Shown one piece after another: positions 1-64,000 of a DNA stretch of 64,000 nucleotides. How positions within the stretch are numbered: the first letter of the stretch is position 1; each line of letters opens with the position of its first letter. This DNA comes from Acidobacteriaceae bacterium KBS 83 (lineage in GTDB: Bacteria > Acidobacteriota > Terriglobia > Terriglobales > Acidobacteriaceae). The position numbers and the translations under genes are program-made. The notes beneath the pieces were generated by a model. It saw only the letters and a list, made by a program, of their open reading frames with translations, made no database searches and had not been told where the DNA came from. The DNA is taken from contig KB906733.1 of assembly GCA_000381585.1 (NCBI GenBank), positions 62,001-126,000 of the forward strand, given 5' to 3'.

Positions 1-2
1 CC

Positions 3-1217
3 GAGATCGTCGACTTCTTCAAGAAGGCTGCGGCGCAGAACGCCAACGGGTATGTCAGCTTCCTCGGCGCGGGCGCCTATCGCCACTATCGTCCGGTGGT
101 CATCGATGCACTCGTGCAGCGCGGTGAGTTCCTCACCTCCTACACGCCCTATCAGCCGGAGATCACGCAGGGCACCCTCCAGGCGATCTTCGAATTCCAG
201 ACCATGATCTGCGAACTCACTGGTATGGACATCGCCAACGCCTCCATGTACGACGGCTCGACCGGCGCGGCCGAGGCCGTGATGATGGCCGTGCGCGTCA
301 CTGGCCGCTCCGGCGCGCTTGTCGCGAAGACCGTTCATCCCGAATACCGCGAGGTCCTCGCCACCTACGCACAGCACCAGAACATCGATAAGCAGGTGCT
401 CGCCTACGGCGAGGACGGCCGCGTCGATCTCAAAGCTCTCGACGCCGCCCTTACCGATCAGAGCGCGTGCGTCCTCGTGCAGTCGCCCAACTTCTTCGGC
501 GTCGTCGAGGATATCCCCGCCATCGCCGAGATCGCGCACAAGAAGGGCGCGCTCTTGATCGTCTCTATCGCGGAGGCCGTCTCGCTGGGCGCTGTGCGTC
601 CTCCACGCGAAGCCGACATCGTCTCCATGGAATCGCAGTCCTTCGGCGTCGCACTCAGCTATGGTGGCCCCTACTGCGGCGTCATCGCGGCGAAGGAAAA
701 GTATCTCCGCCAGATGCCCGGCCGCCTTGCCGGCCAGACCGTCGACAAGGATGGTACCCGCGGTTTCGTCCTCACGCTCTCCACGCGCGAGCAACACATC
801 CGCCGCGAAAAAGCCACTTCGAACATCTGCACCAATCAAGCCCTCGTCGCGCTCATGGCCACCATCTTCATGAGCGTCTACGGCAAAGAAGGCATCCGCG
901 AGTTGGCGCTGCACAACTTGGCCAAGGCGCAGTATGCGTCACAGGTATTGTCACAAAACGGAGCAAAGCTGCTCTTCGCCGGCACACCGCGCTTCCACGA
1001 GTTCGTCCTCCTCACCGACGAACCTACCGACACCATCAACACTCGCCTGCTCGATGACAAGATCATCGGCGGCCTCTCACTCCAGCGCTTCTACCCCGAG
1101 CTGGGGAACGCCAGCCTCTGGTGTGCCACCGAGCTCACCACCCGCGAACAGATCGATCAGACCGCGAAATTGCTAGCCGGCAGCCACAGCACCCAGCCCA
1201 CGCTGGTGCACGCATAA
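3..1217 (+). CDS. gcvPA: Glycine dehydrogenase (decarboxylating) subunit 1, 5' end cut by window
   Basis: This is the N-terminal half of the split P-protein of the glycine cleavage system, a cytoplasmic PLP-dependent decarboxylase that passes the aminomethyl group to lipoyl-GcvH. The reading frame is open from base 3 to the stop at 1215-1217 (404 residues seen; the family is about 450), so roughly 45 N-terminal residues lie outside. Recognisable family stretches are [38 protein letters not shown] and [19 protein letters not shown]. The PLP lysine is carried by the partner subunit, as usual for split P-proteins. gcvPB follows after 3 bases, so the two are almost certainly one operon, probably with gcvT and gcvH upstream of the window. 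Confidence 0.96.
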
Positions 1218-1220
1218 GGA

Positions 1221-2798
1221 ATGAGAATGGCTACAACGCCCGAAACGACAGAGCAGGGAAGCACCTTCACCGGCAATCGCCAGAAGGTCGCCGCGCACCT
1301 CACACAGAACGAGCCGTTACTCTTTGAAAAATCCTCGCCCGGCAAGCGCGGCTACCGCCTGCCGCCGCTCGACGTGCCCGAAGCCGACGCCGCCAAACTC
1401 CTCGGCGATGCCGCACGCACCGAAGCGCCCGAGCTCCCCGAGCTCTCCGAGATCGAAATCATTCGCCACTTCACGCGCCTCTCTACCTGGAACTACGCCA
1501 TCGACCTTGGCATGTATCCGCTCGGGAGCTGCACCATGAAGTACAACCCGCGCGTCAACGAATTCGTCTCGCGCCTCGAGGGCATCGCTGAAGCGCATCC
1601 ATATCAACCTGAATCGCTCTCGCAGGGCGCCCTGCAAGTGCTGCACACACTTGAGAAGGCGCTCATCGAAATCACCGGCATGGACACCATCACCTTGCAG
1701 CCCGCCGCCGGCGCGCACGGTGAGTTCACCGGCATCCTGCTCACCCGCGCCTATCACGAATCGAAAGGGAATCCGCGCCGCAAGGTCCTCATCCCCGACT
1801 CCGCGCACGGCACCAATCCTGCCACCGCTGCGGTCTGCGGCTACCAGGTCGAGAACCTCCGCTCCAACCAGCACGGCATGGTGGACATCGACCAACTCGC
1901 GAAGCAGGTCGACGACCAGACCGCCGCGCTCATGCTCACCAACCCCTCCACCATCGGCGTCTTCGAGGCCGAGATCCACAAGATCGCCGATGTCCTCCAC
2001 TCCAAAGGCGCGCTCCTTTATATGGACGGCGCCAACATGAACGCGCTCTGCGGCAAGACGCGCCCCGGCGATTTCGGCGTGGACGTCATGCACCTCAACC
2101 TGCACAAGACCTTCTCCACACCGCACGGCGGCGGTGGCCCCGGCTCCGGCCCGGTTGCGTGCAAGAAGATCCTCGAGCCTTTTCTGCCCACCCCTGTCGT
2201 CCGCGAAAATGCCGACGGCACACTCCGCCTCGACTACGATCGCCCGCACTCCGTCGGCCGCGTACGCATGTTCTATGGCAACTTCGGCATGTTCGTCCGC
2301 GCCCTCGCCTACATCCTTGCGAATGGCCCGGACGGCCTCCGCCAGACCACCGAAGACGCCGTGCTCAACGCCAACTACATCCGTAAAAAGCTCGAAGGCT
2401 ATTACGAATTGCCGTATAAGACGCCTTCGATGCACGAGGTCGTCTTCAGCGATAAGAAGCAGCAGGCGCGGGGTATCAAGACCGGCGACATCGCCAAGCG
2501 CCTCATCGATTATGGCTTCCACCCCTACACAGTTTCGTTCCCGCTCATCGTCCCCGGCGCGCTCATGATCGAGCCTACCGAGAGCGAATCGAAAGAAGAG
2601 CTCGATCTCTTCATTGATGCCATGCAGCAGATCGCGCGCGAAGTCGAAGAGAATCCGCTCCTGGTTCTGCAGGCGCCGCACGCCACCCGAGTCAAACGCA
2701 TGGACGAGACCGCCGCCGCGCGCAAGCCGATTCTTCGCTGGAAGGGCGCGCCGTCACGCGAGCCTCTCACCGTCGATACCGCCGCGAAGGAGTGGTAG
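1221..2798 (+). CDS. gcvPB: Glycine dehydrogenase (decarboxylating) subunit 2
   Basis: This is the PLP-binding half of the split glycine decarboxylase, working with GcvPA. At 525 residues it is of normal length. The PLP lysine is in HLNLHKTFSTPHGGGGPGSG (about K296). Other family signatures are LGSCTMKYNPR, PDSAHGTNPA and YMDGANMNA. The AAGGA ribosome-binding motif lies directly against the ATG at 1221, so the second ATG at 1227 (start MATTPET) has better spacing and may be the true start. The stop TAG at 2796-2798 overlaps the GTG of the next gene by one base. The product produces CO2 and feeds one-carbon units into tetrahydrofolate metabolism. Confidence 0.96.
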   Translation: MRMATTPETTEQGSTFTGNRQKVAAHLTQNEPLLFEKSSPGKRGYRLPPLDVPEADAAKLLGDAARTEAPELPELSEIEIIRHFTRLSTWNYAIDLGMYPLGSCTMKYNPRVNEFVSRLEGIAEAHPYQPESLSQGALQVLHTLEKALIEITGMDTITLQPAAGAHGEFTGILLTRAYHESKGNPRRKVLIPDSAHGTNPATAAVCGYQVENLRSNQHGMVDIDQLAKQVDDQTAALMLTNPSTIGVFEAEIHKIADVLHSKGALLYMDGANMNALCGKTRPGDFGVDVMHLNLHKTFSTPHGGGGPGSGPVACKKILEPFLPTPVVRENADGTLRLDYDRPHSVGRVRMFYGNFGMFVRALAYILANGPDGLRQTTEDAVLNANYIRKKLEGYYELPYKTPSMHEVVFSDKKQQARGIKTGDIAKRLIDYGFHPYTVSFPLIVPGALMIEPTESESKEELDLFIDAMQQIAREVEENPLLVLQAPHATRVKRMDETAAARKPILRWKGAPSREPLTVDTAAKEW

Positions 2799-3184
2799 TG
2801 GCCGATCCGAAAGACAGCGCGGAGGAAGCGCGAAGCGGTGTTTCAGCAGATAGGTCAAGCGGTGTTCCAGCAGATAAGTCAGGCGGTGTTGCGCAATATA
2901 GCGGCGCTTCGACCCTCGCCGAACACCGCGACTCTTTAGAAAAACACGAGTTCATGCTTGGCACGGAGCGGGGCCGCCTCGCCGTCTCGCTCGACATGCT
3001 CACCGACGCCCTCATCCTCATCGGCCAGCACGGCGTCTATTGCGTCTCCAACCGCAATCCCACCAAACCTGCGCTTGATCTCCAAACCGTTCTCGATCAG
3101 ATCAACGGCGCCAAGCAGCTCATCCAGTCCACCATGAGCGAACTCGAACGCAAGCGCGACCTGCGAATCGAAAAACCAAAATAG
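2798..3184 (+). CDS. Small conserved protein of unknown function, coupled to gcvPB
   Basis: This 128-residue soluble protein has no signal peptide or membrane segment, and I do not recognise its family. The chosen start is GTG at 2798, overlapping the gcvPB stop by one base and preceded by AAGGAG at 2787-2792. That geometry implies translational coupling. Residues about 8-35 are low complexity and come from a 24-base tandem repeat (see the repeat entry). Residues 45-128 look like a folded, mostly helical domain (LGTERGRLAVSLDMLTDALI, then a QLIQSTMSELERKRDL helix). The layout loosely recalls DUF1844 proteins, but I cannot confirm that. Its position suggests co-expression with glycine cleavage; a functional link is only inferred. 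Confidence 0.7.
   Translation: MADPKDSAEEARSGVSADRSSGVPADKSGGVAQYSGASTLAEHRDSLEKHEFMLGTERGRLAVSLDMLTDALILIGQHGVYCVSNRNPTKPALDLQTVLDQINGAKQLIQSTMSELERKRDLRIEKPK
2833..2904 (+). repeat. 24-base tandem repeat, three copies, inside the coding region
   Basis: Units begin AAGCGGTGTTTCAGCAGATA at 2833, AAGCGGTGTTCCAGCAGATA at 2857, and a diverged third copy AGGCGGTGTTGCGCAATATA at 2881. The first two differ at two positions. Because 24 is a multiple of three, the array encodes an in-frame octapeptide repeat of the type SGVxADxS near the N terminus of the small gene after gcvPB. Confidence 0.85.
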
Positions 3185-3288
3185 CTTGTGTTGGTAGTTG
3201 CTGAACGGCTGGATTTCAGCCGCCCCTCTCTCATAGCCTGCAAGTCAGTATTGAGCCGTTCGCGCCTTCATGACTGTGATGGGGCTTG

Positions 3289-3330
3289 CAAAAAATCGAT
3301 GGCGACCGCAGTTCGGCAATCGCCATCGAT
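3289..3330 (-). terminator. Intrinsic terminator of the minus-strand gene ending at 3347
   Basis: An 11-bp perfect stem (ATCGATGGCGA at 3295-3305 with TCGCCATCGAT at 3320-3330) with a 13-base loop is followed on the minus strand by six T residues (the AAAAAA run ending at 3295 on plus). It sits 17 bases after the stop of the small LTxxQ-like gene. Confidence 0.85.
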
Positions 3331-3346
3331 GAGAACGAGTATGTGA

Positions 3347-3655
3347 CTATGCAGCCATTGCTTGGCCTAGGAATTCCTTGGCCTTGCCGACTTCCGCATC
3401 CCACTTCGTCAATTGCTCCGGAGTCAGGAAGGCCACCAGACGTTGCCGGATCTCTGTACGATGGGTGATAACCTGTTTGGCGATGTCGGCTTTTGTGGTG
3501 TTTGGATTGGCCTTGAGGTATTCGCCGAGCTTGGCACGGCCTTCTGCCAGGGCCTCTTGGAGCCTTTGCTTCTGATCGTCACTGAGTTGGAGATCCGCGC
3601 CAAACCTCTTCAGCTCGGCGGCCGCTTGCTCACGTTGTTCGGTAGTTAAATTCAT
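3347..3655 (-). CDS. Small LTxxQ-like helical protein, no signal peptide
   Basis: This 102-residue, charged, all-helical protein is of unrecognised function. It contains two LTxxQ-type motifs, LTTEQ near the N terminus and LTPEQLTKW near the C terminus. These resemble the motif of Spy/CpxP periplasmic chaperones, but there is no export signal here, so it should stay in the cytoplasm. The start at 3655 is preceded by AGGAGT on the minus strand, a good ribosome-binding site. A strong intrinsic terminator lies directly downstream and no gene shares its strand nearby, so it is monocistronic. Expression may be high, given the clean control signals. It could also be a small regulator or a stress protein; the sequence does not decide. 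Confidence 0.75.
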   Translation of the reverse strand: MNLTTEQREQAAAELKRFGADLQLSDDQKQRLQEALAEGRAKLGEYLKANPNTTKADIAKQVITHRTEIRQRLVAFLTPEQLTKWDAEVGKAKEFLGQAMAA

Positions 3656-3998
3656 ATCGATACTCCTGTTCTGTTTCGGATATCAGAGTCCCACTCGAAA
3701 CTGCTCATGGTTCGAGTCGCCTTTAGTGAGAGTGGAATTGGTAGGGTTAAGGCGCCCTTGTCCGGCCCGGATCGGCGCGCACGGGCCACGCAGTGCGATG
3801 CCGCCAATCAGCCTTATCGATCACGCTTTCGGGACAGGACCGTCTCGCTGTGTATGGCAGCACGAACTATACGTCGTGCATGCGACACTTGCAATCGAAA
3901 ACGGGCCGAAACCCAAAAGACAACGAGAGGCAGAGAAGGATCTGCTTTTCTATCTGTGAACGGACTATGAACAGCACGTCATGTAAAATTAAAATTGC
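3656..3998. other. Intergenic, no supported gene
   Basis: About 340 bases between the small minus-strand gene and tRNA-Arg. Short open frames here have no ribosome-binding site or recognisable protein sequence. A TAAAAT at 3984-3989 lies about 10 bases upstream of the tRNA and is a plausible -10 element; no good -35 was found. Confidence 0.5.
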
Positions 3999-4075
3999 GC
4001 GCCCGTAGCTCAGCTGGATAGAGCGAATGCCTCCGGAGCATTAGGTCGGGAGTTCGAATCTCTCCGGGCGCACCA
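3999..4075 (+). tRNA. tRNA-Arg (anticodon CCG)
   Basis: This is a 77-base cloverleaf. The acceptor stem GCGCCCG pairs with CGGGCGC. The D arm is GCTC...GAGC. The anticodon stem AATGC/GCATT carries loop CTCCGGA, giving anticodon CCG, which reads CGG arginine codons. The T arm is GGGAG TTCGAAT CTCTC with one G-U pair. The discriminator is A and the CCA tail is encoded at 4073-4075. Confidence 0.97.
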
Positions 4076-4120
4076 TACCTTTCGGCTACGTTCACGCGTG
4101 CTGATACAGTCTCCATTCAG

Positions 4121-4882
4121 ATGAAACGTGAACGTTCCATCCTCCTGCGAACGATGGATGCCCCCAGACGAGGAACTGGCTTTAGTGCCGGAGTGGTCAT
4201 CGTTGTCGCTATACTCTCCGCGATCAGCATGGCGTATCCGAACCCATCTCATCATCCGGAAATTATCCGGAGCGTACGCACCCCACAGGATGCCGCGCTT
4301 AACCTGGATCCTCGGTCTCCGTTCTGGCGTGACGCTTCCCCGATATTCTTCGAGGGCGATAACTACGGCCGGCCGGTCCAGCAGTTAAGAACAGAGGTGC
4401 GATCCCGCTGGACGGATTCCAGTTTGTATCTCCTCTTTGTCTGCCCTTACCTGGATCTCAACCTGAAACCCTCGCCGCAAACCAAGACCGATACAAGCCA
4501 CCTTTGGAACTGGGACGTTGCCGAGGCGTTCATCGGCTCGGACTTCCAACACATTCGTCGCTACAAGGAATTCGAATTGTCGCCGCAAAACGAATGGCTC
4601 GATCTCGATATTGATCTCGACCAGCCTCATCGCGACGGCTCGAAGTGGAACTCTGGATTCGAGACCGCCGCACACATCGATCCGGAAAAGAAAATCTGGT
4701 ACGGAGCCATGCGCATTCCGTTCACTGCCATCGACCCGCAACAGCCCCATACCGGTAGCAAGCTTCGCATTAACTTCTTTCGCAGTCAGGGAGCCTCGCG
4801 ACAGCTCCTCGCCTGGCAGACCCCAATGGGCGAATCCTTCCATGTGCCGGAGCGCTTCGGCATCATGGAACTCACGCGGTAA
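4121..4882 (+). CDS. Secreted or anchored CBM9-like (carbohydrate-binding/DOMON-type) protein
   Basis: This 253-residue protein has a hydrophobic segment at about 22-40, which is a signal anchor or signal peptide. It is followed by a single beta-sandwich domain of the family-9 carbohydrate-binding type. Supporting stretches are SRWTDSSLYLLFVCPY, SHLWNWDVAEAFIGSD, YKEFELSPQNEWLDLDID and the terminal WQTPMGESFHVPERFG, all typical of CBM9-like stand-alone proteins of Acidobacteriota and Bacteroidota. No catalytic domain is attached. It probably sits in the periplasm or at the surface and may bind a sugar or act as a lectin-like accessory, but no ligand is indicated. It starts 46 bases after tRNA-Arg and may partly use read-through from it. 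The start could also be the ATG at 4154. Confidence 0.8.
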   Translation: MKRERSILLRTMDAPRRGTGFSAGVVIVVAILSAISMAYPNPSHHPEIIRSVRTPQDAALNLDPRSPFWRDASPIFFEGDNYGRPVQQLRTEVRSRWTDSSLYLLFVCPYLDLNLKPSPQTKTDTSHLWNWDVAEAFIGSDFQHIRRYKEFELSPQNEWLDLDIDLDQPHRDGSKWNSGFETAAHIDPEKKIWYGAMRIPFTAIDPQQPHTGSKLRINFFRSQGASRQLLAWQTPMGESFHVPERFGIMELTR

Positions 4883-4982
4883 CAGGTCGGTCTTAGCGAA
4901 TCCTATCTCGCGCGAAGACCAGCGGCGTCTCCCAGGCGACTTCAACTGCGTGGCATGCCGATAATGTCGCCCTTGGCTGCCT

Positions 4983-6167
4983 TTAGAGAAGCGCCTTAAC
5001 AAGCAATTTCACTATGTCTTTCAGAGGCATTACTGTCAGCAGTAGCGGCGTCATCGGAAGCAGGCTGGCAAGGATCAAATGGAGAACAGTGCGAAGATCG
5101 AGCGGCAGAAGGCCCATCTTTTCGATAAAACCGTAGCTGTTGCCGAGATCCGCGAGGGATTGAATATCACCCGTGCCCAGCAACGGTTCGTGTTCAGGAT
5201 TTTGGTTGCCGATCCATTTCCTCTGAAATGAGCCCGTGTAGGTGGTTGCGAGCGCGCCGTACTGATGGAGCCCTTTGCGTTTCGTCTTCAAGAGCCTGCC
5301 GGTGAAAATCACGAGCGGCCCCAGGATGATGAGGAGAGCCACCACAACATAGGTGGCAATCGCCGAGGCGAAGTTCTTCAACGGAGTTTGGTCATAGACG
5401 ATCATGTTCGCCAGGACGCCAACAGCTCCAACAGAATAAGAGAACAACAGGCTGCCGAAGAACCTCTGTGCCTCGCCTACGAATCCCAGTCCGCCGGATT
5501 CGTCCGGATGGGTCGGATAGAGGTGCATATCGAGTTTGGATACGCGGTTGAGAAATTGAAACCACAGAAAGAGCCGCCAGAGCCATCGCAACACCAGGAA
5601 CTGGAGCAACGGCACGCAAACCAGCAGCAGCCACCAGCCCGCCCAAGTGTGGGAAGAGAACGAACCGATTTGATTTGTCCGCCACGTTGAAACGTGAACG
5701 ACTGTCGCACCGGAAGAAATCATGGTGCCCACATATGCAATGACCGCAATCACGGCTTCTGCCAGAACAGAATCACGTGATCGTAGGCCGGCATCTATAT
5801 AGCTATCGAATTTCTGATAATCGCTCTCACCGACAACCCCCGATCTTATGAAGTGCTCCGCAGCTTCTGCGATCCTTGGCCCTAGAACGACTTCTGCAAC
5901 AAGCAGCAGCGGTATGGCAAGGAGAAAGCGCGTATACGCGCTGAAGTCACGCAGGAATGGCATGGTAACGTTGTGCCCTGCGGCTCTTCCCTGTATGGCA
6001 GACAAGATGAGCAACGGCAGCCAGGTAATCACCACAGATAGCGCCGCACGCCTGATAGTCAACGGCGCATGCTCCCTGATAAGCCCCACGCGCTTTTCAA
6101 GGTGGTAGAGAGGGCCGCCTTCCATGAGAAGGAATGGGCGGCAGCTACGGACCTCCTGTTGATTCAT
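4983..6167 (-). CDS. Polytopic inner-membrane protein of unknown function
   Basis: This 394-residue protein has about six or seven membrane segments, at roughly 43-60, 81-97, 137-157, 175-198, 242-260, 270-290 and 360-385. A soluble stretch of about 70 residues precedes the last one. The N terminus is cytoplasmic-looking and polar (PLYHLEKRVGLIREHAPLTI). Similar uncharacterised proteins occur in proteobacteria and acidobacteria; I do not know a function. It lies 103 bases downstream of the formylglycine-generating-enzyme homologue on the same strand, so the two could be co-transcribed. No transporter signature or catalytic motif is visible. Confidence 0.8.
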   Translation of the reverse strand: MNQQEVRSCRPFLLMEGGPLYHLEKRVGLIREHAPLTIRRAALSVVITWLPLLILSAIQGRAAGHNVTMPFLRDFSAYTRFLLAIPLLLVAEVVLGPRIAEAAEHFIRSGVVGESDYQKFDSYIDAGLRSRDSVLAEAVIAVIAYVGTMISSGATVVHVSTWRTNQIGSFSSHTWAGWWLLLVCVPLLQFLVLRWLWRLFLWFQFLNRVSKLDMHLYPTHPDESGGLGFVGEAQRFFGSLLFSYSVGAVGVLANMIVYDQTPLKNFASAIATYVVVALLIILGPLVIFTGRLLKTKRKGLHQYGALATTYTGSFQRKWIGNQNPEHEPLLGTGDIQSLADLGNSYGFIEKMGLLPLDLRTVLHLILASLLPMTPLLLTVMPLKDIVKLLVKALL

Positions 6168-6270
6168 AAATCCCCTTTCCCCGGACTACTTCTTCGAGCC
6201 GGATGGGAACGCGCTGGGGCGCCTCACTTGGTGGTAAGACAGATTGCGCAAAGGACCTTGCTTCTCTCAA

Positions 6271-7512
6271 CTACGCACCCTGCTGCGCACGAGACTTCGG
6301 ACTGGGCTGCTTGGTCTCCCATTGCTGAAGCGTCATGACACATCGAAAGCCAAGGTGATTCGTCCCGGTATCGGTGTCGCCCTTGCCCCGCGTGCCCACC
6401 ATGTAACGCGAGCAGTATTGATCAGTGCACAGAAATGAGCCGCCACGCTGCGCCTTTTTCGCATGGCCCGGTTCAGCAGGATCGAACGCCGACTCCGGCC
6501 CCTCCGGGTTTCGTGCTACGCCGCCCTGCGCTACAAGTTGCTGGTAGTAGTCGGGCCGGTACCAGTCGCTTGTCCACTGCCACACATCCCCTGCCATGTC
6601 ATAAAGCCCATATCCATTGGCCGGAAACGTAGCAACCGGCGAGATGCCGGCATAGCCGTCGCCTCCAGTATCTTTGTCGGGAAAGTGTCCCTGGTGTGTG
6701 TTGGCCATCCAGCGTCCACTGGGTCGAAACTCATCGCCCCAGATGTAAGGCTTGCCCGCAAGACCACCCCGCGCCGCGAACTCCCACTCCGCCTCCGTCG
6801 GCAGTCTCTTCCCGGCCCACTTCGCATATGCAACTGCATCCTCGTATGCCACCTGGACGACGGGATAGTTGTCCTTTCCCGTGATGCTGCTCTTCGGACC
6901 AAGTGGATGACGCCAATTTGCGCCCGCAACATAATTCCACCACTGAAAGTAGTCGTTGAGAGGCACCCCGTGATCGGGCGGGCTAAAGACCACCGAGCCC
7001 GCGACCAGATTCTCCGGTGGCGCTCCAGGAAAGTCCTCCGCGCGCGGCTTTCTTTCCGCAACGGTGACATATCCAGTCGCCCGAACGAACTTCGCAAATT
7101 CCGCATTGGTGACATCGCTCTTGTCCATGAAGAAGCCATCGACATAAACGCGGTGAACAGGGCGGGAATCGATCGTCGCCTTCATCCCCACCTCATCCAT
7201 GTCCGGTGGATCCTGCGCGCCCATCGAGAACTCTCCGCCGGAAATCCAGGCCATGCCGCGCGGTGTTTTCGCTGGAGCGGGGGAGGCATTCGGTTCCGTT
7301 GCAGCGAATGCGGCATTCGCTGCGGGGGGCGGCATCGGAGCTACGGCCGAAGCGGGCGGCGCCACGCGTGCATCGGCGCGCCCCGGAGACATTTGCCTGT
7401 AGGCGATGACACCCACGATCGCCGCCATGACGATCGCGGCGTATGCCAGCCAGCGGCGTTTGCTCTGTTCTTTATTTGCTCGCGCCGTCTTACTTGTTTT
7501 TCGTTGACTCAT
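6271..7512 (-). CDS. Formylglycine-generating enzyme (FGE/SUMF1-type) with N-terminal membrane anchor
   Basis: This 413-residue protein has a membrane anchor at about 21-38, then an Ala/Pro-rich linker (to about 85), then a complete FGE-sulfatase domain. Family stretches are MAWISGGEFSMGA, DGFFMDKSDVTNAEF, RLPTEAEWEFAARGG, GLYDMAGDVWQWTSDWY and NHLGFRC. Unlike many relatives (EgtB, PvdO), it keeps both active-site cysteines in GGSFLCTDQYCSRY (Cys362 and Cys367, five residues apart). These are the copper-binding pair of aerobic FGEs that oxidise a sulfatase cysteine to formylglycine. The charged N terminus before the helix predicts the catalytic domain on the periplasmic side. No sulfatase gene is in the window. 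The function is strongly suggested by the residues, but substrates are unknown. Confidence 0.88.
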   Translation of the reverse strand: MSQRKTSKTARANKEQSKRRWLAYAAIVMAAIVGVIAYRQMSPGRADARVAPPASAVAPMPPPAANAAFAATEPNASPAPAKTPRGMAWISGGEFSMGAQDPPDMDEVGMKATIDSRPVHRVYVDGFFMDKSDVTNAEFAKFVRATGYVTVAERKPRAEDFPGAPPENLVAGSVVFSPPDHGVPLNDYFQWWNYVAGANWRHPLGPKSSITGKDNYPVVQVAYEDAVAYAKWAGKRLPTEAEWEFAARGGLAGKPYIWGDEFRPSGRWMANTHQGHFPDKDTGGDGYAGISPVATFPANGYGLYDMAGDVWQWTSDWYRPDYYQQLVAQGGVARNPEGPESAFDPAEPGHAKKAQRGGSFLCTDQYCSRYMVGTRGKGDTDTGTNHLGFRCVMTLQQWETKQPSPKSRAQQGA

Positions 7513-7953
7513 AAACAGCTCTTCACTCTACAAGTGTTCCCGCCTCTGAAAGATACTCGGCCGGCGCATCGGCCAAAAAAGCAAAACCGTGCCTCATCTG
7601 GAACCGTGCAGCCGGACCTATTGCGCAGATTCCATCGGCCTTGGCTGCATGCAGTACTCTACTCGCCCAGTGTGTGGACAGCTGAATTCGGGTCGTGCCG
7701 TGCAGGAGACCGCCGCCGGCACACCGCCGCCGTGCCTCACTCGAATCTGCGAGATGCCAAAACCTCGTGTACCGGCCAGCATAGGTGTCTTGGCGGCCGG
7801 TTCAACTGGCAAAATTGACAGGTGGTCGGGACGTGAGGCGCGACTGTGAAGAATGCTAGTTGCGAATATCTATCGACCAGGGTCAGCCTTGGAGTCTGTA
7901 AGCGACTATAACCAGGCTGCCGACCGGGATGCGCATGCCTATGACGGGTGACC
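7513..7953. other. Divergent intergenic region
   Basis: About 440 bases separate the FGE homologue (minus) from the secreted unknown (plus). It should hold the promoters of both. I found no convincing -35/-10 pair, repeat or RNA structure, and the short open frames look spurious. Confidence 0.4.
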
Positions 7954-8628
7954 ATGCCAAGGGTAGCGGGGATTCTGGCAGTCGCGATAGGGTGTCTCAC
8001 TCAGGCATTTCTTTGCCATGGTCAGTCGCAATCGCAGACCACAGAGAACCAGATCAATGTGAACTGGCTCTATGGCTCATACATCCCGAAGGGTGTTCCC
8101 CGGCTGCCTCTGAATGGTCATCAACGCGCGGTCCTCTACGTCAGGCAGACCTACACCACGCCCGGCATTTACGTGAAGACAACATTCTTTGCGCTCCGCG
8201 ACCAGGCCGCGTATCCGCAATGGGGAGACGGATTTGGAGGGTTCGCAAAGCGGCTCGGAAACCACCAGGTTCAATTCATCATTCAGAACTCCATTACATC
8301 ATTGGGAAACGGCGTGGTCGGATGGGAGCCGCGCTACGACCGCTGCACCTGCGTAGGCTTCTGGCCTCGTACACGGCGCGCAATTGCGAGGAACTTTGTG
8401 ACCTACGATCGAACGGAGAAATCGCAGCGGCCACAACTCATGCCCTATATCGGCGCTTTCGGCTCTGCAGCGCTGGCAACCGAGTGGGACCCGGGAAATT
8501 CCAAATGGACGGTCAAGGGATATCAGGTCGCAGTGACGCAAGTCTTCGTCGGTGCTGGAATCAACCGGATCGGCGAGTTCTCTCCAGAGATCACCCGTAT
8601 TCTGAAAAGAAAGAAGCACGAACCATAG
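7954..8628 (+). CDS. Secreted protein of unknown function
   Basis: This protein has about 224 residues. A signal peptide (IAVAIG-type hydrophobic core ending near FLCHGQS) leads into a soluble domain I do not recognise, with recurrent aromatic and basic residues and the pair CTC in the middle (YDRCTCVGFWPR). The ATG at 7954 is preferred over the in-frame GTG at 7948. The sequence is compatible with a periplasmic or outer-membrane beta-rich protein, for instance VGWEPRYDRC and YIGAFGSAALATEWD. It is flanked by long intergenic spaces, so it is monocistronic. Similar orphan secreted proteins are common in Acidobacteriota; no function can be assigned. Confidence 0.68.
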   Translation: MPRVAGILAVAIGCLTQAFLCHGQSQSQTTENQINVNWLYGSYIPKGVPRLPLNGHQRAVLYVRQTYTTPGIYVKTTFFALRDQAAYPQWGDGFGGFAKRLGNHQVQFIIQNSITSLGNGVVGWEPRYDRCTCVGFWPRTRRAIARNFVTYDRTEKSQRPQLMPYIGAFGSAALATEWDPGNSKWTVKGYQVAVTQVFVGAGINRIGEFSPEITRILKRKKHEP

Positions 8629-9254
8629 TTGCTGCGACCCGTGAGATGGCAATTTGTGACTGCATTTAGGATCCTCCACTCGTTTGTGGAATGTGCCGAA
8701 CGACGTTACTTGCGCAAGAGGATGTTATTCAGATCGGAATTGCCATACAATCGCCTCTCCAGCGAATTACGGCCCTCGGGGTGCTGGCAACAAGGTGCTT
8801 GGAAGCACGGACTACAGCACGATGCCACCGCGCTGATCAGAATAGAGCCTGGGCAAAGAAAACGTTTGACGTAAGTCTCGGCAGCCCTTCCTCGCGCCGA
8901 TCTAAAACATGCCCATAACGGTTACATATAGTCCAACGTCCGCATAGGCTAATCTCGGTATATCATTCGCCCCCTCAGAACTTCCGCGGATCTCAGTAAC
9001 GGCTCTCGATTTTAATTGTCTAATTATTATCGTGACCCTGCAGCCAGGCTTTTGTTAGACTCCTCGCACTGTGGACCAAGAAGCTCTTCAGAGCCGGTCC
9101 CTGACTGATGGCTAGGGTTAGTTGTTCCAGTCGATCTTTTATTCTCGCCGCTCATTCGTAGTCTTAATTTCTGGGTCCCCACCCTCGAGCCTTTCCAGAA
9201 TGGGTTGCTGCGCACCCTTCTCCACCACTGGCCATTCTGCATGGAGCGTGAAAG
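8629..9254. other. Long intergenic stretch without a supported gene
   Basis: About 625 bases lie between the secreted unknown and the response regulator. Open frames in all directions are short, arginine-rich and without ribosome-binding sites. AT content rises around 8990-9060, just ahead of the regulator, where its promoter is expected. No RNA gene or repeat was recognised. Confidence 0.4.
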
Positions 9255-9893
9255 ATGACGAGGCCCCGAATATTTCTAGCCGACGACCACACTCTGCTGG
9301 TCGACGCGTTTCGCAAATTGCTGGAACCTGAGTTTGAAATCGTAGGCGCTGCCTCCAATGGGCGCGACCTGCTCGCCAATGCCCCGGATTCAAAGCCAGA
9401 TCTGGTCATCGTTGATCTCGGTCTACCGCTGCTGAATGGCATGGCTGCGGGCCGCGAGCTCAAGAAGCTGCTCCCTCGGACGCGGATCCTTGTCGTCACT
9501 GTGAATGAAGATTCCGCTGTTGCTCACGAGGCCCTCCGCGAATGGGCCTCAGGTTATTTGTTAAAGAAATCCGCGGCCTCAGAACTCACTTATGCCATTC
9601 GAGAGATCTTGAGCGGCAAGACCTACGTGGCGCCGTCCGTGGCGAAAAAGTTGACCGAGGACTTCATTCGTGACCCCGTGACGCGCTCTAAGGGATCTCT
9701 CACGCCCCGGCAACGCGAGGTCCTCCAGTTGCTCGCCGAAGGACGAACGATGAAGGAAGCGGCAAACGTATTGAATCTCACCACGCGAACAGTGGCCTTC
9801 CATAAGTACAGAATCATGGAAGACTTCGGCATGCACAGCAACTCGGAACTCTACAAACTGGCCATACGCGAGCGTCTGGTCTCCATGGGCTGA
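9255..9893 (+). CDS. NarL/FixJ-family response regulator (receiver + LuxR-type HTH)
   Basis: This 212-residue regulator has an intact receiver: the acidic pair Asp10/Asp11, phosphoacceptor Asp54 in VIVDLGLP, Thr82 and Lys104 in YLLKKS. From about 149 to the end there is a LuxR-type DNA-binding domain (LTPRQREVLQLLAEGRTMKE, then LNLTTRTVAFHKYRIM). It should be a phosphorylation-controlled transcription factor. No kinase gene is adjacent, so it is an orphan here. It is clearly paralogous to the degenerate regulator encoded at 17973-18596, above all in the HTH. A sensor kinase operon of the matching NarX/HisKA_3 class lies 5 kb away and is a candidate partner by inference. Confidence 0.93.
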   Translation: MTRPRIFLADDHTLLVDAFRKLLEPEFEIVGAASNGRDLLANAPDSKPDLVIVDLGLPLLNGMAAGRELKKLLPRTRILVVTVNEDSAVAHEALREWASGYLLKKSAASELTYAIREILSGKTYVAPSVAKKLTEDFIRDPVTRSKGSLTPRQREVLQLLAEGRTMKEAANVLNLTTRTVAFHKYRIMEDFGMHSNSELYKLAIRERLVSMG

Positions 9894-9958
9894 ACAGCCG
9901 ACGCTTCCATTTCAGATGTCACCCATGGATGGATGGAACGTGCTCTCCTCGTACGCGC

Positions 9959-11044
9959 TCAGAATGTCCAGCCAACACCGCTGCTGATGCCCAGCTCATT
10001 CTTCTTCGCTGTGCTTGGAGGACGGCTGTCGTAGTTATCCCAGAATGATAGGTTTGTGTAAAAGTTACTTGGAAGTTTCACGTAGAACGTGGTCTTTGTT
10101 GTTGCGCGAATGCGGCCGGCGTCCGATAGACCGGGAAAAAGAAACAAGTACGATTGCAGATTATATCGGCTGAAGCGGAGCAGCTGATACTTAGCGCCGA
10201 GCAAAGCCTCAATATTCTGACTGGGTGGCTGAGCAGCGGTGGCTTCAAACTGCTCGTGGGTGTAAACCGCGCCGAGTATCCATAGGCCGGTATTCTGATT
10301 TGTTCGAAACACATATTGACCGTAACCGCCTCCCAGCGTGGAGCGAAGTTGCAAATCTTGTTGAGAGCTATGCAGAAAATCGGACAGGGCTACCACAGAC
10401 GAGTTTTTGCCCATAAAACGTTCCAGTGTCCCGGACACTTCCTGGAGGTTAGTCGTGGAGCTGTTCGTTTGCCCGCTGAAAGAGGAGGTCAAATTGACGC
10501 CCCCGCGCCAGCGCGTCGTGGAATACGATGCGCTCGCGTTCGTGGCCAGTGAAACCTGGCTATTGCCGCTGGTAAAGTCAGAACCAAAATCCATCGAACC
10601 AGTAAGCTGTCTCCAGAAATTCCGTTTCCTGGTTTCGATACCGACTACGTCCGGGCCTGCGGCGCTTACGGTAGAGCTGCCTGCGCGTATCTCAAAGTCC
10701 TTTCCTGGCGCTTTCTTTGATGGCACTTTTCCTATCGTCCCAGCCAGATGGCTGCCATCCTTAAGGACAACCTGGAACACGGCGGGGCTTTTGACCGACT
10801 CCACTTGGAGCCAGTCCAATTGGATCGAACTGGACACATAGTCAACGCCGAAATACAGGATCCCGTTATCAAGTTTGCTTATTTCGCCCGTTAGACGATC
10901 GCCATTTTTCATGATCACGAGATCGCGGTTCTTTATCGCGTGGGCTGAAACCGTCGCCCAGGCGAGTAGGAAGCAAATCGTGAAGCGGCCAATGTTTGAC
11001 TCTGCACAGTGAAGGCGCGGCATTCTCGCTCCCGGAAGCCGCAT
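9959..11044 (-). CDS. DUF481-family outer-membrane beta-barrel protein
   Basis: This 361-residue protein has an N-terminal signal peptide (hydrophobic FTICFLLAWATVSAHA). Methionine 8 is an alternative start. Residues about 37-140 are beta-rich (DLVIMKNGDRLTGEISKLDN, VLKDGSHLAGTIGK), resembling the small strand-rich module often found ahead of DUF481. The rest is a DUF481/YdiY-like barrel with alternating strands, ending in aromatic WTF as expected for barrel assembly recognition. No pore or enzyme function is evident. It is single on its strand. A 22-base tandem repeat lies just upstream of its start (11068-11111) and may be regulatory. Confidence 0.86.
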   Translation of the reverse strand: MRLPGARMPRLHCAESNIGRFTICFLLAWATVSAHAIKNRDLVIMKNGDRLTGEISKLDNGILYFGVDYVSSSIQLDWLQVESVKSPAVFQVVLKDGSHLAGTIGKVPSKKAPGKDFEIRAGSSTVSAAGPDVVGIETRKRNFWRQLTGSMDFGSDFTSGNSQVSLATNASASYSTTRWRGGVNLTSSFSGQTNSSTTNLQEVSGTLERFMGKNSSVVALSDFLHSSQQDLQLRSTLGGGYGQYVFRTNQNTGLWILGAVYTHEQFEATAAQPPSQNIEALLGAKYQLLRFSRYNLQSYLFLFPGLSDAGRIRATTKTTFYVKLPSNFYTNLSFWDNYDSRPPSTAKKNELGISSGVGWTF

Positions 11045-11425
11045 GTAGCGGCCGAAGATGTAAGCTCGGTTCGAAAAGAATAGCGTTACGGCTCGAAAAG
11101 AATCGCGTTATACGGTTGCGGCGGACCTTTACCCTGCAGGACCTTTCGCTTTGTGCGGGTTGTCGGCGTCTCGCCGCGTTGACCGCCCTGCAGGTGCGCA
11201 CTGCCCGCGGTCCGCAAACTTGTCCAGCGGCAATCCATCGAAGGACTCCAGCCAACTTGGCAGGATATTGAGCTGCCATGGTCGTCTGTACCTGTCAAAA
11301 CTGCCAGTACAGTTGTGCGGCAACGCCGACGCATACTGGATTTCCCCGAGCCCGCGCACGGGTACGACACTCTTTTCACGAAAATGCTTTAATCATCTCC
11401 GGCCCGGGCTCAAGGAGGGGAAAGA
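11045..11425. other. Divergent intergenic region with short tandem repeat
   Basis: About 380 bases lie between the DUF481 gene (minus) and the DUF2252 gene (plus). Apart from the 22-base duplicate near the DUF481 start and a strong ribosome-binding site for DUF2252 (AAGGAGG at 11412-11418), nothing is recognised. Confidence 0.45.
11068..11111. repeat. Two tandem copies of a 22-base element upstream of the DUF481 gene
   Basis: The copy at 11068-11089 (GGTTCGAAAAGAATAGCGTT plus AC) is followed immediately by a copy at 11090-11111 (GGCTCGAAAAGAATCGCGTT plus AT). They differ at three positions. A 22-base period is about two helical turns, so both copies face the same side of the DNA. This is compatible with a tandem operator 24 bases upstream of the minus-strand start codon. 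Confidence 0.7.
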
Positions 11426-12835
11426 ATGAAAAAGCCAGCGATAGAGAGGCTTCACGCATTTGACTTGGACCGCGCCATGGTCCCATGGGAGCTGCGGCGC
11501 CAGGAAGGCAAGGAACTGCGCCGCACAGTGCCGCGTGAGTCGCACGCTGCATGGAAGCCCGGAAAGACGCGGCCCGACCCCGTAGAAACCGTGCAGGCGA
11601 ACAACAAAGGACGGCAAGCGAACCTGATTCCATTGCGCATGGGGCGCATGGCCGCCTCGCCGTTCGCATTCTTGCGTGGCTCAGCATGCGTCATGGCACG
11701 CGATCTCGCTGAGACACCTATCACCGGCTCCTCCGTTGTGATCGACGGCGATGCTCATCTGAATAATTTCGGCTTGTACGGCACGCCACAGCGTGAGGTC
11801 GTATTTGATCTCAACGACTTCGACGAAGCGGTATTCGGCCCCTGGGAGTGGGATTTGAAGCGCCTGGTTGCCAGCGTAAATGTGGCAGGGCGGCAAAACG
11901 GATTAAACGCGCGCGAGCGGGCGGCGGCTGTCGAGCGCTGCGTAAGCGGCTACCGGTTCAATGTCAACCGCCTGCAACAGATGGGTGTCTTGGACGTGTG
12001 GTATCTCCACGCCTATCCTGACCGCAAGAACCCCATTCTGAAGATCGATCCCAAGTCAAAGGCGGTCATCGCAAAGACGCTCGCCAAGGCGCAAAGAACC
12101 GACAACCGCGCACTTCTACCCAAAGTCGCTGATCACGGCACCGATGGGTCGTGGACTTTTCGCGAAGATCCCCCCATCCTGACCAAAGTCGACAAAGCGA
12201 CACGCGACAAAGTAGTGAAAGGCCTGAATGACTACTCAGAGTCTCTTTCACTCGAAAGGCGTTTTATGCTGAGCCGGTATCACGTGGCTGACGTGGCGCA
12301 CAGAGTGGTCGGTGTGGGATCGGTCGGCACGCGGGCATATCTTGTTCTGCTCTTTGGGAACGGTGATGACGATCCTCTGTTCCTGCAGGTAAAGGAATCC
12401 GTTGCGCCCGCGCTTGCACCGTTTGTGCCGAAACTCCCCGTGTACGAGCACAACGGGAAGCGCGTCGTCGTCGGCCACAGAGCCCTTCAGGCATCGTCCG
12501 ATCCCATGCTTGGCTACACCAGGATCGAAGGCCGCGATTATTACGTAAGACAAATGAAAAATCTCAAGGCCTCCATGCCGGTTGAGTTCCTTACTGGGGT
12601 TACGTTCAATTTCTACGCCTGGGCCTGCGGAACTATCCTTGCGCGTGCTCACTCCCGGACCGGCGATCCTGCGCGTATCGCTGGCTATTGTGGCAATTCC
12701 CCTGTTCTCGATGAGGCGCTAGCATCCTGGGCGGAAAGTTATGGAGACCAGACGGAGTCGGACCACGCTGCCCTGCTGAAGGCAATCCGCCAGAACAAAG
12801 TGAAGGCTGATCTTACTTCGGTGGATGCTAGCTAG
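11426..12835 (+). CDS. DUF2252 family protein
   Basis: This 469-residue cytoplasmic protein of the DUF2252 family has a kinase/phosphotransferase-like fold (an APH-like core by family knowledge) but no established reaction. Typical stretches are RMGRMAASPFAFLRGSA, VVIDGDAHLNNFGLYGTPQR and VFDLNDFDEAVFGPWEWDLKRL. The last two resemble the catalytic HxDxxxxN and metal DxD segments of aminoglycoside-kinase-like enzymes, so an ATP-dependent role is conceivable. The start is firm: AAGGAGG lies 7 bases ahead of the ATG. It is monocistronic, convergent with the patatin-like gene. Confidence 0.92.
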   Translation: MKKPAIERLHAFDLDRAMVPWELRRQEGKELRRTVPRESHAAWKPGKTRPDPVETVQANNKGRQANLIPLRMGRMAASPFAFLRGSACVMARDLAETPITGSSVVIDGDAHLNNFGLYGTPQREVVFDLNDFDEAVFGPWEWDLKRLVASVNVAGRQNGLNARERAAAVERCVSGYRFNVNRLQQMGVLDVWYLHAYPDRKNPILKIDPKSKAVIAKTLAKAQRTDNRALLPKVADHGTDGSWTFREDPPILTKVDKATRDKVVKGLNDYSESLSLERRFMLSRYHVADVAHRVVGVGSVGTRAYLVLLFGNGDDDPLFLQVKESVAPALAPFVPKLPVYEHNGKRVVVGHRALQASSDPMLGYTRIEGRDYYVRQMKNLKASMPVEFLTGVTFNFYAWACGTILARAHSRTGDPARIAGYCGNSPVLDEALASWAESYGDQTESDHAALLKAIRQNKVKADLTSVDAS

Positions 12836-12919
12836 AAACGCCAATCGTCCGAAACAAGCGGATGTAAGAAGGGTTTCGGCGGCGGGGATTGTCGTGAGAT
12901 TAGAGATGCGCGACGCTGG

Positions 12920-15136
12920 TCAGAACGCCCTGCCGATTTGAAAGAAAAATCTGCCGCGCCCGTAATCCCCGATAGCGCCGCCGATTTCGATTGGGCCGAT
13001 GATTGTCGTAGCGATCAGGCCCGCCGCAAAATCCATCGGCAGGTTGGGTGGTTTGGGACCATTTGGCAGCTGATAGGTCTTTCCCAATTCATATGTGCCG
13101 ATAAAGTCCAGTTTGTCGCCCAGGAAGGGCGGGAGGGATGCCAATGTCCTGATATAGCCCATCTGAAATAGAAAATACTGGTTCGTAAGCAGTTCGTTGC
13201 TTCCCCAAGCCACTAAGTGCTGAGCACCGCCAAGAGAAAATGAGGGTATACCCGTCTTGTAGCCGAAACTCGTGCCGCCGGACGGGTTGAAATATACGGA
13301 AGATCGTCCATTCAGAGGGAAGAAGTTACTGGACTGTACCTCAGCCAGCGGAAATGCTCCGGGTGCATCCGGGTTGACAACGAACCCCTTCGCATACAAC
13401 AGGAGCCTCCTTCCTGCAAGTGGAACAACAGGATTATCCGTATCTTCCACCTGATATTGAGCTCGGATATCGCCGGTTTGGCCAGAGACGGTGGGCAATA
13501 CGGACGAATTCCCGATGATCGGTGACAGCCGTTCATAGGCGCCTTCATAGCCCAGACGCAATTCGCCACTTCGCCCAAAAGCATATCCCGCATCCACACC
13601 GCCGCCAGCCTTTTTCTGCCTGTAGGTCGCCAGAAGTGTTTGATCCGAATAAAGATTGAGCTGACGGCTGAACAGTCCCACACGTGGCGAGATAAACCAA
13701 CGAGTTGTAGGTTTGAACGGATGGTAATACTCGCTGTCCAGAGCATAATTCGAGCCCACAATCACATCGTTGCGCAACTCCGAACGGTAGGTGCCAAAAT
13801 CCGTATACGTGATCCTGGCCCCGACAGTGAACAGCACGTTGTTGTACTGCGATCCATCAATAAAGATCAGCGGGCGGACCAGGGGCGGGATGTAGGGCTT
13901 TCGTTCAGTCTGTATCTGCAAGCCCTGCTGGTTGTTCCTCTCCACCATCGAGTAGGTAAGGCTGAGGAACTGTCCCGTCCCCGACATCCCCATAATGTCT
14001 TTGTTCAGCTTGTCTGTATTGACAGGCGTTCCTGCTAAATCAGAGAGACTCTTTTCGACGTCGTGCGCCAGTTCCGGTCTCCCGCCCACGACCTCGACAA
14101 ACTGCGGCACGGGCGTAGTTTTACGCCGGGCCTCCCGATCGGCTAGATACTGCTTCCACGTGCTCTCGTCGACCGAAAAAGTGGAGAGAACCGCGCTCTT
14201 CGAGGCCGCTGCATCATATCCCGCTTTGATAATTTCGTTCGCCTGGTTGTAGTCCAGGCTCGTGTACTTCTGCAACGGAACCGACACCAGCAGGTCCGCT
14301 TTCTCCATCGAGCGGAGCTCGTTCGCGGCAATCATCACGGAAACAGATCGCCCCAACACCCCAAAACTGGAAAGCGACGCGTCAGGATCCAGCGGTGCTA
14401 CCTCGAGGTGAACTCCCAGCACCACGTCCGCACCCATCTCTTTCGCAACGTCGATCGGGATATTCTGCAACAAACCGCCATCGGCGAAAATATGATTGTC
14501 TGAACGAACCGGCGTAAAAAGTCCCGGCAGGGACATCGTCGATCGCAACGCCAGGGCAAGAGATCCGCTTCGGAAAACATAGGGTTTTCCAGATTGCAGG
14601 TCTGTCGCGACGCAGGCAAATGGGATCGGCAGCTCATTGAAACTTGAAAGCTCGGAATACGGGAGTGCAATACGATCGAGAATCAGCGAAACTTGCTGGC
14701 CGGAATTGAATCCCTCAGGCAAGTGCAATCCCTTGTGCAATCCGAATTCGAGCGTGCTGGGATAGTCACGGGCGTCCTCTTTGCGCCGGAACGTCAGATC
14801 GCTGTAAGGCGTTTGACCCCTCAATACCGCGTCCCAATCGATGCTCTGAACAACCTGCCGCACCTCCGATGCGGATCGTCCAGTTGCATACACTCCGCCG
14901 ACGAGGCCTCCCATGCTGGTTCCGGCGACATAGCTCACCGGTATCCGATGTTCCTCCATCCACTGAATGACCCCGATATGAGCCAATCCCAATGCACCGC
15001 CACCTTCAAGAACCAGGCCTAGCTTTGGACGGCCCGTGCCGGAAGGCAGGGGTTGGTTTTGCGGCAGAGCGTTGGTCGCTGGCAACATTATTCCGGCAAG
15101 GACCAGCGACACTAGCTTCCGGATCTGCATAGCCAA
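12920..15136 (-). CDS. Patatin-like phospholipase with POTRA and outer-membrane barrel (PlpD-like, type Vd autotransporter)
   Basis: This 738-residue protein has a signal peptide at about 1-24 and a patatin domain at about 38-235. That domain has the oxyanion-hole motif GGGALG, nucleophile Ser74 in GTSMGG and dyad Asp219 in FADGGLLQN. A POTRA-like segment follows at about 345-425 (FVEVVGGRPELAHDVEKSL), then a Bac_surface_Ag-type barrel to the C-terminal phenylalanine (FFQIGRAF). This order matches PlpD and FplA, in which a lipase/phospholipase is carried through the outer membrane by its own barrel. The catalytic dyad is complete, so an active surface or secreted lipase is expected. The gene stands alone, convergent with DUF2252 and downstream of the sensor-kinase operon. 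Confidence 0.92.
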   Translation of the reverse strand: MAMQIRKLVSLVLAGIMLPATNALPQNQPLPSGTGRPKLGLVLEGGGALGLAHIGVIQWMEEHRIPVSYVAGTSMGGLVGGVYATGRSASEVRQVVQSIDWDAVLRGQTPYSDLTFRRKEDARDYPSTLEFGLHKGLHLPEGFNSGQQVSLILDRIALPYSELSSFNELPIPFACVATDLQSGKPYVFRSGSLALALRSTMSLPGLFTPVRSDNHIFADGGLLQNIPIDVAKEMGADVVLGVHLEVAPLDPDASLSSFGVLGRSVSVMIAANELRSMEKADLLVSVPLQKYTSLDYNQANEIIKAGYDAAASKSAVLSTFSVDESTWKQYLADREARRKTTPVPQFVEVVGGRPELAHDVEKSLSDLAGTPVNTDKLNKDIMGMSGTGQFLSLTYSMVERNNQQGLQIQTERKPYIPPLVRPLIFIDGSQYNNVLFTVGARITYTDFGTYRSELRNDVIVGSNYALDSEYYHPFKPTTRWFISPRVGLFSRQLNLYSDQTLLATYRQKKAGGGVDAGYAFGRSGELRLGYEGAYERLSPIIGNSSVLPTVSGQTGDIRAQYQVEDTDNPVVPLAGRRLLLYAKGFVVNPDAPGAFPLAEVQSSNFFPLNGRSSVYFNPSGGTSFGYKTGIPSFSLGGAQHLVAWGSNELLTNQYFLFQMGYIRTLASLPPFLGDKLDFIGTYELGKTYQLPNGPKPPNLPMDFAAGLIATTIIGPIEIGGAIGDYGRGRFFFQIGRAF

Positions 15137-15298
15137 TCAAATTCTCCAAGCGTGACAAAATCCTAAGGCCCACAAAACTGGCCCAACAACTGGCACAACT
15201 GACAGGTGGCGCAGCGCGAATGTCAACGAGGCGCTCCAATTCGGAGGCGCCGCAAGTAGCTTTATCGGCGGCGGGGACCAGGGCCTCGCGACTCTGAA

Positions 15299-17083
15299 TT
15301 ATTCCCGCGATCCGATGGCGGAATGATCGGCACTGAATCCATTGCTCGTCGGGATCGGCGCCTCAGCGGTCACCACAGTTCCTTCGCCAGGTTTTGACTC
15401 GATGGACAATCTTCCCCCAATGCTGCGAAGACGCTCGTGCATCGCTGTAAATCCAAGTCCGGCAGGAGCCTCCCCAGTCTTGAATCCACGTCCCCAGTCC
15501 TGCACCCGCATTCGTAGCGCTCCCGGTGCCTGAGTCAGACTCACTTGCACTCTGGTTGTATCGCTGTGCTTGACGACGTTGCTCAGGGCCTCCTGCGCGA
15601 CGCGGTAAAAGCAAAGTGGAACATCGCCAGAGAGACCCTCCTGTGCAATCTGTGCCTCAAGATTGATCTGCAATCCGTGTCGTTTCGCCATCTCCTGGCA
15701 CAAGTCCTTCATCGCTGCCTTCAGCCCGAGATGCTCCAGCTTGGAAGAGTGCAGCCGATGCGACAGATTGTGTACATCGGAAATAAGTGCATCCAGCTCT
15801 GCAACCGAATGATCTAGTTCCGTGCGGCTTGCCACTGCGTCTACCGGCAGTTGATTGCCGGACATTCCCAGCTGCACTGAAACCAGAGAAAGTCGCTGGC
15901 CGATATCGTCGTGTAGCTCTCGCGCAATATACCTTCGTTCCTCCTCGCTTGCGCTGATGAGCCGCCCAGTCAGGAGCCCGACGGCCTGATCTGAACGTTT
16001 GCGGGCACGCATTTGAATCGTCAGAAGGATGATAAGAACCGACTGGAGCGCGAGAATCGTGATTCCCACCCAGATGTATTTACGGTAGAGTTCCCAGTCC
16101 GAGAGTTCGCGGTACATGACCGCCGTTCCTGCCGGCAATCTGCTCTCTGGAATATTCCACTTCTTCAACTGTCGCCAATCCACGGCTATCTCATTCGGAG
16201 GCGCCGGCTCAGCTGGGATAGAGGCGACATTCTTACCGTTCATGACCTGGAGTGCAAGGCCCGCAGCCTTGCGGACGGATGCCTCTATTTGCAAAAGACT
16301 ACCGCCAACAATTCCACATCCCATGAGGGTCTCAAATGTCCCATATACGGGCGCATTCGAGGAGTCGACGATCAGTTGGCATACGCGCTTTGGGATATAC
16401 AGTTGCCCACGGGCATCCCTGAAGAATGTACTGAAGAGTACAGCGCTGTGACTGGGAAGCTGGCCCAGACGACTCAACATTTGTGACAGTGGCAGGTCCT
16501 CGAGATACTCAAAGTCCAGCCTTCCCTCATAACTCTTAAATTCCTCCGCCACACCGTTTCGTCGCGATATGTCATCGGCAGACGAGCCCGCAACCACGAC
16601 GATCCGCTGCGTATCCGGCTGTAATTTGAGGATTAGACCCACCGTGCTTGCATAACTGATGGTGTTGCTCACCCCGGTTACGTTGTGCGGCAATTCTGGC
16701 GGCAGCGTTCTGGATTCGATAAACGAGAAAACAATCGGCACTGCCGGGAAAAGCTGTTCTCCGTACTTCATCATGAAGCTGAAGGCAGGCGGCCCCACGG
16801 TCAGGATCACATTCATCTTCTTGCCGGCATACTTCTGGGTGATCCTCTCTGCGAATGCCGGATACTCAGCAGTCAGTCGGTTTTCATCCATGTACTCTTC
16901 AAAAATCTGAGTGCCGGGTTCTCGTCCTATGGTTTCCTGGATCGCCTTCGCGGCGACGATATTTGCAGGAAGGCGAGAGCTTTCCATGTGAAGCACAAGT
17001 ACGTTCTTCACGTTCTCGGCGCGCGCCGAGGATAGCAGGAATGTCGCCGCCAACCCCACAATTACTTGGCGCCAAAGCTTCAT
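15299..17083 (-). CDS. Sensor histidine kinase with ABC-substrate-binding-type periplasmic sensor
   Basis: This 594-residue protein has a signal/anchor at 1-22 and a periplasmic domain at about 25-300 resembling ABC_sub_bind proteins (VILTVGPPAFSFMM, IESRTLPPELPHNVTGVSNT). A membrane helix at about 336-358 is followed by a HisKA_3 domain with His391 in IARELHDDIGQRL. A HATPase_c domain covers about 485-577, with N box AQEALSNVVKHS and G boxes DWGRGF and GLGFTAMHERL. This is the NarX/DegS class, which phosphorylates LuxR-type regulators. The periplasmic solute-binding-type fold suggests direct sensing of a small ligand, identity unknown. It lies 136 bases downstream of a REC-only regulator on the same strand, which implies an operon. 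Confidence 0.93.
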   Translation of the reverse strand: MKLWRQVIVGLAATFLLSSARAENVKNVLVLHMESSRLPANIVAAKAIQETIGREPGTQIFEEYMDENRLTAEYPAFAERITQKYAGKKMNVILTVGPPAFSFMMKYGEQLFPAVPIVFSFIESRTLPPELPHNVTGVSNTISYASTVGLILKLQPDTQRIVVVAGSSADDISRRNGVAEEFKSYEGRLDFEYLEDLPLSQMLSRLGQLPSHSAVLFSTFFRDARGQLYIPKRVCQLIVDSSNAPVYGTFETLMGCGIVGGSLLQIEASVRKAAGLALQVMNGKNVASIPAEPAPPNEIAVDWRQLKKWNIPESRLPAGTAVMYRELSDWELYRKYIWVGITILALQSVLIILLTIQMRARKRSDQAVGLLTGRLISASEEERRYIARELHDDIGQRLSLVSVQLGMSGNQLPVDAVASRTELDHSVAELDALISDVHNLSHRLHSSKLEHLGLKAAMKDLCQEMAKRHGLQINLEAQIAQEGLSGDVPLCFYRVAQEALSNVVKHSDTTRVQVSLTQAPGALRMRVQDWGRGFKTGEAPAGLGFTAMHERLRSIGGRLSIESKPGEGTVVTAEAPIPTSNGFSADHSAIGSRE

Positions 17084-17219
17084 CGGTTAAAGACTACACT
17101 GCGATGCAAGCCCAGACTGTAAATGCAAGAACACCGGAAAGAGCAACCAGAACGCTGCGCCGAACCCACTCAGCATTGTTCCGGCCAGATATCTCCCCAT
17201 GCGGCCCGTGAATCGCACG

Positions 17220-17642
17220 TCAGGACAAATGGGGGCCCGATGGCAGCGTCGGGGAAAAGAAAAGCTTTCCCTCCATCGCTTCCCGTGCCGCCACCAGAAG
17301 ATCGCTGTGCATGCGGCGCTTTATCACATAGCTGCCACCTATCTCACGAGCGGCGTAGGCGTAGTCTGCATCTTCCATCACCGTGAGAAACACAATCCTG
17401 GTTGCACGAGAGCTTTCTTTCAATCGTCGTGCCGTCTCGAACCCGTTTCTTCCTGGCATGCCTATGTCCAAAATCACCAGATCTGGATGAAGAGTTGAGA
17501 CTGCGTCGAGAGCCGCGTCGCCGCCAGGCGCAGTGGCTAGAATGTCGAACTCACCCTTCATGATGTCGCACGCGGTCACGAGTGCGCCGGGATGATCGTC
17601 AATCAGGACTACGGTTGCCTTAGGCTTCGAGGACTGTGTCAT
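17220..17642 (-). CDS. Receiver-only response regulator
   Basis: This protein of about 140 residues consists of a single receiver domain. The ATG at 17642 (MTQSSKPK) is chosen because the upstream extension has no homology; a longer reading begins at 17714. All phosphorylation residues are present: Asp15/Asp16, Asp59 in LVILDIGMPG, Thr87 and Lys109 in SYVIKRR. There is no DNA-binding domain: the protein stops about 20 residues after the last receiver helix. As the gene just ahead of the NarX-type kinase, it is the obvious phosphorylation partner, but it cannot act on DNA itself. It could be a phosphate sink, a protein-protein switch or an intermediate relay. Confidence 0.88.
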   Translation of the reverse strand: MTQSSKPKATVVLIDDHPGALVTACDIMKGEFDILATAPGGDAALDAVSTLHPDLVILDIGMPGRNGFETARRLKESSRATRIVFLTVMEDADYAYAAREIGGSYVIKRRMHSDLLVAAREAMEGKLFFSPTLPSGPHLS

Positions 17643-17972
17643 GTCTCCCGCCTGGTCAAACGCTCGTGGAAGGGAACTCACGTTCACCCTACGACTACGA
17701 TGGTGACCTGCCAACTGTCAGAAAGCGCAGAAGTACTACCCAATTACCTCGACACGGTCGCCGGAGCCTCTATGAGAGCGATGCGTGCCGCGTAGACGGA
17801 TGCAATTCTCATCCAGCCGTTTCCTGTAACTTCTGACAGTTCCAGCCCCGTTTAGATAAACCTATCCTTGCGAAGCAACGTGGATTCCGGGATTGTGTGC
17901 TCCTCCTGCGTTGGGTTCCCGCGTGGAGTCTTCCTGGTGGAGAGCGGGTTTTCAGACCGCCAAGGGGAACGA
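17643..17972. other. Divergent promoter region between two regulator genes
   Basis: About 330 bases lie between the REC-only regulator (minus) and the degenerate regulator (plus). A CAACTGTCAGAAAG motif at about 17711 recurs inverted at 17828 (CTTCTGACAGTTC). This gives two half sites about 110 bases apart that could bind one dimeric factor or be a coincidence. Confidence 0.4.
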
Positions 17973-18596
17973 ATGAGTATGAGCCGGCCTCGCATAGTAT
18001 TGGCTGACGAACGCGCATCGTTCTTGGTTGCATATCAGGAACTTCTCCAATCGGAGTTTGACGTAGTTGGAACTTTCTCCGATCTGGCGAGTGTTATGAC
18101 AGCAGCCGTCGAACTGCAACCGGACGTCATCGTCACCGCGTTACCTTCATTGACGGAATTGGGCGCCATTCGCCAGCTGAAGAAACTGGTTCCACGGACA
18201 AAGCTGTTGGCGATTGCGAAGAAAGAGGATGCTCTCGTCGCGTCGCGTACTCTCCACGGCTGTGCCTCCGGGATGCTGTTGCGTCGTGCTGCAAAAAAGG
18301 AGCTTCCCCGTGCCCTGCGTTATTTGGCGGAAGGAAAGTCATACGTAACAGCGTCCCTTGCAAAACAACTGGCAGAGGGTGCCTCTCACTCCCATAAGGC
18401 CCTTACCCATCGCCAGCGCGAAGTGCTGCAACTGCTCGCCGATGGACGCACAATGAGGCAAGCAGCCCAAATGTTGAATCTGACTACCAGGACCGTGGCC
18501 TTTCACAAATACCGGATCATGAAAGATTTCGGCCTTCACACAAATATGGACCTCATCAAGCTGGCCATACGCGAGCACCTGGCATCAATCGAATAG
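17973..18596 (+). CDS. LuxR-type regulator with degenerate (non-phosphorylatable) receiver
   Basis: This 207-residue protein starts at the ATG at 17973 (MSMSRPRIVLAD), preceded by AAGGGGAAC. The N-terminal domain aligns with the receiver of the regulator at 9255 but has lost the chemistry. The phosphoacceptor position is Thr (DVIVTALP instead of VIVDLGLP), the switch Thr is Ala, the conserved Lys is Arg (MLLRRAAKK), and the acidic pair is Asp-Glu. The C-terminal LuxR HTH is intact and nearly the same as in the 9255 paralogue (LTHRQREVLQLLADGRTM, LNLTTRTVAFHKYRIM). It is probably a constitutive, ligand-controlled or dimerisation-controlled DNA-binding protein, divergently placed to the kinase operon. 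Competition with the paralogue for sites is an inference. Confidence 0.9.
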   Translation: MSMSRPRIVLADERASFLVAYQELLQSEFDVVGTFSDLASVMTAAVELQPDVIVTALPSLTELGAIRQLKKLVPRTKLLAIAKKEDALVASRTLHGCASGMLLRRAAKKELPRALRYLAEGKSYVTASLAKQLAEGASHSHKALTHRQREVLQLLADGRTMRQAAQMLNLTTRTVAFHKYRIMKDFGLHTNMDLIKLAIREHLASIE

Positions 18597-18653
18597 CCGC
18601 CGCTCGGCTCGCAACGTCGCCGTCCCGGCAAGACCAACATATACTCTGGTGTC

Positions 18654-19307
18654 ATGGTCGCAAAGGCGAAGGGACGCATCCCGCCGGACATGGATCCCGC
18701 GCTCCTCGAAGAGACCTTCTCGCAGCAGCTGACCTCCGGGACCGTCTCCGATGCAACAGCCATAGATACGATATTGCCGCCGCTCTTTAGTCCACGCGGC
18801 CAGCCATCCACCGTCGATCGTTGCATCTGGCGGTCTGTCACGCTCTCCCATCCCGGCGCACAGCGTCTGCGCATGCGCGACTCACGGATCGAAAATGCTG
18901 ACCTGGCTAATATCAATCTGACTGGCAGCTCCTTCGAACGCGTCGAGATCCTGTCCACGCGCCTCACTGGCGCGACATGCAGTGAGGCACAGTGGAGCAG
19001 TGTGTTGTTTCAGGAGTGCAAACTCGACCTCGCACTTCTGCGCATGGCTCGTCTGGACCGCTGCGTCTTCGAGCGCTGCAACCTCACCGAAACCGACTTC
19101 TACTCAGCCGATCTCACCGGTGTAATCTTCCGCAAATGTGATCTGAGCCGTGCCGACCTCTCCCACGCGAAGCTCGCCGGAGCCGATATCCGCGACTGCC
19201 GTATCGAGGGTATGCGCGGCACCCCTGCCACCATGGCCGGCCTCCTCGTCAGTGCTGATCAGGCGCCCCTTCTTATCACGCTGTTCGGTGTCCGCGTCGA
19301 ACCGTGA
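18654..19307 (+). CDS. Pentapeptide-repeat protein
   Basis: This 217-residue soluble protein has at least 15 consecutive A(D/N)LxN-type pentapeptides between about residues 65 and 185. Examples are IENADLANINLTGSSFE, NLTETDFYSADLTGV and LSRADLSHAKLAGADIRD. They predict a right-handed quadrilateral beta-helix. The N-terminal 60 residues are a non-repeat cap. A C-terminal stretch (TPATMAGLLVSADQAPLLI) is shared by many small cytoplasmic pentapeptide proteins. The biochemical role is unknown; gyrase mimicry (Qnr-like) is known only for a subset and is not indicated here. The start is 57 bases after the regulator gene, so co-transcription is possible. Confidence 0.9.
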   Translation: MVAKAKGRIPPDMDPALLEETFSQQLTSGTVSDATAIDTILPPLFSPRGQPSTVDRCIWRSVTLSHPGAQRLRMRDSRIENADLANINLTGSSFERVEILSTRLTGATCSEAQWSSVLFQECKLDLALLRMARLDRCVFERCNLTETDFYSADLTGVIFRKCDLSRADLSHAKLAGADIRDCRIEGMRGTPATMAGLLVSADQAPLLITLFGVRVEP

Positions 19308-19485
19308 GGTAATCAACGTGCGGCAGAGTGGCTCCGCAGAGCCACCCAAGGCGCAGAGCGGTCAAATACGCTGGTCGGCGGCGGTCTTCCTCGCAACCTT
19401 AAGCTGGAATTAAGCTCTAATCTGGTATTCATCCAGCGTGCTCTTGCGACTCCTGCACGTCCTTCGTGGAGGGCCGAGGGGGGCC

Positions 19486-20265
19486 ATGCATAAGCAGTTC
19501 CGGCCACGAACGGATCCCATAAGCTTCGCGCTTTCCGCCATCGGTGTTGTTGCGCTGCTCGGCCTTTCGATTCCGCTCTGCGCGCAGGCGGTCCCAGCCA
19601 CATCTGCCACAACCAGCTTGATCGCTTTGCCCGATGCGCCGCTACCCGCAATTCCGCAGACCGGTGAGCAGTCGCAGCAGCCACAATCAAGGCAGACCCT
19701 CCCCAAGCCGACGGATCAGAATCCTCAACCGCCCGCACCGCCATCGATGAGCGACCTGGGTTTCCCGGACACCCAGACCAAGCCCGATCCAGATCTACAG
19801 GCTAGGCTCGACCGGCACACCCGCATGCTCCGCATCCACCAGCGCCTCGGTCTCATCACGCTCGCGCCGCTGGCCGGAGCCTGCATCACCTCCGCCTTCG
19901 CCCCGCCAAACTTCAAGAAGGGCGAGGACAACGAGACCGGCCGGAACATTCACGTAGCATTCGGTGCGGCATCGGTCACCATGTATGCCTTTACCGCCTC
20001 CTACGCCATCCGCGCACCCAAAGTCTCAGAGGCGCCCTCGCGCGGAGGTATCAAGCTGCACAAATATCTCATCTACGTCCACGCCCCCGGCATGATCCTC
20101 ACTCCTATCCTTGGCTCCATGGCGTACGATCAGGCGAACAATGGCGAAAAGGTTCACGGCGCCGCCTCTGCGCATGCTGCAGTCGCATGGACCACCGTTG
20201 CCGCCTACAGTGCGGCCATCGTCGCAGTCACTTGGCCGATTCGTGTGGGATCGCTGAAGTTCTAG
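19486..20265 (+). CDS. Cytochrome b561-like membrane protein next to YceI
   Basis: This protein of about 259 residues starts at the ATG at 19486 (MHKQFR), preceded by a GGGGGG ribosome-binding tract. A signal/anchor at about 12-34 leads into a Pro/Gln-rich periplasmic linker to about 90. Then come about four helices with histidines placed near the membrane: HQRLGLITLAPLAG, HVAFGAASVTMYAF, LHKYLIYVHAPGMILT and HAAVAWTTVAAYS. That pattern resembles diheme cytochrome b561. The match is by pattern only. The yceI gene follows after 8 bases; E. coli also pairs yceI with a b561-type gene (yceJ), which supports the call. A quinol-linked redox role is inferred. Confidence 0.7.
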   Translation: MHKQFRPRTDPISFALSAIGVVALLGLSIPLCAQAVPATSATTSLIALPDAPLPAIPQTGEQSQQPQSRQTLPKPTDQNPQPPAPPSMSDLGFPDTQTKPDPDLQARLDRHTRMLRIHQRLGLITLAPLAGACITSAFAPPNFKKGEDNETGRNIHVAFGAASVTMYAFTASYAIRAPKVSEAPSRGGIKLHKYLIYVHAPGMILTPILGSMAYDQANNGEKVHGAASAHAAVAWTTVAAYSAAIVAVTWPIRVGSLKF

Positions 20266-20273
20266 AGCTACCC

Positions 20274-20822
20274 ATGAATAGGACTCCGCTTCTAGCCCTT
20301 CTTCTGCTCGCATTCCCCGCTGTCGCACAAACGGCGCCGTCCGATCAGTCCTGGATTCTCGACCAATCCACCCTCACCTATCACATGTCGCACCCCATTC
20401 ATGAGGTCGATGGTGTGAGCCGCGCCGCTCGCGGTAAGGGAACGTGCCACGCCGGACAGTGCGATTTCCTGGTCGCTGTGCCAGTCAAATCCTTTGACTC
20501 CGGAGATAGTAACCGCGACCTGCACATGATCCAGACTACGCGAGGTGCAGAGTTTCCCGTGGTCTCGGTCCGATTCCATCTCCCGCAGGCATCCCTTCCG
20601 ACTCCTACAGTCGATTGCGATCTCGAAGTCCGGTTCGCCGGAAACACTGCGCACTACTCTCACGTGATCTTTCATCAGGTCATGGAAGGCACCAGCCATC
20701 ACATCACGGGGACGGTCCCTTCCACGCTAACCGACTTCAAGATCCAGCCCCCGACCTTCCTCACCGTGCCGATTAAGAACGAAATTCCCGTCCGCGTCGA
20801 CATGACCTGGCACCCGTCCTAG
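20274..20822 (+). CDS. YceI-family periplasmic protein
   Basis: This 182-residue protein has a clear signal peptide (PLLALLLLAFPAVAQT) and a YceI/polyisoprenoid-binding lipocalin-like barrel. Supporting stretches are WILDQSTLTYHMSHPIHEVD near the mature N terminus, VPVKSFDSGDSNRDLHM and FPVVSVRFHL. The family binds isoprenoid chains such as ubiquinone-like lipids in the periplasm. Only 8 bases separate it from the b561-like gene, so the two form a translational unit. The HYSHVIFHQVMEGTSHH stretch is unusually histidine-rich for the family and could bind metal or heme; that is speculative. The start at 20274 is chosen over upstream frames because it begins the signal peptide. Confidence 0.88.
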   Translation: MNRTPLLALLLLAFPAVAQTAPSDQSWILDQSTLTYHMSHPIHEVDGVSRAARGKGTCHAGQCDFLVAVPVKSFDSGDSNRDLHMIQTTRGAEFPVVSVRFHLPQASLPTPTVDCDLEVRFAGNTAHYSHVIFHQVMEGTSHHITGTVPSTLTDFKIQPPTFLTVPIKNEIPVRVDMTWHPS

Positions 20823-20885
20823 TGTGGGGATGGCTATACGGATGGCTCAAGGTCAAGCTGGAGCCTCAGGAAAACGCAAAGTAGC

Positions 20886-21401
20886 CTAAGTGCTGCTGGC
20901 GGCCTGTTTGCGCTGCTCTCGCTCCAGGCAGGCTCTCCGGATCGCCTCATACCGAGCTTGCAGTTCGTCCAGTTCCAAGTCGCTCAAATTCTCAATATCG
21001 ATCATCTGGTCCCGCGCCTTGTCCAGTGCGCGTATCAGTTCGTTCAGCTTCAGATTGATCGCACGCGCATCCCGGTTCTGCGTGTTCTGGATGAGGAACA
21101 CCATCAAAAACGTCACAATGGTAGTCCCGGTATTGATCACAAGCTGCCAGGTATCGGAATAGTGAAAGGCAATTCCAGAGGCGGCCCAGATCACAATCAC
21201 CACGACCGCCCAGGAAAATGCCCACTTTGATCCCAGCCAGGCGGATGCCGAGGCGGCAAACCGGCCAAACCAGTCACTCGTGGTTCTCGTCTGCACCTCG
21301 ATGGCCACAGGTGCACGCAAGGCCGCCTCGGTCGCGAACTGCGCCTTCTTCGTGGAACGCCCGGACTTCTGCCCGGTTTTCGTCGTACTGTTTACGGTCA
21401 T
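20886..21401 (-). CDS. Low-affinity iron permease family protein
   Basis: This 171-residue protein starts at MTVNSTTKTG, with AGGA upstream. After a basic Ser/Lys/Thr-rich N terminus come two membrane helices at about 55-75 (KWAFSWAVVVIVIWAASG) and 82-105 (INTGTTIVTFLMVFLIQNTQ). A charged C-terminal coiled coil follows (KLNELIRALDKARDQMIDIE). The NTGTTIVTFLMVFLIQNTQNRD stretch is the hallmark of PF04120 (low-affinity iron permease-like). Despite the name, transport by bacterial members is not well established. It is monocistronic, ending 64 bases from yceI on the opposite strand. Confidence 0.85.
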   Translation of the reverse strand: MTVNSTTKTGQKSGRSTKKAQFATEAALRAPVAIEVQTRTTSDWFGRFAASASAWLGSKWAFSWAVVVIVIWAASGIAFHYSDTWQLVINTGTTIVTFLMVFLIQNTQNRDARAINLKLNELIRALDKARDQMIDIENLSDLELDELQARYEAIRRACLEREQRKQAASST

Positions 21402-21468
21402 GGTCGCGTCCTGCAGGTTGAGATGCCATCCAGACTTAAAAGTTGAGCGCAAACTCGCGGGGCAGCCG

Positions 21469-23127
21469 TCAGCGATACCCTTTTGTGCGGAAGCGCGATA
21501 CCGAGACATAAAACGTGTTCGCATCCATCCCTGGGTTGTGCACGCTGATGTTGTCATTCGACAAATGCTGGTACCGGTAACCGATGCTCACGGCCTGGCG
21601 CTCTTTGCGGAAGATGTTGATGCCGGCGCCGAAATCCATCGTGTACATGAACTGCGATCCCTCCGGCGATAGCACCTTATCCATAAAGTAGATAAATCCA
21701 CCGTCCCCGCTGAAGAACGGCTGCACTCGCTTCGAGGGAAAGAAATCCCACTGAAAGCCCACCGGACTCAGGCCGCTGCCGTAAGTGCGTTTGCGTAACG
21801 ATAATCGATCCGTCGCCCCAGGCACCGGCTCATCAAGCATCGCCAGCGCCGTAATCTCCGGCGAGTAGCGCAGCGTCGTGTGCTCCCAGTGTTTGAACTC
21901 GTAGGAATAGCGAACGTCGATCGGCATGTACTTAACGTCCTTCGCCGCTCCCCACAGATGCCCGCTCATCAACGAAAGCCCCCACCACGCGCCGAACTCG
22001 TGCACTCCGCCGGGCCGCGGAAACACCGGCAGATAGGTCACAGGCCGCGCAACCGCCGCCGGTTCCACAGCATCCTTTCCCCCTCCGTTAGGCGCATCGC
22101 GCTCCGCAGCTGCAGTCGTGGCCGTCTCCGCATACAACCTCTCGTCATCGGGTCCCGGCGGATCGCTGAAGAATGAGTTCGCCTTCACCCTGCGCGAGTC
22201 GCGATACCACGGTGGACGGAAGCGCAGAATGTTCGCGGTCCCGCGGGTAGGCGAAAGAAACTGATACGTAGTGAGCAGGATAGGGTTTCGGCTCATGTGC
22301 TCCAGGTGGGGAATAACATGCTTGTCCAGCGAGTCTTCCGCTATCGTCCACGCCATGCCTCCGACAGGCGTCGTCACCAGCTCCACCCACCCGGTTTCAT
22401 TCGTGGTAACCGTGCCCTTCTCATCTGAAAAATAATGATCGCCGTTGTGACCAATCGCCGCCTCGCCGGTCGGCCCCAGCTTCCACGCAAAGCTGTAAAA
22501 CGTCGTGAAGGCTCCGGCGCGAAGCATCCGCCGCCAGTATGGCCAGGTATTCGTCTGCACCAACGTCATCGATTTCGGATCGTTCTGGATCCACAGAAAG
22601 TCGGTGATCGATCCCATGAACGGGTGTCCAACATAGTCGTCCAGAAAAGGATTGTCATCGGACCACGTGTCCCAACGCCATCCTGCCGCTGAGTTGATAT
22701 ACCGGTCCCACCAGTTGCCATGCGTTGTTTCATACCGGTACCAGTACCCGGTATAAAGGTTTCCCGCGTCCTGAAACGCGTTGAAGACCAGCGAGGAGAT
22801 GATCAGTTGACCCCAGTGAACATGGCAGATGCGTGCATGCGTGTGGTCGTAGGGGCAATCGCGCAGAGTGACCCGCGAGGCTGATTGCGGATGCGTAACG
22901 TGAGCCGCCGCTGCGTCTTCCATCACGGAGAGCGAAGTCGAAGGCGTGATGGCTTCCCACGCACTCGCTGGGTGCGAGGTTGTGCCTGTCAGCAAATACG
23001 CCGCGTCCGGCGCATCGGGCAGTGCATCATTGGCTGCCGTCTGCCCCCACGCTGGAACCGCGATCGAAACCACCAGCATCGTCCCGGCCGCTAGCCAACG
23101 GACGGCACTGCTCTCGCAAATCCCCAT
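21469..23127 (-). CDS. Outer-membrane protein with DUF3943-like N region and PagL-like C-terminal barrel
   Basis: This 552-residue protein has a signal peptide at 1-29. The N-terminal part contains DDYVGHPFMGSITDFLWIQN, a pattern seen in DUF3943 proteins. The last 170 residues form strands (FGAWWGLSLMSGHLWG, PVGFQWDFFPSKRVQPFF) and end with GYRYQHLSNDNISVHNPGMD. This closely resembles the active site of lipid A 3-O-deacylase PagL, where His and Ser sit two apart and a Glu lies 14 residues after the His. Here His and Ser are kept and the third position is Asp. It is likely an outer-membrane acyl hydrolase-related protein; activity on lipid A is unproven. It is probably monocistronic. Confidence 0.78.
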   Translation of the reverse strand: MGICESSAVRWLAAGTMLVVSIAVPAWGQTAANDALPDAPDAAYLLTGTTSHPASAWEAITPSTSLSVMEDAAAAHVTHPQSASRVTLRDCPYDHTHARICHVHWGQLIISSLVFNAFQDAGNLYTGYWYRYETTHGNWWDRYINSAAGWRWDTWSDDNPFLDDYVGHPFMGSITDFLWIQNDPKSMTLVQTNTWPYWRRMLRAGAFTTFYSFAWKLGPTGEAAIGHNGDHYFSDEKGTVTTNETGWVELVTTPVGGMAWTIAEDSLDKHVIPHLEHMSRNPILLTTYQFLSPTRGTANILRFRPPWYRDSRRVKANSFFSDPPGPDDERLYAETATTAAAERDAPNGGGKDAVEPAAVARPVTYLPVFPRPGGVHEFGAWWGLSLMSGHLWGAAKDVKYMPIDVRYSYEFKHWEHTTLRYSPEITALAMLDEPVPGATDRLSLRKRTYGSGLSPVGFQWDFFPSKRVQPFFSGDGGFIYFMDKVLSPEGSQFMYTMDFGAGINIFRKERQAVSIGYRYQHLSNDNISVHNPGMDANTFYVSVSRFRTKGYR

Positions 23128-23235
23128 GAATGCCTGAACGGACTATATATTGCTGGATGCGGTGCTCGTAAGAAATCCGTTCCGCCCAACCGTCCCGCCT
23201 CCAGTGAGAAGCTGACTTGCTTCCTCCAGTTGCAC

Positions 23236-23811
23236 TCAGGCCCGTCCGGCAAACTCCCGTGTCTCGGTCGCAATCTTTATCTTTTCGCCTTCCTTTATAT
23301 AGAAGGGGACCCGGACCTCTGCCCCGGTCTCGAGCCTGGCCGGCTTGGTCACGTTGCCGCTCGCCGTGTCGCCGCGCACTCCCGGCTCCGTATATGCCAC
23401 CACCAGCTCCACCTGCGCCGGCAGCTCCAGGCCGATCGAATTGCCGTTGTACATATCGATCTTCACGATCGTCCCTTCGATCAGCAGGTTCAGTGCGTCC
23501 TTCACCATCTCCCTGCTCAGCGACAACGTCTCAAAGCTCTCCTGGTTCAGGAAGTACGAGCCATCGCCATCGCTATAGAGATACGAGGCGTCCACCGTCT
23601 CCAGATCCGGCTCCTTGAACTTGTCCCCGGCCTTGAATGTCTTGTCGAAGACAGCGCGAGTCAACATATTGCGCATCCGCAGTCGCACCAGCGTCTGCCC
23701 GCCGCGCGCCGTCGGCGTGGAGATCTCCGACTCCATGCAGTAATACGGCACGTTTTCGAACTCAAACGTCATTTTGCGCTTCACATCAATCGCATCAATC
23801 AATGCGGCCAT
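23236..23811 (-). CDS. Elongation factor P-like protein, EfpL/YeiP-type
   Basis: This 191-residue protein has the full three-domain EF-P architecture, a tRNA-shaped factor that binds the ribosome E/P region and relieves stalling at proline stretches. The tip loop of domain I reads STPTARGGQTLVR, with Arg36 at the tip. That resembles E. coli YeiP/EfpL (SPSARGA), not the lysine loop PGKGQ of modified EF-P. The C terminus GEKIKIATETREFAGRA also resembles YeiP. It is therefore better called EfpL-like than classical EF-P, though it may be the only EF-P in the genome. The gene lies 32 bases downstream of a PfkB-family kinase on the same strand. Confidence 0.88.
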   Translation of the reverse strand: MAALIDAIDVKRKMTFEFENVPYYCMESEISTPTARGGQTLVRLRMRNMLTRAVFDKTFKAGDKFKEPDLETVDASYLYSDGDGSYFLNQESFETLSLSREMVKDALNLLIEGTIVKIDMYNGNSIGLELPAQVELVVAYTEPGVRGDTASGNVTKPARLETGAEVRVPFYIKEGEKIKIATETREFAGRA

Positions 23812-23843
23812 AATCCCTCAAAATGATTTACAGGTGAAGAGAT

Positions 23844-24821
23844 CTACAACGCACCCTCAGCCGGCACAACTTCCCGTACAGAGGAGACAGACAAATCATC
23901 CATCTCGTAGCGCGGAGTCGTCGCCATCAGCGCTTCAATCGCCTCTACCGGACGGATGCCGCCCCGCGCCCCCTCATGCATGCAATTCAGGGCCGCAGCC
24001 GCACAGGAGAAATCAAGTTGCCGTTCCAACCCCCACCGCTGTAGCAATCCATAAATGAACCCGGCATGAAAGATGTCGCCTGCGCCAGTCGTGTCCACCA
24101 CATTGACTCGGTACGCCGGCGCGTAGTGAAAGCGCTCGCCATCCCACGCCATAACGCCATCCGGCCCTAGCGTCGCGGCGGTCAACCCGCATCCGTAACG
24201 CACCTGTATCTCGCGGAGCGCCGCTTTCAGACTCGTCTTGCCGGTAAGGCGCTTAGGGAAATCCCGGCTCACGATCAGATAGTCGATCTTCTCGATCAGC
24301 GCGTCCACCCCCGGATAAATCTCATCTAGGTCCGCCACCACGGGAACTCCCGCCTCGCGCGCCCACCCCGCCGCGAGCGTAGCCGCTGGTGTGTCGTGAC
24401 CATCCACATGCAAAGCCCGCGCGTTCACGATCCACTCCCGCTTCAGCTCCTCCGGCCTCAACACCACGCGCTCATCCCGCCGGCACATCACGGTCCGCTC
24501 GCCTCGCCGGTCTACCAGGATCAGCGAACGTGCGCTCGTGGTCCCCGCCGCATGGATCAGCTGCGCCTCTACGCCCGTCCGCTCAAACTCCCGCGCATGC
24601 AGCCGCGCCGCGTCGTCATCACCCAGCTTGCCCACATACCGCGTGCTCAGCCCCCACGTCTGGCACGCCACCACCGTCGATGCCACCTGTCCCCCGGGTG
24701 TCACCCGCTCCGAGTCGTACTCCACCTTCGAGCCGCACTCCGGAAACTCCGCTATATGGATGGTGGTGTCGGTGGCATTCAAACCCACGCCGACCACATC
24801 GACCTTCGCCAACTCCGTCAT
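23844..24821 (-). CDS. PfkB/ribokinase-family sugar kinase
   Basis: This 325-residue cytoplasmic kinase has the PfkB N-terminal signature region (TPGGQVASTVVACQTWGLST, YVGKLGDDD). The ATP/catalytic C-terminal signature is VDTTGAGDIFHAGFIYG, with the base Asp in GAGD. The substrate cannot be read from sequence: ribokinase, adenosine kinase and fructokinase groups share these motifs. The lid region (SARSLILVDRRGERTV) is typical of ribokinase-like enzymes acting on sugars or nucleosides. It stands 32 bases upstream of the EF-P-like gene and is likely co-transcribed with it. Frame and length are secure. Confidence 0.92.
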   Translation of the reverse strand: MTELAKVDVVGVGLNATDTTIHIAEFPECGSKVEYDSERVTPGGQVASTVVACQTWGLSTRYVGKLGDDDAARLHAREFERTGVEAQLIHAAGTTSARSLILVDRRGERTVMCRRDERVVLRPEELKREWIVNARALHVDGHDTPAATLAAGWAREAGVPVVADLDEIYPGVDALIEKIDYLIVSRDFPKRLTGKTSLKAALREIQVRYGCGLTAATLGPDGVMAWDGERFHYAPAYRVNVVDTTGAGDIFHAGFIYGLLQRWGLERQLDFSCAAAALNCMHEGARGGIRPVEAIEALMATTPRYEMDDLSVSSVREVVPAEGAL

Positions 24822-24942
24822 CCAACGATTCTATCGGGCATCTGCACAGCCGCGGGCCCTCTTTCGTGTCGCGAGACAGGTGCCGCCCCAGGGGCCGGGA
24901 GCTCCTGCCAGGCGTCGTCCACAGAAAATCAGTCGCACAAGC

Positions 24943-24973
24943 AAAAGGGCAGGTCCGGTCAGGACCTGCCCTT
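24943..24973 (-). terminator. Intrinsic terminator for the small secreted protein gene
   Basis: A 12-bp perfect stem (AAGGGCAGGTCC at 24945-24956 with GGACCTGCCCTT at 24962-24973) has a 5-base loop and is followed on the minus strand by TTTTGCTTG. It lies 38 bases beyond the stop codon at 25011. On the plus strand the T-run is weak, so direction is minus. Confidence 0.85.
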
Positions 24974-25010
24974 CGCTAGCCAGCGTCTATGAGAGTGCGT
25001 CTCCTGCTGC

Positions 25011-25331
25011 TTATTTGATGCTGACGCGGCTGTGATCGAGGGAGGGCGTCAACTCCACAAGTGCATCTCCGCGACGATACTTTCCGAATTCGCTGCCCGC
25101 GTACACCACCGTTCCTGCCGGCGCCTTCACCGTCAGCAGCTCGTTGGGCTGCATCGTATAGCTGTGTCCATCAATCTGCACATCGCGGAACCACGTTGCC
25201 TTGTTCACCAGCGTCACATAAACGCGTGCGTCCTTCTTATGAGACGGGCTCGTCTCGTGATTGGTGCCTGCGGCAGATGCAGATGCGACCGTGCAGATTG
25301 ACAACGCCAGAAGTGTGCAAGTGCGAAGCAT
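25011..25331 (-). CDS. Small secreted protein of unknown function
   Basis: This 106-residue precursor has a signal peptide (LLALSICTVASASAAG) and a mature part of about 85 residues. The mature part looks like a short beta-sandwich: ARVYVTLVNKATWFRDVQID, SYTMQPNELLTVKAPAGTVV and the basic end DHSRVSIK. I recognise no family. Its start is preceded by GGAGGGATT on the minus strand, and a strong terminator closes the unit, so it is expressed alone. It could be a periplasmic structural or stress protein; nothing in the sequence decides. Confidence 0.72.
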   Translation of the reverse strand: MLRTCTLLALSICTVASASAAGTNHETSPSHKKDARVYVTLVNKATWFRDVQIDGHSYTMQPNELLTVKAPAGTVVYAGSEFGKYRRGDALVELTPSLDHSRVSIK

Positions 25332-25598
25332 AATCCCTCCATTGCTGGGTTAGGGGGCCGATGTCACAACCCCGTTCCTTATTGGCACCGCCGTCTGTCG
25401 TCTAAGAAATTCGTGCCAATGGAGAGAACATAATGGCTTCGCGGAGTACATGGATGGGCAAAGCTATCGGCAGCCACGCCGATGCGTTGAGCCGTGCATC
25501 TGCATCGCCAGGCCGGTTACTCGAACAGACCCGAACAGTTCCACACAGTAAAGATGTCGGAGCGACCGCACTGGACAGGCGCACGGCCTATCCAGTCA

Positions 25599-26132
25599 TC
25601 ATGCAGATTGCAAGAACTCCGTGCGATACTTCGACGCGAGCGCCGCGGCCTTCGCTTTAAGTGCTGCCTCTGCCGCTTCGTCAAGCGGCGGCGGTGGTGT
25701 TGTTCTGGTTGCAACCGGAGCGCCCACCTCTTTGAAGAAGTTCTCCTGCCCCGCTGGCGCACACGTGCACAGCGCCCGCACCGGCGCCTCGGAGACGTTG
25801 CGGAACTGATGCGGCGCATTCGCAGGAATATGGATCGTTTCGCCCGCGCGTACCACCTGCTTCACCCCGCGGAACACAGTCTCCAACTCGCCCACCAGCA
25901 CCACGAACGTCTCCTCGAAATCATGGCGATGCGGAGGCGGCCCGCCGCCCGGCGGAATATGCATGTCAATCAGGCAGTAGCGCCCGGCCGTGTCTTCACC
26001 CGTCAGCACAATCGTGTATGTGTCCCCCACCACCCCAAAATGGAGCAGCGTGTCGTCCGTCTCCGGCCGCACCAGCACCAGCTTGCGTTGAAGATCGTCA
26101 GCAGGAATTGTGGACCTAGCGGAAGCAGGCAT
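25599..26132 (-). CDS. Cupin-domain protein
   Basis: This 177-residue single-domain cupin has a first motif PPGGGPPPHRHDFEETFVVLVGE with two His and a Glu, and a second motif AGETIHIPANAPHQFRN with the third His. These are the usual metal ligands (3 His, 1 Glu). Such small cupins may be dioxygenases, isomerases or simple binding proteins; the substrate is not readable. The C-terminal 35 residues form an Ala/Lys-rich helix (DEAAEAALKAKAAALASKY). No signal peptide is present. The start at 26132 is preceded by AGGAGG about 9 bases upstream, a strong ribosome-binding site. It is divergent from the diheme cytochrome gene. Confidence 0.9.
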   Translation of the reverse strand: MPASARSTIPADDLQRKLVLVRPETDDTLLHFGVVGDTYTIVLTGEDTAGRYCLIDMHIPPGGGPPPHRHDFEETFVVLVGELETVFRGVKQVVRAGETIHIPANAPHQFRNVSEAPVRALCTCAPAGQENFFKEVGAPVATRTTPPPPLDEAAEAALKAKAAALASKYRTEFLQSA

Positions 26133-26302
26133 GCTCGAACTCCTCCTGTGGGCTGGACACCCTCAAAACCAAATCCAGCATCCTTGCTCTGAGATGCGGC
26201 TGACGAGAGTGTGACTCTCTCCCCGCCCGCAAGTGCGTTCACCCGAGTATGCAACAATGTGTGCCACCAGCAGCAGCGACTTCTTCTCACCGGAGCCCGT
26301 GC

Positions 26303-26803
26303 ATGTTTCGAAGGTTTGTTATCGCAGCCGCCGTCGCCACCCTCACCGTTCTCTTCCCCTCTGCGCTCCTCGGTCAGGAGGCGCCAACAGCACCCGGCGC
26401 GACGCACCAACCAATGATGATGCCCAAACCCGTCAACCTCAAGGTGCTTCCCAAAGACACATCGCCCGATCAACTGATGAAGATCATGCACGGCTACAGC
26501 CAGGCGCTCGGCGTGCAGTGTACCTTCTGCCACTCCTGGGACGCGGCCGCCAAGCGGCCTAACTTCGCCTCCGACGAGAAGCCCGAGAAGAGCACCGCGC
26601 GCACCATGATCTCTATGACCAATGAGATCAACGCGAAGTACATGTCCCAGATCCATGATCCCGATGCCATGGAGGAGCAGAAGACCGTGGCCTGCAGCAC
26701 ATGCCACAAGGGCCACAACATGCCCGTACCGTTCAAAGCTCCGGCGCACGCTAGTTCGGAACATCCCGGTATGGAGCACCCAGGCACGCCGCCCAAGGAA
26801 TAG
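26303..26803 (+). CDS. Periplasmic diheme cytochrome c (CytoC_RC-like)
   Basis: This 166-residue precursor has a signal peptide at 1-24. Two heme-attachment motifs are present, CTFCH at 73-77 and CSTCH at 131-135. Methionines that could be axial ligands lie in the MKIMHGYSQALGVQ helix ahead of heme 1 and in TARTMISMTNEIN. The helix-then-CxxCH arrangement is that of the photosynthetic reaction-centre cytochrome subunit family (PF02276), common in non-phototrophic Acidobacteriota. The C-terminal tail is His/Met/Pro-rich. It is likely an electron carrier in the periplasm; partners are not in the window. The start at 26303 is taken because it directly begins the signal peptide. Confidence 0.9.
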   Translation: MFRRFVIAAAVATLTVLFPSALLGQEAPTAPGATHQPMMMPKPVNLKVLPKDTSPDQLMKIMHGYSQALGVQCTFCHSWDAAAKRPNFASDEKPEKSTARTMISMTNEINAKYMSQIHDPDAMEEQKTVACSTCHKGHNMPVPFKAPAHASSEHPGMEHPGTPPKE

Positions 26804-26844
26804 GTCCCGAATCAACCCTTCAGCCGGGGAGCGAGTTCAGCGCC

Positions 26845-26867
26845 TATAATCCCTCCGCCCCAGGAGG
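26845..26867 (+). promoter_or_regulatory. -10 element and ribosome-binding site of the small gene at 26877
   Basis: A perfect TATAAT at 26845-26850 lies shortly upstream of a perfect AGGAGG at 26862-26867, nine bases before the ATG. No strong -35 is seen. The 5' leader would be only about 20 bases. Confidence 0.6.
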
Positions 26868-26876
26868 GCACATACC

Positions 26877-27206
26877 ATGCGCATGTTAATGAAAGTCTCC
26901 TTCCCTGTCGAAGCGGGCAATGCCGCGGCTCGAAGCGGCACCTTGGGCTCCACGGTGAAGGGAATTCTCGACGACCTCAAGCCTGAAGCAGCCTACTTCA
27001 TCGCCAATGAGTTCGGCGAACGCTGCGGCTATATCGTCTTCGACATGAAGGAGACCTCTCAGATCCCCTCCATCGCGGAACCGTGGTTCCTCGCCTTCAA
27101 TGCAAGGCTTACCTTCACCCCGGCAATGAATCCCCAGGACCTCGCGAACGCTCAGTCAGGCATCGCGCAAGCCGTCAAGACCTACGGAAAGGGCGCAATC
27201 GGCTGA
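26877..27206 (+). CDS. Small conserved cytoplasmic protein, unknown function
   Basis: This 109-residue protein begins MRMLMKVSFPVEAGN. It has the strand-helix pattern of a ferredoxin-like alpha/beta barrel (GYIVFDMKETSQIPSIAEPW, FLAFNARLTFTP). Homologues are widespread in actinobacteria and acidobacteria and are often labelled hypothetical or, misleadingly, pantothenate synthetase. It has none of the motifs of that enzyme. It has perfect -10 and ribosome-binding elements and may be well expressed. It is monocistronic, 73 bases after the cytochrome gene. The fold is inferred from pattern only. Confidence 0.8.
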   Translation: MRMLMKVSFPVEAGNAAARSGTLGSTVKGILDDLKPEAAYFIANEFGERCGYIVFDMKETSQIPSIAEPWFLAFNARLTFTPAMNPQDLANAQSGIAQAVKTYGKGAIG

Positions 27207-27349
27207 TACAACCGCACGCCACGCTTTCGCAAGCGAATTGAACTTCTGTACGGGCCCCGGGTCCTGTCGAACCGCGGGTGCCCCATCCTGAGCGCAGCGA
27301 AGGATGGGGTTGGTTCCGGACCACGCGAGCCTCGAGTCCTTCCGCAGGG

Positions 27350-28036
27350 CTAGTTCCCAAGCCGGAAATTCGAAACGCTCTGCCGGGTCAACGAGAGATC
27401 CTCGAACACGGCGGACGTCCCGTTGCCGATCGGCGACTGAGTGCTGATCCCCACCCAGATCGATGAGGGGTATGCATTCTTGAAGAGTCGAATCAACTGC
27501 CAGGTCTTCTTATCGGGCGAGTAGTAGAACCCAACCGTCGTCGTGTCAGAAGAGATCTTCATGTAGACACTCTTCGCCGTCACCACGTCATGATTGTTGT
27601 CGTCAGAGGTCCCTGTCGTGCGAACACTCACCATCCTGGTCTTGTGGCGTTCATCCATCTCCATCGCCATCTTCAGCCACAGGTCATCTTTCACCCAGAT
27701 GTAGAGCGTTCCGGCGTCATACGTCTTCAGAAAGGTCGGTGTGATCTTGGCCGTCAGCGTGAACGGCTTCTTGTTGTCCACCTCGGTCAGCAGGACCGGC
27801 GCACTGTTGTTGGACAGCTTCCCGTCCGGGTCACGGAAATTGTCCCGCTTCGCCTCACTCGTAAGCGTCAGCGTTCCATCGTTCACCTTGGCATGCTCGG
27901 CCGCTCCGTTAAGCGATCGAGTAAAGGTGATTCCCGGCAACGCAATGTGGCAGGTTTCACTCCCGAGCTTCTGAGCAGAAGCCTGCTGGAGGACACACAC
28001 TAAGAGAAGCGACAACGCGGACAGGACTATCTTCAT
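27350..28036 (-). CDS. Secreted DUF1349-type (concanavalin-like) protein
   Basis: This 228-residue protein starts at the ATG at 28036, which begins a clear signal peptide (IVLSALSLLLVCVLQQASA). The mature domain is a DUF1349/LamG-like beta-sandwich: YDAGTLYIWVKDDLWLKMAM, GFYYSPDKKTWQLIRLF, WVGISTQSPIGNGTSAVFED. The family is typically found in secreted carbohydrate-active contexts and resembles regulation-of-enolase-1-like proteins. No catalytic residues are known. It is located between the small gene (convergent) and the CoA-transferase gene on the same strand, 55 bases downstream of it, so co-transcription with the transferase is possible. Confidence 0.85.
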   Translation of the reverse strand: MKIVLSALSLLLVCVLQQASAQKLGSETCHIALPGITFTRSLNGAAEHAKVNDGTLTLTSEAKRDNFRDPDGKLSNNSAPVLLTEVDNKKPFTLTAKITPTFLKTYDAGTLYIWVKDDLWLKMAMEMDERHKTRMVSVRTTGTSDDNNHDVVTAKSVYMKISSDTTTVGFYYSPDKKTWQLIRLFKNAYPSSIWVGISTQSPIGNGTSAVFEDLSLTRQSVSNFRLGN

Positions 28037-28091
28037 GGTTCTCGAGCTTCCTTTTGCAGAGAGCTTACACGACGGTAGACTCGGACGAGTG

Positions 28092-29462
28092 TCACCGTAC
28101 AAGAGTTGGCCTTGTCTGCAAATCGTCGGAGGGGTTTTCTCGGCAATAAAACGAAACCCCGCGTGGGATGAGCCGATGTTCATAGGCCTGTCGTTCCAGA
28201 TCTTCGCGGAAATCAGGATGCGCGAGTGAGATGATGGCCTTAGCCCGCTCTGCCACGCATTTTCCTTTTAAATTGACCATGCCGAACTCGGTAACCACAT
28301 ACATCACGTCCGAGCGCGGCGTTGTCACAATGTTGCCGGGTGTAAGGGTAAACACGATACGGCTGCGACGCTCGCCTCGCTTCTCGTATGTTGACGAAAG
28401 GCAGATGAACGACTTGCCCCCTTTGGACGCATACGCGCCGCGCACGAATTGCAGCTGCCCACCTGTGCCGCTGATATGTCGATACCCGTCAGATTCCGAA
28501 GCCGCTTGGCCCTGCAAATCGATTTGCGTGGTGTTATTGATGGACACGACCTTATCGTTTTGCATGATGACGTGCGGGGAATTCGTGTAATCCACCTGGT
28601 GGCAGTACAAGTCCGGGTTGCGGTTGGCCGTGGCGTAAAGGGCGAGCGAGCCCAGCGCAAATGTATAAACTACCTTGCCTGGATCCAGCGTCTTTCGCGA
28701 TCCCGTGACCCGGCCTGAACGGTAAAGCAATCCGAGACCATCGGTCAGCATCTCTGTGTGGATTCCCAGGTCTTTGACCCCGCTGTCCATCAACAACGCA
28801 CACACGGCGTTTGGCATGGCGCCGATGCCGATCTGCAGGCAGGCACCGTCTTCGACTTCAGCCGCAATCCGCCCTGCAACTGTGCGGTCGATCTGGCTCG
28901 GTTCCTGGTCGGGGAGTTCCGCGCACGGCTGATGATCGCCCTCAATGATGAAATCGACCTCGCTGATGTGCACGCCGTTGTCTTTGCCGAACACGTAGGG
29001 CATCTCACGGTTGATCTCGACGATGACCAGCTGCGCGCGTTCAATGATCGCCCGCTGCCACATATTCGTTGGGCCAAAGTTGAAGTACCCGCCGTCGTCC
29101 ATGGGACAAGTCTGAAGGATGACGATATCGACGGGATCGAGAAAGCGCCGGTAGTAATCCGGCACTTCTCCCAGATTCAGGGGCGTGTAGTTACAACGTC
29201 CGGCATCGTGCTTTCTACGTTCGTAGGTCGAGAAATGCCAGCTGAACAGGTGGAAGTGCTTGCCTTCCGGATCTTCTTCGATCACCGCGCGTGGACGAGT
29301 CGAGAGGCAGGTGCGAATCTTGACGTTCTCCAACTCATCTTTTCGCGCAGCCAGCGCCTTATCGAAAACATCGGGCTCGCAAAGCGTCGTGCCATAGTCT
29401 AGCCACATGCCAGATTTCACAAAGCTGGCAGCCCGATCTGCGGAGATCGTTTCAGCGGGCAT
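28092..29462 (-). CDS. Acetyl-CoA hydrolase/transferase family protein (butyryl/4-hydroxybutyrate CoA-transferase type)
   Basis: This 456-residue family I CoA-transferase transfers CoA between carboxylates through a glutamyl-CoA intermediate. The probable catalytic Glu is E237 in LGIHTEMLTDG, preceded by the CoA-binding glycine motif LQIGIGAMPNAV. The C-terminal ISGTGGQLQFVRGAYASKGG and SDVMYVVTEFGMVNLKGK stretches are typical of the Cat2/AbfT branch. Donor and acceptor are not readable; acetate, propionate, butyrate and 4-hydroxybutyrate are all possible. Length and motifs are complete. It is probably cytoplasmic, involved in short-chain acid metabolism, and could pair functionally with the acetate-kinase paralogue 25 kb away. 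Confidence 0.92.
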   Translation of the reverse strand: MPAETISADRAASFVKSGMWLDYGTTLCEPDVFDKALAARKDELENVKIRTCLSTRPRAVIEEDPEGKHFHLFSWHFSTYERRKHDAGRCNYTPLNLGEVPDYYRRFLDPVDIVILQTCPMDDGGYFNFGPTNMWQRAIIERAQLVIVEINREMPYVFGKDNGVHISEVDFIIEGDHQPCAELPDQEPSQIDRTVAGRIAAEVEDGACLQIGIGAMPNAVCALLMDSGVKDLGIHTEMLTDGLGLLYRSGRVTGSRKTLDPGKVVYTFALGSLALYATANRNPDLYCHQVDYTNSPHVIMQNDKVVSINNTTQIDLQGQAASESDGYRHISGTGGQLQFVRGAYASKGGKSFICLSSTYEKRGERRSRIVFTLTPGNIVTTPRSDVMYVVTEFGMVNLKGKCVAERAKAIISLAHPDFREDLERQAYEHRLIPRGVSFYCRENPSDDLQTRPTLVR

Positions 29463-29802
29463 GGGCGACCTTTACAGCGGTATGGCGGTCTCAAGTGAGT
29501 CTATAACTACCTCGCGCTCTGAGGGCAATTCTTTTGATAGACGCCCTTATTGCCATGATTCCCGGATGTCGGCAACTCGGAAATAATCCGGACGCGTTGT
29601 CATGAGATTGGATCTGCAGAACACTCCACGTGGATAACTTCCAAGTTGCCCGTGACTCGGGAGTAAAGCTGAGCGCAGTCATCTGTCCGAAAAGCCGACC
29701 TTTCGTCAAAGTGAAAGTGGCCCACTGGAAATTAGTGAACACTAGCGCGTTTATCATTACTAAAGGCTTCGAGTCGATCTGTAGCCTGTGGAGAGGGCAC
29801 AT
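29463..29802. other. Divergent intergenic region
   Basis: About 340 bases lie between the CoA-transferase (minus) and the repeat-bearing secreted protein (plus). No structure or short gene is recognised; it should contain both promoters. Confidence 0.4.
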
Positions 29803-30915
29803 ATGACGGTTCGACCGTTTAGCAAAAGAGCGTTGTTTGCGGGCACGATTAGCTTGTTTCTGGCTGCTGCACCTCTTGGTGCACAGCAGCAGTTGACAGT
29901 GGAAACCGGATTCCACACCGATTCGGACCACGACGGGTTGAGTGACGCATTGGAACAGCAGTTGCTGAATCAGTTCACGCCAAAGTTTATGGTGGGAGAG
30001 CACGACTGCTCCATCAGCCCAGCAGTGTTTGAACCCGAGATGCAGCCGCCGGAAGTTCAGGCGGACAACGGAACCATCTACGGGCAGGTATTTCCGGCCA
30101 AAGACGCCACCGATCATTCCATGGTCGTGGAGATCCATTACTACCATTTGTGGCGTATGGATTGCGGCGGTCATGGGCATCCTCTCGACACGGAACACGT
30201 CGCAGTTCTGGTTCGCGCATCGGATACACACCTCGCCACGGCAACATGGAAGGCGGTCTATTGGTATGCGGCAGCCCATGAAAATACCGTCTGTGATGTA
30301 AGTCAGATCGCTCGCGCTTCAACCCTGCATGCGGAGGATCACGGAGCCACCGTTTGGATTTCGCCAGGCAAGCACGCTTCCTACCTGAACGGCACGCTAT
30401 GTCAGCAAGGCTGCGGTGCTGACCGATGCGAAAACATGGTCCCGCTTCAGGCTGCGGCTCTGATCAATCTGGGTGAACCGGGTCATCCGATGAACGGCTC
30501 GCTTTTCGTCTCATCTAACGCATGGCCGCTGATGGCTAAGATGTCGGCCTCGAATTTTCCCAGTGCGCCCGTAGCACGCTTGAATCAGCTTCCGGACACG
30601 GACATCGCATGGTTTAACCCCGGGCGTCATCCGGCCCAGGGTGTGATCGCCAGAAGCAGTATCACGGAGCAGGCGATTGCCGGTGCTGGGCGAAACACCA
30701 CAACAGCCCTCTCATTGGCCGGCAACTCGACGGGAAATGCACTCTCAATAACTGGCGGCTCGACGGAACAGGCCCTGTCTACCACAAATGACTCTACCGG
30801 CAACGCCCTGCAGAAAAGCTACCGCCACACCAGCCATGCCCTTGGCACCTCGGCGCGGCACGTAGGAGAAGCCTTGCACAGCACACCTAAGAATACTGAG
30901 GGACAGCCTCGCTGA
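29803..30915 (+). CDS. Secreted protein with Ca-type loop and C-terminal eleven-residue repeats
   Basis: This 370-residue precursor starts at the ATG at 29803 with GAGAGGG upstream (a GTG at 29788 is in frame). The signal peptide ends near PLGAQQQ. Next comes a TDSDHDGLSDALEQ segment, the acidic loop of thrombospondin-3/dockerin-type calcium sites. The central 200 residues are rich in His, Trp and Cys (HYYHLWRMDCGGHGHP, CQQGCGADRCEN). The stretch VWISPGKHASYLNGT faintly recalls Vps62-like proteins. Residues encoded by 30655-30885 are seven uninterrupted 11-residue repeats, consensus xxxTxxALxxx. The function is unknown. I have not seen this architecture described. Confidence 0.82.
   Translation: MTVRPFSKRALFAGTISLFLAAAPLGAQQQLTVETGFHTDSDHDGLSDALEQQLLNQFTPKFMVGEHDCSISPAVFEPEMQPPEVQADNGTIYGQVFPAKDATDHSMVVEIHYYHLWRMDCGGHGHPLDTEHVAVLVRASDTHLATATWKAVYWYAAAHENTVCDVSQIARASTLHAEDHGATVWISPGKHASYLNGTLCQQGCGADRCENMVPLQAAALINLGEPGHPMNGSLFVSSNAWPLMAKMSASNFPSAPVARLNQLPDTDIAWFNPGRHPAQGVIARSSITEQAIAGAGRNTTTALSLAGNSTGNALSITGGSTEQALSTTNDSTGNALQKSYRHTSHALGTSARHVGEALHSTPKNTEGQPR
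30655..30885 (+). repeat. Seven in-frame 33-base units encoding eleven-residue repeats
   Basis: The units encode SSITEQAIAGA, GRNTTTALSLA, GNSTGNALSIT, GGSTEQALSTT, NDSTGNALQKS, YRHTSHALGTS and ARHVGEALHST. Position 4 is Thr (Val once) and positions 7-8 are Ala-Leu (Ala-Ile once). DNA identity between units is low, so the period is kept by protein selection and is not a recent DNA expansion. Eleven-residue periodicity is typical of LEA-like or apolipoprotein/synuclein-like amphipathic helices. Confidence 0.85.
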
Positions 30916-31174
30916 CACATCTTCTCGGAGCCGGCAGTTACATTTGCATGCAGCTGGCACGCGTAATGAGGGATTCGATCACAGGGGGGGAACTACGCTC
31001 CTCATTAGCGACAAGTCCTCATATGTCGCCATGTGTTTACCAATGCGCTCATTCCACTTTGCTGAAAAATCGGCTGATCGGACATTTGCACGGGAGCACC
31101 TCGATATCGGTCAACTTTCGAGTTGTCAGCAACTAGGAAGTTGTTTCCGTTGGACGGTCACTTGTCTCCTGTCC

Positions 31175-31795
31175 TCATCCAACCAAAAACCACCGCTCAT
31201 GAGCCCGCCGTAACACCCCAGGCATAATCGGAATCCCCGAAGCCGACCCCACCACCGCATCCACCCCGCAGTGGGGACAAAGCGCCGTCTCCTCATCCAC
31301 CCAGCGCACTATCTCACTCGGAAAATAGATCCGCTCGCACGCGATGCACCCGCACACCTCGCTCGCTTCGAGCTCCATCCGGTTCAATCGCGTATGCCGG
31401 TGCAGCCGGCTCGCCTCGCGCTCGCGGTCCATCCGCGTCCGCAGCACGGCAAATAGCATTCCCGCTGCGACAAATAGCGGCCAGGTCAACGCGAGCCCAG
31501 AGACAACCGCGCCCCATCCACCGCGGCCCACCCAGACGAAACCGGCAAGCGAAGCCAGTGCGCCCGCCGTCACTCCGATCGCCGCCGCCCGCGTCTCGCG
31601 GAACCCCGCTGCCGAGGGCAGCACGCACACCAGCGGCAGCAGCGTCACCCACCCATGCGCGTGCGCATCCACTGCTACCAGCCCCTGCGCAATCGACATC
31701 GCATCGCCGAGCACAAGAATCAACTGCGCCCACAGCAAAACAACCTCAACGCGGCTTTGGATCGGCTGCAAGAGAGACGTCGCTACTGAACCCAT
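31175..31795 (-). CDS. Membrane protein with C-terminal zinc-ribbon
   Basis: This 206-residue protein has four hydrophobic segments in the first 118 residues (about 18-40, 48-66, 70-90 and 95-117). A cytoplasmic tail follows, with two cysteine pairs, CGCIAC and CPHCG, separated by about 22 residues. These form a rubredoxin/zinc-ribbon-like site. The tail sequence (YFPSEIVRWVDEETALCPHCG) resembles the stand-alone zinc-ribbon module found in many small cytoplasmic proteins (FPFxEIxEW...CPxCG). The start overlaps the preceding small gene by 13 bases, implying translational coupling. The function is unknown; the tail could bind metal or nucleic acid at the membrane. Confidence 0.78.
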   Translation of the reverse strand: MGSVATSLLQPIQSRVEVVLLWAQLILVLGDAMSIAQGLVAVDAHAHGWVTLLPLVCVLPSAAGFRETRAAAIGVTAGALASLAGFVWVGRGGWGAVVSGLALTWPLFVAAGMLFAVLRTRMDREREASRLHRHTRLNRMELEASEVCGCIACERIYFPSEIVRWVDEETALCPHCGVDAVVGSASGIPIMPGVLRRAHERWFLVG

Positions 31796-32040
31796 GCCTT
31801 GGTGATATTGAACTTGCCTCCACGGTTGTCCACGTGGACGATGGTCCCCTCACCAACTGCGATCTTTTGCGCCAGCCACTCGGGAATCGGCACCACAAGA
31901 TCGTCGCAGTCGATCTCCGAGCTCGGAGGACAGACCAGGTGCAGATCGCAACCGCCGTCATCCAGCGGGATACGGATGACAAGGCGTGAGCCTTCCCGCT
32001 CAATCGGTCCACGCAGAGAGACGAAGTCGTCGTTGCTCAT
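31783..32040 (-). CDS. Small protein, AbrB/MazE-like pattern
   Basis: This 85-residue protein starts at the ATG at 32040 (MSNDDFVSLRG). It is rich in strands: GSRLVIRIPLDDGG, then LVVPIPEWLAQKIAVGEGTI and VHVDNRGGKFNITKAW. The IP..LA..I.VGEG.IV.V arrangement resembles the swapped-hairpin AbrB/MazE fold, but the N-terminal part differs, so the assignment is tentative. No toxin gene follows; the downstream overlapping gene (13 bases) encodes a zinc-ribbon membrane protein. The two are translationally coupled and probably function together, which is an inference from arrangement. Confidence 0.65.
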   Translation of the reverse strand: MSNDDFVSLRGPIEREGSRLVIRIPLDDGGCDLHLVCPPSSEIDCDDLVVPIPEWLAQKIAVGEGTIVHVDNRGGKFNITKAWVQ

Positions 32041-32414
32041 AGGGGATCTCACGCGTACTGTATCCGAAATCAATACGATGAACCGTATGCAAGTCGGGTT
32101 CCTGCTGCTCGAACGGGCTGGGGTGGGATTACCCTGCCGGTCCATATCGGGAAAACGCCGCGGGAGGAGCACAAAATCCTGCCAGTTAATTCCACTCAAT
32201 TTGCTAGCCTTGAATTAGGGGACAATCTCAAGCGGTAGGATGCATGCTTTTCTTGCCATGCGTCCTCTCCGCTAAGTCCTTTCCCTGGAAAGCTTTACCG
32301 ATAACCCATTTGGAAAGAATGCTTTAACCCTCGGAAGGCCACCTAACCCATAGCAACAAAATGAGTTACAAGGCGGCCTCCCGCACCGGGGGGAGGGGTA
32401 GGTAGTACCGTTAC
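32041..32414. other. Intergenic, nothing recognised
   Basis: About 370 bases lie between the GH13 gene end and the small AbrB-like gene start (both minus strand). No terminator with a clear T-run and no RNA gene was identified. The promoter of the two-gene unit at 32040 should be here. Confidence 0.4.
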
Positions 32415-34139
32415 CTATTTCACGCCGATCACTGCTGTCCCGAACGGCGGGATCGTCATGTGGTCCATACGGATCGTCTTCTGCTCGTAACCGTAACTGT
32501 TCAGCAGCATCAGCCCAATGCCGCTCTGCACCCCCTGGGCCGTCAGGTCGTAGGTCACCATCTGCGGCTTGTCGCTCATATTCAGCGCCACCAGCACCGA
32601 GCGCCCATTCCCCAGGTAGTGCCGCAGGAACGAAAACACATTCGGATCGTCCGGATTGATGGTGACCCAGGCGCCGCTCTTCAGCGCCGGTTCCGTCCGG
32701 CGCAGCACCAGCAGTTGCTTGTAGAAGTTCAGGATAGAGTTCGGATCCTTCGACTCGACCTCTGTGTTGTACGTCACCGAGCTCGGCGGAACCGGCAGCC
32801 ACGGCTTCGCCGTCGGCGACGTGAATCCCGCGTTTGGCCGCGCCGCCGTCCACTGCATGGGTGTGCGTTCGCCGTCGCGGCCCTTGTCCTTCGGCCACCC
32901 GGTCACGCCGACAGGGTCGCGCACATCCTCCACCCGGGTGGGCACTGTAGTGCGCATGCCAATCTCCTCCCCGTAATACATCTGGGGGGTGGCCCGCGGC
33001 AGCAGCAGCAGCGCCGCCATCAATTTTGCAATCTGGTCGTTGTGCTTGCCGTCGCCGTAGCGGTCCCACTGCCGCGCCTGGTCATGATTGCTGAAGAAGT
33101 ACTCCGGCCACCCATGCGCCGGGTTGTTCTCCACCTCATCGAAAAGCTTCCGAAATTTCGTCGCGGAAAGCTCATTCACATCCGCGATCTGGAAGTCCAT
33201 CGGCAACTGCACCTCATCGTTGTTCGTGCCATACATCTTCGAGAGCTCGAGAATGTTCGGCTCGTCTGCCTCGGAGATCACTACCGGATTTCCCGGATAG
33301 CTGTCCACCAGCTTCCGCAGCTCCTTGAGTACGTCGTGCACCTCGGGCAGATTGTCGGTGTACTTGTGCTCGATATTCGGGTCGCCGAAGGCATTCGTGC
33401 CCGGCAGAATCGGATCGTCGTGCAGGTTCGGATCCTCGAACAGCCGCGAGACCGCATCGATGCGGAACCCCGCAACGCCCTTGTCCAGCCAGAAGCGCAT
33501 CACGTCATACATCGCCTTGCGCACTTCGGGGTTGCGCCAGTTCAGGTCCGGCTGCTGCACATAGAAGTAGTGGTAGTAGTACTGTCCGGTCTTCGGATCC
33601 AGCGTCCACGCCGAGTGGCCGAACCACGACTGCCAGTTGTTCGGCGGCCCGCCATCCTTGCCCTCGCGCCAGATATACCAGTCGCGCTTGGGATTGGTCC
33701 TCGACGACCGTGACTCCAGGAACCACGGGTTCTGGTCCGAGGTATGGTTCATCACCATGTCCATGATGACCCGGATGCCCTGCTGCTTCGCCGCCTTCAT
33801 CAGGTTGTCGAAGTCACCCATGGAGCCGTACTGCGGATCGATCGCCTCATAGTCCGCAATGTCGTAGCCGAAGTCCACCTGCGGCGAGGGATACATTGGA
33901 GTGATCCAGATGGCATCGATTCCCAGAGACTTCAGGTAGCTCAATCGCTGCGTGATGCCCTTGATGTCGCCCAAGCCATCCCCGTTCGTGTCCTGGAAGC
34001 TGCGCGGATACACCTCGTAGATCACCGCATGCTTCCACCACACGTCTCCGTTCGTCTTCAGCGGTGCTGCCTGCGTCTGCGCCGCCGCAGAGCCAAGTGT
34101 CACCATCGCCAGATACAGCAAGAGCCACAATTGCCGCAT
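32415..34139 (-). CDS. Secreted GH13 alpha-glucosidase-type glycosyl hydrolase
   Basis: This 574-residue protein starts at the ATG at 34139, which begins a signal peptide (LWLLLYLAMVTLGSAAAQ). The TIM barrel carries all GH13 regions: region I DMVMNHTSD, nucleophile Asp228 in GFRIDAVSR, acid/base Glu290 in VISEADE and Asp353 in FFSNHD. The DTNGDGLGDIKGI loop is the calcium-site pattern of oligo-1,6-glucosidase/alpha-glucosidase subfamilies. The C-terminal beta domain is complete. Hydrolysis of terminal alpha-glucosides in the periplasm or outside the cell is expected; trehalose-type activity cannot be excluded. It is divergent from the DinB-like gene with 95 bases between starts. Confidence 0.93.
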   Translation of the reverse strand: MRQLWLLLYLAMVTLGSAAAQTQAAPLKTNGDVWWKHAVIYEVYPRSFQDTNGDGLGDIKGITQRLSYLKSLGIDAIWITPMYPSPQVDFGYDIADYEAIDPQYGSMGDFDNLMKAAKQQGIRVIMDMVMNHTSDQNPWFLESRSSRTNPKRDWYIWREGKDGGPPNNWQSWFGHSAWTLDPKTGQYYYHYFYVQQPDLNWRNPEVRKAMYDVMRFWLDKGVAGFRIDAVSRLFEDPNLHDDPILPGTNAFGDPNIEHKYTDNLPEVHDVLKELRKLVDSYPGNPVVISEADEPNILELSKMYGTNNDEVQLPMDFQIADVNELSATKFRKLFDEVENNPAHGWPEYFFSNHDQARQWDRYGDGKHNDQIAKLMAALLLLPRATPQMYYGEEIGMRTTVPTRVEDVRDPVGVTGWPKDKGRDGERTPMQWTAARPNAGFTSPTAKPWLPVPPSSVTYNTEVESKDPNSILNFYKQLLVLRRTEPALKSGAWVTINPDDPNVFSFLRHYLGNGRSVLVALNMSDKPQMVTYDLTAQGVQSGIGLMLLNSYGYEQKTIRMDHMTIPPFGTAVIGVK

Positions 34140-34234
34140 GGACACACCTCCTGAGAGCAAGCGACAGCATACGCGAAGACCGGTCGCCTCCGCACAACTC
34201 GCTGGCTTGACCGTCACGCACCCAGCCACCCACA

Positions 34235-34768
34235 ATGGCAGCCGTGCATCCGCTGCTGGACCAGATCCGCGAGTCGCTGGCTGCCCCCCTGGCCGGCTGC
34301 TCCGCAGAGCAACTCTCCCGTTACCCCGACAATGATCCCACCCGGTGGAGTGCCCGGCAGGTCATCGAACACCTCTCTGCCACCTGGTGTTCGACTACGA
34401 ACGGCATCGAGGATCGTCTGAAAAAGGACCGGCCGCTGCGCACCCGGCCTACCTTTGCGCAGCGCTGCATGCAACTAGCGGTCTGTGAATGCGGCTACTT
34501 CCCCAACGGCCGCAAGGCGCCCCTGGCAGTGCAACCTGGCGAAACAAACGACGAGCCCCTCAGCGGCGATCAACTGATCACCCGCTTCAGCACCGCGCTC
34601 GCGGCCATGGACTTGGCACTCATTCGCATTGAGTCGCGATCAAAGAATGCGCCGGTGCTGACGCATTTCTTGCTGGGGCCGCTGAATGTGCGGCAATGGC
34701 GGCGATTTCATCGTGTGCACGCACGACATCATGCCACGCAGCTCACGCGCGCGCTTCGCGGCGCCTGA
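34235..34768 (+). CDS. DinB-like / DUF1569-type four-helix protein
   Basis: This 177-residue protein is helical. The N-terminal helix LLDQIRESLAAPLAGCSAEQ and the segment WSARQVIEHLSATW match DinB_2-type proteins. The last helix FHRVHARHHATQLTRAL supplies histidines. The three-His metal site of the DinB fold would be His in VIEHL plus two in HARHH. Members include thiol-dependent transferases and uncharacterised proteins; no substrate is readable. It is divergent to the alpha-glucosidase with a short shared promoter region. The end is convergent with the acyl-CoA dehydrogenase (21 bases apart). Confidence 0.82.
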   Translation: MAAVHPLLDQIRESLAAPLAGCSAEQLSRYPDNDPTRWSARQVIEHLSATWCSTTNGIEDRLKKDRPLRTRPTFAQRCMQLAVCECGYFPNGRKAPLAVQPGETNDEPLSGDQLITRFSTALAAMDLALIRIESRSKNAPVLTHFLLGPLNVRQWRRFHRVHARHHATQLTRALRGA

Positions 34769-34789
34769 TCACGGGCGGGGAATTGCCCG

Positions 34790-35971
34790 CTACTTGACTT
34801 GAGTCAGAAGCAGCTTGCCGATGGTCTGCAGTTGCATGTTGGATGTGCCCTCATAGATCTTGCCGATCTTCGCGTCGCGGTAGAGCTTCTCGACGGGATA
34901 GTCCTTTACGAAGCCATAGCCGCCATAGATCTCGACTGCCTTGCTCGCGGCGCGCTCCGCTACTTGGGAAGCGAAATACTTAGCCATCGCCGCTTCCTTC
35001 ACGAAGTCCAGGCCAGCATCCTTCAATCTCGCCGCGTTGTATACCATCAATCGCGTCGCCTCGATCTCAGTTGCGATCTCGGCAAGCTGAAACAGCACGC
35101 CCTGAAACTCCGCGATCGGCTTTCCGAACTGCTTTCGCTCCTTCGCATAGCGCGCCGCATGGTTCCATGCCCCCTGCGCCAGTCCAAGCATTTGCGCCCC
35201 GATACCGATGCGTCCCTCGTTGAGTGTCTCGATCGCGATCTGGTAGCCCTTCCCAATTTCTCCCAGTACGTTGGCAGCCGGTACTCTGCAGTCGTCAAAG
35301 ATCAACTCGCAGGTCGAAGAGGCGCGTATTCCTAGCTTGTCCTCTTTCTTGCCTACTGAGAAGCCGGGGAAATGCTTCTCCACCAGAAAGGCGGTAATGC
35401 CCTTGTAGCCGGCGCCGCGATCAACAGTAGCGAAGACAATGAACAACCCTGCTTCCTTCGCATTGGTGATAAACAGCTTTTGTCCGTTCAGTAGGTAATG
35501 GTCGCCCTTGCGTTCAGCCCGCGTCTCCAGCGCGAACGCGTCACTGCCGGAGCCGGCCTCGCTTAGCGCGTATGCGCCTACCATCTCCGTTGCCAGCTTC
35601 GGCAGGTATTGCTTCTTCTGCGCCTCGGTGCCCCGGCGGAGGAGTGCATTGATTGAGAGTGTGTTCTGCACATCCACCATCACGCCGACCGATGGATCCA
35701 CCGCGGAGATCTCTTCCACCGCGAGGATTGCTTCAAAGAACGTGCCCCCGGCTCCCTCATATTCAGTGGGGATTTCAATGCCCATGAGCCCAAGGTTGAA
35801 CAGTTGCGGCAACAAGGACGGATGGAAGTGCTGCTCCTCATCCATCTTCCGCACCAAAGGTCCGATGATCTCACTGGCAAATTGGCGCACAGTATCGCGG
35901 AACATCAATTCATCTTCAGAGAGCCTGCTCAGTGGTGCAGCGTGGAAAGTTTCCAGAGCGACACTCGACAT
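34790..35971 (-). CDS. Acyl-CoA dehydrogenase, short/branched-chain type
   Basis: This 393-residue FAD flavoenzyme oxidises acyl-CoA to trans-2-enoyl-CoA. The signatures are present: AYALSEAGSGSDA (FAD/substrate loop), FITNAKEA, QFGKPIAEFQGVLFQLAE and YGGYGFVKDYPVEKLYRDAK. The catalytic Glu is in KIYEGTSNMQL. Length and domain order are normal for the ACADSB/ACADS group, pointing to C4-C6 or 2-methyl-branched acyl-CoA, for example in isoleucine degradation. ETF genes are not in the window. It lies about 165 bases from the PadR gene, divergent, so control by PadR is possible but not shown. Confidence 0.95.
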   Translation of the reverse strand: MSSVALETFHAAPLSRLSEDELMFRDTVRQFASEIIGPLVRKMDEEQHFHPSLLPQLFNLGLMGIEIPTEYEGAGGTFFEAILAVEEISAVDPSVGVMVDVQNTLSINALLRRGTEAQKKQYLPKLATEMVGAYALSEAGSGSDAFALETRAERKGDHYLLNGQKLFITNAKEAGLFIVFATVDRGAGYKGITAFLVEKHFPGFSVGKKEDKLGIRASSTCELIFDDCRVPAANVLGEIGKGYQIAIETLNEGRIGIGAQMLGLAQGAWNHAARYAKERKQFGKPIAEFQGVLFQLAEIATEIEATRLMVYNAARLKDAGLDFVKEAAMAKYFASQVAERAASKAVEIYGGYGFVKDYPVEKLYRDAKIGKIYEGTSNMQLQTIGKLLLTQVK

Positions 35972-36104
35972 AATGCGAACACCTCACTTCGACGGACTGA
36001 AATGGGGGAGAAAACGTGCGGTCTCCGTCCAAACGGGAAAGTGTAGCAGGATGCGAGAGGCACGCGCATCCATCCGCAACCCTGCGAATCTGGCAACAAA
36101 AGCA

Positions 36105-36153
36105 TTGACATTGTTGGGTAAGCATAAATATTTTATGCCTATGTCTGATAGGC
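36105..36153 (+). promoter_or_regulatory. padR promoter with two overlapping palindromes
   Basis: TTGACA at 36105-36110 is a consensus -35; an AT-rich -10 candidate (AATATT, 36127-36132) follows after 16 bases. A perfect inverted repeat GCATAAA-TAT-TTTATGC spans 36122-36138. A second, GCCTAT-GTCTG-ATAGGC, spans 36137-36153 across the start codon. This is a good candidate operator for autoregulation by PadR. Confidence 0.7.
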
Positions 36154-36476
36154 CTAAGCCAATGACGCCTTCCGGCGCGCTTCCCATGTTGATTCTCCGC
36201 GTGCTCCACTCCGGGTCTCTCCACGGATATGCAATCGCGCAGCGCATTCACGTGCTCTCGAGCGAGGTCCTGGGAATCGAGGAGGGCCTTTTGTATCCCA
36301 CCTTGCAAAAAATGCTCTTGAAGGGATGGGTCACCGCGGAATGGGGGATTTCAGAGACGAACCGGAAGGTCCGCTTCTATAAGCTCACGTCCGAAGGCCG
36401 GAGGCAGCTCAAAACGGAGCTTTCCGACTATGACCGCGTTTCAAGCGCGATCCGCAACGTCCTGAACACCGCGTGA
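36141..36476 (+). CDS. PadR-family transcriptional regulator
   Basis: This 111-residue protein starts at the ATG at 36141 (MSDRPKPM); an ATG at 36135 is also in frame. It is a winged-helix PadR domain: LPMLILRVLHSGSLHGYAIA, the wing helix GIEEGLLYPTLQKMLLKGWV, then the strand pair FYKLTSEGRRQLK. It is the short form without a long C-terminal dimerisation region, as is standard for PadR proteins that sit next to large permease genes in Acidobacteriota. It is followed after 9 bases by the ADOP permease, clearly an operon. Palindromes at its promoter suggest autorepression; the inducer is unknown. Confidence 0.93.
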   Translation: MSDRPKPMTPSGALPMLILRVLHSGSLHGYAIAQRIHVLSSEVLGIEEGLLYPTLQKMLLKGWVTAEWGISETNRKVRFYKLTSEGRRQLKTELSDYDRVSSAIRNVLNTA

Positions 36477-36485
36477 CGGGAGGAA

Positions 36486-39002
36486 ATGATGGCTGAGTTG
36501 TTGCGTCGCCTTCGTTATTTGTTCCAACAGAGCCGTCTGCAACGCGAGCTCGCAGACGATATCGAGTTTCACCGCGAGATGGCTGGTCGCTCCGGCAACC
36601 GTAATTTCGGCAACGTGTTGCGCATGCAGGAGCAGGCACGCGAGGCATGGGGATGGATGTGGATCGACCGGCTGATGCAGGACCTGCACTACGCAGGACG
36701 CATTCTACTGCGCGCGCCGGGCTTCACCGTCGCTGCTGTGCTTGTGCTGGCTATCGGCATCGGAGCGAATCTCACTGCTTTCAGTCTGTTCAATCTGATC
36801 GCATTGAAGCCGCTGCCCATTCGCGATCCGCAGTCCATCGTGCGGCTGGAGCGGCGATCGCCGGAAATCATCGCAGGAGAGATGCCGTATCCAATGGTCG
36901 CCTTTTACCGGGGTCACGCCAAAACTCTCTCCGCTGTCATGGCCACGATGGGTGCTCCCCCGATGGAGTTCGAGCGCGATCTGCAACCGGTCACCGTAAA
37001 CTTCGTCACCGCCAACTACTTCTCTGAACTGGGTACTCATGCGGCACTCGGTAGCCTTCAGCTTCCTGCTCAGCAAAGCGGTCCTCCCGTGGTTGTGGTG
37101 AGTTATGGCTTCTGGCAACGCCGCTTCGGTGGGGATACTTCCATCATCGGCCGTGTGGTTCAAATTACTAAAAGGCCTGCAACGATAATTGGGGTCACCG
37201 CAGACGACTTCGCGGCGCTCGATGGTCAGGAATCCGATATATGGCTCCCGCTCCTGCAACAGCCCTACTTCGTAGAGGGTAGTAAGCTCCTCACCGACAC
37301 GGACTCCGGTGGCGAAACGCGGATGTGGGCGCGTCTCGCGGCCGGCGCTACATCCAGGGCTGCCGAGCAAGAATTGCTGGCACTGACAAATCAACTGCGC
37401 AAACAGTATCCAAAGCTGATCTGGGATCACGAGTACATCCTGAGCGAGCCTGGTGGCCACGGCAAGATCATGCGACCCGAGATGTATCAGGTAGCCGGCA
37501 TGGTGGGAGCTCTGGTTTTTCTCATCCTCGTTGTGGCATGCGCGAATCTTGGCGGTCTGATGATGGCGCGAGGCATCTCGCGCGAACACGAGATCGGCAT
37601 CCGCATCGCGATCGGCGCCAATCGCAAGCGCATCTTCAGGCAGCTCTTCACGGAGAGTCTGCTGCTGGCACTCCTCGGATCAGTTGCTGGACTCGCATTG
37701 AGCTGCATCGTCATGCGCATCACCCTCGCAGCTACGGACGCCCCGCGTTGGATGAGCGCGATTCCGGACTGGCGCGTGCTCCTGCTCACCGGCACCTTGG
37801 CCGTCCTTGTAGCTGTGCTTTTCGGGCTCGCTCCGGCATGGCAGGTTGCGCGCCAGCGCCAGCGCAGAACCTTCGCACGTCAGATTTTGATTGCTGCTCA
37901 GCTCGCCGCGAGCTCAGTGCTGCTCATTGTGGCGGCGCTGTTGGTCCGCGCTGCGCACCATGTTCTCTACACCGACCCAGGCTTCGGATACGAGCAGGTC
38001 TTCGGCATCGCGCCGGGACTGGATAGCCACGGGTACACGCCGGCAGCGGCCAGAGTCTATCTCGATGACCTCAAGAACCGCCTCCGCGCCCTTCCCGGAA
38101 CAGAATCGGTGTCTCTCTCCCAATTGCCGATGCTGGGCAATGGCGCAACCTCATATATGACTGTCGACATCGGTGGGCGTCCGATAAACGTCTATCCCAA
38201 TTGGGTGGATCCGGAATTCTTCAAGACCATGGGCATTCCGCTGTTGCGGGGACGGAATCTCCTGCCGAATGAACCAAACGCGGTCATTGTCAGTGAGTCT
38301 CTCGCGCGCAAACAATGGCCCGGCGTCGACGCCTTGAGTAAACCGCTGTGGCGCGACGGGAGTAAGAAAGACATCATCGTAGGAATCGCCGGGAACGCCC
38401 GCATCAAATCCATGAGCGATGGCGATGCGGTAGAGGCTTATTGGCCGGTGCAGCCGGCGAACATGCCCGCCATGACCTTGGTGGTCAAAACCGTGGGGGC
38501 ACCGAGCGCCCACCTGGCACAGGCCCGTGCGATTGCCGAGACCCTCAATCCAAAGTTGTTCCCCTATATCTGGCTGCTCAAGACGGGCTTCCGACAAAAT
38601 GCCGAAGGACTTGAGAAGGTCACGATGATCGTGAGCCTGCTTGGTCTCGTCGCCATTTCAATGGCGGGCATCGGCATCGTGGGACTGGTTGCATACTCTG
38701 TTTCGCAGCGCACAAAGGAAATTGCCGTTCGCCTCGCTCTCGGAGCGAAGCGTCTCCATGTGATTGCAGCCGTCCTGAAGCAGTTCTGCTGGCCCATCGT
38801 GATTGGCACGGTCGCCGGCGTTGCCACGGCAGCGGCAACATCTAAGTTTTTGCGGAAGTTTCTCTTTGGCATTGGCAACTTGGACCCATTGAGTTACGCG
38901 GGGGCCATAGCTGTGCTCATTGTTCTCGTGGGCCTTTCAGCAGTGACACCGGTTCGTCGAGCTTTGCGGCTCGATCTGGCGAGAACACTTCATTACGAAT
39001 AG
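36486..39002 (+). CDS. MacB/FtsX-type duplicated orphan permease (ADOP)
   Basis: This 838-residue protein begins with a short cytoplasmic helical region (RRLRYLFQQSRLQREL). A first FtsX-like unit comprises a helix at about 75-98, a large periplasmic MacB_PCD domain, and a three-helix block at about 340-450. A second periplasmic domain and final helices follow at about 715-835. The conserved cytoplasmic loops are present twice: REHEIGIRIAIGANRKRI and RTKEIAVRLALGAKRL. No ATPase is encoded nearby. This is the architecture called ADOP, abundant in Acidobacteriota and of unproven substrate. GGGAGG lies directly before the ATG. It is in an operon with padR. Confidence 0.93.
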   Translation: MMAELLRRLRYLFQQSRLQRELADDIEFHREMAGRSGNRNFGNVLRMQEQAREAWGWMWIDRLMQDLHYAGRILLRAPGFTVAAVLVLAIGIGANLTAFSLFNLIALKPLPIRDPQSIVRLERRSPEIIAGEMPYPMVAFYRGHAKTLSAVMATMGAPPMEFERDLQPVTVNFVTANYFSELGTHAALGSLQLPAQQSGPPVVVVSYGFWQRRFGGDTSIIGRVVQITKRPATIIGVTADDFAALDGQESDIWLPLLQQPYFVEGSKLLTDTDSGGETRMWARLAAGATSRAAEQELLALTNQLRKQYPKLIWDHEYILSEPGGHGKIMRPEMYQVAGMVGALVFLILVVACANLGGLMMARGISREHEIGIRIAIGANRKRIFRQLFTESLLLALLGSVAGLALSCIVMRITLAATDAPRWMSAIPDWRVLLLTGTLAVLVAVLFGLAPAWQVARQRQRRTFARQILIAAQLAASSVLLIVAALLVRAAHHVLYTDPGFGYEQVFGIAPGLDSHGYTPAAARVYLDDLKNRLRALPGTESVSLSQLPMLGNGATSYMTVDIGGRPINVYPNWVDPEFFKTMGIPLLRGRNLLPNEPNAVIVSESLARKQWPGVDALSKPLWRDGSKKDIIVGIAGNARIKSMSDGDAVEAYWPVQPANMPAMTLVVKTVGAPSAHLAQARAIAETLNPKLFPYIWLLKTGFRQNAEGLEKVTMIVSLLGLVAISMAGIGIVGLVAYSVSQRTKEIAVRLALGAKRLHVIAAVLKQFCWPIVIGTVAGVATAAATSKFLRKFLFGIGNLDPLSYAGAIAVLIVLVGLSAVTPVRRALRLDLARTLHYE

Positions 39003-39071
39003 CCTGCGCTTCGCCACTAGTCGTCACTGGAGGGCTTTCTTCAACCGCAGTTGCTCGATCAAGAGAGCCCG

Positions 39072-40028
39072 TCAGGCAGGCAGCCCGGGTCCTCGGTCGG
39101 CCGTTGCCTGCGAGCTGCACGGTTCCGAGCGACGCCGAGACACCCACGGCGAGCGATGCACAATCGTCAGTTTCTCTCGCGACAGTATCTTTCGCGACTG
39201 CGCACGCGCATGGTTCGCCCACGGCCCAACAGGATCGAGCTTGAGATAGACCATCCAATGGCGCAGTGCCCGGCGCCGTTCGCCGGTACGCTCGTATGCC
39301 AGCGCCAGGTTGTAGTGCGCGTCGGCATATTTCGGCACCAGGCGTATCGCCTTGCGATACGCTTCTATCGCATCCGGCAGCCGCTCCAGCTCGTCGAGCA
39401 CGTTGCCTAAGTCGAAGAAGGCCAGCGCATATCCCGGATCGGAGACGGTGGCGCTGCGGTAAAGTTCCTCGGCTCGGCGAAAGGCGCGGCGGTTATAGCA
39501 GATCGTCCCGAGATTGATCGAGGACGGCGCGTGGTGCGGGTCCAGGTGCAGCACGTGCTCGTAGCCTTCCGCTGCTTCCTCCAGTCGGCCACTTTCCTCC
39601 AGTTGCACTGCCTGCAGGAAAAGCGATGACACACGAGCTTCCAGCGCAACGGGATTGGCGCTGGTGTTCGCGACGGCGGTGAGTGCACCTGGCGTCGGTG
39701 CATCAAAGTCGAAGACAAACTGCCGTGCGATCGGCTCCATCACTGCACCGGAATGGCGAAAGAGTACGCGTGTGCCCCGACGCGTCGCCGTCGCTTCGAG
39801 CAGAGGATTGCTCATACCGGAGACTGCCTGCATGGCATCCACTGAGGCCCGTATATTGGCTACGGATACCCGATTCGCGCGCAGGTCGCGAAGTTTTCGA
39901 AGCTTGACCAGATCTTGAAAGCTGTACGAGTCGCCCGTCTCGATCAGGCCCGCACGCTCCCACGCCATTAACTGCTTGGCATGAAGGCGCAGAATGCGAA
40001 GGACGTCCTGACGGCTATATCTGCTCAC
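39072..40028 (-). CDS. MerR-like HTH protein with TPR repeats
   Basis: This protein has about 318 residues. The GTG at 40028 (MSRYSRQDVLRIL) is preferred because the domain starts there; an ATG at 40118 would add 30 unmatched residues. Residues 1-70 form a MerR-type winged helix (SRQDVLRILRLHAKQLMAWE, SFQDLVKLRKLRDLRANRVS). A middle segment may bind a partner. From about 155 to 280 there are four TPR units, for example YALAFFDLGNVLDELERLPD and ADAHYNLALAYERTGERRRA. HTH plus TPR suggests a DNA-binding protein controlled by protein contact; the target is unknown. The C-terminal 35 residues are basic and low in structure. Confidence 0.82.
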   Translation of the reverse strand: MSRYSRQDVLRILRLHAKQLMAWERAGLIETGDSYSFQDLVKLRKLRDLRANRVSVANIRASVDAMQAVSGMSNPLLEATATRRGTRVLFRHSGAVMEPIARQFVFDFDAPTPGALTAVANTSANPVALEARVSSLFLQAVQLEESGRLEEAAEGYEHVLHLDPHHAPSSINLGTICYNRRAFRRAEELYRSATVSDPGYALAFFDLGNVLDELERLPDAIEAYRKAIRLVPKYADAHYNLALAYERTGERRRALRHWMVYLKLDPVGPWANHARAQSRKILSREKLTIVHRSPWVSRRRSEPCSSQATADRGPGLPA

Positions 40029-40184
40029 AGCGCCACGCTCGTCGGGGGGCCGAAGCCCATCTGCTACCAGACTGCTAGCGCGATTATGGGGAGTCGCGAA
40101 GAGCGGTGCAAGCCACAAAGCTTAAATAAAAGAGGAAAAAGGGGTACGAAACCCAAAAGGAACCGAAGTTGGTTCCACCTTGTC

Positions 40185-40260
40185 TGGAGCCGACGACCGG
40201 ACTTGAACCGGTGACCTGCCGATTACGAATCGGCTGCTCTACCAACTGAGCTACGTCGGC
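40185..40260 (-). tRNA. tRNA-Thr (anticodon CGT)
   Basis: This is a 76-base cloverleaf on the minus strand. The acceptor GCCGACG pairs with CGTCGGC. The D arm is GCTC...GAGC. The anticodon stem GCCGA/TCGGC carries loop TTCGTAA, giving anticodon CGT (codon ACG, Thr). The T arm is ACCGG TTCAAGT CCGGT. The discriminator base is T and CCA is encoded at the 3' end. Confidence 0.97.
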
Positions 40261-40271
40261 ACTCCTAGTGG

Positions 40272-40300
40272 ATTGTAGCGTCGTAGACCCCAACGGTAAA
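40272..40300 (-). promoter_or_regulatory. Sigma-70-type promoter of tRNA-Thr
   Basis: On the minus strand TTTACC (40295-40300) and TACAAT (40272-40277) are separated by exactly 17 bases. The -10 lies 11 bases upstream of the mature tRNA 5' end at 40260, which is typical of tRNA promoters. Confidence 0.75.
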
Positions 40301-41049
40301 GCTGCCCGACCGCGTTCTGCGAACGGTCCATAACGAGTGATGACATCGTTAGATCTCGTAGTAGTGAAACAGCAGCATCTCGACCGCTCGCCCGTTTACC
40401 TCATGATGAGCTGCTGAACCGATGGCATTCGTCAGCGTGGTCACTTTACGGCCTCGAAGCCATCATTCCCATGCACGATGCATGATGAGCTAGCTGCTTC
40501 CAGAATGGATCCCGACGGGCCACGGTCGCGAGGAGCGCCGGACGCTCTAAGAATGAACTTAAGGGGCATGCGAAAGAGGCTTCATATGTCGCACCGGTAG
40601 CAAAACACCATTTACCCGATGCGCCGAGCAGTTCAGCCCGGACATATTCACAAGCGAACGCTCGAATGACCGTCGCCTCGCCCCTTTCCAACGCGAAAAA
40701 GCCACCCGGCAACAGGGTGGCTTTTTCTCTAGGGAGAATAGTTCCAACGGAGGCAAGGCCATCAGAACTTTCTTGGCGTCATAGTATGGGTGGCCTATTG
40801 GGGTGTCAAGGCCAAATGATTTTTACCGTAAACGACAGATTGTACGTGACTTGTTAGAAGTGTGCTTGCCGGCGTTTCGCAGCCGTACATTCGCCTTTTG
40901 TTCGCGTGAGTGCAAATTGTACCGGATATAAACCGCCCCATTTGTTCGCTTTAACGATGTAGCTGCACCACACTTGGTTCAATCGCGTCACTAGGCACAC
41001 GTAGCCTATCAGCCACAACAGGTGGCGCTTCCGCCACACCCCGCCTCGT
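40301..41049. other. Gene-poor stretch containing an orphan terminator
   Basis: About 750 bases without a supported coding gene. Open frames are short, lack ribosome-binding sites and show no familiar protein. The only clear signal is the hairpin at 40695-40727. A smaller inverted repeat GTGGCG-CTTC-CGCCAC at 41022-41037 follows the DUF6599 stop but lacks a T-run. Confidence 0.45.
40695..40727. terminator. Bidirectional intrinsic terminator with no adjacent gene
   Basis: The stem AAAAAGCCACCC / GGGTGGCTTTTT has a 7-base loop (GGCAACA). It is flanked by A5 and T5 and so works in both directions. The nearest stop codon on the minus strand is 323 bases away (41050). On the plus strand no gene ends here. 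Confidence 0.85.
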
Positions 41050-42216
41050 TCATCGCAGATTGAGTTTGATGAACTCCATCTCCTCCACTGAGGAGGCTGG
41101 CTTTCCCCGCGCGATCCTATAGAGCGCCCGTCCGCCTCCGAGGAAGATCCCCAGCAGGAATGTCGCGCCGCAGGCGATCAGGCAAAATGTCACGACGCCG
41201 ACCAGCAGTCGCGCAGCCTTCGTGGTCTCCGGTACATAGCCTGCCGGGTTGTTCCAAGTCACCGAGGCTTCGTAATTGACCTTCTCCAACAGCCTGCGTG
41301 CGTCTGCCGCATCGAACCCGCCGCTGGTGATTGCGACCAGCAGACCGCTGCGCCGAGTAGCCAGCGCCTGCGTGTTGCTGTTTTGCAGCGCCTCTGTAAA
41401 TGGCTGCTGCGGTTGGTTGCCCGCCTTCAGGTACGCAGCGATCGCGCGCTCTCGTTCAGCAGCGATCTGCGGGGTAGGGTACTCGATGATGGTAAGTGTG
41501 CCTTGCCCGCTCCGCAGATTGAAGTCGCCACTCAACAACTCCGGGCTCTTGCTGAAATCGACGAGTGCCGTGGGAAGCACACCGCCGCTGCGTTCGTACC
41601 CTTGGGGGCCAAGCGAGTAGCGGGTGTGCGTTTTTTCCAGGTTCGTGCGTGGCAGAAAGCCAGGCAGTGATGGAGGGACTCCGGCAGATCCCCCGATCAT
41701 CGGCAGTTTGTCGGCCAGCTCGCGTAGAGCCGCGGCGGACATGGCTGTCAGATGATCGAACTTCGCATCCACCACAGTCGCGCCATTCCAGAAGAGCACG
41801 CGATCGCCATTGGCGGCTCCGCCCTTTCCGATGTCCTCCGGAGCCATCCCTGGGATCCTGTAAAAGGTGTACGCGGCATAGGCGCCTGTAGCGTCGGCGA
41901 AACGCATCGCGCGTACGGTCACGGTGTTGATGTCGTTCTTGTAGAGACCAGAGGCGAAGTCACGGAAGCCGTCCTCTACCAGCACCTGCGCATTGCTGGG
42001 GTCCGCTGTGCCCGGCGCGGTTGTCTTATCCAGCTTGCCCTGAAGATCGAATCCAGCAAAACGCTCCGGCAACAGCGGAGCGGGCATCGCTGTCGCGACC
42101 ACTTTTTGCGAGGACGGAGACGATTGCGCGGTGAGCGGCGTCGCACACCATGCCCCCATGAGAGCCGCTAATACCAGGAATGACAGACGAACTGGATACC
42201 CGCGCAACAACATCAC
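41050..42216 (-). CDS. DUF6599 family exported protein with C-terminal membrane helix
   Basis: This 388-residue protein has a signal peptide (LSFLVLAALMGAWCATPLTA), a periplasmic region of about 300 residues and a membrane helix at about 338-362 (LLVGVVTFCLIACGATFLLG). A short basic cytoplasmic tail follows (YRIARGKPASSVEE). The sequence order (FAGFDLQGKLDKT, VTVRAMRFADATGAYAAYTF, RTNLEKTHTRYSLGPQGYER) is that of DUF6599, found almost only in Acidobacteriota, function unknown. Domain repeats (two alpha/beta lobes) are suggested by the internal similarity of AADAR- and AYAAYTF-type helices, but this is not certain. It is located just downstream of the amidase gene on the same strand (58 bases). 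Confidence 0.82.
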   Translation of the reverse strand: MMLLRGYPVRLSFLVLAALMGAWCATPLTAQSSPSSQKVVATAMPAPLLPERFAGFDLQGKLDKTTAPGTADPSNAQVLVEDGFRDFASGLYKNDINTVTVRAMRFADATGAYAAYTFYRIPGMAPEDIGKGGAANGDRVLFWNGATVVDAKFDHLTAMSAAALRELADKLPMIGGSAGVPPSLPGFLPRTNLEKTHTRYSLGPQGYERSGGVLPTALVDFSKSPELLSGDFNLRSGQGTLTIIEYPTPQIAAERERAIAAYLKAGNQPQQPFTEALQNSNTQALATRRSGLLVAITSGGFDAADARRLLEKVNYEASVTWNNPAGYVPETTKAARLLVGVVTFCLIACGATFLLGIFLGGGRALYRIARGKPASSVEEMEFIKLNLR

Positions 42217-42273
42217 GCATCATTTTACTCTTTTGATGCCGCGCTCGATCCGTTATCCCGTCCGGAGGATCGC

Positions 42274-44625
42274 CTAATTGCCGGCAATATGGCTGCCGTT
42301 CTGCGCAACTCGCAGACCGCTGAGGCCGTTCACGTATTTGGCCACGCCGCGATAGAGTGACTCGGCGATGCGCTGGCGATAGTGCGAATCGCGAAGCTGG
42401 GTCGCGTCGTCCGGATTGGTGAGGAACGAAATCTCTGCCAATATCGACGGCATATTGGCGCCGATCAGCACAACGAAGGGCGCCTTCTTCACGCCCCGAT
42501 CGCGCAGTCCCGGATTGCCGTGTTCGAGCCCTGCGTACAACGAGGTGTTGACATCCGCGGCAAACTCGCGCGACTCGTCGATCTTGTCTTTCAGTGTGAT
42601 CTTCTTCACCAGCCCGGAAAGCTCATGAATCGACTCATCGGACACTGCATTCTCTCTCGCCGCCACCTCCAGAGCATCCGGTGACGTGGTGAAGTTCAGA
42701 TAATACGTCTCCACGCCGCGCGCCGTCGGGTCGGAGCTCGAGTTGGCATGCACGCTGATGAACAGGTCCGCTTGCGCCTTGTTTGCGATCGCGGTGCGCT
42801 CCTCGAGTGGGATGAAGGTGTCGTCGTCGCGGGTGTAGGTCACGTCCGCACCCATTCGCTGGCGCAGAAGCTTGCCCAGTCGCAACGCTACATCCAGCAC
42901 CACTTCTTTCTCCTGAATGCCGCCCGGCCCGAGCGTGCCTGAATCATGTCCGCCATGTCCCGCATCGACCACGATGCGGCCGATCTTCAGGCCCAGCGCG
43001 CGGGTCAGAGAGCGCTGTCCGTCGAGCGTCGAGTTCGCTTCATGCGATGCGCTTCTCGGAGTCACGTCGTCCTCGTTCTCATCCGCCTCGTCATCATTGG
43101 CCGTGGCGCGATGATTTGCACTGGTCCTCGGAGTGCCGCGCGTGGATGCAGAGACCGACGGGTTGGAAGGTGTCTTCACGCTAGCAGTCCCCGCGGGCGC
43201 CTGACTAGAGGGAAGCTGCTGGACACTCGCGACAATCGGCTGCGTCGTCGGTCGAGTCGTCGCCTTCACCTGATCGGGTCGCGTGCTCACCGCCGCAATG
43301 TCGCGCAGCGCACGAGTCGCTTGCTTGCCGCTAAGGCTGCTGGTCGCAACCGGCTCCGGCTGGTGGGCGTTCGGTTGCGGCACCGTCGATGCCGCCCCTG
43401 ACACCTGCTGCGGTGCTTCATTGCCGTGGCGGCTGCCGTGGATATCAATGATCAACCGCCACGGGTTGGGCAGAAAGAACGCCGAGTAATCCGTCACCTG
43501 GTTCACATCCAGCACAATGCGCGTGACGTCATTCGAAAACTGCGCTACTCGAATCCGTTCGAGAAAGCCATCGTCCGTCACATCCATCGTCCTGCCAATC
43601 AGTTCCGGCGCGACTCGCGCTCCGTGCAGGTCGAAGTAAATGCGATCAGGATTGGGCACGCGCGCGGCCTCATACTCCACCTGGTCCTGCAGGTCGATGG
43701 CAACTCGCGTGTACACCGGCGTGGACCAGTGACGCACATTCGTGACCAGAGGCATCCGGCCATGGTGCTCCTGCGCAGCCGCCCTCACCCCGCCCGTGAG
43801 CACAGGCTGTCCCGCAGTCGCGTTCGCAGCTGGTGCCGTGAATGATGATCGCGGCTGCGCAGCGGTATCTGCCGGACCATCCTCGACGACTGTCGTCGGC
43901 ACGGTCGTGCCGCGTGCTGCTGTCTCGACGTGTTGTGATTTCGATGGCCGAACCGCCGGAGACGGCTCGTTCCCATTGTTGTCTTCCGCAATCTCGTTTC
44001 GCGACGCATCCGCCGGTCTCTTCCGCTGCTGCTGGTGCTGGATCTCCTTCAGCCCCGCCCGCGCTTGCGCGGCCAGAGGATGCCGCGGATAGCTGTTCAA
44101 AAATTTCAGATAGGTAGCCTTTGCCGCAACCGGGTCATGCAGGTCATGCAAAAAGATCGCTGCCTCCGCCAGCAACGCCGACTCTCGATAGGGGCTCGCC
44201 GGATATTGCGTCCGCAGAAACTCGAACTGCCCGACGGAGCTCAGCAGCGTTGTGTCTTGGTGGAAGATGCGGCCCTCTTCAGCCAGCAGACCAGCCACCA
44301 TATTCACCGCCTCAGGTGCCTTCGGATCAGCCGGATCGCCGTGGTACACAACGCGATAGGCGTCCAGGACGTGCTCGTACCCGCCGAGCGTGCGCGAAGA
44401 TTCGGGCTGCGACTCAAGCGCATCGCGCAGTTTCTCCGCGCGTGCAAAGGGCGTGATTGTGTGCGCCGCAGACGGGCTGTGCCGGTGCGCAGCCATCGCT
44501 GACGAGCCCGCCAATGCGAACGCCATCGCAACCGCGGCAGGAAACACGCCATGGCGGCGTGCAAACGGGGACAGGAGCCGTGCCGGCATAGGGATCGACA
44601 TGCTACGCATGTCTTCTGTGGACAT
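42274..44625 (-). CDS. N-acetylmuramoyl-L-alanine amidase with TPR-like and AMIN domains
   Basis: This protein has about 783 residues. Several ATGs compete for the start (44625, 44610, 44601). It has a signal sequence (VFPAAVAMAFALAGSSAMAA) and a TPR-like helical region at about 50-190. Then come a Pro/Thr/Ser-rich linker, an AMIN domain (VYTRVAIDLQDQVEYEAARV, TRIVLDVNQVTDYSAFF) and a second long linker. The C-terminal Amidase_3 domain has zinc ligands in VVDAGHGGHDSG, the Glu of IQEKEVVLD and the His of SVHANSS, with catalytic Glu in ILAEISFLTNP. It cleaves the amide bond between MurNAc and L-Ala during cell separation. AMIN targets it to the septum or envelope. The TPR extension is larger than in AmiC. 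Confidence 0.93.
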   Translation of the reverse strand: MSTEDMRSMSIPMPARLLSPFARRHGVFPAAVAMAFALAGSSAMAAHRHSPSAAHTITPFARAEKLRDALESQPESSRTLGGYEHVLDAYRVVYHGDPADPKAPEAVNMVAGLLAEEGRIFHQDTTLLSSVGQFEFLRTQYPASPYRESALLAEAAIFLHDLHDPVAAKATYLKFLNSYPRHPLAAQARAGLKEIQHQQQRKRPADASRNEIAEDNNGNEPSPAVRPSKSQHVETAARGTTVPTTVVEDGPADTAAQPRSSFTAPAANATAGQPVLTGGVRAAAQEHHGRMPLVTNVRHWSTPVYTRVAIDLQDQVEYEAARVPNPDRIYFDLHGARVAPELIGRTMDVTDDGFLERIRVAQFSNDVTRIVLDVNQVTDYSAFFLPNPWRLIIDIHGSRHGNEAPQQVSGAASTVPQPNAHQPEPVATSSLSGKQATRALRDIAAVSTRPDQVKATTRPTTQPIVASVQQLPSSQAPAGTASVKTPSNPSVSASTRGTPRTSANHRATANDDEADENEDDVTPRSASHEANSTLDGQRSLTRALGLKIGRIVVDAGHGGHDSGTLGPGGIQEKEVVLDVALRLGKLLRQRMGADVTYTRDDDTFIPLEERTAIANKAQADLFISVHANSSSDPTARGVETYYLNFTTSPDALEVAARENAVSDESIHELSGLVKKITLKDKIDESREFAADVNTSLYAGLEHGNPGLRDRGVKKAPFVVLIGANMPSILAEISFLTNPDDATQLRDSHYRQRIAESLYRGVAKYVNGLSGLRVAQNGSHIAGN

Positions 44626-44850
44626 AAACCCGACCGGAGGAGTCTCAACGCAGCTCTTCATCATAAAAAGCTGGAACTCCATTCCAATCGGACAAACCAC
44701 ACCGCTAGAAGAAATGCGTTCGCAACCAGAACACGCTCATTATAGGTTCGCAGCACCGCGCAAAGCCGCGAAGAAAACCGGCGGATACCTACTTGAACAA
44801 CCTGCTTGTTTCAGAATGAGAATGTCCGCATCGCGCACAATCTCATTCAC

Positions 44851-47547
<2,697 letters not shown>

Positions 47548-47663
47548 ACACACAAGTCTACAATTCGTGGCCCCGTGGTTGTCCGGAGATCCTGCCGCCT
47601 GTCCCCTATAACGGCGTACAGCTCAAGCATCTTCACTGCTTTCTTACGGCAATCCCGGCGACA

Positions 47664-49142
47664 ATGACTCTTCTGTTCATCATGCGTCCCTGTCCTAAGT
47701 CGATTGCTTTGCTGTTCGTGTCCTGCACTTCGATCACGAGCATCGCGCGGGCGCAGGAAATTAAACACATTCCGCAATTCACCGTAACGCTGGATGACGC
47801 CCCGCCCGCATCGTCCCCTCCAGGCTTCTTTCGTCGTCTCGCAAACTACTACCACAACGATTGGTTTCCAACGCCCGCGCCATCCGGCGCCCAGGCAGCA
47901 CCCGTGCCGCAGAAGCGCGGTTTGCCATCGCCGCTCGATTCGCCCCCTCTGCCGAGCAGCGATTGGGGCTATGGAGGATCGCCCGACATCGGCGCTCCTG
48001 ACGGCAACAGCTATCCGCTGATGACTGCCATCAACGGTGCAAAGTCCCGATCGAAGATCTTCGGCTGGATCGAGCCGGGAGTGAATGTCTCGACTTCCAG
48101 CCACACCAACCTGCCGGAGGTGTATGACCAGTATCCCAATTCCATCCACCTCGACCAACTCCTGCTCTATGTGGAGCGGCTTCCGGAGACCGTGCGGAGC
48201 GCACACTTCGACTGGGGCTACCACTTCACTGCGATCTACGGAACCGACTATCGCTTCTTCACCGGTTTAGGCTACTTCTCTCAACAGTTGCTGAAGTTCG
48301 ACCGCCAATACGGAGCGGATCTCCCTATCGAATACGTCGATCTCTACTTCCCGCGCGTCGCTCAGGGCATGAACATACGCACCGGCCGGTTTATCTCCGT
48401 GCCCGGAATCGAAGCGCAATTGGCGCCGAACAACTATATCTTTAGCCACTCCATTCTCTATTTCGTCGACCCATTCACCGACACGGGAGCGATCGCGACC
48501 ATCAAGCTCTCCGATCAATGGCTGATACAGGCCGGCCTCACCGACGGACACGACGTAGCCCCCTGGACCAATGACGCACAGCCATCCGGCACGCTTTGCA
48601 TGAACTACACGAGCCGCAGCGTCAACGACAACATCTATGCCTGCGCCAACGGCATCAACGATGGCGACTATGGCTTCGACAACCTGCAACAATTTGACAT
48701 CACTTGGTACCACCGCTTCACAAAGACGGTCCACATCGCAACAGAGAGCTGGTACATGTACCAGCATCGCGTGCCCAACATCGCGGGTCGCGTTACCAAC
48801 CCCATCACACCAGAGCTTGGCACATACGGAGCAAGCTGTCCCATAGGCGTGCTCCGCTGCACGGCATCGGAGTACGCCATCGTGAACTATGTCGAGAAGG
48901 AGTTCTCTTCCAAGTTATTTCTTTCCTTCCGCTCCGAGGTAGTCAACGATCGTCGCGGCCAACGCACCGGCTATACAACAAAATACTCAGAGAACACGCT
49001 GAGTATCACGAAGTGGATCGGAAGCACCGTACAGATCCGGCCGGAGCTGCGCTTCGAACATGCCTACGACTACCCCGCCTACGATGGAGGCCGCACCCAC
49101 TCGCAGTTCACCGCCGCATCTGATCTCATCTTCCATTTTTGA
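47664..49142 (+). CDS. Putative beta-barrel porin-2 (OmpL-like, BBP2) outer-membrane protein
   Basis: This 492-residue protein starts at the ATG at 47664; an ATG 18 bases later is possible. The signal peptide (SIALLFVSCTSITSIARAQ) is followed by a Pro-rich linker and a long barrel with BBP2 signatures. These are SKIFGWIEPGVNVSTSSHTN, GRFISVPGIEAQLAPNNYIF, SHSILYFVDPFTDTGA and LSDQWLIQAGLTDGHDVAPW. It ends with phenylalanine (LIFHF), as expected for outer-membrane barrels. The family is widespread in Acidobacteriota and Planctomycetes; substrates are unknown. Two cysteine-bearing loops (TLCMNYTSRS, YACANG and CPIGVLRC) may form extracellular disulfides. Confidence 0.9.
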   Translation: MTLLFIMRPCPKSIALLFVSCTSITSIARAQEIKHIPQFTVTLDDAPPASSPPGFFRRLANYYHNDWFPTPAPSGAQAAPVPQKRGLPSPLDSPPLPSSDWGYGGSPDIGAPDGNSYPLMTAINGAKSRSKIFGWIEPGVNVSTSSHTNLPEVYDQYPNSIHLDQLLLYVERLPETVRSAHFDWGYHFTAIYGTDYRFFTGLGYFSQQLLKFDRQYGADLPIEYVDLYFPRVAQGMNIRTGRFISVPGIEAQLAPNNYIFSHSILYFVDPFTDTGAIATIKLSDQWLIQAGLTDGHDVAPWTNDAQPSGTLCMNYTSRSVNDNIYACANGINDGDYGFDNLQQFDITWYHRFTKTVHIATESWYMYQHRVPNIAGRVTNPITPELGTYGASCPIGVLRCTASEYAIVNYVEKEFSSKLFLSFRSEVVNDRRGQRTGYTTKYSENTLSITKWIGSTVQIRPELRFEHAYDYPAYDGGRTHSQFTAASDLIFHF

Positions 49143-49155
49143 GACGTAGACGCCA

Positions 49156-49710
49156 TCACTGCGTCTCGTCTGCATCCGCGGCATCCAACTCCTCCAGCGC
49201 CGCTTCATCCGGAATCCAGCTGCGCAGCACCTTGAACACGGTGGGCGGCGTGAATCCGGCAGCAATCAGCCGCCGCATCGTGCGCGCTGCTTCCTTTTTA
49301 TCCCTCGGCTGCGTCATCCGTTTGCGCTCGATGTACGCCCGTGCCAGCTGCTCTTCATTCACATTCTCATAGGCAGCCTCCAGCGTGGAGGCCACCAGTT
49401 CCGGATGCACACCCTTCTGCATCAGTCCCTGTTGCACGCGCCGCCGCCCTAGTTTGCTGTTCTCCTGGCGCAGCTTGGTGTAATCCGCGGCAAAGCTTGC
49501 ATCGTTCAGAAACCGATACTCTTTCAGCTTCGCCACGACCGCGACAATCTTCTGCTCGCCGGCTTCACCCGCTTCCACGCGAGTGCGCAGCTTGCGCTTC
49601 AGCTCCGCGACCGTTTGCGCACGCCGTCCCAGGGAAGCTGTCGCATAGTCAAACAGTGCAGCCTCTGTCAGCGGTTCGCGTGGCTTCTTGGGTCGATCGC
49701 TTAGGCCCAT
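49156..49710 (-). CDS. recX: Regulatory protein RecX
   Basis: This 184-residue protein has tandem three-helix RecX repeats: LFDYATASLGRRAQTVAELK, RFLNDASFAADYTKLRQENS and KLGRRRVQQGLMQKGVHPEL. Three units cover the whole chain. RecX binds RecA filaments and controls recombination. The YxxLLSxRxxTxxEL-like first motif is kept as YATASLGRRAQTVAEL. The acidic C terminus (ALEELDAADADETQ) is longer than usual. recA is not in the window. It lies 9 bases after the S9 peptidase stop (49720) on the same strand, so the two are likely co-transcribed. It is convergent with the BBP2 gene. Confidence 0.93.
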   Translation of the reverse strand: MGLSDRPKKPREPLTEAALFDYATASLGRRAQTVAELKRKLRTRVEAGEAGEQKIVAVVAKLKEYRFLNDASFAADYTKLRQENSKLGRRRVQQGLMQKGVHPELVASTLEAAYENVNEEQLARAYIERKRMTQPRDKKEAARTMRRLIAAGFTPPTVFKVLRSWIPDEAALEELDAADADETQ

Positions 49711-49719
49711 GAAAATCCC

Positions 49720-51927
49720 TCACTTTGAGCTCGTAACCGGCGCCTGCGTCCAGCGATCACACCACGCATTCACGGTCTTGTACCAGAGCTGCGAATTCTG
49801 CGGCTTCAATATCCAGTGGCCTTCGTCGGGAAAGTACAGCATCTCCGATGGCACGTTCAACCGTTGCAGCGTCGTGAACAGTTGCATGCCCTCACTCACA
49901 TCCAGTCGGTAGTCCAACTGGCTGTGCACCACCAGAGTGGGTGTCTTGAAACGTGCCGCAAACAGCATGGGCGACCACCTGCGATACATCAGCCGGTTAG
50001 TCCACGGCGTCCCGCGAAACTCCCACTCGTTGAACCATAGCTCGTCGCTCGTGCCATATGCGGACTCAGGATTGAACATGCCGTCGTGCGAAACAATACA
50101 GCGGAAGCGGTCCGTGTGTCCCAGGATCCAGTCCGCCATGTATCCGCCATAGCTCGCGCCCAGTGCGCATTCGCGTGTCTTATCCAGGAAAGGGAACTGC
50201 GTCTCCGCGGCGTCCAGCCCGCGCATCAGGTCGATATAAGGACGCCCACCCCAGTCGCCATTCACTCCGTCAACAAAGGCCTGCCCATACCCTGTCGAGC
50301 CGCGTGGATTCACCATCACTACGGCGTAGCCGTCCGCTGCAAACAACTCGGCATTCCAGCGGTAGCTCCAGCTGTCTCCCCAAGCGCCCTGCGGGCCGCC
50401 ATGAATAAGAAACTTCACTGGATACTTTTTTTCGGGATCAAACCCCGGCGGCCGGACCAGAAAACCCTCCACCCGCAGCCCGCCCGATCCATGGAACCAG
50501 TAGTGTTCCATGTCCGGAATATCCAGCTGGGCCAGCAGTGTGCGGTTCAGCCGCGTCAACGGCTGCTCCGTCACATCGGATGGTTCAGCGAGTGGGGCCT
50601 TACGCTTCGGACGCGTGCCGCGCAGATGCAGCGCAGGTTGTTTCGCCGAGGGATTCGTCTGCGGTACTGACTCCTCAGTCAGATTCAGCAGCGTGATTTC
50701 CGCTGGCCGCCGCACCGTGGTCCGGCTTGCCACCATACGCGTGTTGTCCGGAGTTACGTGCAGGTCGCCGTACTCGCCGCGCCGCGCAATATAGTTGCGC
50801 TGCCCGGATGCAAGATCCAATTGGAAGATGGGTTCTTCTCCCTCGTCGGCCCCAGTGAAATAGATGCTCTGCGAATCTGGCGCCCACACGAACTCATCCA
50901 CCCACCGATCGAAGTCATCCATCGGCAGCGTAATCTTCCTAGTCGCACGGTCACAAAGAGCTAGACGAAAGCGGTCGCTCTCATATCCCGCGCGGACCTG
51001 TGACCGCCAGGCGATGTACTTTCCATCCGGCGAGTACGAAGGGCTGAAGTTGCCACCGGCGCTGGTCGAAATCTTCACTGGCTTGGCTGCCGGATTTGTC
51101 AGGTCCAGCGTCCACAGATCGACATGCGTGGAGATCGCCGGCATCGGATCAGTGTTCTCCTCGAACGTCACTTCCTTGCTATCTGGCGAGAACGCATACG
51201 CATCCGGGCCACCCATAGCGAAAGGGGGCACTTCGTGCTCGTCGCCAGGATTCAGATCGCGTGCCGGGCCACCGCTTAACGGCTGTAGAAATAAATGGGA
51301 TCGTTTCTCTCCAGTGAATGCATCCCACTGCCGGTAGAGCAGATGTGTGAAGATCTGCGCCTTCACTTTGCTCTCGCTCTTCGCCTTCGCGCGCTCGGCA
51401 TTACACCTCTCTTCGTCTGGCCCGCCGCCGCATTCTGGATACACGGACGATTTGTACAGAATGTTCTTCCCGTCCGGTGACCACATCGCGCCGTCGGCGC
51501 CCATCGCGGCGCGCGTCACCTGCTGTGCATCCCCCAGAGTGCCGCTATGCGGGTCGAAGCTCGCAACGTAAACCTGCTGTTCCCCCTCGCGCGCGCTTTG
51601 AAAAAGTATCTGCGTACCATCCGGGGAGAAGCGCCCGTGACTTTCACCTGCCAGCGCCGCAGTGACCGGCTTTTCTTCCATCGGCTTTGAGCCCACTCCG
51701 GTCGGGACCACCCACAGATGCGACGTTTTGCGGTTTTGCTGCAAATCGACGTCTGTAACCGAGAACAACACCCAATGTCCGTCCGGGGAGAGCGACAGAT
51801 CATCCAGCCGTCGCATGCGCTGCATGTCCTCGAAGGTCATCGGGCGCCGCGGCGGCGGGGTTTGCGAACGAAGCGCGCACGGATGAACAGCGGGAAGCAG
51901 CAACGCGGCGCACAAGCAGAGACGCAT
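49720..51927 (-). CDS. S9-family serine peptidase (acylaminoacyl/dipeptidyl peptidase type), secreted
   Basis: This protein has about 735 residues and starts at the ATG at 51927, which begins the signal peptide (LCLCAALLLPAVHPCALRSQ). WD40-like/TolB-type propeller repeats follow to about residue 470, for example LSLSPDGHWVLFSVTDVDLQ, RFSPDGTQILFQSAREGEQQ and YSPDGKYIAWRSQV. The C-terminal alpha/beta hydrolase has the nucleophile in LGASYGGYMADW, Asp in HSQLDYRLDVSE and His in FPDEGHWILKPQ. The triad is complete. It would remove short peptides or acyl-amino acids from peptides in the periplasm. A Lys/Pro/Arg-rich insertion near TRPKRKAPLAEPSD is a flexible loop. Confidence 0.94.
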   Translation of the reverse strand: MRLCLCAALLLPAVHPCALRSQTPPPRRPMTFEDMQRMRRLDDLSLSPDGHWVLFSVTDVDLQQNRKTSHLWVVPTGVGSKPMEEKPVTAALAGESHGRFSPDGTQILFQSAREGEQQVYVASFDPHSGTLGDAQQVTRAAMGADGAMWSPDGKNILYKSSVYPECGGGPDEERCNAERAKAKSESKVKAQIFTHLLYRQWDAFTGEKRSHLFLQPLSGGPARDLNPGDEHEVPPFAMGGPDAYAFSPDSKEVTFEENTDPMPAISTHVDLWTLDLTNPAAKPVKISTSAGGNFSPSYSPDGKYIAWRSQVRAGYESDRFRLALCDRATRKITLPMDDFDRWVDEFVWAPDSQSIYFTGADEGEEPIFQLDLASGQRNYIARRGEYGDLHVTPDNTRMVASRTTVRRPAEITLLNLTEESVPQTNPSAKQPALHLRGTRPKRKAPLAEPSDVTEQPLTRLNRTLLAQLDIPDMEHYWFHGSGGLRVEGFLVRPPGFDPEKKYPVKFLIHGGPQGAWGDSWSYRWNAELFAADGYAVVMVNPRGSTGYGQAFVDGVNGDWGGRPYIDLMRGLDAAETQFPFLDKTRECALGASYGGYMADWILGHTDRFRCIVSHDGMFNPESAYGTSDELWFNEWEFRGTPWTNRLMYRRWSPMLFAARFKTPTLVVHSQLDYRLDVSEGMQLFTTLQRLNVPSEMLYFPDEGHWILKPQNSQLWYKTVNAWCDRWTQAPVTSSK

Positions 51928-52052
51928 CTCGGACTCGCAAGGGGAGATTGCAGGACTTCCCATCCTACCTGCTACCCGCCGCCACTGAAAGGCAAAGAAA
52001 TACGGAGACCGCGATGAACACGATCTCCGCGAAGGCGGTTCTCGCCTGCGAA

Positions 52053-52727
52053 CTACTGCGGATTACCCACGCCGCTCGGTGGAGGCGGGCTACCAGGACC
52101 TGGCGCAGCAGGACCAGTTCCGTCTGGGGGGCCATCCGGCGCGTGTCGCCCTCGCGCTCCACGCGGTCCGTCCTGACCGTGCCGATCTTCATGTCTCCCT
52201 GGGCCAAGCGTCTGCAGCGTCTTCCATTGTGCCGTGGTGAGCACGCCGCGCAGTCCCAGCAACATGCGCGCGTTTGCCTTCTCTAGTTCAGCGCGAGACT
52301 GTGCGACCTTGTCGATCTGCGCCAAGATGCGCGACTCGTCCGGCTGATCCGCAGACAGCAAGGGCTCCAGGATCGCCTCTTCCTTTTCCACCGCTGCATG
52401 TTCGTCAATCAGCTTGAGCCGGCTCTGCTGAAAGATGTCGTCCATCTTCTTCTGCTGGTCGGCACTCAAACCCACCTTCTGCGCAATCTCTGGATTGTTC
52501 CACCAGCGTCCGTGCGGCCCCATGCGAAAGGCGCGCTCCATCGGTGGGCGACGCGGCGTCATCGGGCCGCTGTCCGCCGGCCCATCCATGCCGGGCCCTT
52601 GCATCGGTGCAGGCGGCGGCGGTGGCGCATTGGCTGCTATTTGCTGCGCCTTAATGGGGAGTCCACCCGATAGCAGTGCCGCGGCAGCACACCAATACAT
52701 CAACCGTGTCTTCAGTATTTGCCTCAT
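52053..52727 (-). CDS. Periplasmic Spy/CnrR-like (LTxxQ) protein
   Basis: This 224-residue protein has a signal peptide (WCAAAALLSGGLPIKAQ) and a Pro-rich segment with PPPPPAPM. A helical core follows, with LSADQQKKMDDIFQQSRLKL and LRGVLTTAQWKTLQTLG. These are LTxxQ-type motifs of the Spy/CpxP/CnrX fold. A His/Gly/Asp/Pro-rich tail (ending GSPPPPSGVGNPQ) could be disordered and metal-binding. It lies about 60 bases downstream of the anti-sigma gene on the same strand. It is therefore probably the sensory or output part of the ECF module: CnrX-type proteins bind metal, Spy-type proteins act as chaperones. Which of these applies cannot be told. Confidence 0.84.
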   Translation of the reverse strand: MRQILKTRLMYWCAAAALLSGGLPIKAQQIAANAPPPPPAPMQGPGMDGPADSGPMTPRRPPMERAFRMGPHGRWWNNPEIAQKVGLSADQQKKMDDIFQQSRLKLIDEHAAVEKEEAILEPLLSADQPDESRILAQIDKVAQSRAELEKANARMLLGLRGVLTTAQWKTLQTLGPGRHEDRHGQDGPRGARGRHAPDGPPDGTGPAAPGPGSPPPPSGVGNPQ

Positions 52728-52786
52728 TCTGTTTCTTTCTCCCTGTTTTCCTCTACCCAGCCAACTCCCACATCCCCCGGTAAGAC

Positions 52787-53305
52787 CTACTGCCGTGCAG
52801 CAGTGCTGTTTGTCGCGCTCACCGCGCCGTTGTTAGCCGCATTCCACGACAGCGGCTGCATCGATTCCGGCACTACCTGCGAGACATCCTGGTCCACTTC
52901 TTCCAGCAGCGCATTGTCGCGCGCCAGTTCCTGCTTTTCCTGTTGCTGCTGCCGCTGCTGCACCTGAGCCTCGATCGCGGCCCGATGCCCTTTCCATCGC
53001 TGTAGCCCGATGCCGAACACCAGAAGAAGTGCCACGCTAACCATCGCCCAGGCGGCAACCATGCCGCGCCAGTTCATCGAAGTCGCAGGTTTGCGTTCCC
53101 ACAGATTCTCTGAAGCCACGGCCTTCTCTTCGCCCCACTGCCGGGCTGCCGCACCGAACCAGCTCAGCGAGTCCGCCAGTGACCTCGTCCGTGCCTGGCA
53201 GTCGGCGCATCCAGCCAGATGGACCCGCTCTGCCTCGGCAGCATCGCCCATCTGCCAACGCACGAGGGCTTCTTCGTCAAAATGCGCGCTAGTGTTCCCG
53301 TTCAT
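52787..53305 (-). CDS. Anti-sigma factor with zinc-finger (ASD-type) domain
   Basis: This 172-residue protein has an N-terminal zf-HC2/anti-sigma-domain site in VHLAGCADCQAR (HxxxCxxC, with a preceding His for zinc). A membrane helix at about 84-101 (VAAWAMVSVALLLVFGIGLQ) puts the sensor part outside. The periplasmic segment is a Gln-rich coiled coil (QVQQRQQQQEKQELARDN). It overlaps the sigma gene by four bases (ATGA-type), so it is translationally coupled. It should sequester the ECF factor encoded just ahead until a signal reaches the periplasm. Confidence 0.92.
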   Translation of the reverse strand: MNGNTSAHFDEEALVRWQMGDAAEAERVHLAGCADCQARTRSLADSLSWFGAAARQWGEEKAVASENLWERKPATSMNWRGMVAAWAMVSVALLLVFGIGLQRWKGHRAAIEAQVQQRQQQQEKQELARDNALLEEVDQDVSQVVPESMQPLSWNAANNGAVSATNSTAARQ

Positions 53306-53877
53306 CGCGCCTCCTCCACCTGCTGCTTCACAACGCTCAACGCGCGGTACAGGTGTGACTTCACAGTGTTCAAATTCAACTGCATCGCCTCTGCAATCTC
53401 GGGTAGCTCCAGCTCTTCCTCAAATCGCAGCAGAAAGATGCTGCGCTGGCGTTCGCTTAGCGTCTCCACCGCGCGCCAAACGGTCTCAACCCGCTCCTGC
53501 GCGATCAGCCGGTGTTCGGTCGAACTCCTCATGTCGGGAAGCCGCTCGCTCATCTCCGCCGCGTCCAGCATGGCCGCCCTTTTCCAGAAACGCAGCTTCA
53601 TGCTGCGCTGGTGGTCCCGCACCAGATTGACCGCGATCCGCATCAGCCATGTGCTCATGGAGCAGTCGCCGCGAAAACTAGCACGCGCCGTGTGCGCCCT
53701 CAAAAAACAATCCTGCGTCAGCGACTCCGCCACGTCTTCGTCGCTCGTTGCAAACAGGATGTAGCGAAACACGCGGCCGCGGTAGAGCCGCATCCACTCC
53801 TCGACGCCGTCAGCCTCGCTCACCGCTGTACCGGGAAGCTCACGGGCAGCCATGGTATTTGCGATCACATCTTCCAT
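53302..53877 (-). CDS. ECF-type RNA polymerase sigma factor
   Basis: This 191-residue protein has sigma region 2 at about 28-98 (YRGRVFRYILFATSDEDVAE, FRGDCSMSTWLMRIAVNLVR) and sigma region 4 at about 130-185 (ETLSERQRSIFLLRFEEELE, IAEAMQLNLNTVKSHLYRAL). The linker is short and regions 1 and 3 are absent, so it is an ECF type of the RpoE group. It is followed by its anti-sigma factor with a four-base overlap and then a Spy/CnrX-like protein. The order sigma, anti-sigma, sensor is that of envelope-stress and metal-response units. Confidence 0.94.
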   Translation of the reverse strand: MEDVIANTMAARELPGTAVSEADGVEEWMRLYRGRVFRYILFATSDEDVAESLTQDCFLRAHTARASFRGDCSMSTWLMRIAVNLVRDHQRSMKLRFWKRAAMLDAAEMSERLPDMRSSTEHRLIAQERVETVWRAVETLSERQRSIFLLRFEEELELPEIAEAMQLNLNTVKSHLYRALSVVKQQVEEAR

Positions 53878-54016
53878 GCAGACACATAGACGATCCCCCG
53901 GCGGCAGAGTTTACAGCGAAATCAGGGAAAGTTAGCCCCGGCCGATGCGGCAACGCGCCCCCGAGCTACCCCCGGAGCGCGGCTCTGAGCGGTGTTCGCT
54001 GAGCGGTTTCGGCAAT

Positions 54017-55231
54017 TTAGGCCAGTGCGGCACTTTCAAACGCAATCTGCGCCGCCTCCGCCGCCGGCAGCGTCCACACCGCCAACCCCGCATTCGGCGC
54101 GCTCAGGCGTCCGGGCTGAAAGATGCTGCGCTTGTTGACCTCTTCATCAAGTTCTACGCCCGCCCAGCGCAGCGCGCGGCATACCCGGGCCCGCACCATC
54201 GGTTCGTCCTCACCGATGCCGCCGCCAAAAATGATCGCCTCCGCACCGCCCAGTGCGGCCAGATACGCTCCTACCTGCTTCGTGACCGAGTAGCAGAACA
54301 TCTCCATCGCCAGCGCAACTCGTGGATTGCCAAGCTGCTTCATTAGTACCCGCGTATCGAGCGAAATACCGGATATGCCAAGCAGACCGGATTTCTTGTT
54401 CAGCACATCGAGTGCCTCGTCCACATTCATCTCCGCCCGCTCCATCAGCACCTGCACGATCGCCGGATCTACGCTGCCACTCCGCGTGCCCATCATCAGC
54501 CCTTCCAGCGGCGTCACGCCCATCGAGTTGTCGACCGCAACACCATCGCGAATGGCGGTAGCGGAGCATCCGCTCTCCAGATGCAGTGACACCAGCCGGA
54601 CCTCCTCCAGTGGACGCTTCGTCTCGATCGCATATCGCTCCAGGAGCGAGCGATGCGAGAAGCCGTGAAATCCATAGCGGCGAATGCCATGGTTGTCCGC
54701 CAGTTCCGGCGGCAGTGGATATCGCCACGCCTCCTCCGGCATCTTCCGGTAGAACGATGTATCGAAGCCCGCCGCAATCTTCATCTCGGGTGCATGCTTG
54801 CGCAGTGCGCGGATCACTTCCAGTGAGCGCGCGTTGTGCAGCGGCGCAAATCGCTCGAGCGCTTCGATCTCGCCTTCCACCGCCGTGTTAACGATTACCG
54901 GCTTCTCGAACTGCTCGCCCCCATGAACCACCCGCACCGCTGCCAGGGCGACATCCTCGTAACTCACGCCGTGCTCGCCTGCTTGCTCGCGCAACCAGTC
55001 CAGCAGCGCTCCAGTCGCATCCGCAAAACTCTTCGCTTCTACGTCGTGCGATTCAGCAGTCTCGCGGCCCTGCATGCGTGAGAAGCTTGCCGGCTTGTCT
55101 TTTCCGATGTTCTCGACCATTGCGCTGGTCTGTATCTCGCTCTCACAGCCGAAGCGCTGTCCGGTTCGCACCTCCACCACATCTGCTTTCAATGAGTTGC
55201 TGCCCGGATTGAGGGTCAGGATGATCGTCAC
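54017..55231 (-). CDS. ackA: Acetate/propionate kinase family protein with altered phosphate loop
   Basis: This 404-residue ASKHA kinase starts at the GTG at 55231. Catalytic residues of acetate kinase are kept: Asn8 and Ser11 in LNPGSNSLK, Arg100, His132 in APLHNARS, Asp157 in FDTSFY, His189 in YGFHGFSHR and Arg250 in GTRSGSVDP. Two positions differ from the norm. The phosphate loop HLGNGAS is HLESGCS (Gly to Glu, Asn to Ser), and the usual His after FDTAF is Tyr. Acetate to acetyl phosphate remains the likely reaction, but specificity or direction may have shifted. No phosphotransacetylase gene is adjacent; it stands alone. Confidence 0.88.
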   Translation of the reverse strand: MTIILTLNPGSNSLKADVVEVRTGQRFGCESEIQTSAMVENIGKDKPASFSRMQGRETAESHDVEAKSFADATGALLDWLREQAGEHGVSYEDVALAAVRVVHGGEQFEKPVIVNTAVEGEIEALERFAPLHNARSLEVIRALRKHAPEMKIAAGFDTSFYRKMPEEAWRYPLPPELADNHGIRRYGFHGFSHRSLLERYAIETKRPLEEVRLVSLHLESGCSATAIRDGVAVDNSMGVTPLEGLMMGTRSGSVDPAIVQVLMERAEMNVDEALDVLNKKSGLLGISGISLDTRVLMKQLGNPRVALAMEMFCYSVTKQVGAYLAALGGAEAIIFGGGIGEDEPMVRARVCRALRWAGVELDEEVNKRSIFQPGRLSAPNAGLAVWTLPAAEAAQIAFESAALA

Positions 55232-55425
55232 GCCACGACCTCTTCGATTGGAATAAGCCTCGCGGGAGGCCCGCCCGCACTGCTATTCTGATGCTGCTAA
55301 GCACTGTCAGTGCGCCTCGCTGGATGGGTTCGACGGGTCTTTTTCGCCGGTGGAACGTCTTATCTCTTTGGGAAGCCGTTGCTTCCTGAAGCCGTTGCAT
55401 TTTGGTCAAGAGGTATCTCCGCTGT

Positions 55426-56349
55426 ATGTCTCGTCTTCTCACCTTCGGTCTGCTCAGCCTTCTTCTTTGCCCTCTTCTGCATGTGCACGCTCAGGTTGGC
55501 TACACGCAGTTGCAGCCAACAGATTCCGGCTATGGCCCGCTTGATAAAACGACGCCTTCCATTCCGCCGGATCAAATCATCCAGAAGTTCGCCGCCAAGG
55601 AATCCGAATTCCGCCGCGCGATGGACCAGTACACCTACACCCGCAATGTGAAGATCGAGACCATCAGCGATGGTGGAGCGACGGACGGCGCCTATCAGCA
55701 GGTCACAGACATCTCCTACGACGGCAAGGGTGCCAAGCTCGAACATGTCACCTTCGCGCCTGCCAATTCCCTCGAGCGCATCATCATGACGCCGGCCGAT
55801 ATGTCGGACATCGAGCATCGACTTCCATTCGTGCTAACCACGGAAGACCTTCCCCTCTACAACATCAACTACGTAGGCCGCCAGAAGGTCGATGACGTCG
55901 ATACCTACGTCTTCGATGTTGGTCCGAAGAAGATTGAGAAGGGGCAGCGCTATATTTTGGGCCGCATCTGGGTCGACCAGCGCGATCTGCAGATCGTTGT
56001 CGTCAGCGCGAAAAACGTTCCGGACGATCTGCGGCCTGGTCATGAAGACCTCTCGCTGCCGTTTACCACCTACCGCGAACAGGTCGACGGCCAATACTGG
56101 TTCCCCGTCTACAGCAAGGCGGACGGTGTCCTCCACTTCGGTGGCAGCAAGGGCTACGTGGCGGAAGATGTGCACGTGCGCTCCATCGTGAAGTATAGCA
56201 ACTACAAGAAATTCGGCTCCTCCATCAAGATCACCTTTGAAGGGCAGGACATCACCAGCAACACACAACAGCCTCCCGCCGGCAAGGCTCCCGCTGGTCA
56301 GCCCCAGAGCCAGCCCGCGAGCCAGACTCCACCCGCCCCGCACCCATAG
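55426..56349 (+). CDS. Secreted LolA/LolB-fold (outer-membrane lipoprotein-sorting-like) protein
   Basis: This protein of 307 residues starts at the ATG at 55426, which begins the signal peptide (LLTFGLLSLLLCPLLHVHAQ). The rest is a half-barrel pattern of long strands: FAAKESEFRRAMDQYTYTRN, RIWVDQRDLQIVVVSAKNVP and QYWFPVYSKADGVLHFGG. This is the arrangement of LolA-like proteins of Acidobacteriota. The tail (residues about 285-307) is Pro/Gln/Ala-rich and disordered. No lipobox is seen, so it is likely soluble in the periplasm. It may carry lipids or bind hydrophobic ligands. rpiA starts within about 60 bases downstream on the same strand. Confidence 0.82.
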   Translation: MSRLLTFGLLSLLLCPLLHVHAQVGYTQLQPTDSGYGPLDKTTPSIPPDQIIQKFAAKESEFRRAMDQYTYTRNVKIETISDGGATDGAYQQVTDISYDGKGAKLEHVTFAPANSLERIIMTPADMSDIEHRLPFVLTTEDLPLYNINYVGRQKVDDVDTYVFDVGPKKIEKGQRYILGRIWVDQRDLQIVVVSAKNVPDDLRPGHEDLSLPFTTYREQVDGQYWFPVYSKADGVLHFGGSKGYVAEDVHVRSIVKYSNYKKFGSSIKITFEGQDITSNTQQPPAGKAPAGQPQSQPASQTPPAPHP

Positions 56350-56409
56350 CGCGGTTGTCATCGCCCGGCCGCGATGCTGGAGCATCATGCCCGCGGCGTG
56401 ATATCACGG

Positions 56410-57132
56410 ATGGGCATGACTTCCAAAACATCGCAGGATCCGGCAGAGGCAGCAAAGCGGCGAGCCGCGCAATGGGCAGCATCCCAGGTGGAAGACGGCA
56501 TGGCCGTCGGCCTCGGCTCCGGCTCCACCTCGGCGCTGGTCATCGAGGAGATCGGGCGCCGCGTTCGCGATGGCCTTCGCATCGTGGGGATCGCCACATC
56601 CATCCAGTCGCATCGTCAGGCAGAGTCGCTCGGCATTCCGCTCACCGACTTCGCACGCCAGCCCCACTTGGATCTCACCATTGACGGCGCCGACGAGGTG
56701 CAGCGCGGCACATTGGCGCTCATCAAGGGGCACGGCGGCGCGTTGCTGCGGGAAAAGATCGTCGCCATGGCCAGCCGCCGCATGCTCGTCGCCGTCGATC
56801 CACGCAAGATTGTCGACAGGCTCGGCTCTGTCTTCACTGTGCCAGTAGAGATCGTGCCCTTCGGCTGGGAGACCACCCAGCGCCGCTTGCAGGATCAGGG
56901 CTTCGCCTCCGAACTCCGCAGAAACGATGCCGGCCAGCCTTACGTCACCGACGGTCAGCACTACATCCTGCACTGCAAGCTCATCGAATCGGGATTTACT
57001 CCGGAACAGGCAGCCGATGCCTTCAAGCGCACCACCGGTGTCGTCGAGCACGGTCTCTTCCTCAGCATCGCGACGAAAGTGGTCATCGGCAGCGTAGATA
57101 AGGTGGACTTCCTCGAACCCACGCAGAAGTGA
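56410..57132 (+). CDS. rpiA: Ribose-5-phosphate isomerase A
   Basis: This protein has about 240 residues (starts at 56410 or 56416) and interconverts ribose-5-phosphate and ribulose-5-phosphate in the pentose phosphate pathway. It carries the RpiA signatures GLGSGSTSALVIEEIG (phosphate loop), LTIDGADEV (catalytic Asp), IKGHGGALLREKIVA (catalytic Glu and Lys) and FGWETTQRRL. The C-terminal TGVVEHGLFLSIATKVVIGS is typical. Its stop at 57130-57132 lies 53 bases before the DAHP-synthase start, so the two make a likely unit that supplies erythrose- and ribose-phosphates and the aromatic pathway. Confidence 0.95.
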   Translation: MGMTSKTSQDPAEAAKRRAAQWAASQVEDGMAVGLGSGSTSALVIEEIGRRVRDGLRIVGIATSIQSHRQAESLGIPLTDFARQPHLDLTIDGADEVQRGTLALIKGHGGALLREKIVAMASRRMLVAVDPRKIVDRLGSVFTVPVEIVPFGWETTQRRLQDQGFASELRRNDAGQPYVTDGQHYILHCKLIESGFTPEQAADAFKRTTGVVEHGLFLSIATKVVIGSVDKVDFLEPTQK

Positions 57133-57185
57133 CGGCTCTCTCCGGCTCCGCTTCACTGCCGGATACAATTGAGAGAACGTTCACC

Positions 57186-58259
57186 ATGTCGACTCCCGTT
57201 ATACCCATGCAGCACGCCATTGATGATCTACGCATCCGGTCCGCCAATGTCGTGGACGCGCCGCTCACCCTCGAAGCCGAGCGCCCTATCACCGATGCCG
57301 CAGCCAACCTCGTCTATTACACACGTCAGCAGATCCTCAAAATTCTCGGTCTTACCGACCGCCGTCTTCTCGTTGTCGTTGGCCCCTGTTCCATCCACGA
57401 CACCGCAGCCGCGCTGGACTATGCGCGTCTCCTCAAGCCGCTTGCCGCGGAACTGGCTCAGGATCTCCTCCTGGTCATGCGCGTTTACTTCGAGAAGCCG
57501 CGCACTACTATCGGCTGGAAGGGCCTCATCAACGATCCGCATCTTGACGAGTCCCATCGCATCAACGACGGCCTGCGCATGGCGCGCAATCTGCTGCTAG
57601 ATCTCGCCGAGATGGGCGTTCCTGCGGGCAGCGAATTTCTGGATCTCATTACGCCGCAATATCTCGCCGCCCTCGTAAGCTGGGGCGCGATAGGCGCGCG
57701 CACTACGGAGAGCCAGCTTCACCGTCAGCTTGTTAGCGGTCTTTCCTGCCCCGTGGGCTTCAAGAACGGCACCTCCGGAGACGCCGGCATCGCCATCGAG
57801 GCCATTCTCTCCGCGCGCCATCCGCACACCTTCCTCGGCCACACCAAGGACGGCCAGACCGCTATCTTTGCCACCGATGGCAACCCTGACTGCCACCTCA
57901 TCCTGCGGGGCGGCCGCGGTGTCACCAACTACAGCGCTGCGGATGTGGAGCGGATCGCGGGCCTCGAGACGAAGGCCGGTCTCGCCCCTGCCATGATGAT
58001 CGACTGCAGCCACGCCAACAGCCGCAAGGACCACACCCGCCAGCCCGCCGTCTGCCGTGATGTTGCAGCGCAGATCGCCTCGGGCGACCGCCGCATTATT
58101 GGCGTGATGCTCGAAAGCAATCTCATCGCCGGCGCGCAAAAGCACGTGCCCGGCCAGCCGTTAGTGCGCGGTCAAAGCATGACGGATGCCTGCATCGGCT
58201 GGGAAGATACCGTGCCTCTGCTGCGAGAGCTCGCCGCCGCGGTGCGCACCCGCGGCTGA
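57186..58259 (+). CDS. 3-Deoxy-7-phosphoheptulonate synthase, class I (AroF/G/H type)
   Basis: This 357-residue enzyme condenses phosphoenolpyruvate with erythrose-4-phosphate, the first step of aromatic amino acid synthesis. The start is the ATG at 57186. Type I-alpha signatures are LLVVVGPCSIHDTAAALDYA, RVYFEKPRTTIGWKG, INDGLRMARNLL, VGFKNGTSGD and MIDCSHANSRKDHTRQP. The metal-binding Cys (in VGPCSIHD), His and Glu are present. The N-terminal extension of about 50 residues (in E. coli the feedback site) is kept. Which aromatic amino acid inhibits it cannot be read. It follows rpiA closely. Confidence 0.95.
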   Translation: MSTPVIPMQHAIDDLRIRSANVVDAPLTLEAERPITDAAANLVYYTRQQILKILGLTDRRLLVVVGPCSIHDTAAALDYARLLKPLAAELAQDLLLVMRVYFEKPRTTIGWKGLINDPHLDESHRINDGLRMARNLLLDLAEMGVPAGSEFLDLITPQYLAALVSWGAIGARTTESQLHRQLVSGLSCPVGFKNGTSGDAGIAIEAILSARHPHTFLGHTKDGQTAIFATDGNPDCHLILRGGRGVTNYSAADVERIAGLETKAGLAPAMMIDCSHANSRKDHTRQPAVCRDVAAQIASGDRRIIGVMLESNLIAGAQKHVPGQPLVRGQSMTDACIGWEDTVPLLRELAAAVRTRG

Positions 58260-58292
58260 CGAGTTCAGTTCTTTTGCTGGTTGCAAAACAAC

Positions 58293-59414
58293 TCAGCCTT
58301 CGCTGGAAGCATGCTCCAGCTTCAGCAGCTTGTCCTTGCGCTCCTTGCCCCAGCGATAGCCGGTGAGCTGTCCGTTCTTGCCTACCACGCGATGGCATGG
58401 CACCACCAGTGCGACCGGGTTCCGCGCACATGCCCGCGCCACCGCGCGTACCGCACGCGGCTGTCCTAGTTCCGCCGCTACAGCCGAGTAGCTCCGCGTC
58501 TCGCCGCGCGGAATCGACTGCAGCAGCCGCCACACCCGCTGTTCGAACGCTGTCGCCCGCAAATCGAGCGGCAGATCCAGTGCCACCGGGTGCTCTGTCA
58601 TGCGCGAGATCACAGCGCGGGTTGTTTCGCCCAGCCGCGCATCGTCGATGCTTGCCGACTCGATCTGGGCAGCAGGGAAGCGTTCGCGCAGCTCGCGCTC
58701 CATCCCCGCGACATCATCGCCCAGCGTCACTGCGCACAGCCCGCGCTCGGTTGCTGCCACCAGTACTTTGCCCAACGGGCAATCTGTAATCAGAAAGCGA
58801 ATCTTTTCGCCCAATCCGCCTTTCCGGAATCGCTCCGGCCGCATGCCCAGCCGCGCATCCGCGCCCTCATACATGCGGCTCGAAGAGCTGAACCCCGCCT
58901 CGTAGATCGCGTCCGTCACGCTGCTGCCGCCGACCAGCCTATCCCGCAGCAGCGCAGAGCGTCGATCGATCTGATAATGCCGCGGGCTCACGCCCAGCAC
59001 CCGTTCGAACATTCTCTGCACCGTGAAGGGGCTCATCGCCGATAGCCGGCCAAGCTCCTGCAGCGTCACCACCCGGTCGACATGCCGGTCGAGATAGTCG
59101 CACAGCCGCCGCACCATCTCCGCCTCGGCATGCTCGCCCGCCGGATGACACCGCCGGCACGCACGATAGCCCGCCGCCATCGCTGCATCCGCATTCGCAA
59201 AGAAGCGGACATTCTGCCGCGCCGGCCGCCGGCTGACACAGCTCGGACGGCAGAAGATCCCCGTTGTCTCCACCGCGTAGACAAACTGTCCATCCGCCGA
59301 CGCATCCCGCGTCTGCACCTCCCGCCACGCCTCCTCAACATCGAATGCGGCATCGAATGCGGCCTTCATCTCCACTACCTTCGCTGTCACCGGAACCATC
59401 TGTGTCGTCGCCAT
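58293..59414 (-). CDS. ada: Bifunctional Ada: methylphosphotriester sensor and O6-methylguanine-DNA methyltransferase
   Basis: This protein has about 373 residues (ATG at 59414). The N-terminal Ada zinc domain has the four cysteines in TTGIFCRPSCVSRRP and GYRACRRCHP. An AraC-type HTH follows (LSAMSPFTVQRMFERVLGVS, YEAGFSSSSRMYEGADARLG). The C-terminal methyltransferase has the acceptor Cys in PVALVVPCHRVVGKNGQLTG and the Arg finger region RAVARACARNPVAL. All three modules are complete. It repairs alkylated DNA and, once methylated on the N-terminal Cys, activates the adaptive response. No alkA or alkB lies beside it. It is convergent with the DAHP-synthase gene. Confidence 0.96.
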   Translation of the reverse strand: MATTQMVPVTAKVVEMKAAFDAAFDVEEAWREVQTRDASADGQFVYAVETTGIFCRPSCVSRRPARQNVRFFANADAAMAAGYRACRRCHPAGEHAEAEMVRRLCDYLDRHVDRVVTLQELGRLSAMSPFTVQRMFERVLGVSPRHYQIDRRSALLRDRLVGGSSVTDAIYEAGFSSSSRMYEGADARLGMRPERFRKGGLGEKIRFLITDCPLGKVLVAATERGLCAVTLGDDVAGMERELRERFPAAQIESASIDDARLGETTRAVISRMTEHPVALDLPLDLRATAFEQRVWRLLQSIPRGETRSYSAVAAELGQPRAVRAVARACARNPVALVVPCHRVVGKNGQLTGYRWGKERKDKLLKLEHASSEG

Positions 59415-59484
59415 GTCAGCATACTGCGCCCGGGCGCGCGCCGGCGCGCTCCGGTTCTTGCCGTAGAAGTCAGGAAATTGTGCT

Positions 59485-60393
59485 CTAGCGTTTCGCGGGA
59501 ATCTCGATGGGGACTGGCGGGGCCACGTGGCGCATCTCCGCAAAGTTGCCCTGGTCGATTCCCACGCTCAGCCGCCCGCGCGAATCGATATACAGCAGCC
59601 CCTGGCCCAACGAGACATCGCTGAATGTCTTCACAAATGGAAGCACGTAAGGGATCCCTGCAATCGTCACCGGAACGCGATCGCCCAGCGTGTAGCCGAG
59701 CTTCGCAAACGTTGTCGCCGGAACATTCGTCACCAGGTTGCCGAAGGGCCCATCCGTCCCGATCACCTGCCCGTGCAGTCCACCGGCATCGATGGCCGCC
59801 GAGTCGTTCTTCAACCGGACGAGCTTCGCCACATCAAGCTCCGGTCCTGCATCGGCCCAGTCGTCACCACGCGCCAGATGCGCACCTGCGGGTGAAAAGA
59901 TGTCGCGTCCATGGAAGGTGGACGACAGCTTCGCGCCGATCATCCACGCAGGACTCGTAATCTCTCTCGCGCCCACTAGCCCGTCCCGATCGGCGAGCTG
60001 GGTGATCATGCCGTTATCCGGCAGCACAAAATACTGTCCCACCTTCGACTTCGCAATGATCGCCTTGCGCGTACTCCCCACCGTCGGATCGATCACCGCA
60101 ACGAAGACCGCATCATGGGGGAAGTACGGCGCAGACCCCGCCAGAAATCGTCCCGCCTGCGCAATATCGAATGGCGTCACCTGGTGCGTGATGTCGATGA
60201 TCCTTGCCTGAGGGGCAATGCTGAACATCACCGCCTTGCAAATCCCGACTGCGTCATCATTCACATCGAAATCGGTCATGAACCCGATGACCCGCGGCGC
60301 AGGTGCTGTTTGCGCGCGAAGAGCAGGCAGTGCGAATAGCAGCGCAAGGACGACTAGCGTACCGCGAAATCGGAACGGAAAGCGTGCAGGCAC
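59485..60393 (-). CDS. S-adenosyl-L-methionine hydrolase (adenosine-forming) family protein with signal peptide
   Basis: This 302-residue protein of the DUF62/SAM hydroxide adenosyltransferase family is related to chlorinase/fluorinase. The triad is intact: Asp102 and Arg109 (seven apart) in VIDPTVGSTRK, and His161 in STFHGRDIFSPAG. Other family marks are ITHQVTPFDIAQA and the C-terminal VGIDQGNFAE. The oddity is the N terminus: basic PARFPFRFR then TLVVLALLFALPALRAQ, a textbook signal peptide cleaved near Gln28. SAM is made in the cytoplasm, so a periplasmic SAM hydrolase has no obvious substrate. The hydrophobic run at 11-26 is too clean to be part of the core fold. Confidence 0.88.
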   Translation of the reverse strand: MPARFPFRFRGTLVVLALLFALPALRAQTAPAPRVIGFMTDFDVNDDAVGICKAVMFSIAPQARIIDITHQVTPFDIAQAGRFLAGSAPYFPHDAVFVAVIDPTVGSTRKAIIAKSKVGQYFVLPDNGMITQLADRDGLVGAREITSPAWMIGAKLSSTFHGRDIFSPAGAHLARGDDWADAGPELDVAKLVRLKNDSAAIDAGGLHGQVIGTDGPFGNLVTNVPATTFAKLGYTLGDRVPVTIAGIPYVLPFVKTFSDVSLGQGLLYIDSRGRLSVGIDQGNFAEMRHVAPPVPIEIPAKR

Positions 60394-60458
60394 AGGGTCT
60401 CCGGCGACAGAGAGGATGGCAGCTTGTGGTCAGCATATATCCGTTGCCATCTGCTTCA

Positions 60459-62723
60459 TCAATGCAGCAAGCCAAACTCCGCGACCCCCGTCTCCGTCCC
60501 CACGAATACTTTCCCATCCACAATCACCGGCGTAATGAACTTGTTCCCGTTGCCGAATTGATCCCGGCCTCCCGCCGCCTGGTTGCTGTTGTAAAACTCT
60601 TTGGTCAGGTCCACAGGATCGTAGGCATGCAGCACACCGGGCAGACCGAGACTGCTTTCCAGCGCCCACACAATTCCATTCTGCGTTCCATTTGCCGATA
60701 CACTGGGCGTGCTCCCGGGATACCGAAATATTGCAGTCGACTGGCTTGAGGGCGTCGTCGCCAGCTTTGCCTGCGTAATCGGAAATGCCTTCAAGGTGTC
60801 GAACTGGCCGGCGTAATACACCGTGCCGTTGAAGTACGCGGGTGACGACCACGCGCCATTCGCCAGGGCGCCTGGCAGCTCCTGATATGCGTGGCTGTTG
60901 TCTACCGCGTTGAACTTGCCCATGTTGTCGCGGTCAGTCACGTAGATGTTGGTGTCTTTGCCTGCGCCCACCAGCAAATGTCGCACCGTGCCATTTGCGT
61001 CGGTCAAATCCGGCAACAGCATCGCACCACCGGAGCCGACGTCAATATCGTGGGCCGACTCGTAAACTGACTCAAACGGCTCGAAGTAATCCGCGACGGC
61101 GAGTTTGCCGCCCGCCGTGCTCAACTTCACAATCGCATTGCCGTAATCCTGCCGCGCAGGAAAGCCATTGCTGTCGAAGTTCGCGTCAAGCGTACCGTTT
61201 GCATCGAGGAAAAAGATGTTTCCGTTCGCATCAGCGGCCAAGCCATTGCCGGCCATCCAGATCGCCCCATCGCTGCCGTTCGGCGTCACGTTCAGAATCG
61301 CAGTCTGCTGTAGCGTGCTTTCGCTATAAGCCATCACCCATCCCGTGTAGGCGCCAATGTCGCAGTGCGAGGTCCAAGCAAGATAGATCGTGCCATTCAA
61401 CAGCAGCAGCCCCGCGCGCTCCGCATACTGCGCCGGATCGAAGGGCACATTGCCGCCCGACGAACCCGCTCCGGTACCGGGATAGCTCCCGGCGATCTCT
61501 ACAGGACTGCCCGGCTGTTCCGCTCCGCTTGTCAGACTCAGCGCATGCAGCCGCTGGTGATATCCCCCGCCGGCATCCTTGCTCATTGCTACAGCGAAGA
61601 TTACGCCCTTCGCGCGATCGATCACCGGCGTCGCTGTGATGCCGATCTCCGGTGTGATCTGACCGCAGCCACGGGCATCGCTCGTTGTCTCGCCGCTCCC
61701 CAGCAGCGAGACCGTCCATATCTGCGCGCCAGTGTCCGCATCAAATGCATACATGCTGCCATGCTCGGTAGCCATGTAGAGCACATTCGTTGCAGTGCCG
61801 TTTACATCAAAACCGGCAACATACAGCGGCTGTGCATCCACCTTGCCATCGGCCGGGAAGAATCCGATCTTTCCGAAGGCCGCGCTGGTCACATTCGCAG
61901 GCGTCAACACAGTTTCCTGCGCATTCAAGCCGTCCCGCGCGTTGTCGAAGTGATAGGTGGTCACGTCCGGAACAGGCGGTGTCTGGACATTCAGAGCCAG
62001 CGTGGCGGTGTGAGACAACGCGCCGGACGTTCCAGTAAACGTCACTGTCGCCGCGCCAGTCGCCGCGCCGGTGCTTGCGGTCAGTGTCACACTCTGCGCG
62101 GCTCCGGGAGTCAGAGTCAGCGATGCCGGTTTCGCCGTCACGCCCGCAGGCAACCCGCTTATGTTGACGGTAACCGGCGAGGCGAAGCCATTCGTTGCTG
62201 TCGCCTGGACGGAAAGCGCGGTACCGGTTGTTCCTTCGACCAGCGTCTGCGATTTCGGGGTCACCGTCAAAGAGAAGTCCGGCGGTGGCGGCGGTGGTGG
62301 CGGCGGTGGTGCGACAGTTGTGGTCAACGAAAGTGCCGCGCTGTGGCTCAGCATCCCCGAGGTTCCCGTCAGCGTCACCGTGGCAGAGCCACTCGCGACC
62401 GTGGCATCGGCCGTCAATACGATTTTCTGGGTGACGCCTGCGGACAGCGTCAGCGTGGCCGGCTTTGCCGTAACACCGGCCGGGAGCCCGCTTAAGGCGA
62501 CCGCCACGGGCGCGGCAAATCCGTTCACTGCGTTTGCCGTTACGCTCACCGATTGTCCAGCCGCCCCGCCGGTCACGGAAGCCATCGCGGGAGAGACACC
62601 CAGTGTGAAGTCAGGTGTGGCCGGGTCGGAGGGCATATCGGTGCCGCCGCAGCCCACGACCGTAGCAGCAGCAGTCAGGAGAGAAGTCGCAAGAAGCGAG
62701 ATAAGCGGCCAGTGCCTGCGCAT
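60459..62723 (-). CDS. Lipoprotein with Ig-like repeats and PQQ-type beta-propeller
   Basis: This protein has about 754 residues and starts at the ATG at 62723 with AGGAG upstream. Residues 1-24 are a lipoprotein signal ending in VVGC (Cys25). Two near-duplicate Ig-like domains of about 90 residues (each with VTANAVNGFAAPVAVALSGL or VQATATNGFASPVTVNISGL, then LPAGVTAKPA) are joined by a run of ten prolines. From about 250 there is a PQQ-like/quinoprotein-alcohol-dehydrogenase propeller (YMATEHGSMYAFDADTGAQI, VGAGKDTNIYVTDRDNMGKF). No PQQ-binding cysteines or catalytic residues are evident. It is likely an outer-membrane-anchored scaffold or binding protein. Confidence 0.87.
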   Translation of the reverse strand: MRRHWPLISLLATSLLTAAATVVGCGGTDMPSDPATPDFTLGVSPAMASVTGGAAGQSVSVTANAVNGFAAPVAVALSGLPAGVTAKPATLTLSAGVTQKIVLTADATVASGSATVTLTGTSGMLSHSAALSLTTTVAPPPPPPPPPPDFSLTVTPKSQTLVEGTTGTALSVQATATNGFASPVTVNISGLPAGVTAKPASLTLTPGAAQSVTLTASTGAATGAATVTFTGTSGALSHTATLALNVQTPPVPDVTTYHFDNARDGLNAQETVLTPANVTSAAFGKIGFFPADGKVDAQPLYVAGFDVNGTATNVLYMATEHGSMYAFDADTGAQIWTVSLLGSGETTSDARGCGQITPEIGITATPVIDRAKGVIFAVAMSKDAGGGYHQRLHALSLTSGAEQPGSPVEIAGSYPGTGAGSSGGNVPFDPAQYAERAGLLLLNGTIYLAWTSHCDIGAYTGWVMAYSESTLQQTAILNVTPNGSDGAIWMAGNGLAADANGNIFFLDANGTLDANFDSNGFPARQDYGNAIVKLSTAGGKLAVADYFEPFESVYESAHDIDVGSGGAMLLPDLTDANGTVRHLLVGAGKDTNIYVTDRDNMGKFNAVDNSHAYQELPGALANGAWSSPAYFNGTVYYAGQFDTLKAFPITQAKLATTPSSQSTAIFRYPGSTPSVSANGTQNGIVWALESSLGLPGVLHAYDPVDLTKEFYNSNQAAGGRDQFGNGNKFITPVIVDGKVFVGTETGVAEFGLLH
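62282..62313. repeat. G-rich low-complexity run encoding ten prolines
   Basis: A GGCGGTGGCGGCGGTGGTGG-type tract on the plus strand reads as a proline run between the two Ig-like domains of the lipoprotein. It is a plausible site of slippage and G-quadruplex formation. Confidence 0.7.
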
Positions 62724-62798
62724 GTCGGAGACTCCTCCCGGCGGCATATGCAGAATATGGCAGCCGAGACCTGGATGCTTGTCATCCGTTTGTAAAAG

Positions 62799-62826
62799 CA
62801 AAAGGCCCGCTCCGGGGAGCGGGCCT
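62799..62826 (-). terminator. Intrinsic terminator of metK
   Basis: The stem AGGCCCGCTCC (62803-62813) pairs with GGAGCGGGCCT (62816-62826), 11 bp, loop GG. On the minus strand it is followed by TTTGCTTTTAC. It lies 19 bases after the metK stop codon. Confidence 0.88.
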
Positions 62827-62844
62827 CTGCGACTTCAACTGCAA

Positions 62845-63999
62845 TCAGGCATTTGCCGCCACACCGGTCTTCGCCCCCTCGCGCAGGGCGTCTGCCTTGT
62901 CCGTTGCTTCCCAGCGGAAGTCCTTTTCCTTGCGACCGAAGTGGCCGTAAGCGGCGGTCTTCTTGTAGATGGGGCGCCGCAGGTCCAGCGACTCGATGAT
63001 TCCCTTGGGCGTCAGCGAAAAGTTCTCGCGGATCAGCTTCTGCAGCTCCACTTCGCTGACCTTGCCTGTGCCAAAGGTATCCACCAGCACGCTCACCGGT
63101 TCCGGCACGCCGATCGCATAGGCAAGCTGTACCTCGCAGCGGTCCGCCAGTCCGGCAGCCACGATGTTCTTTGCGATATAACGCGCCATATACGCGGCCG
63201 AGCGGTCCACCTTTGTCGGGTCCTTGCCGCTGAAGGCGCCGCCGCCATGCCGGCCCATGCCGCCATAGGTGTCCACAATGATCTTGCGTCCCGTCAGCCC
63301 GGTGTCGCCCATCGGTCCGCCGATGACGAAACGTCCCGTCGGATTGATGTGATACTTCGTGTCCTGATCCAACAGCTTTGCCGGAATCACAGCCTGGATC
63401 ACGTTCTTCAGAATGTCGCGCCGCAGCTCATCGTTCGTTACGTGTTCGGCATGCTGGGTTGAAATCACCACTGCATCCACGCGCACCGGCTTGCCGTCCG
63501 CGTCGTACTCCACCGTCACCTGGCTCTTGCCGTCGGGCCGCAGGTAAGACATCAATCCACTCTTCCGGACTTCGGTCAGCCGATGCGTCAGCTTGTGCGC
63601 CAGAGAGATCGGTGTCGGCATCAGCTCTTCGGTCTCGTTCGTTGCATAACCGAACATCATGCCCTGGTCGCCGGCGCCGCCAGTGTCCACGCCCATGGCG
63701 ATGTCGCCGGACTGTTTGTTGATCGTCGAGATCACCGAACAGGTGTTTGAGTCGAAGCCGTACAGTGCATTGTCATAGCCGATCGATGCCACTGTGCCGC
63801 GCACCAGCGATTGAAAATCGACATAGGCTTGGGTTGTAATCTCGCCGGCAATCACCACCAGGCCGGTGCAGGTCAGCGTCTCGCAGGCAACGCGGCTGAA
63901 GGGGTCCTGCTCCAGGCAGGCATCCAGAATCGCATCTGAAATCTGATCGGCAATCTTGTCCGGATGACCTTCCGTGACCGACTCCGAGGTAAACAGAAA
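62845..63999 (-). CDS. metK: S-adenosylmethionine synthetase, 5' end cut by window
   Basis: The visible 384 residues span nearly the entire enzyme (family about 390-400); only a few N-terminal residues lie beyond 64000. It makes SAM from methionine and ATP. Signatures are [20 protein letters not shown] (N-terminal ATP-site His), [39 protein letters not shown]-like text (here [14 protein letters not shown]) and [21 protein letters not shown] strong terminator ends it. The SAM-hydrolase-family gene lies 2.5 kb downstream on the same strand, separated by the lipoprotein gene and the terminator. Confidence 0.97.
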
Positions 64000-64000
64000 C

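Follow-up and report, generated by a model that had tools for sequence, protein, structure and literature searches.

BldM and WhiI of Streptomyces are regulators of the NarL/LuxR type. Both are atypical, and it is as a heterodimer with BldM that WhiI acts (PMC4125116). Judging by the accessible text of the source papers, this pair and the CmrRST system of Clostridioides difficile (PMC12548384) are the nearest known cases to the regulator described here, which we call RRx. Differences are apparent in both cases. BldM and WhiI are orphans, and the accessible text does not describe them as recent duplicates with a common operator (PMC4125116). In CmrRST, as at our locus, an ordinary kinase/regulator pair (CmrS and CmrR) is accompanied by a second, pseudo-receiver regulator (CmrT), and the intact CmrR recognises a DNA sequence that is also found upstream of the system (PMC12548384). 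Similar to RRx, the pseudo-receiver regulator is encoded near the kinase and the intact regulator. However, CmrRST belongs to the OmpR family and forms one operon (PMC12632262), whereas RRx is divergent from its kinase and the intact regulator RR_9255 lies 8 kb off. A REC-only protein is present at the RRx locus, but none is named for CmrRST in the accessible text. Since the three genes are not in one operon, the RRx system may work like CmrRST but is not classed as one.

Two other groups are informative. RcsB, the nearest solved fold to RRx, has auxiliary partners (RcsA, BglJ and GadE) and engages in phosphorylation-independent interactions, but it retains its Asp (PMC5829831), and the N-terminal domain of RcsA is not a typical receiver (PMC4125116). 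RitR and ChxR likewise possess a receiver fold without normal Asp phosphorylation (PMC4395418; PMC12632262); however, they are of the OmpR/PhoB type (PMC4395418; PMC3960148), and the accessible text does not mention, for either, an intact duplicate that shares its recognition helix. Pseudo-receivers make up about 6% of bacterial receivers in the representative set of one survey, their regulation is little understood, and a 2025 perspective calls their activation and inactivation a mystery (PMC12632262). We found no publications in the open literature on the RRx system, its subfamily or its operator. The locus is of interest because one genome brings together RRx as pseudo-receiver regulator, RR_9255 as its intact duplicate, the kinase, the REC-only protein that accompanies them, and 32 sites of a probable operator. 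With all components and a site list in a single genome, models of RRx as a competitor, a heterodimer partner or a constitutive activator differ in their predictions at named DNA sites. The operator, together with a list of envelope and sulfatase genes, also offers a lead for a two-component subfamily.

The window, i.e. the whole 64-kb stretch that was analysed, is G000:C1:62001-126000 of a 6.25-Mb genome in 21 contigs. The initial annotation had placed RRx divergently beside a REC-only gene and a kinase, and this arrangement was confirmed, with the kinase on the same strand as the REC-only gene. Kinase, REC-only protein, RRx and RR_9255 are all encoded within positions 9255-18596:

9255-9893, plus strand: RR_9255, intact paralogue with a recognition helix identical to that of RRx (Pfam, alignment)
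15299-17083, minus strand: sensor kinase with ABC_sub_bind, HisKA_3 and HATPase_c domains (Pfam)
17220-17642, minus strand: REC-only protein, phosphorylation residues D, D, D, T and K retained, no DNA-binding domain found by Pfam
17973-18596, plus strand: RRx, NarL-type regulator of 207 amino acids with a pseudo-receiver and an intact GerE helix-turn-helix (HTH) (open reading frame, Pfam, alignment)

The H-, N- and G-boxes of the kinase were seen by eye in its translation. The start of the REC-only frame could be farther upstream. Genes were called with a simple codon-score script that set the RRx start at 18000 rather than 17973; reading of the sequence places AAGGGG, which resembles a ribosome-binding site, immediately 5′ of the ATG. 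A scan of positions 17000-18700 for sigma-70 promoters and terminators found none.

Receiver and DNA-binding domain of RRx

RRx consists of a receiver fold followed by a GerE-type HTH, as NarL/FixJ (LuxR-type) regulators require (Pfam, AlphaFold2, Foldseek). Pfam recognised GerE at E 2.1e-13 (50.1 bits) and Response_reg at E 4.4e-5 (24.0 bits), the latter under the Pfam cut-off of 30.2 bits; the corresponding scores of RR_9255 are 54.5 and 76.4 bits. The AlphaFold2 model comprises a full receiver and HTH with a mean pLDDT of 92.4, predicting that the receiver fold is kept, and the best solved matches in Foldseek were RcsB.

Residues were compared in a subfamily alignment of 88 rows, RRx and 87 others. 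It derives from 93 rows with an HTH score above 80, from which a second copy of RRx and four sequences whose frame did not include a receiver (L142, L156, L158 and L165) were dropped before the tree was built. The phospho-Asp is present in 86 of the 87 other rows (the remaining one has a gap), and RRx has a gap at this column. The switch Thr/Ser, found in 85/87, is Ala in RRx, and the active-site Lys, found in 86/87, is Arg104; both changes had been described in the initial annotation and are borne out. The aromatic residue (Tyr/Phe) three positions before the Lys occurs in all 87 other rows and is Met in RRx. The claim that every phosphorylation residue had been lost holds for Asp, Thr and Lys; the acidic pair, on the other hand, survives as D12-E13 in place of D-D, with its acidity retained. 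The accompanying claim that Thr had replaced the Asp depends on the alignment, and we rejected it as a literal substitution. The β3-α3 loop region of RRx is two residues shorter. β3 spans residues 52-56 in RRx and 50-54 in RR_9255, where it ends at Asp54, so in a secondary-structure register taken from the predicted structures rather than from superposition the Asp position is Ala56, with Thr55 adjacent. Asp was missing from RRx in every register considered. Arg104 stands in for Lys at the start of α5, which begins four residues earlier than in RR_9255.

Among the 88 rows, RRx alone combines the absence of Asp, Thr, Lys and the aromatic residue. Its uniqueness lies in the combined losses and not in Asp alone, since L141 (3356-4015, genome G360) is also without Asp. 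That regulator has an in-frame deletion of the phospho-Asp region and retains its HTH, Thr and Lys; the deletion is possibly an assembly fault, as the G360 genome is in 1090 contigs. The genome of RRx also encodes a distant LuxR-type regulator (L006, G000:C7:423284-423754) with Gly for the phospho-Asp.

RRx therefore has a receiver fold without phosphotransfer residues, which is the definition of a pseudo-receiver, in its aspartate-less subset (PMC12632262). The residue losses bear out the view that it is without what a normal phospho-receiver needs. With its fold intact and its phosphorylation chemistry gone, such a receiver could instead take up a ligand: VpsT binds c-di-GMP, and RRx might similarly respond to a second messenger or other small molecule as a one-component sensor. 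VpsT-type regulators carry a c-di-GMP motif and an extra receiver helix. VpsT was indeed among the structural matches of RRx, but at low ranks (39, 40 and 47), and its c-di-GMP motif was not seen in RRx by eye. We consider this explanation very unlikely.

The HTH presents a different picture. RRx and RR_9255 share 48 of 64 HTH residues (75%) and 42 of 111 receiver residues, whereas pairwise identities among five intact members (ten pairs) are 54-69% in the receiver and 63-72% in the HTH. The HTH had been called nearly identical to that of the paralogue; this is too strong for the domain overall but accurate for the recognition-helix stretch TTRTVAFHKYRIM, where 13/13 residues agree. At the level of aligned residues, then, RRx has lost its phosphorylation and Tyr-Thr coupling residues and kept a DNA-binding domain with an identical recognition helix.

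Conservation relative to the intact group has fallen in α1, β2, α2, α3, β4, α5, the phosphate loops, the linker helix and HTH α8. It is close to the group's own level in β3, α4, β5, HTH α7, the recognition helix and α10. This pattern bears on the proposal that RRx is only a heterodimer partner of RR_9255, similar to WhiI with BldM, and widens or shifts the target set rather than acting as a brake. The near-normal conservation of HTH α7, the recognition helix and α10, and of receiver α4-β5, speaks for this proposal, although α4 and β5 are weak evidence because they comprise only 9 and 4 residues. The linker helix, α1 and α5 are dimer surfaces in some NarL proteins. All three are strongly diverged in RRx, and HTH α8 partly so, which counts against the proposal. 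Precedent is available from BldM-WhiI (PMC4125116), from data suggesting CmrR-CmrT heterodimers (PMC12548384) and from RcsB, a partner of other regulators without phosphorylation (PMC5829831), as far as these sources are accessible. We regard a pure heterodimer partner as a serious possibility, though on balance a doubtful one.

Origin of RRx and constraint on its sequence

The nearest relatives of RRx are in its own genome, namely RR_9255 (51%) and then a regulator with a kinase of its own alongside (C6:205918-206544, 40%). With RR_9255 set aside, the best match among 398 family genomes reached 50%, and none of the 397 genomes of the order that were searched held anything closer. These sets are overlapping samples of larger groups, and an RRx orthologue was found in neither. 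In the sole other genome of the genus (G040, 85% complete), neither RRx nor the kinase had a match at E <= 1e-20; even among members of one genus, the distribution of the module may thus be patchy. A search of contigs returned 5 distant relatives only.

In the tree, five rows form a clade (support 100/98): RRx, RR_9255 and intact regulators from three other genomes (G129, G158 and G176). The placement of RRx inside the clade lacks consistent support (90/9). An HTH-only tree groups RRx, RR_9255 and the G158 and G176 regulators at 72. The end branch of RRx measures 0.84 vs 0.28 for RR_9255. With the topology fixed, the branches of RRx are 1.142 for the receiver and 0.414 for the HTH, the latter being ordinary next to the HTH branches of G176 (0.43), G158 (0.65) and G129 (0.65). 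Clade placement and the difference between the two domains indicate that RRx is a diverged duplicate of an RR_9255-type regulator, with the receiver evolving ahead of the HTH. Receiver-biased branches also occur in some members with intact residues, with ratios of 2.26 and 2.25 vs 3.33 for RRx. The receiver branch of L087 (1.113) is nearly as long as that of RRx, and L106 and L138 are more receiver-biased than RRx.

A long branch, the failure to find an orthologue in the family and order samples, and relatives that retain the phosphorylation residues could all be read as signs of a decaying duplicate (a young pseudogene) or a sequencing error. Relatives with Asp and Lys had been named beforehand as pointing to this explanation. 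The residues are indeed kept in relatives, but rate and codon tests oppose both error and decay. The frame is open over 207 codons. Comparison of RRx with RR_9255 gave ps 0.73 and pn 0.14 in the HTH (intact pairs, pn 0.19-0.26) and ps 0.77 and pn 0.42 in the receiver (intact pairs, pn 0.20-0.32); since no RRx orthologue was found in the genomes searched, these values come from a single sequence compared with its paralogue, and synonymous sites are saturated. Neutral simulation, in which RR_9255 was mutated to 58% receiver identity in 400 frames, left 1.75% of frames open and an HTH identity of at least 75% in 0.25%. The ordinary HTH branch, the ribosome-binding-like sequence and the confident predicted fold point the same way. 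Based on the simulation and ps/pn we rejected sequencing error or a pseudogene, explanations to which we assign a very small probability. Drift or sequencing error is an unlikely origin of RRx, and the codon comparison argues for clear constraint on its DNA-binding domain. Recent gene conversion between the HTH halves was also rejected, given a synonymous difference of 0.73.

A probable operator and its candidate targets

The REC/RRx intergenic region contains a perfect 11-bp inverted repeat, which accounts for two of the three occurrences of TTCTGACAGTT in the genome. Comparison with relatives led to a 16-bp palindrome, CTGTCA-N4-TGACAG, with a wider consensus of about AACTGTCANNNNTGACAGTT. 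Co-occurrence and the common recognition helix form the basis for the view that this is probably the operator of this LuxR subfamily. The sites and possible targets in the window are as follows (repeat arms and operators carry no strand):

17713-17723: left arm AACTGTCAGAA of the REC/RRx inverted repeat, a half operator
17831-17841: right arm TTCTGACAGTT of the same repeat
17824-17839: CTGTAACTTCTGACAG, operator with one mismatch in the REC/RRx intergenic region
17715-17730: CTGTCAGAAAGCGCAG, weak operator with three mismatches in the REC/RRx intergenic region
15190-15205: CTGGCACAACTGACAG, operator with one mismatch, upstream of the patatin gene
11292-11307: CTGTCAAAACTGCCAG, operator with one mismatch, flanked by the genes for DUF481 and DUF2252
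7806-7821: CTGGCAAAATTGACAG, operator with one mismatch, flanked by the FGE-sulfatase-type gene and the gene at 7954
6271-7512, minus strand: FGE-sulfatase (formylglycine-generating-enzyme-like) protein, possible target
9959-11044, minus strand: DUF481 protein, possible target
12920-15136, minus strand: patatin-like protein, possible target

We compared 63 module loci (996 kb, including the genome's own C6 locus and a few overlapping stretches) with 13 comparison loci (217 kb). The module loci held 29 perfect copies and 105 with at most one mismatch, and the comparison loci held none of either; at up to two mismatches the counts were 236 and 3. In the module loci, other half-site spacings from 0 to 12 gave 0-4 copies each, and the other 179 of 180 half-site arrangements gave at most 15 copies. 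Only 5 of 103 non-redundant sites fell within called genes, though 79% of the sequence is coding. The locus comparison is not an independent test because the half-site was picked after inspecting those loci. Nor does the operator go with every part of the 88-row tree, since six of the comparison loci (L160, L163, L164, L170, L173 and L177) hold its more distant members; the other seven hold other regulators.

A test on 200 genomes is more independent, though some of its 24 regulator-bearing genomes (match to RRx at E <= 1e-34) had served to find the site. These contained 67 perfect operators, with at least one in 18/24 and none in 6/24, against 23 in the other 176 genomes (20/176); Fisher's p of 1e-10 overstates independence because the genomes are related. 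Many of the 176 carry more distant relatives (e.g. G063, G172 and G174), as 110 of the 200 match at E <= 1e-20. A reversed-pattern control occurred once in each of 5 of the 200 genomes.

Two other site types were considered. PhoB boxes are direct repeats of CTGTCAT, according to the accessible text of PMC3333781, and PhoB-like direct repeats at spacing 3 gave 20 + 29 matches on the two strands, but many among the 45 of 56 listed are inverted sites read across. Direct repeats at spacings 2 and 4-7 numbered 0-3 per strand. A short CTGWCAG palindrome, found 5 times in 21 upstream regions (2 being RRx's own), was superseded by the 16-bp site.

All four copies with at most one mismatch in the window (7806, 11292, 15190 and 17824) are intergenic. 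No operator with up to three mismatches was found directly upstream of RR_9255. The 7806 operator lies before the gene at 7954, and RR_9255 follows that gene on the same strand after a gap of 630 bp; read-through from this operator might therefore control RR_9255. RRx itself adjoins an operator, whereas RR_9255 has none directly upstream, and RRx might be phosphorylation-independent and always active, with only its level controlled, the kinase setting output through RRx expression. Such a class of model has been described for pseudo-receivers (PMC12632262, accessible text). An RRx that activated itself at its own operator would, however, tend to lock on, and we find this explanation rather unlikely.

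The genome contains 32 sites with at most one mismatch, 8 of them inside called genes. Among the genes beside the other 24 are those for sulfatases (3) and an FGE-sulfatase-type protein; DUF3300 (2), DUF1254/DUF1214, DUF481, DUF2490, DUF2252 and DUF4136 proteins; a Phenol_MetA_deg protein, a patatin, an SLT/SBP_bac_3 protein, MlaE, OmpA and a MIP channel; PEP_mutase, Pyr_redox_2 and glycoside-hydrolase-type proteins; and the C6 kinase. Several genes beside sites were without a Pfam match, and one beside an intergenic site (L209:3433-6000) was left out of the Pfam scan. In the loci of relatives, where 108/787 of all genes adjoin an operator, the fractions were 5/12 for DUF3300, 5/16 for DUF4136, 3/6 for OmpA, 2/2 for SLT and 2/5 for Sulfatase, compared with 14/82 for the regulator, 4/32 for the REC-only gene and 4/32 for the kinase. 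Since the last three are hardly above average, autoregulation is not a conserved feature. Patatin, DUF2252 and DUF1254 genes stood beside an operator in 0/2 cases each, and DUF481 homologues occurred in 9 of 45 loci of relatives.

The module in relatives and possible roles of RRx

Recurrence of the three-gene layout in relatives had been set beforehand as a test, and the kinase, REC-only gene and complete regulator do recur together. Neighbours were counted for 62 regulators of the subfamily, RRx and RR_9255 among them, whose flanks extend to 4 kb or more on both sides. A REC-only gene lies within 4 kb of 39, and 12 have a divergent one; a HisKA_3 kinase lies within 8 kb of 40, and 30 have both. 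Two-component systems of this subfamily (E <= 1e-34) occur in 38 of the 398 family genomes. A third, intact member of the subfamily is encoded in the genome of RRx, accompanied by a REC-only gene and a kinase with ABC_sub_bind and HisKA_3 domains (L054 5218-9372; G000:C6, about 205217-209371), and a near-perfect operator at C6:209739 is upstream of this kinase.

The initial annotation had read the locus as a split or antagonistic circuit. Recurrence of the kinase, REC-only gene and regulator agrees with this, but in relatives the REC-only gene adjoins an intact regulator (e.g. L055, L058 and L069). The REC-only protein therefore did not evolve as a counterpart to a receiver that had lost its function, and we rejected the idea that it is a recent complement of RRx. 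The novelty at this locus is the dead receiver; the set of kinase, REC-only protein and intact regulator already recurs in relatives. RRx could plausibly act as an antagonist.

From the common recognition helix we infer that RRx binds the same palindromic operator as RR_9255, as a homodimer or heterodimer, without phosphorylation. That RRx is a working pseudo-receiver regulator of CTGTCA-N4-TGACAG operators appears likely to us. With somewhat less assurance, we lean towards RRx being a phosphorylation-independent paralogue of RR_9255 on the same operators, perhaps itself under operator control, that serves as feedback or as a heterodimer partner. In such a circuit the kinase would phosphorylate RR_9255, and RR_9255-P would act at operators including the REC/RRx intergenic one. 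More REC-only protein would drain phosphoryl groups as a phosphate sink, and more RRx would occupy or co-occupy operators, so that the response would be trimmed or reshaped. The feedback step and the sign of the RRx effect are the least certain parts, and we put forward a net brake only tentatively, as an outcome that we are more inclined to doubt than to expect.

A more elaborate proposal divides the tasks of one regulator among three proteins at a single operator: RR_9255 would switch the regulon, while one operator-controlled divergent promoter would make both the REC-only protein, a DNA-blind phosphate sink, and RRx, a phosphate-blind operator binder. As a brake built by duplication, the two products would act on one signal at two points, trimming its phosphoryl flow as well as its occupancy of operators. 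We judge this double brake to be unlikely. Like our preferred reading of RRx as a phosphorylation-independent paralogue, it is weakened by the regulator and REC-only genes of relatives not being enriched beside operators and by the possible read-through from 7806 into RR_9255. The mismatches in the REC/RRx operator (one) and in its second copy (three) also count against the preferred reading. If the double brake were true, the partial receiver erosion in G213 and in a G107/G153 clade would represent independent steps along the same path.

One locus of G213 (L107 9417-10244, 11859-12296 and 13106-13774) encodes a second regulator with partial erosion, alongside an intact one and a REC-only protein. 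The second regulator retains its Asp, while its first acidic residue has become Ser and its Lys has become Arg. Second copies in G107 (L138 9084-9719) and G153 (L106 6882-7553) have a changed switch region, receiver-biased rates and a hardly altered HTH, again with Asp retained. As the G107 and G153 copies form one clade, receiver erosion elsewhere amounts to at most two further lineages.
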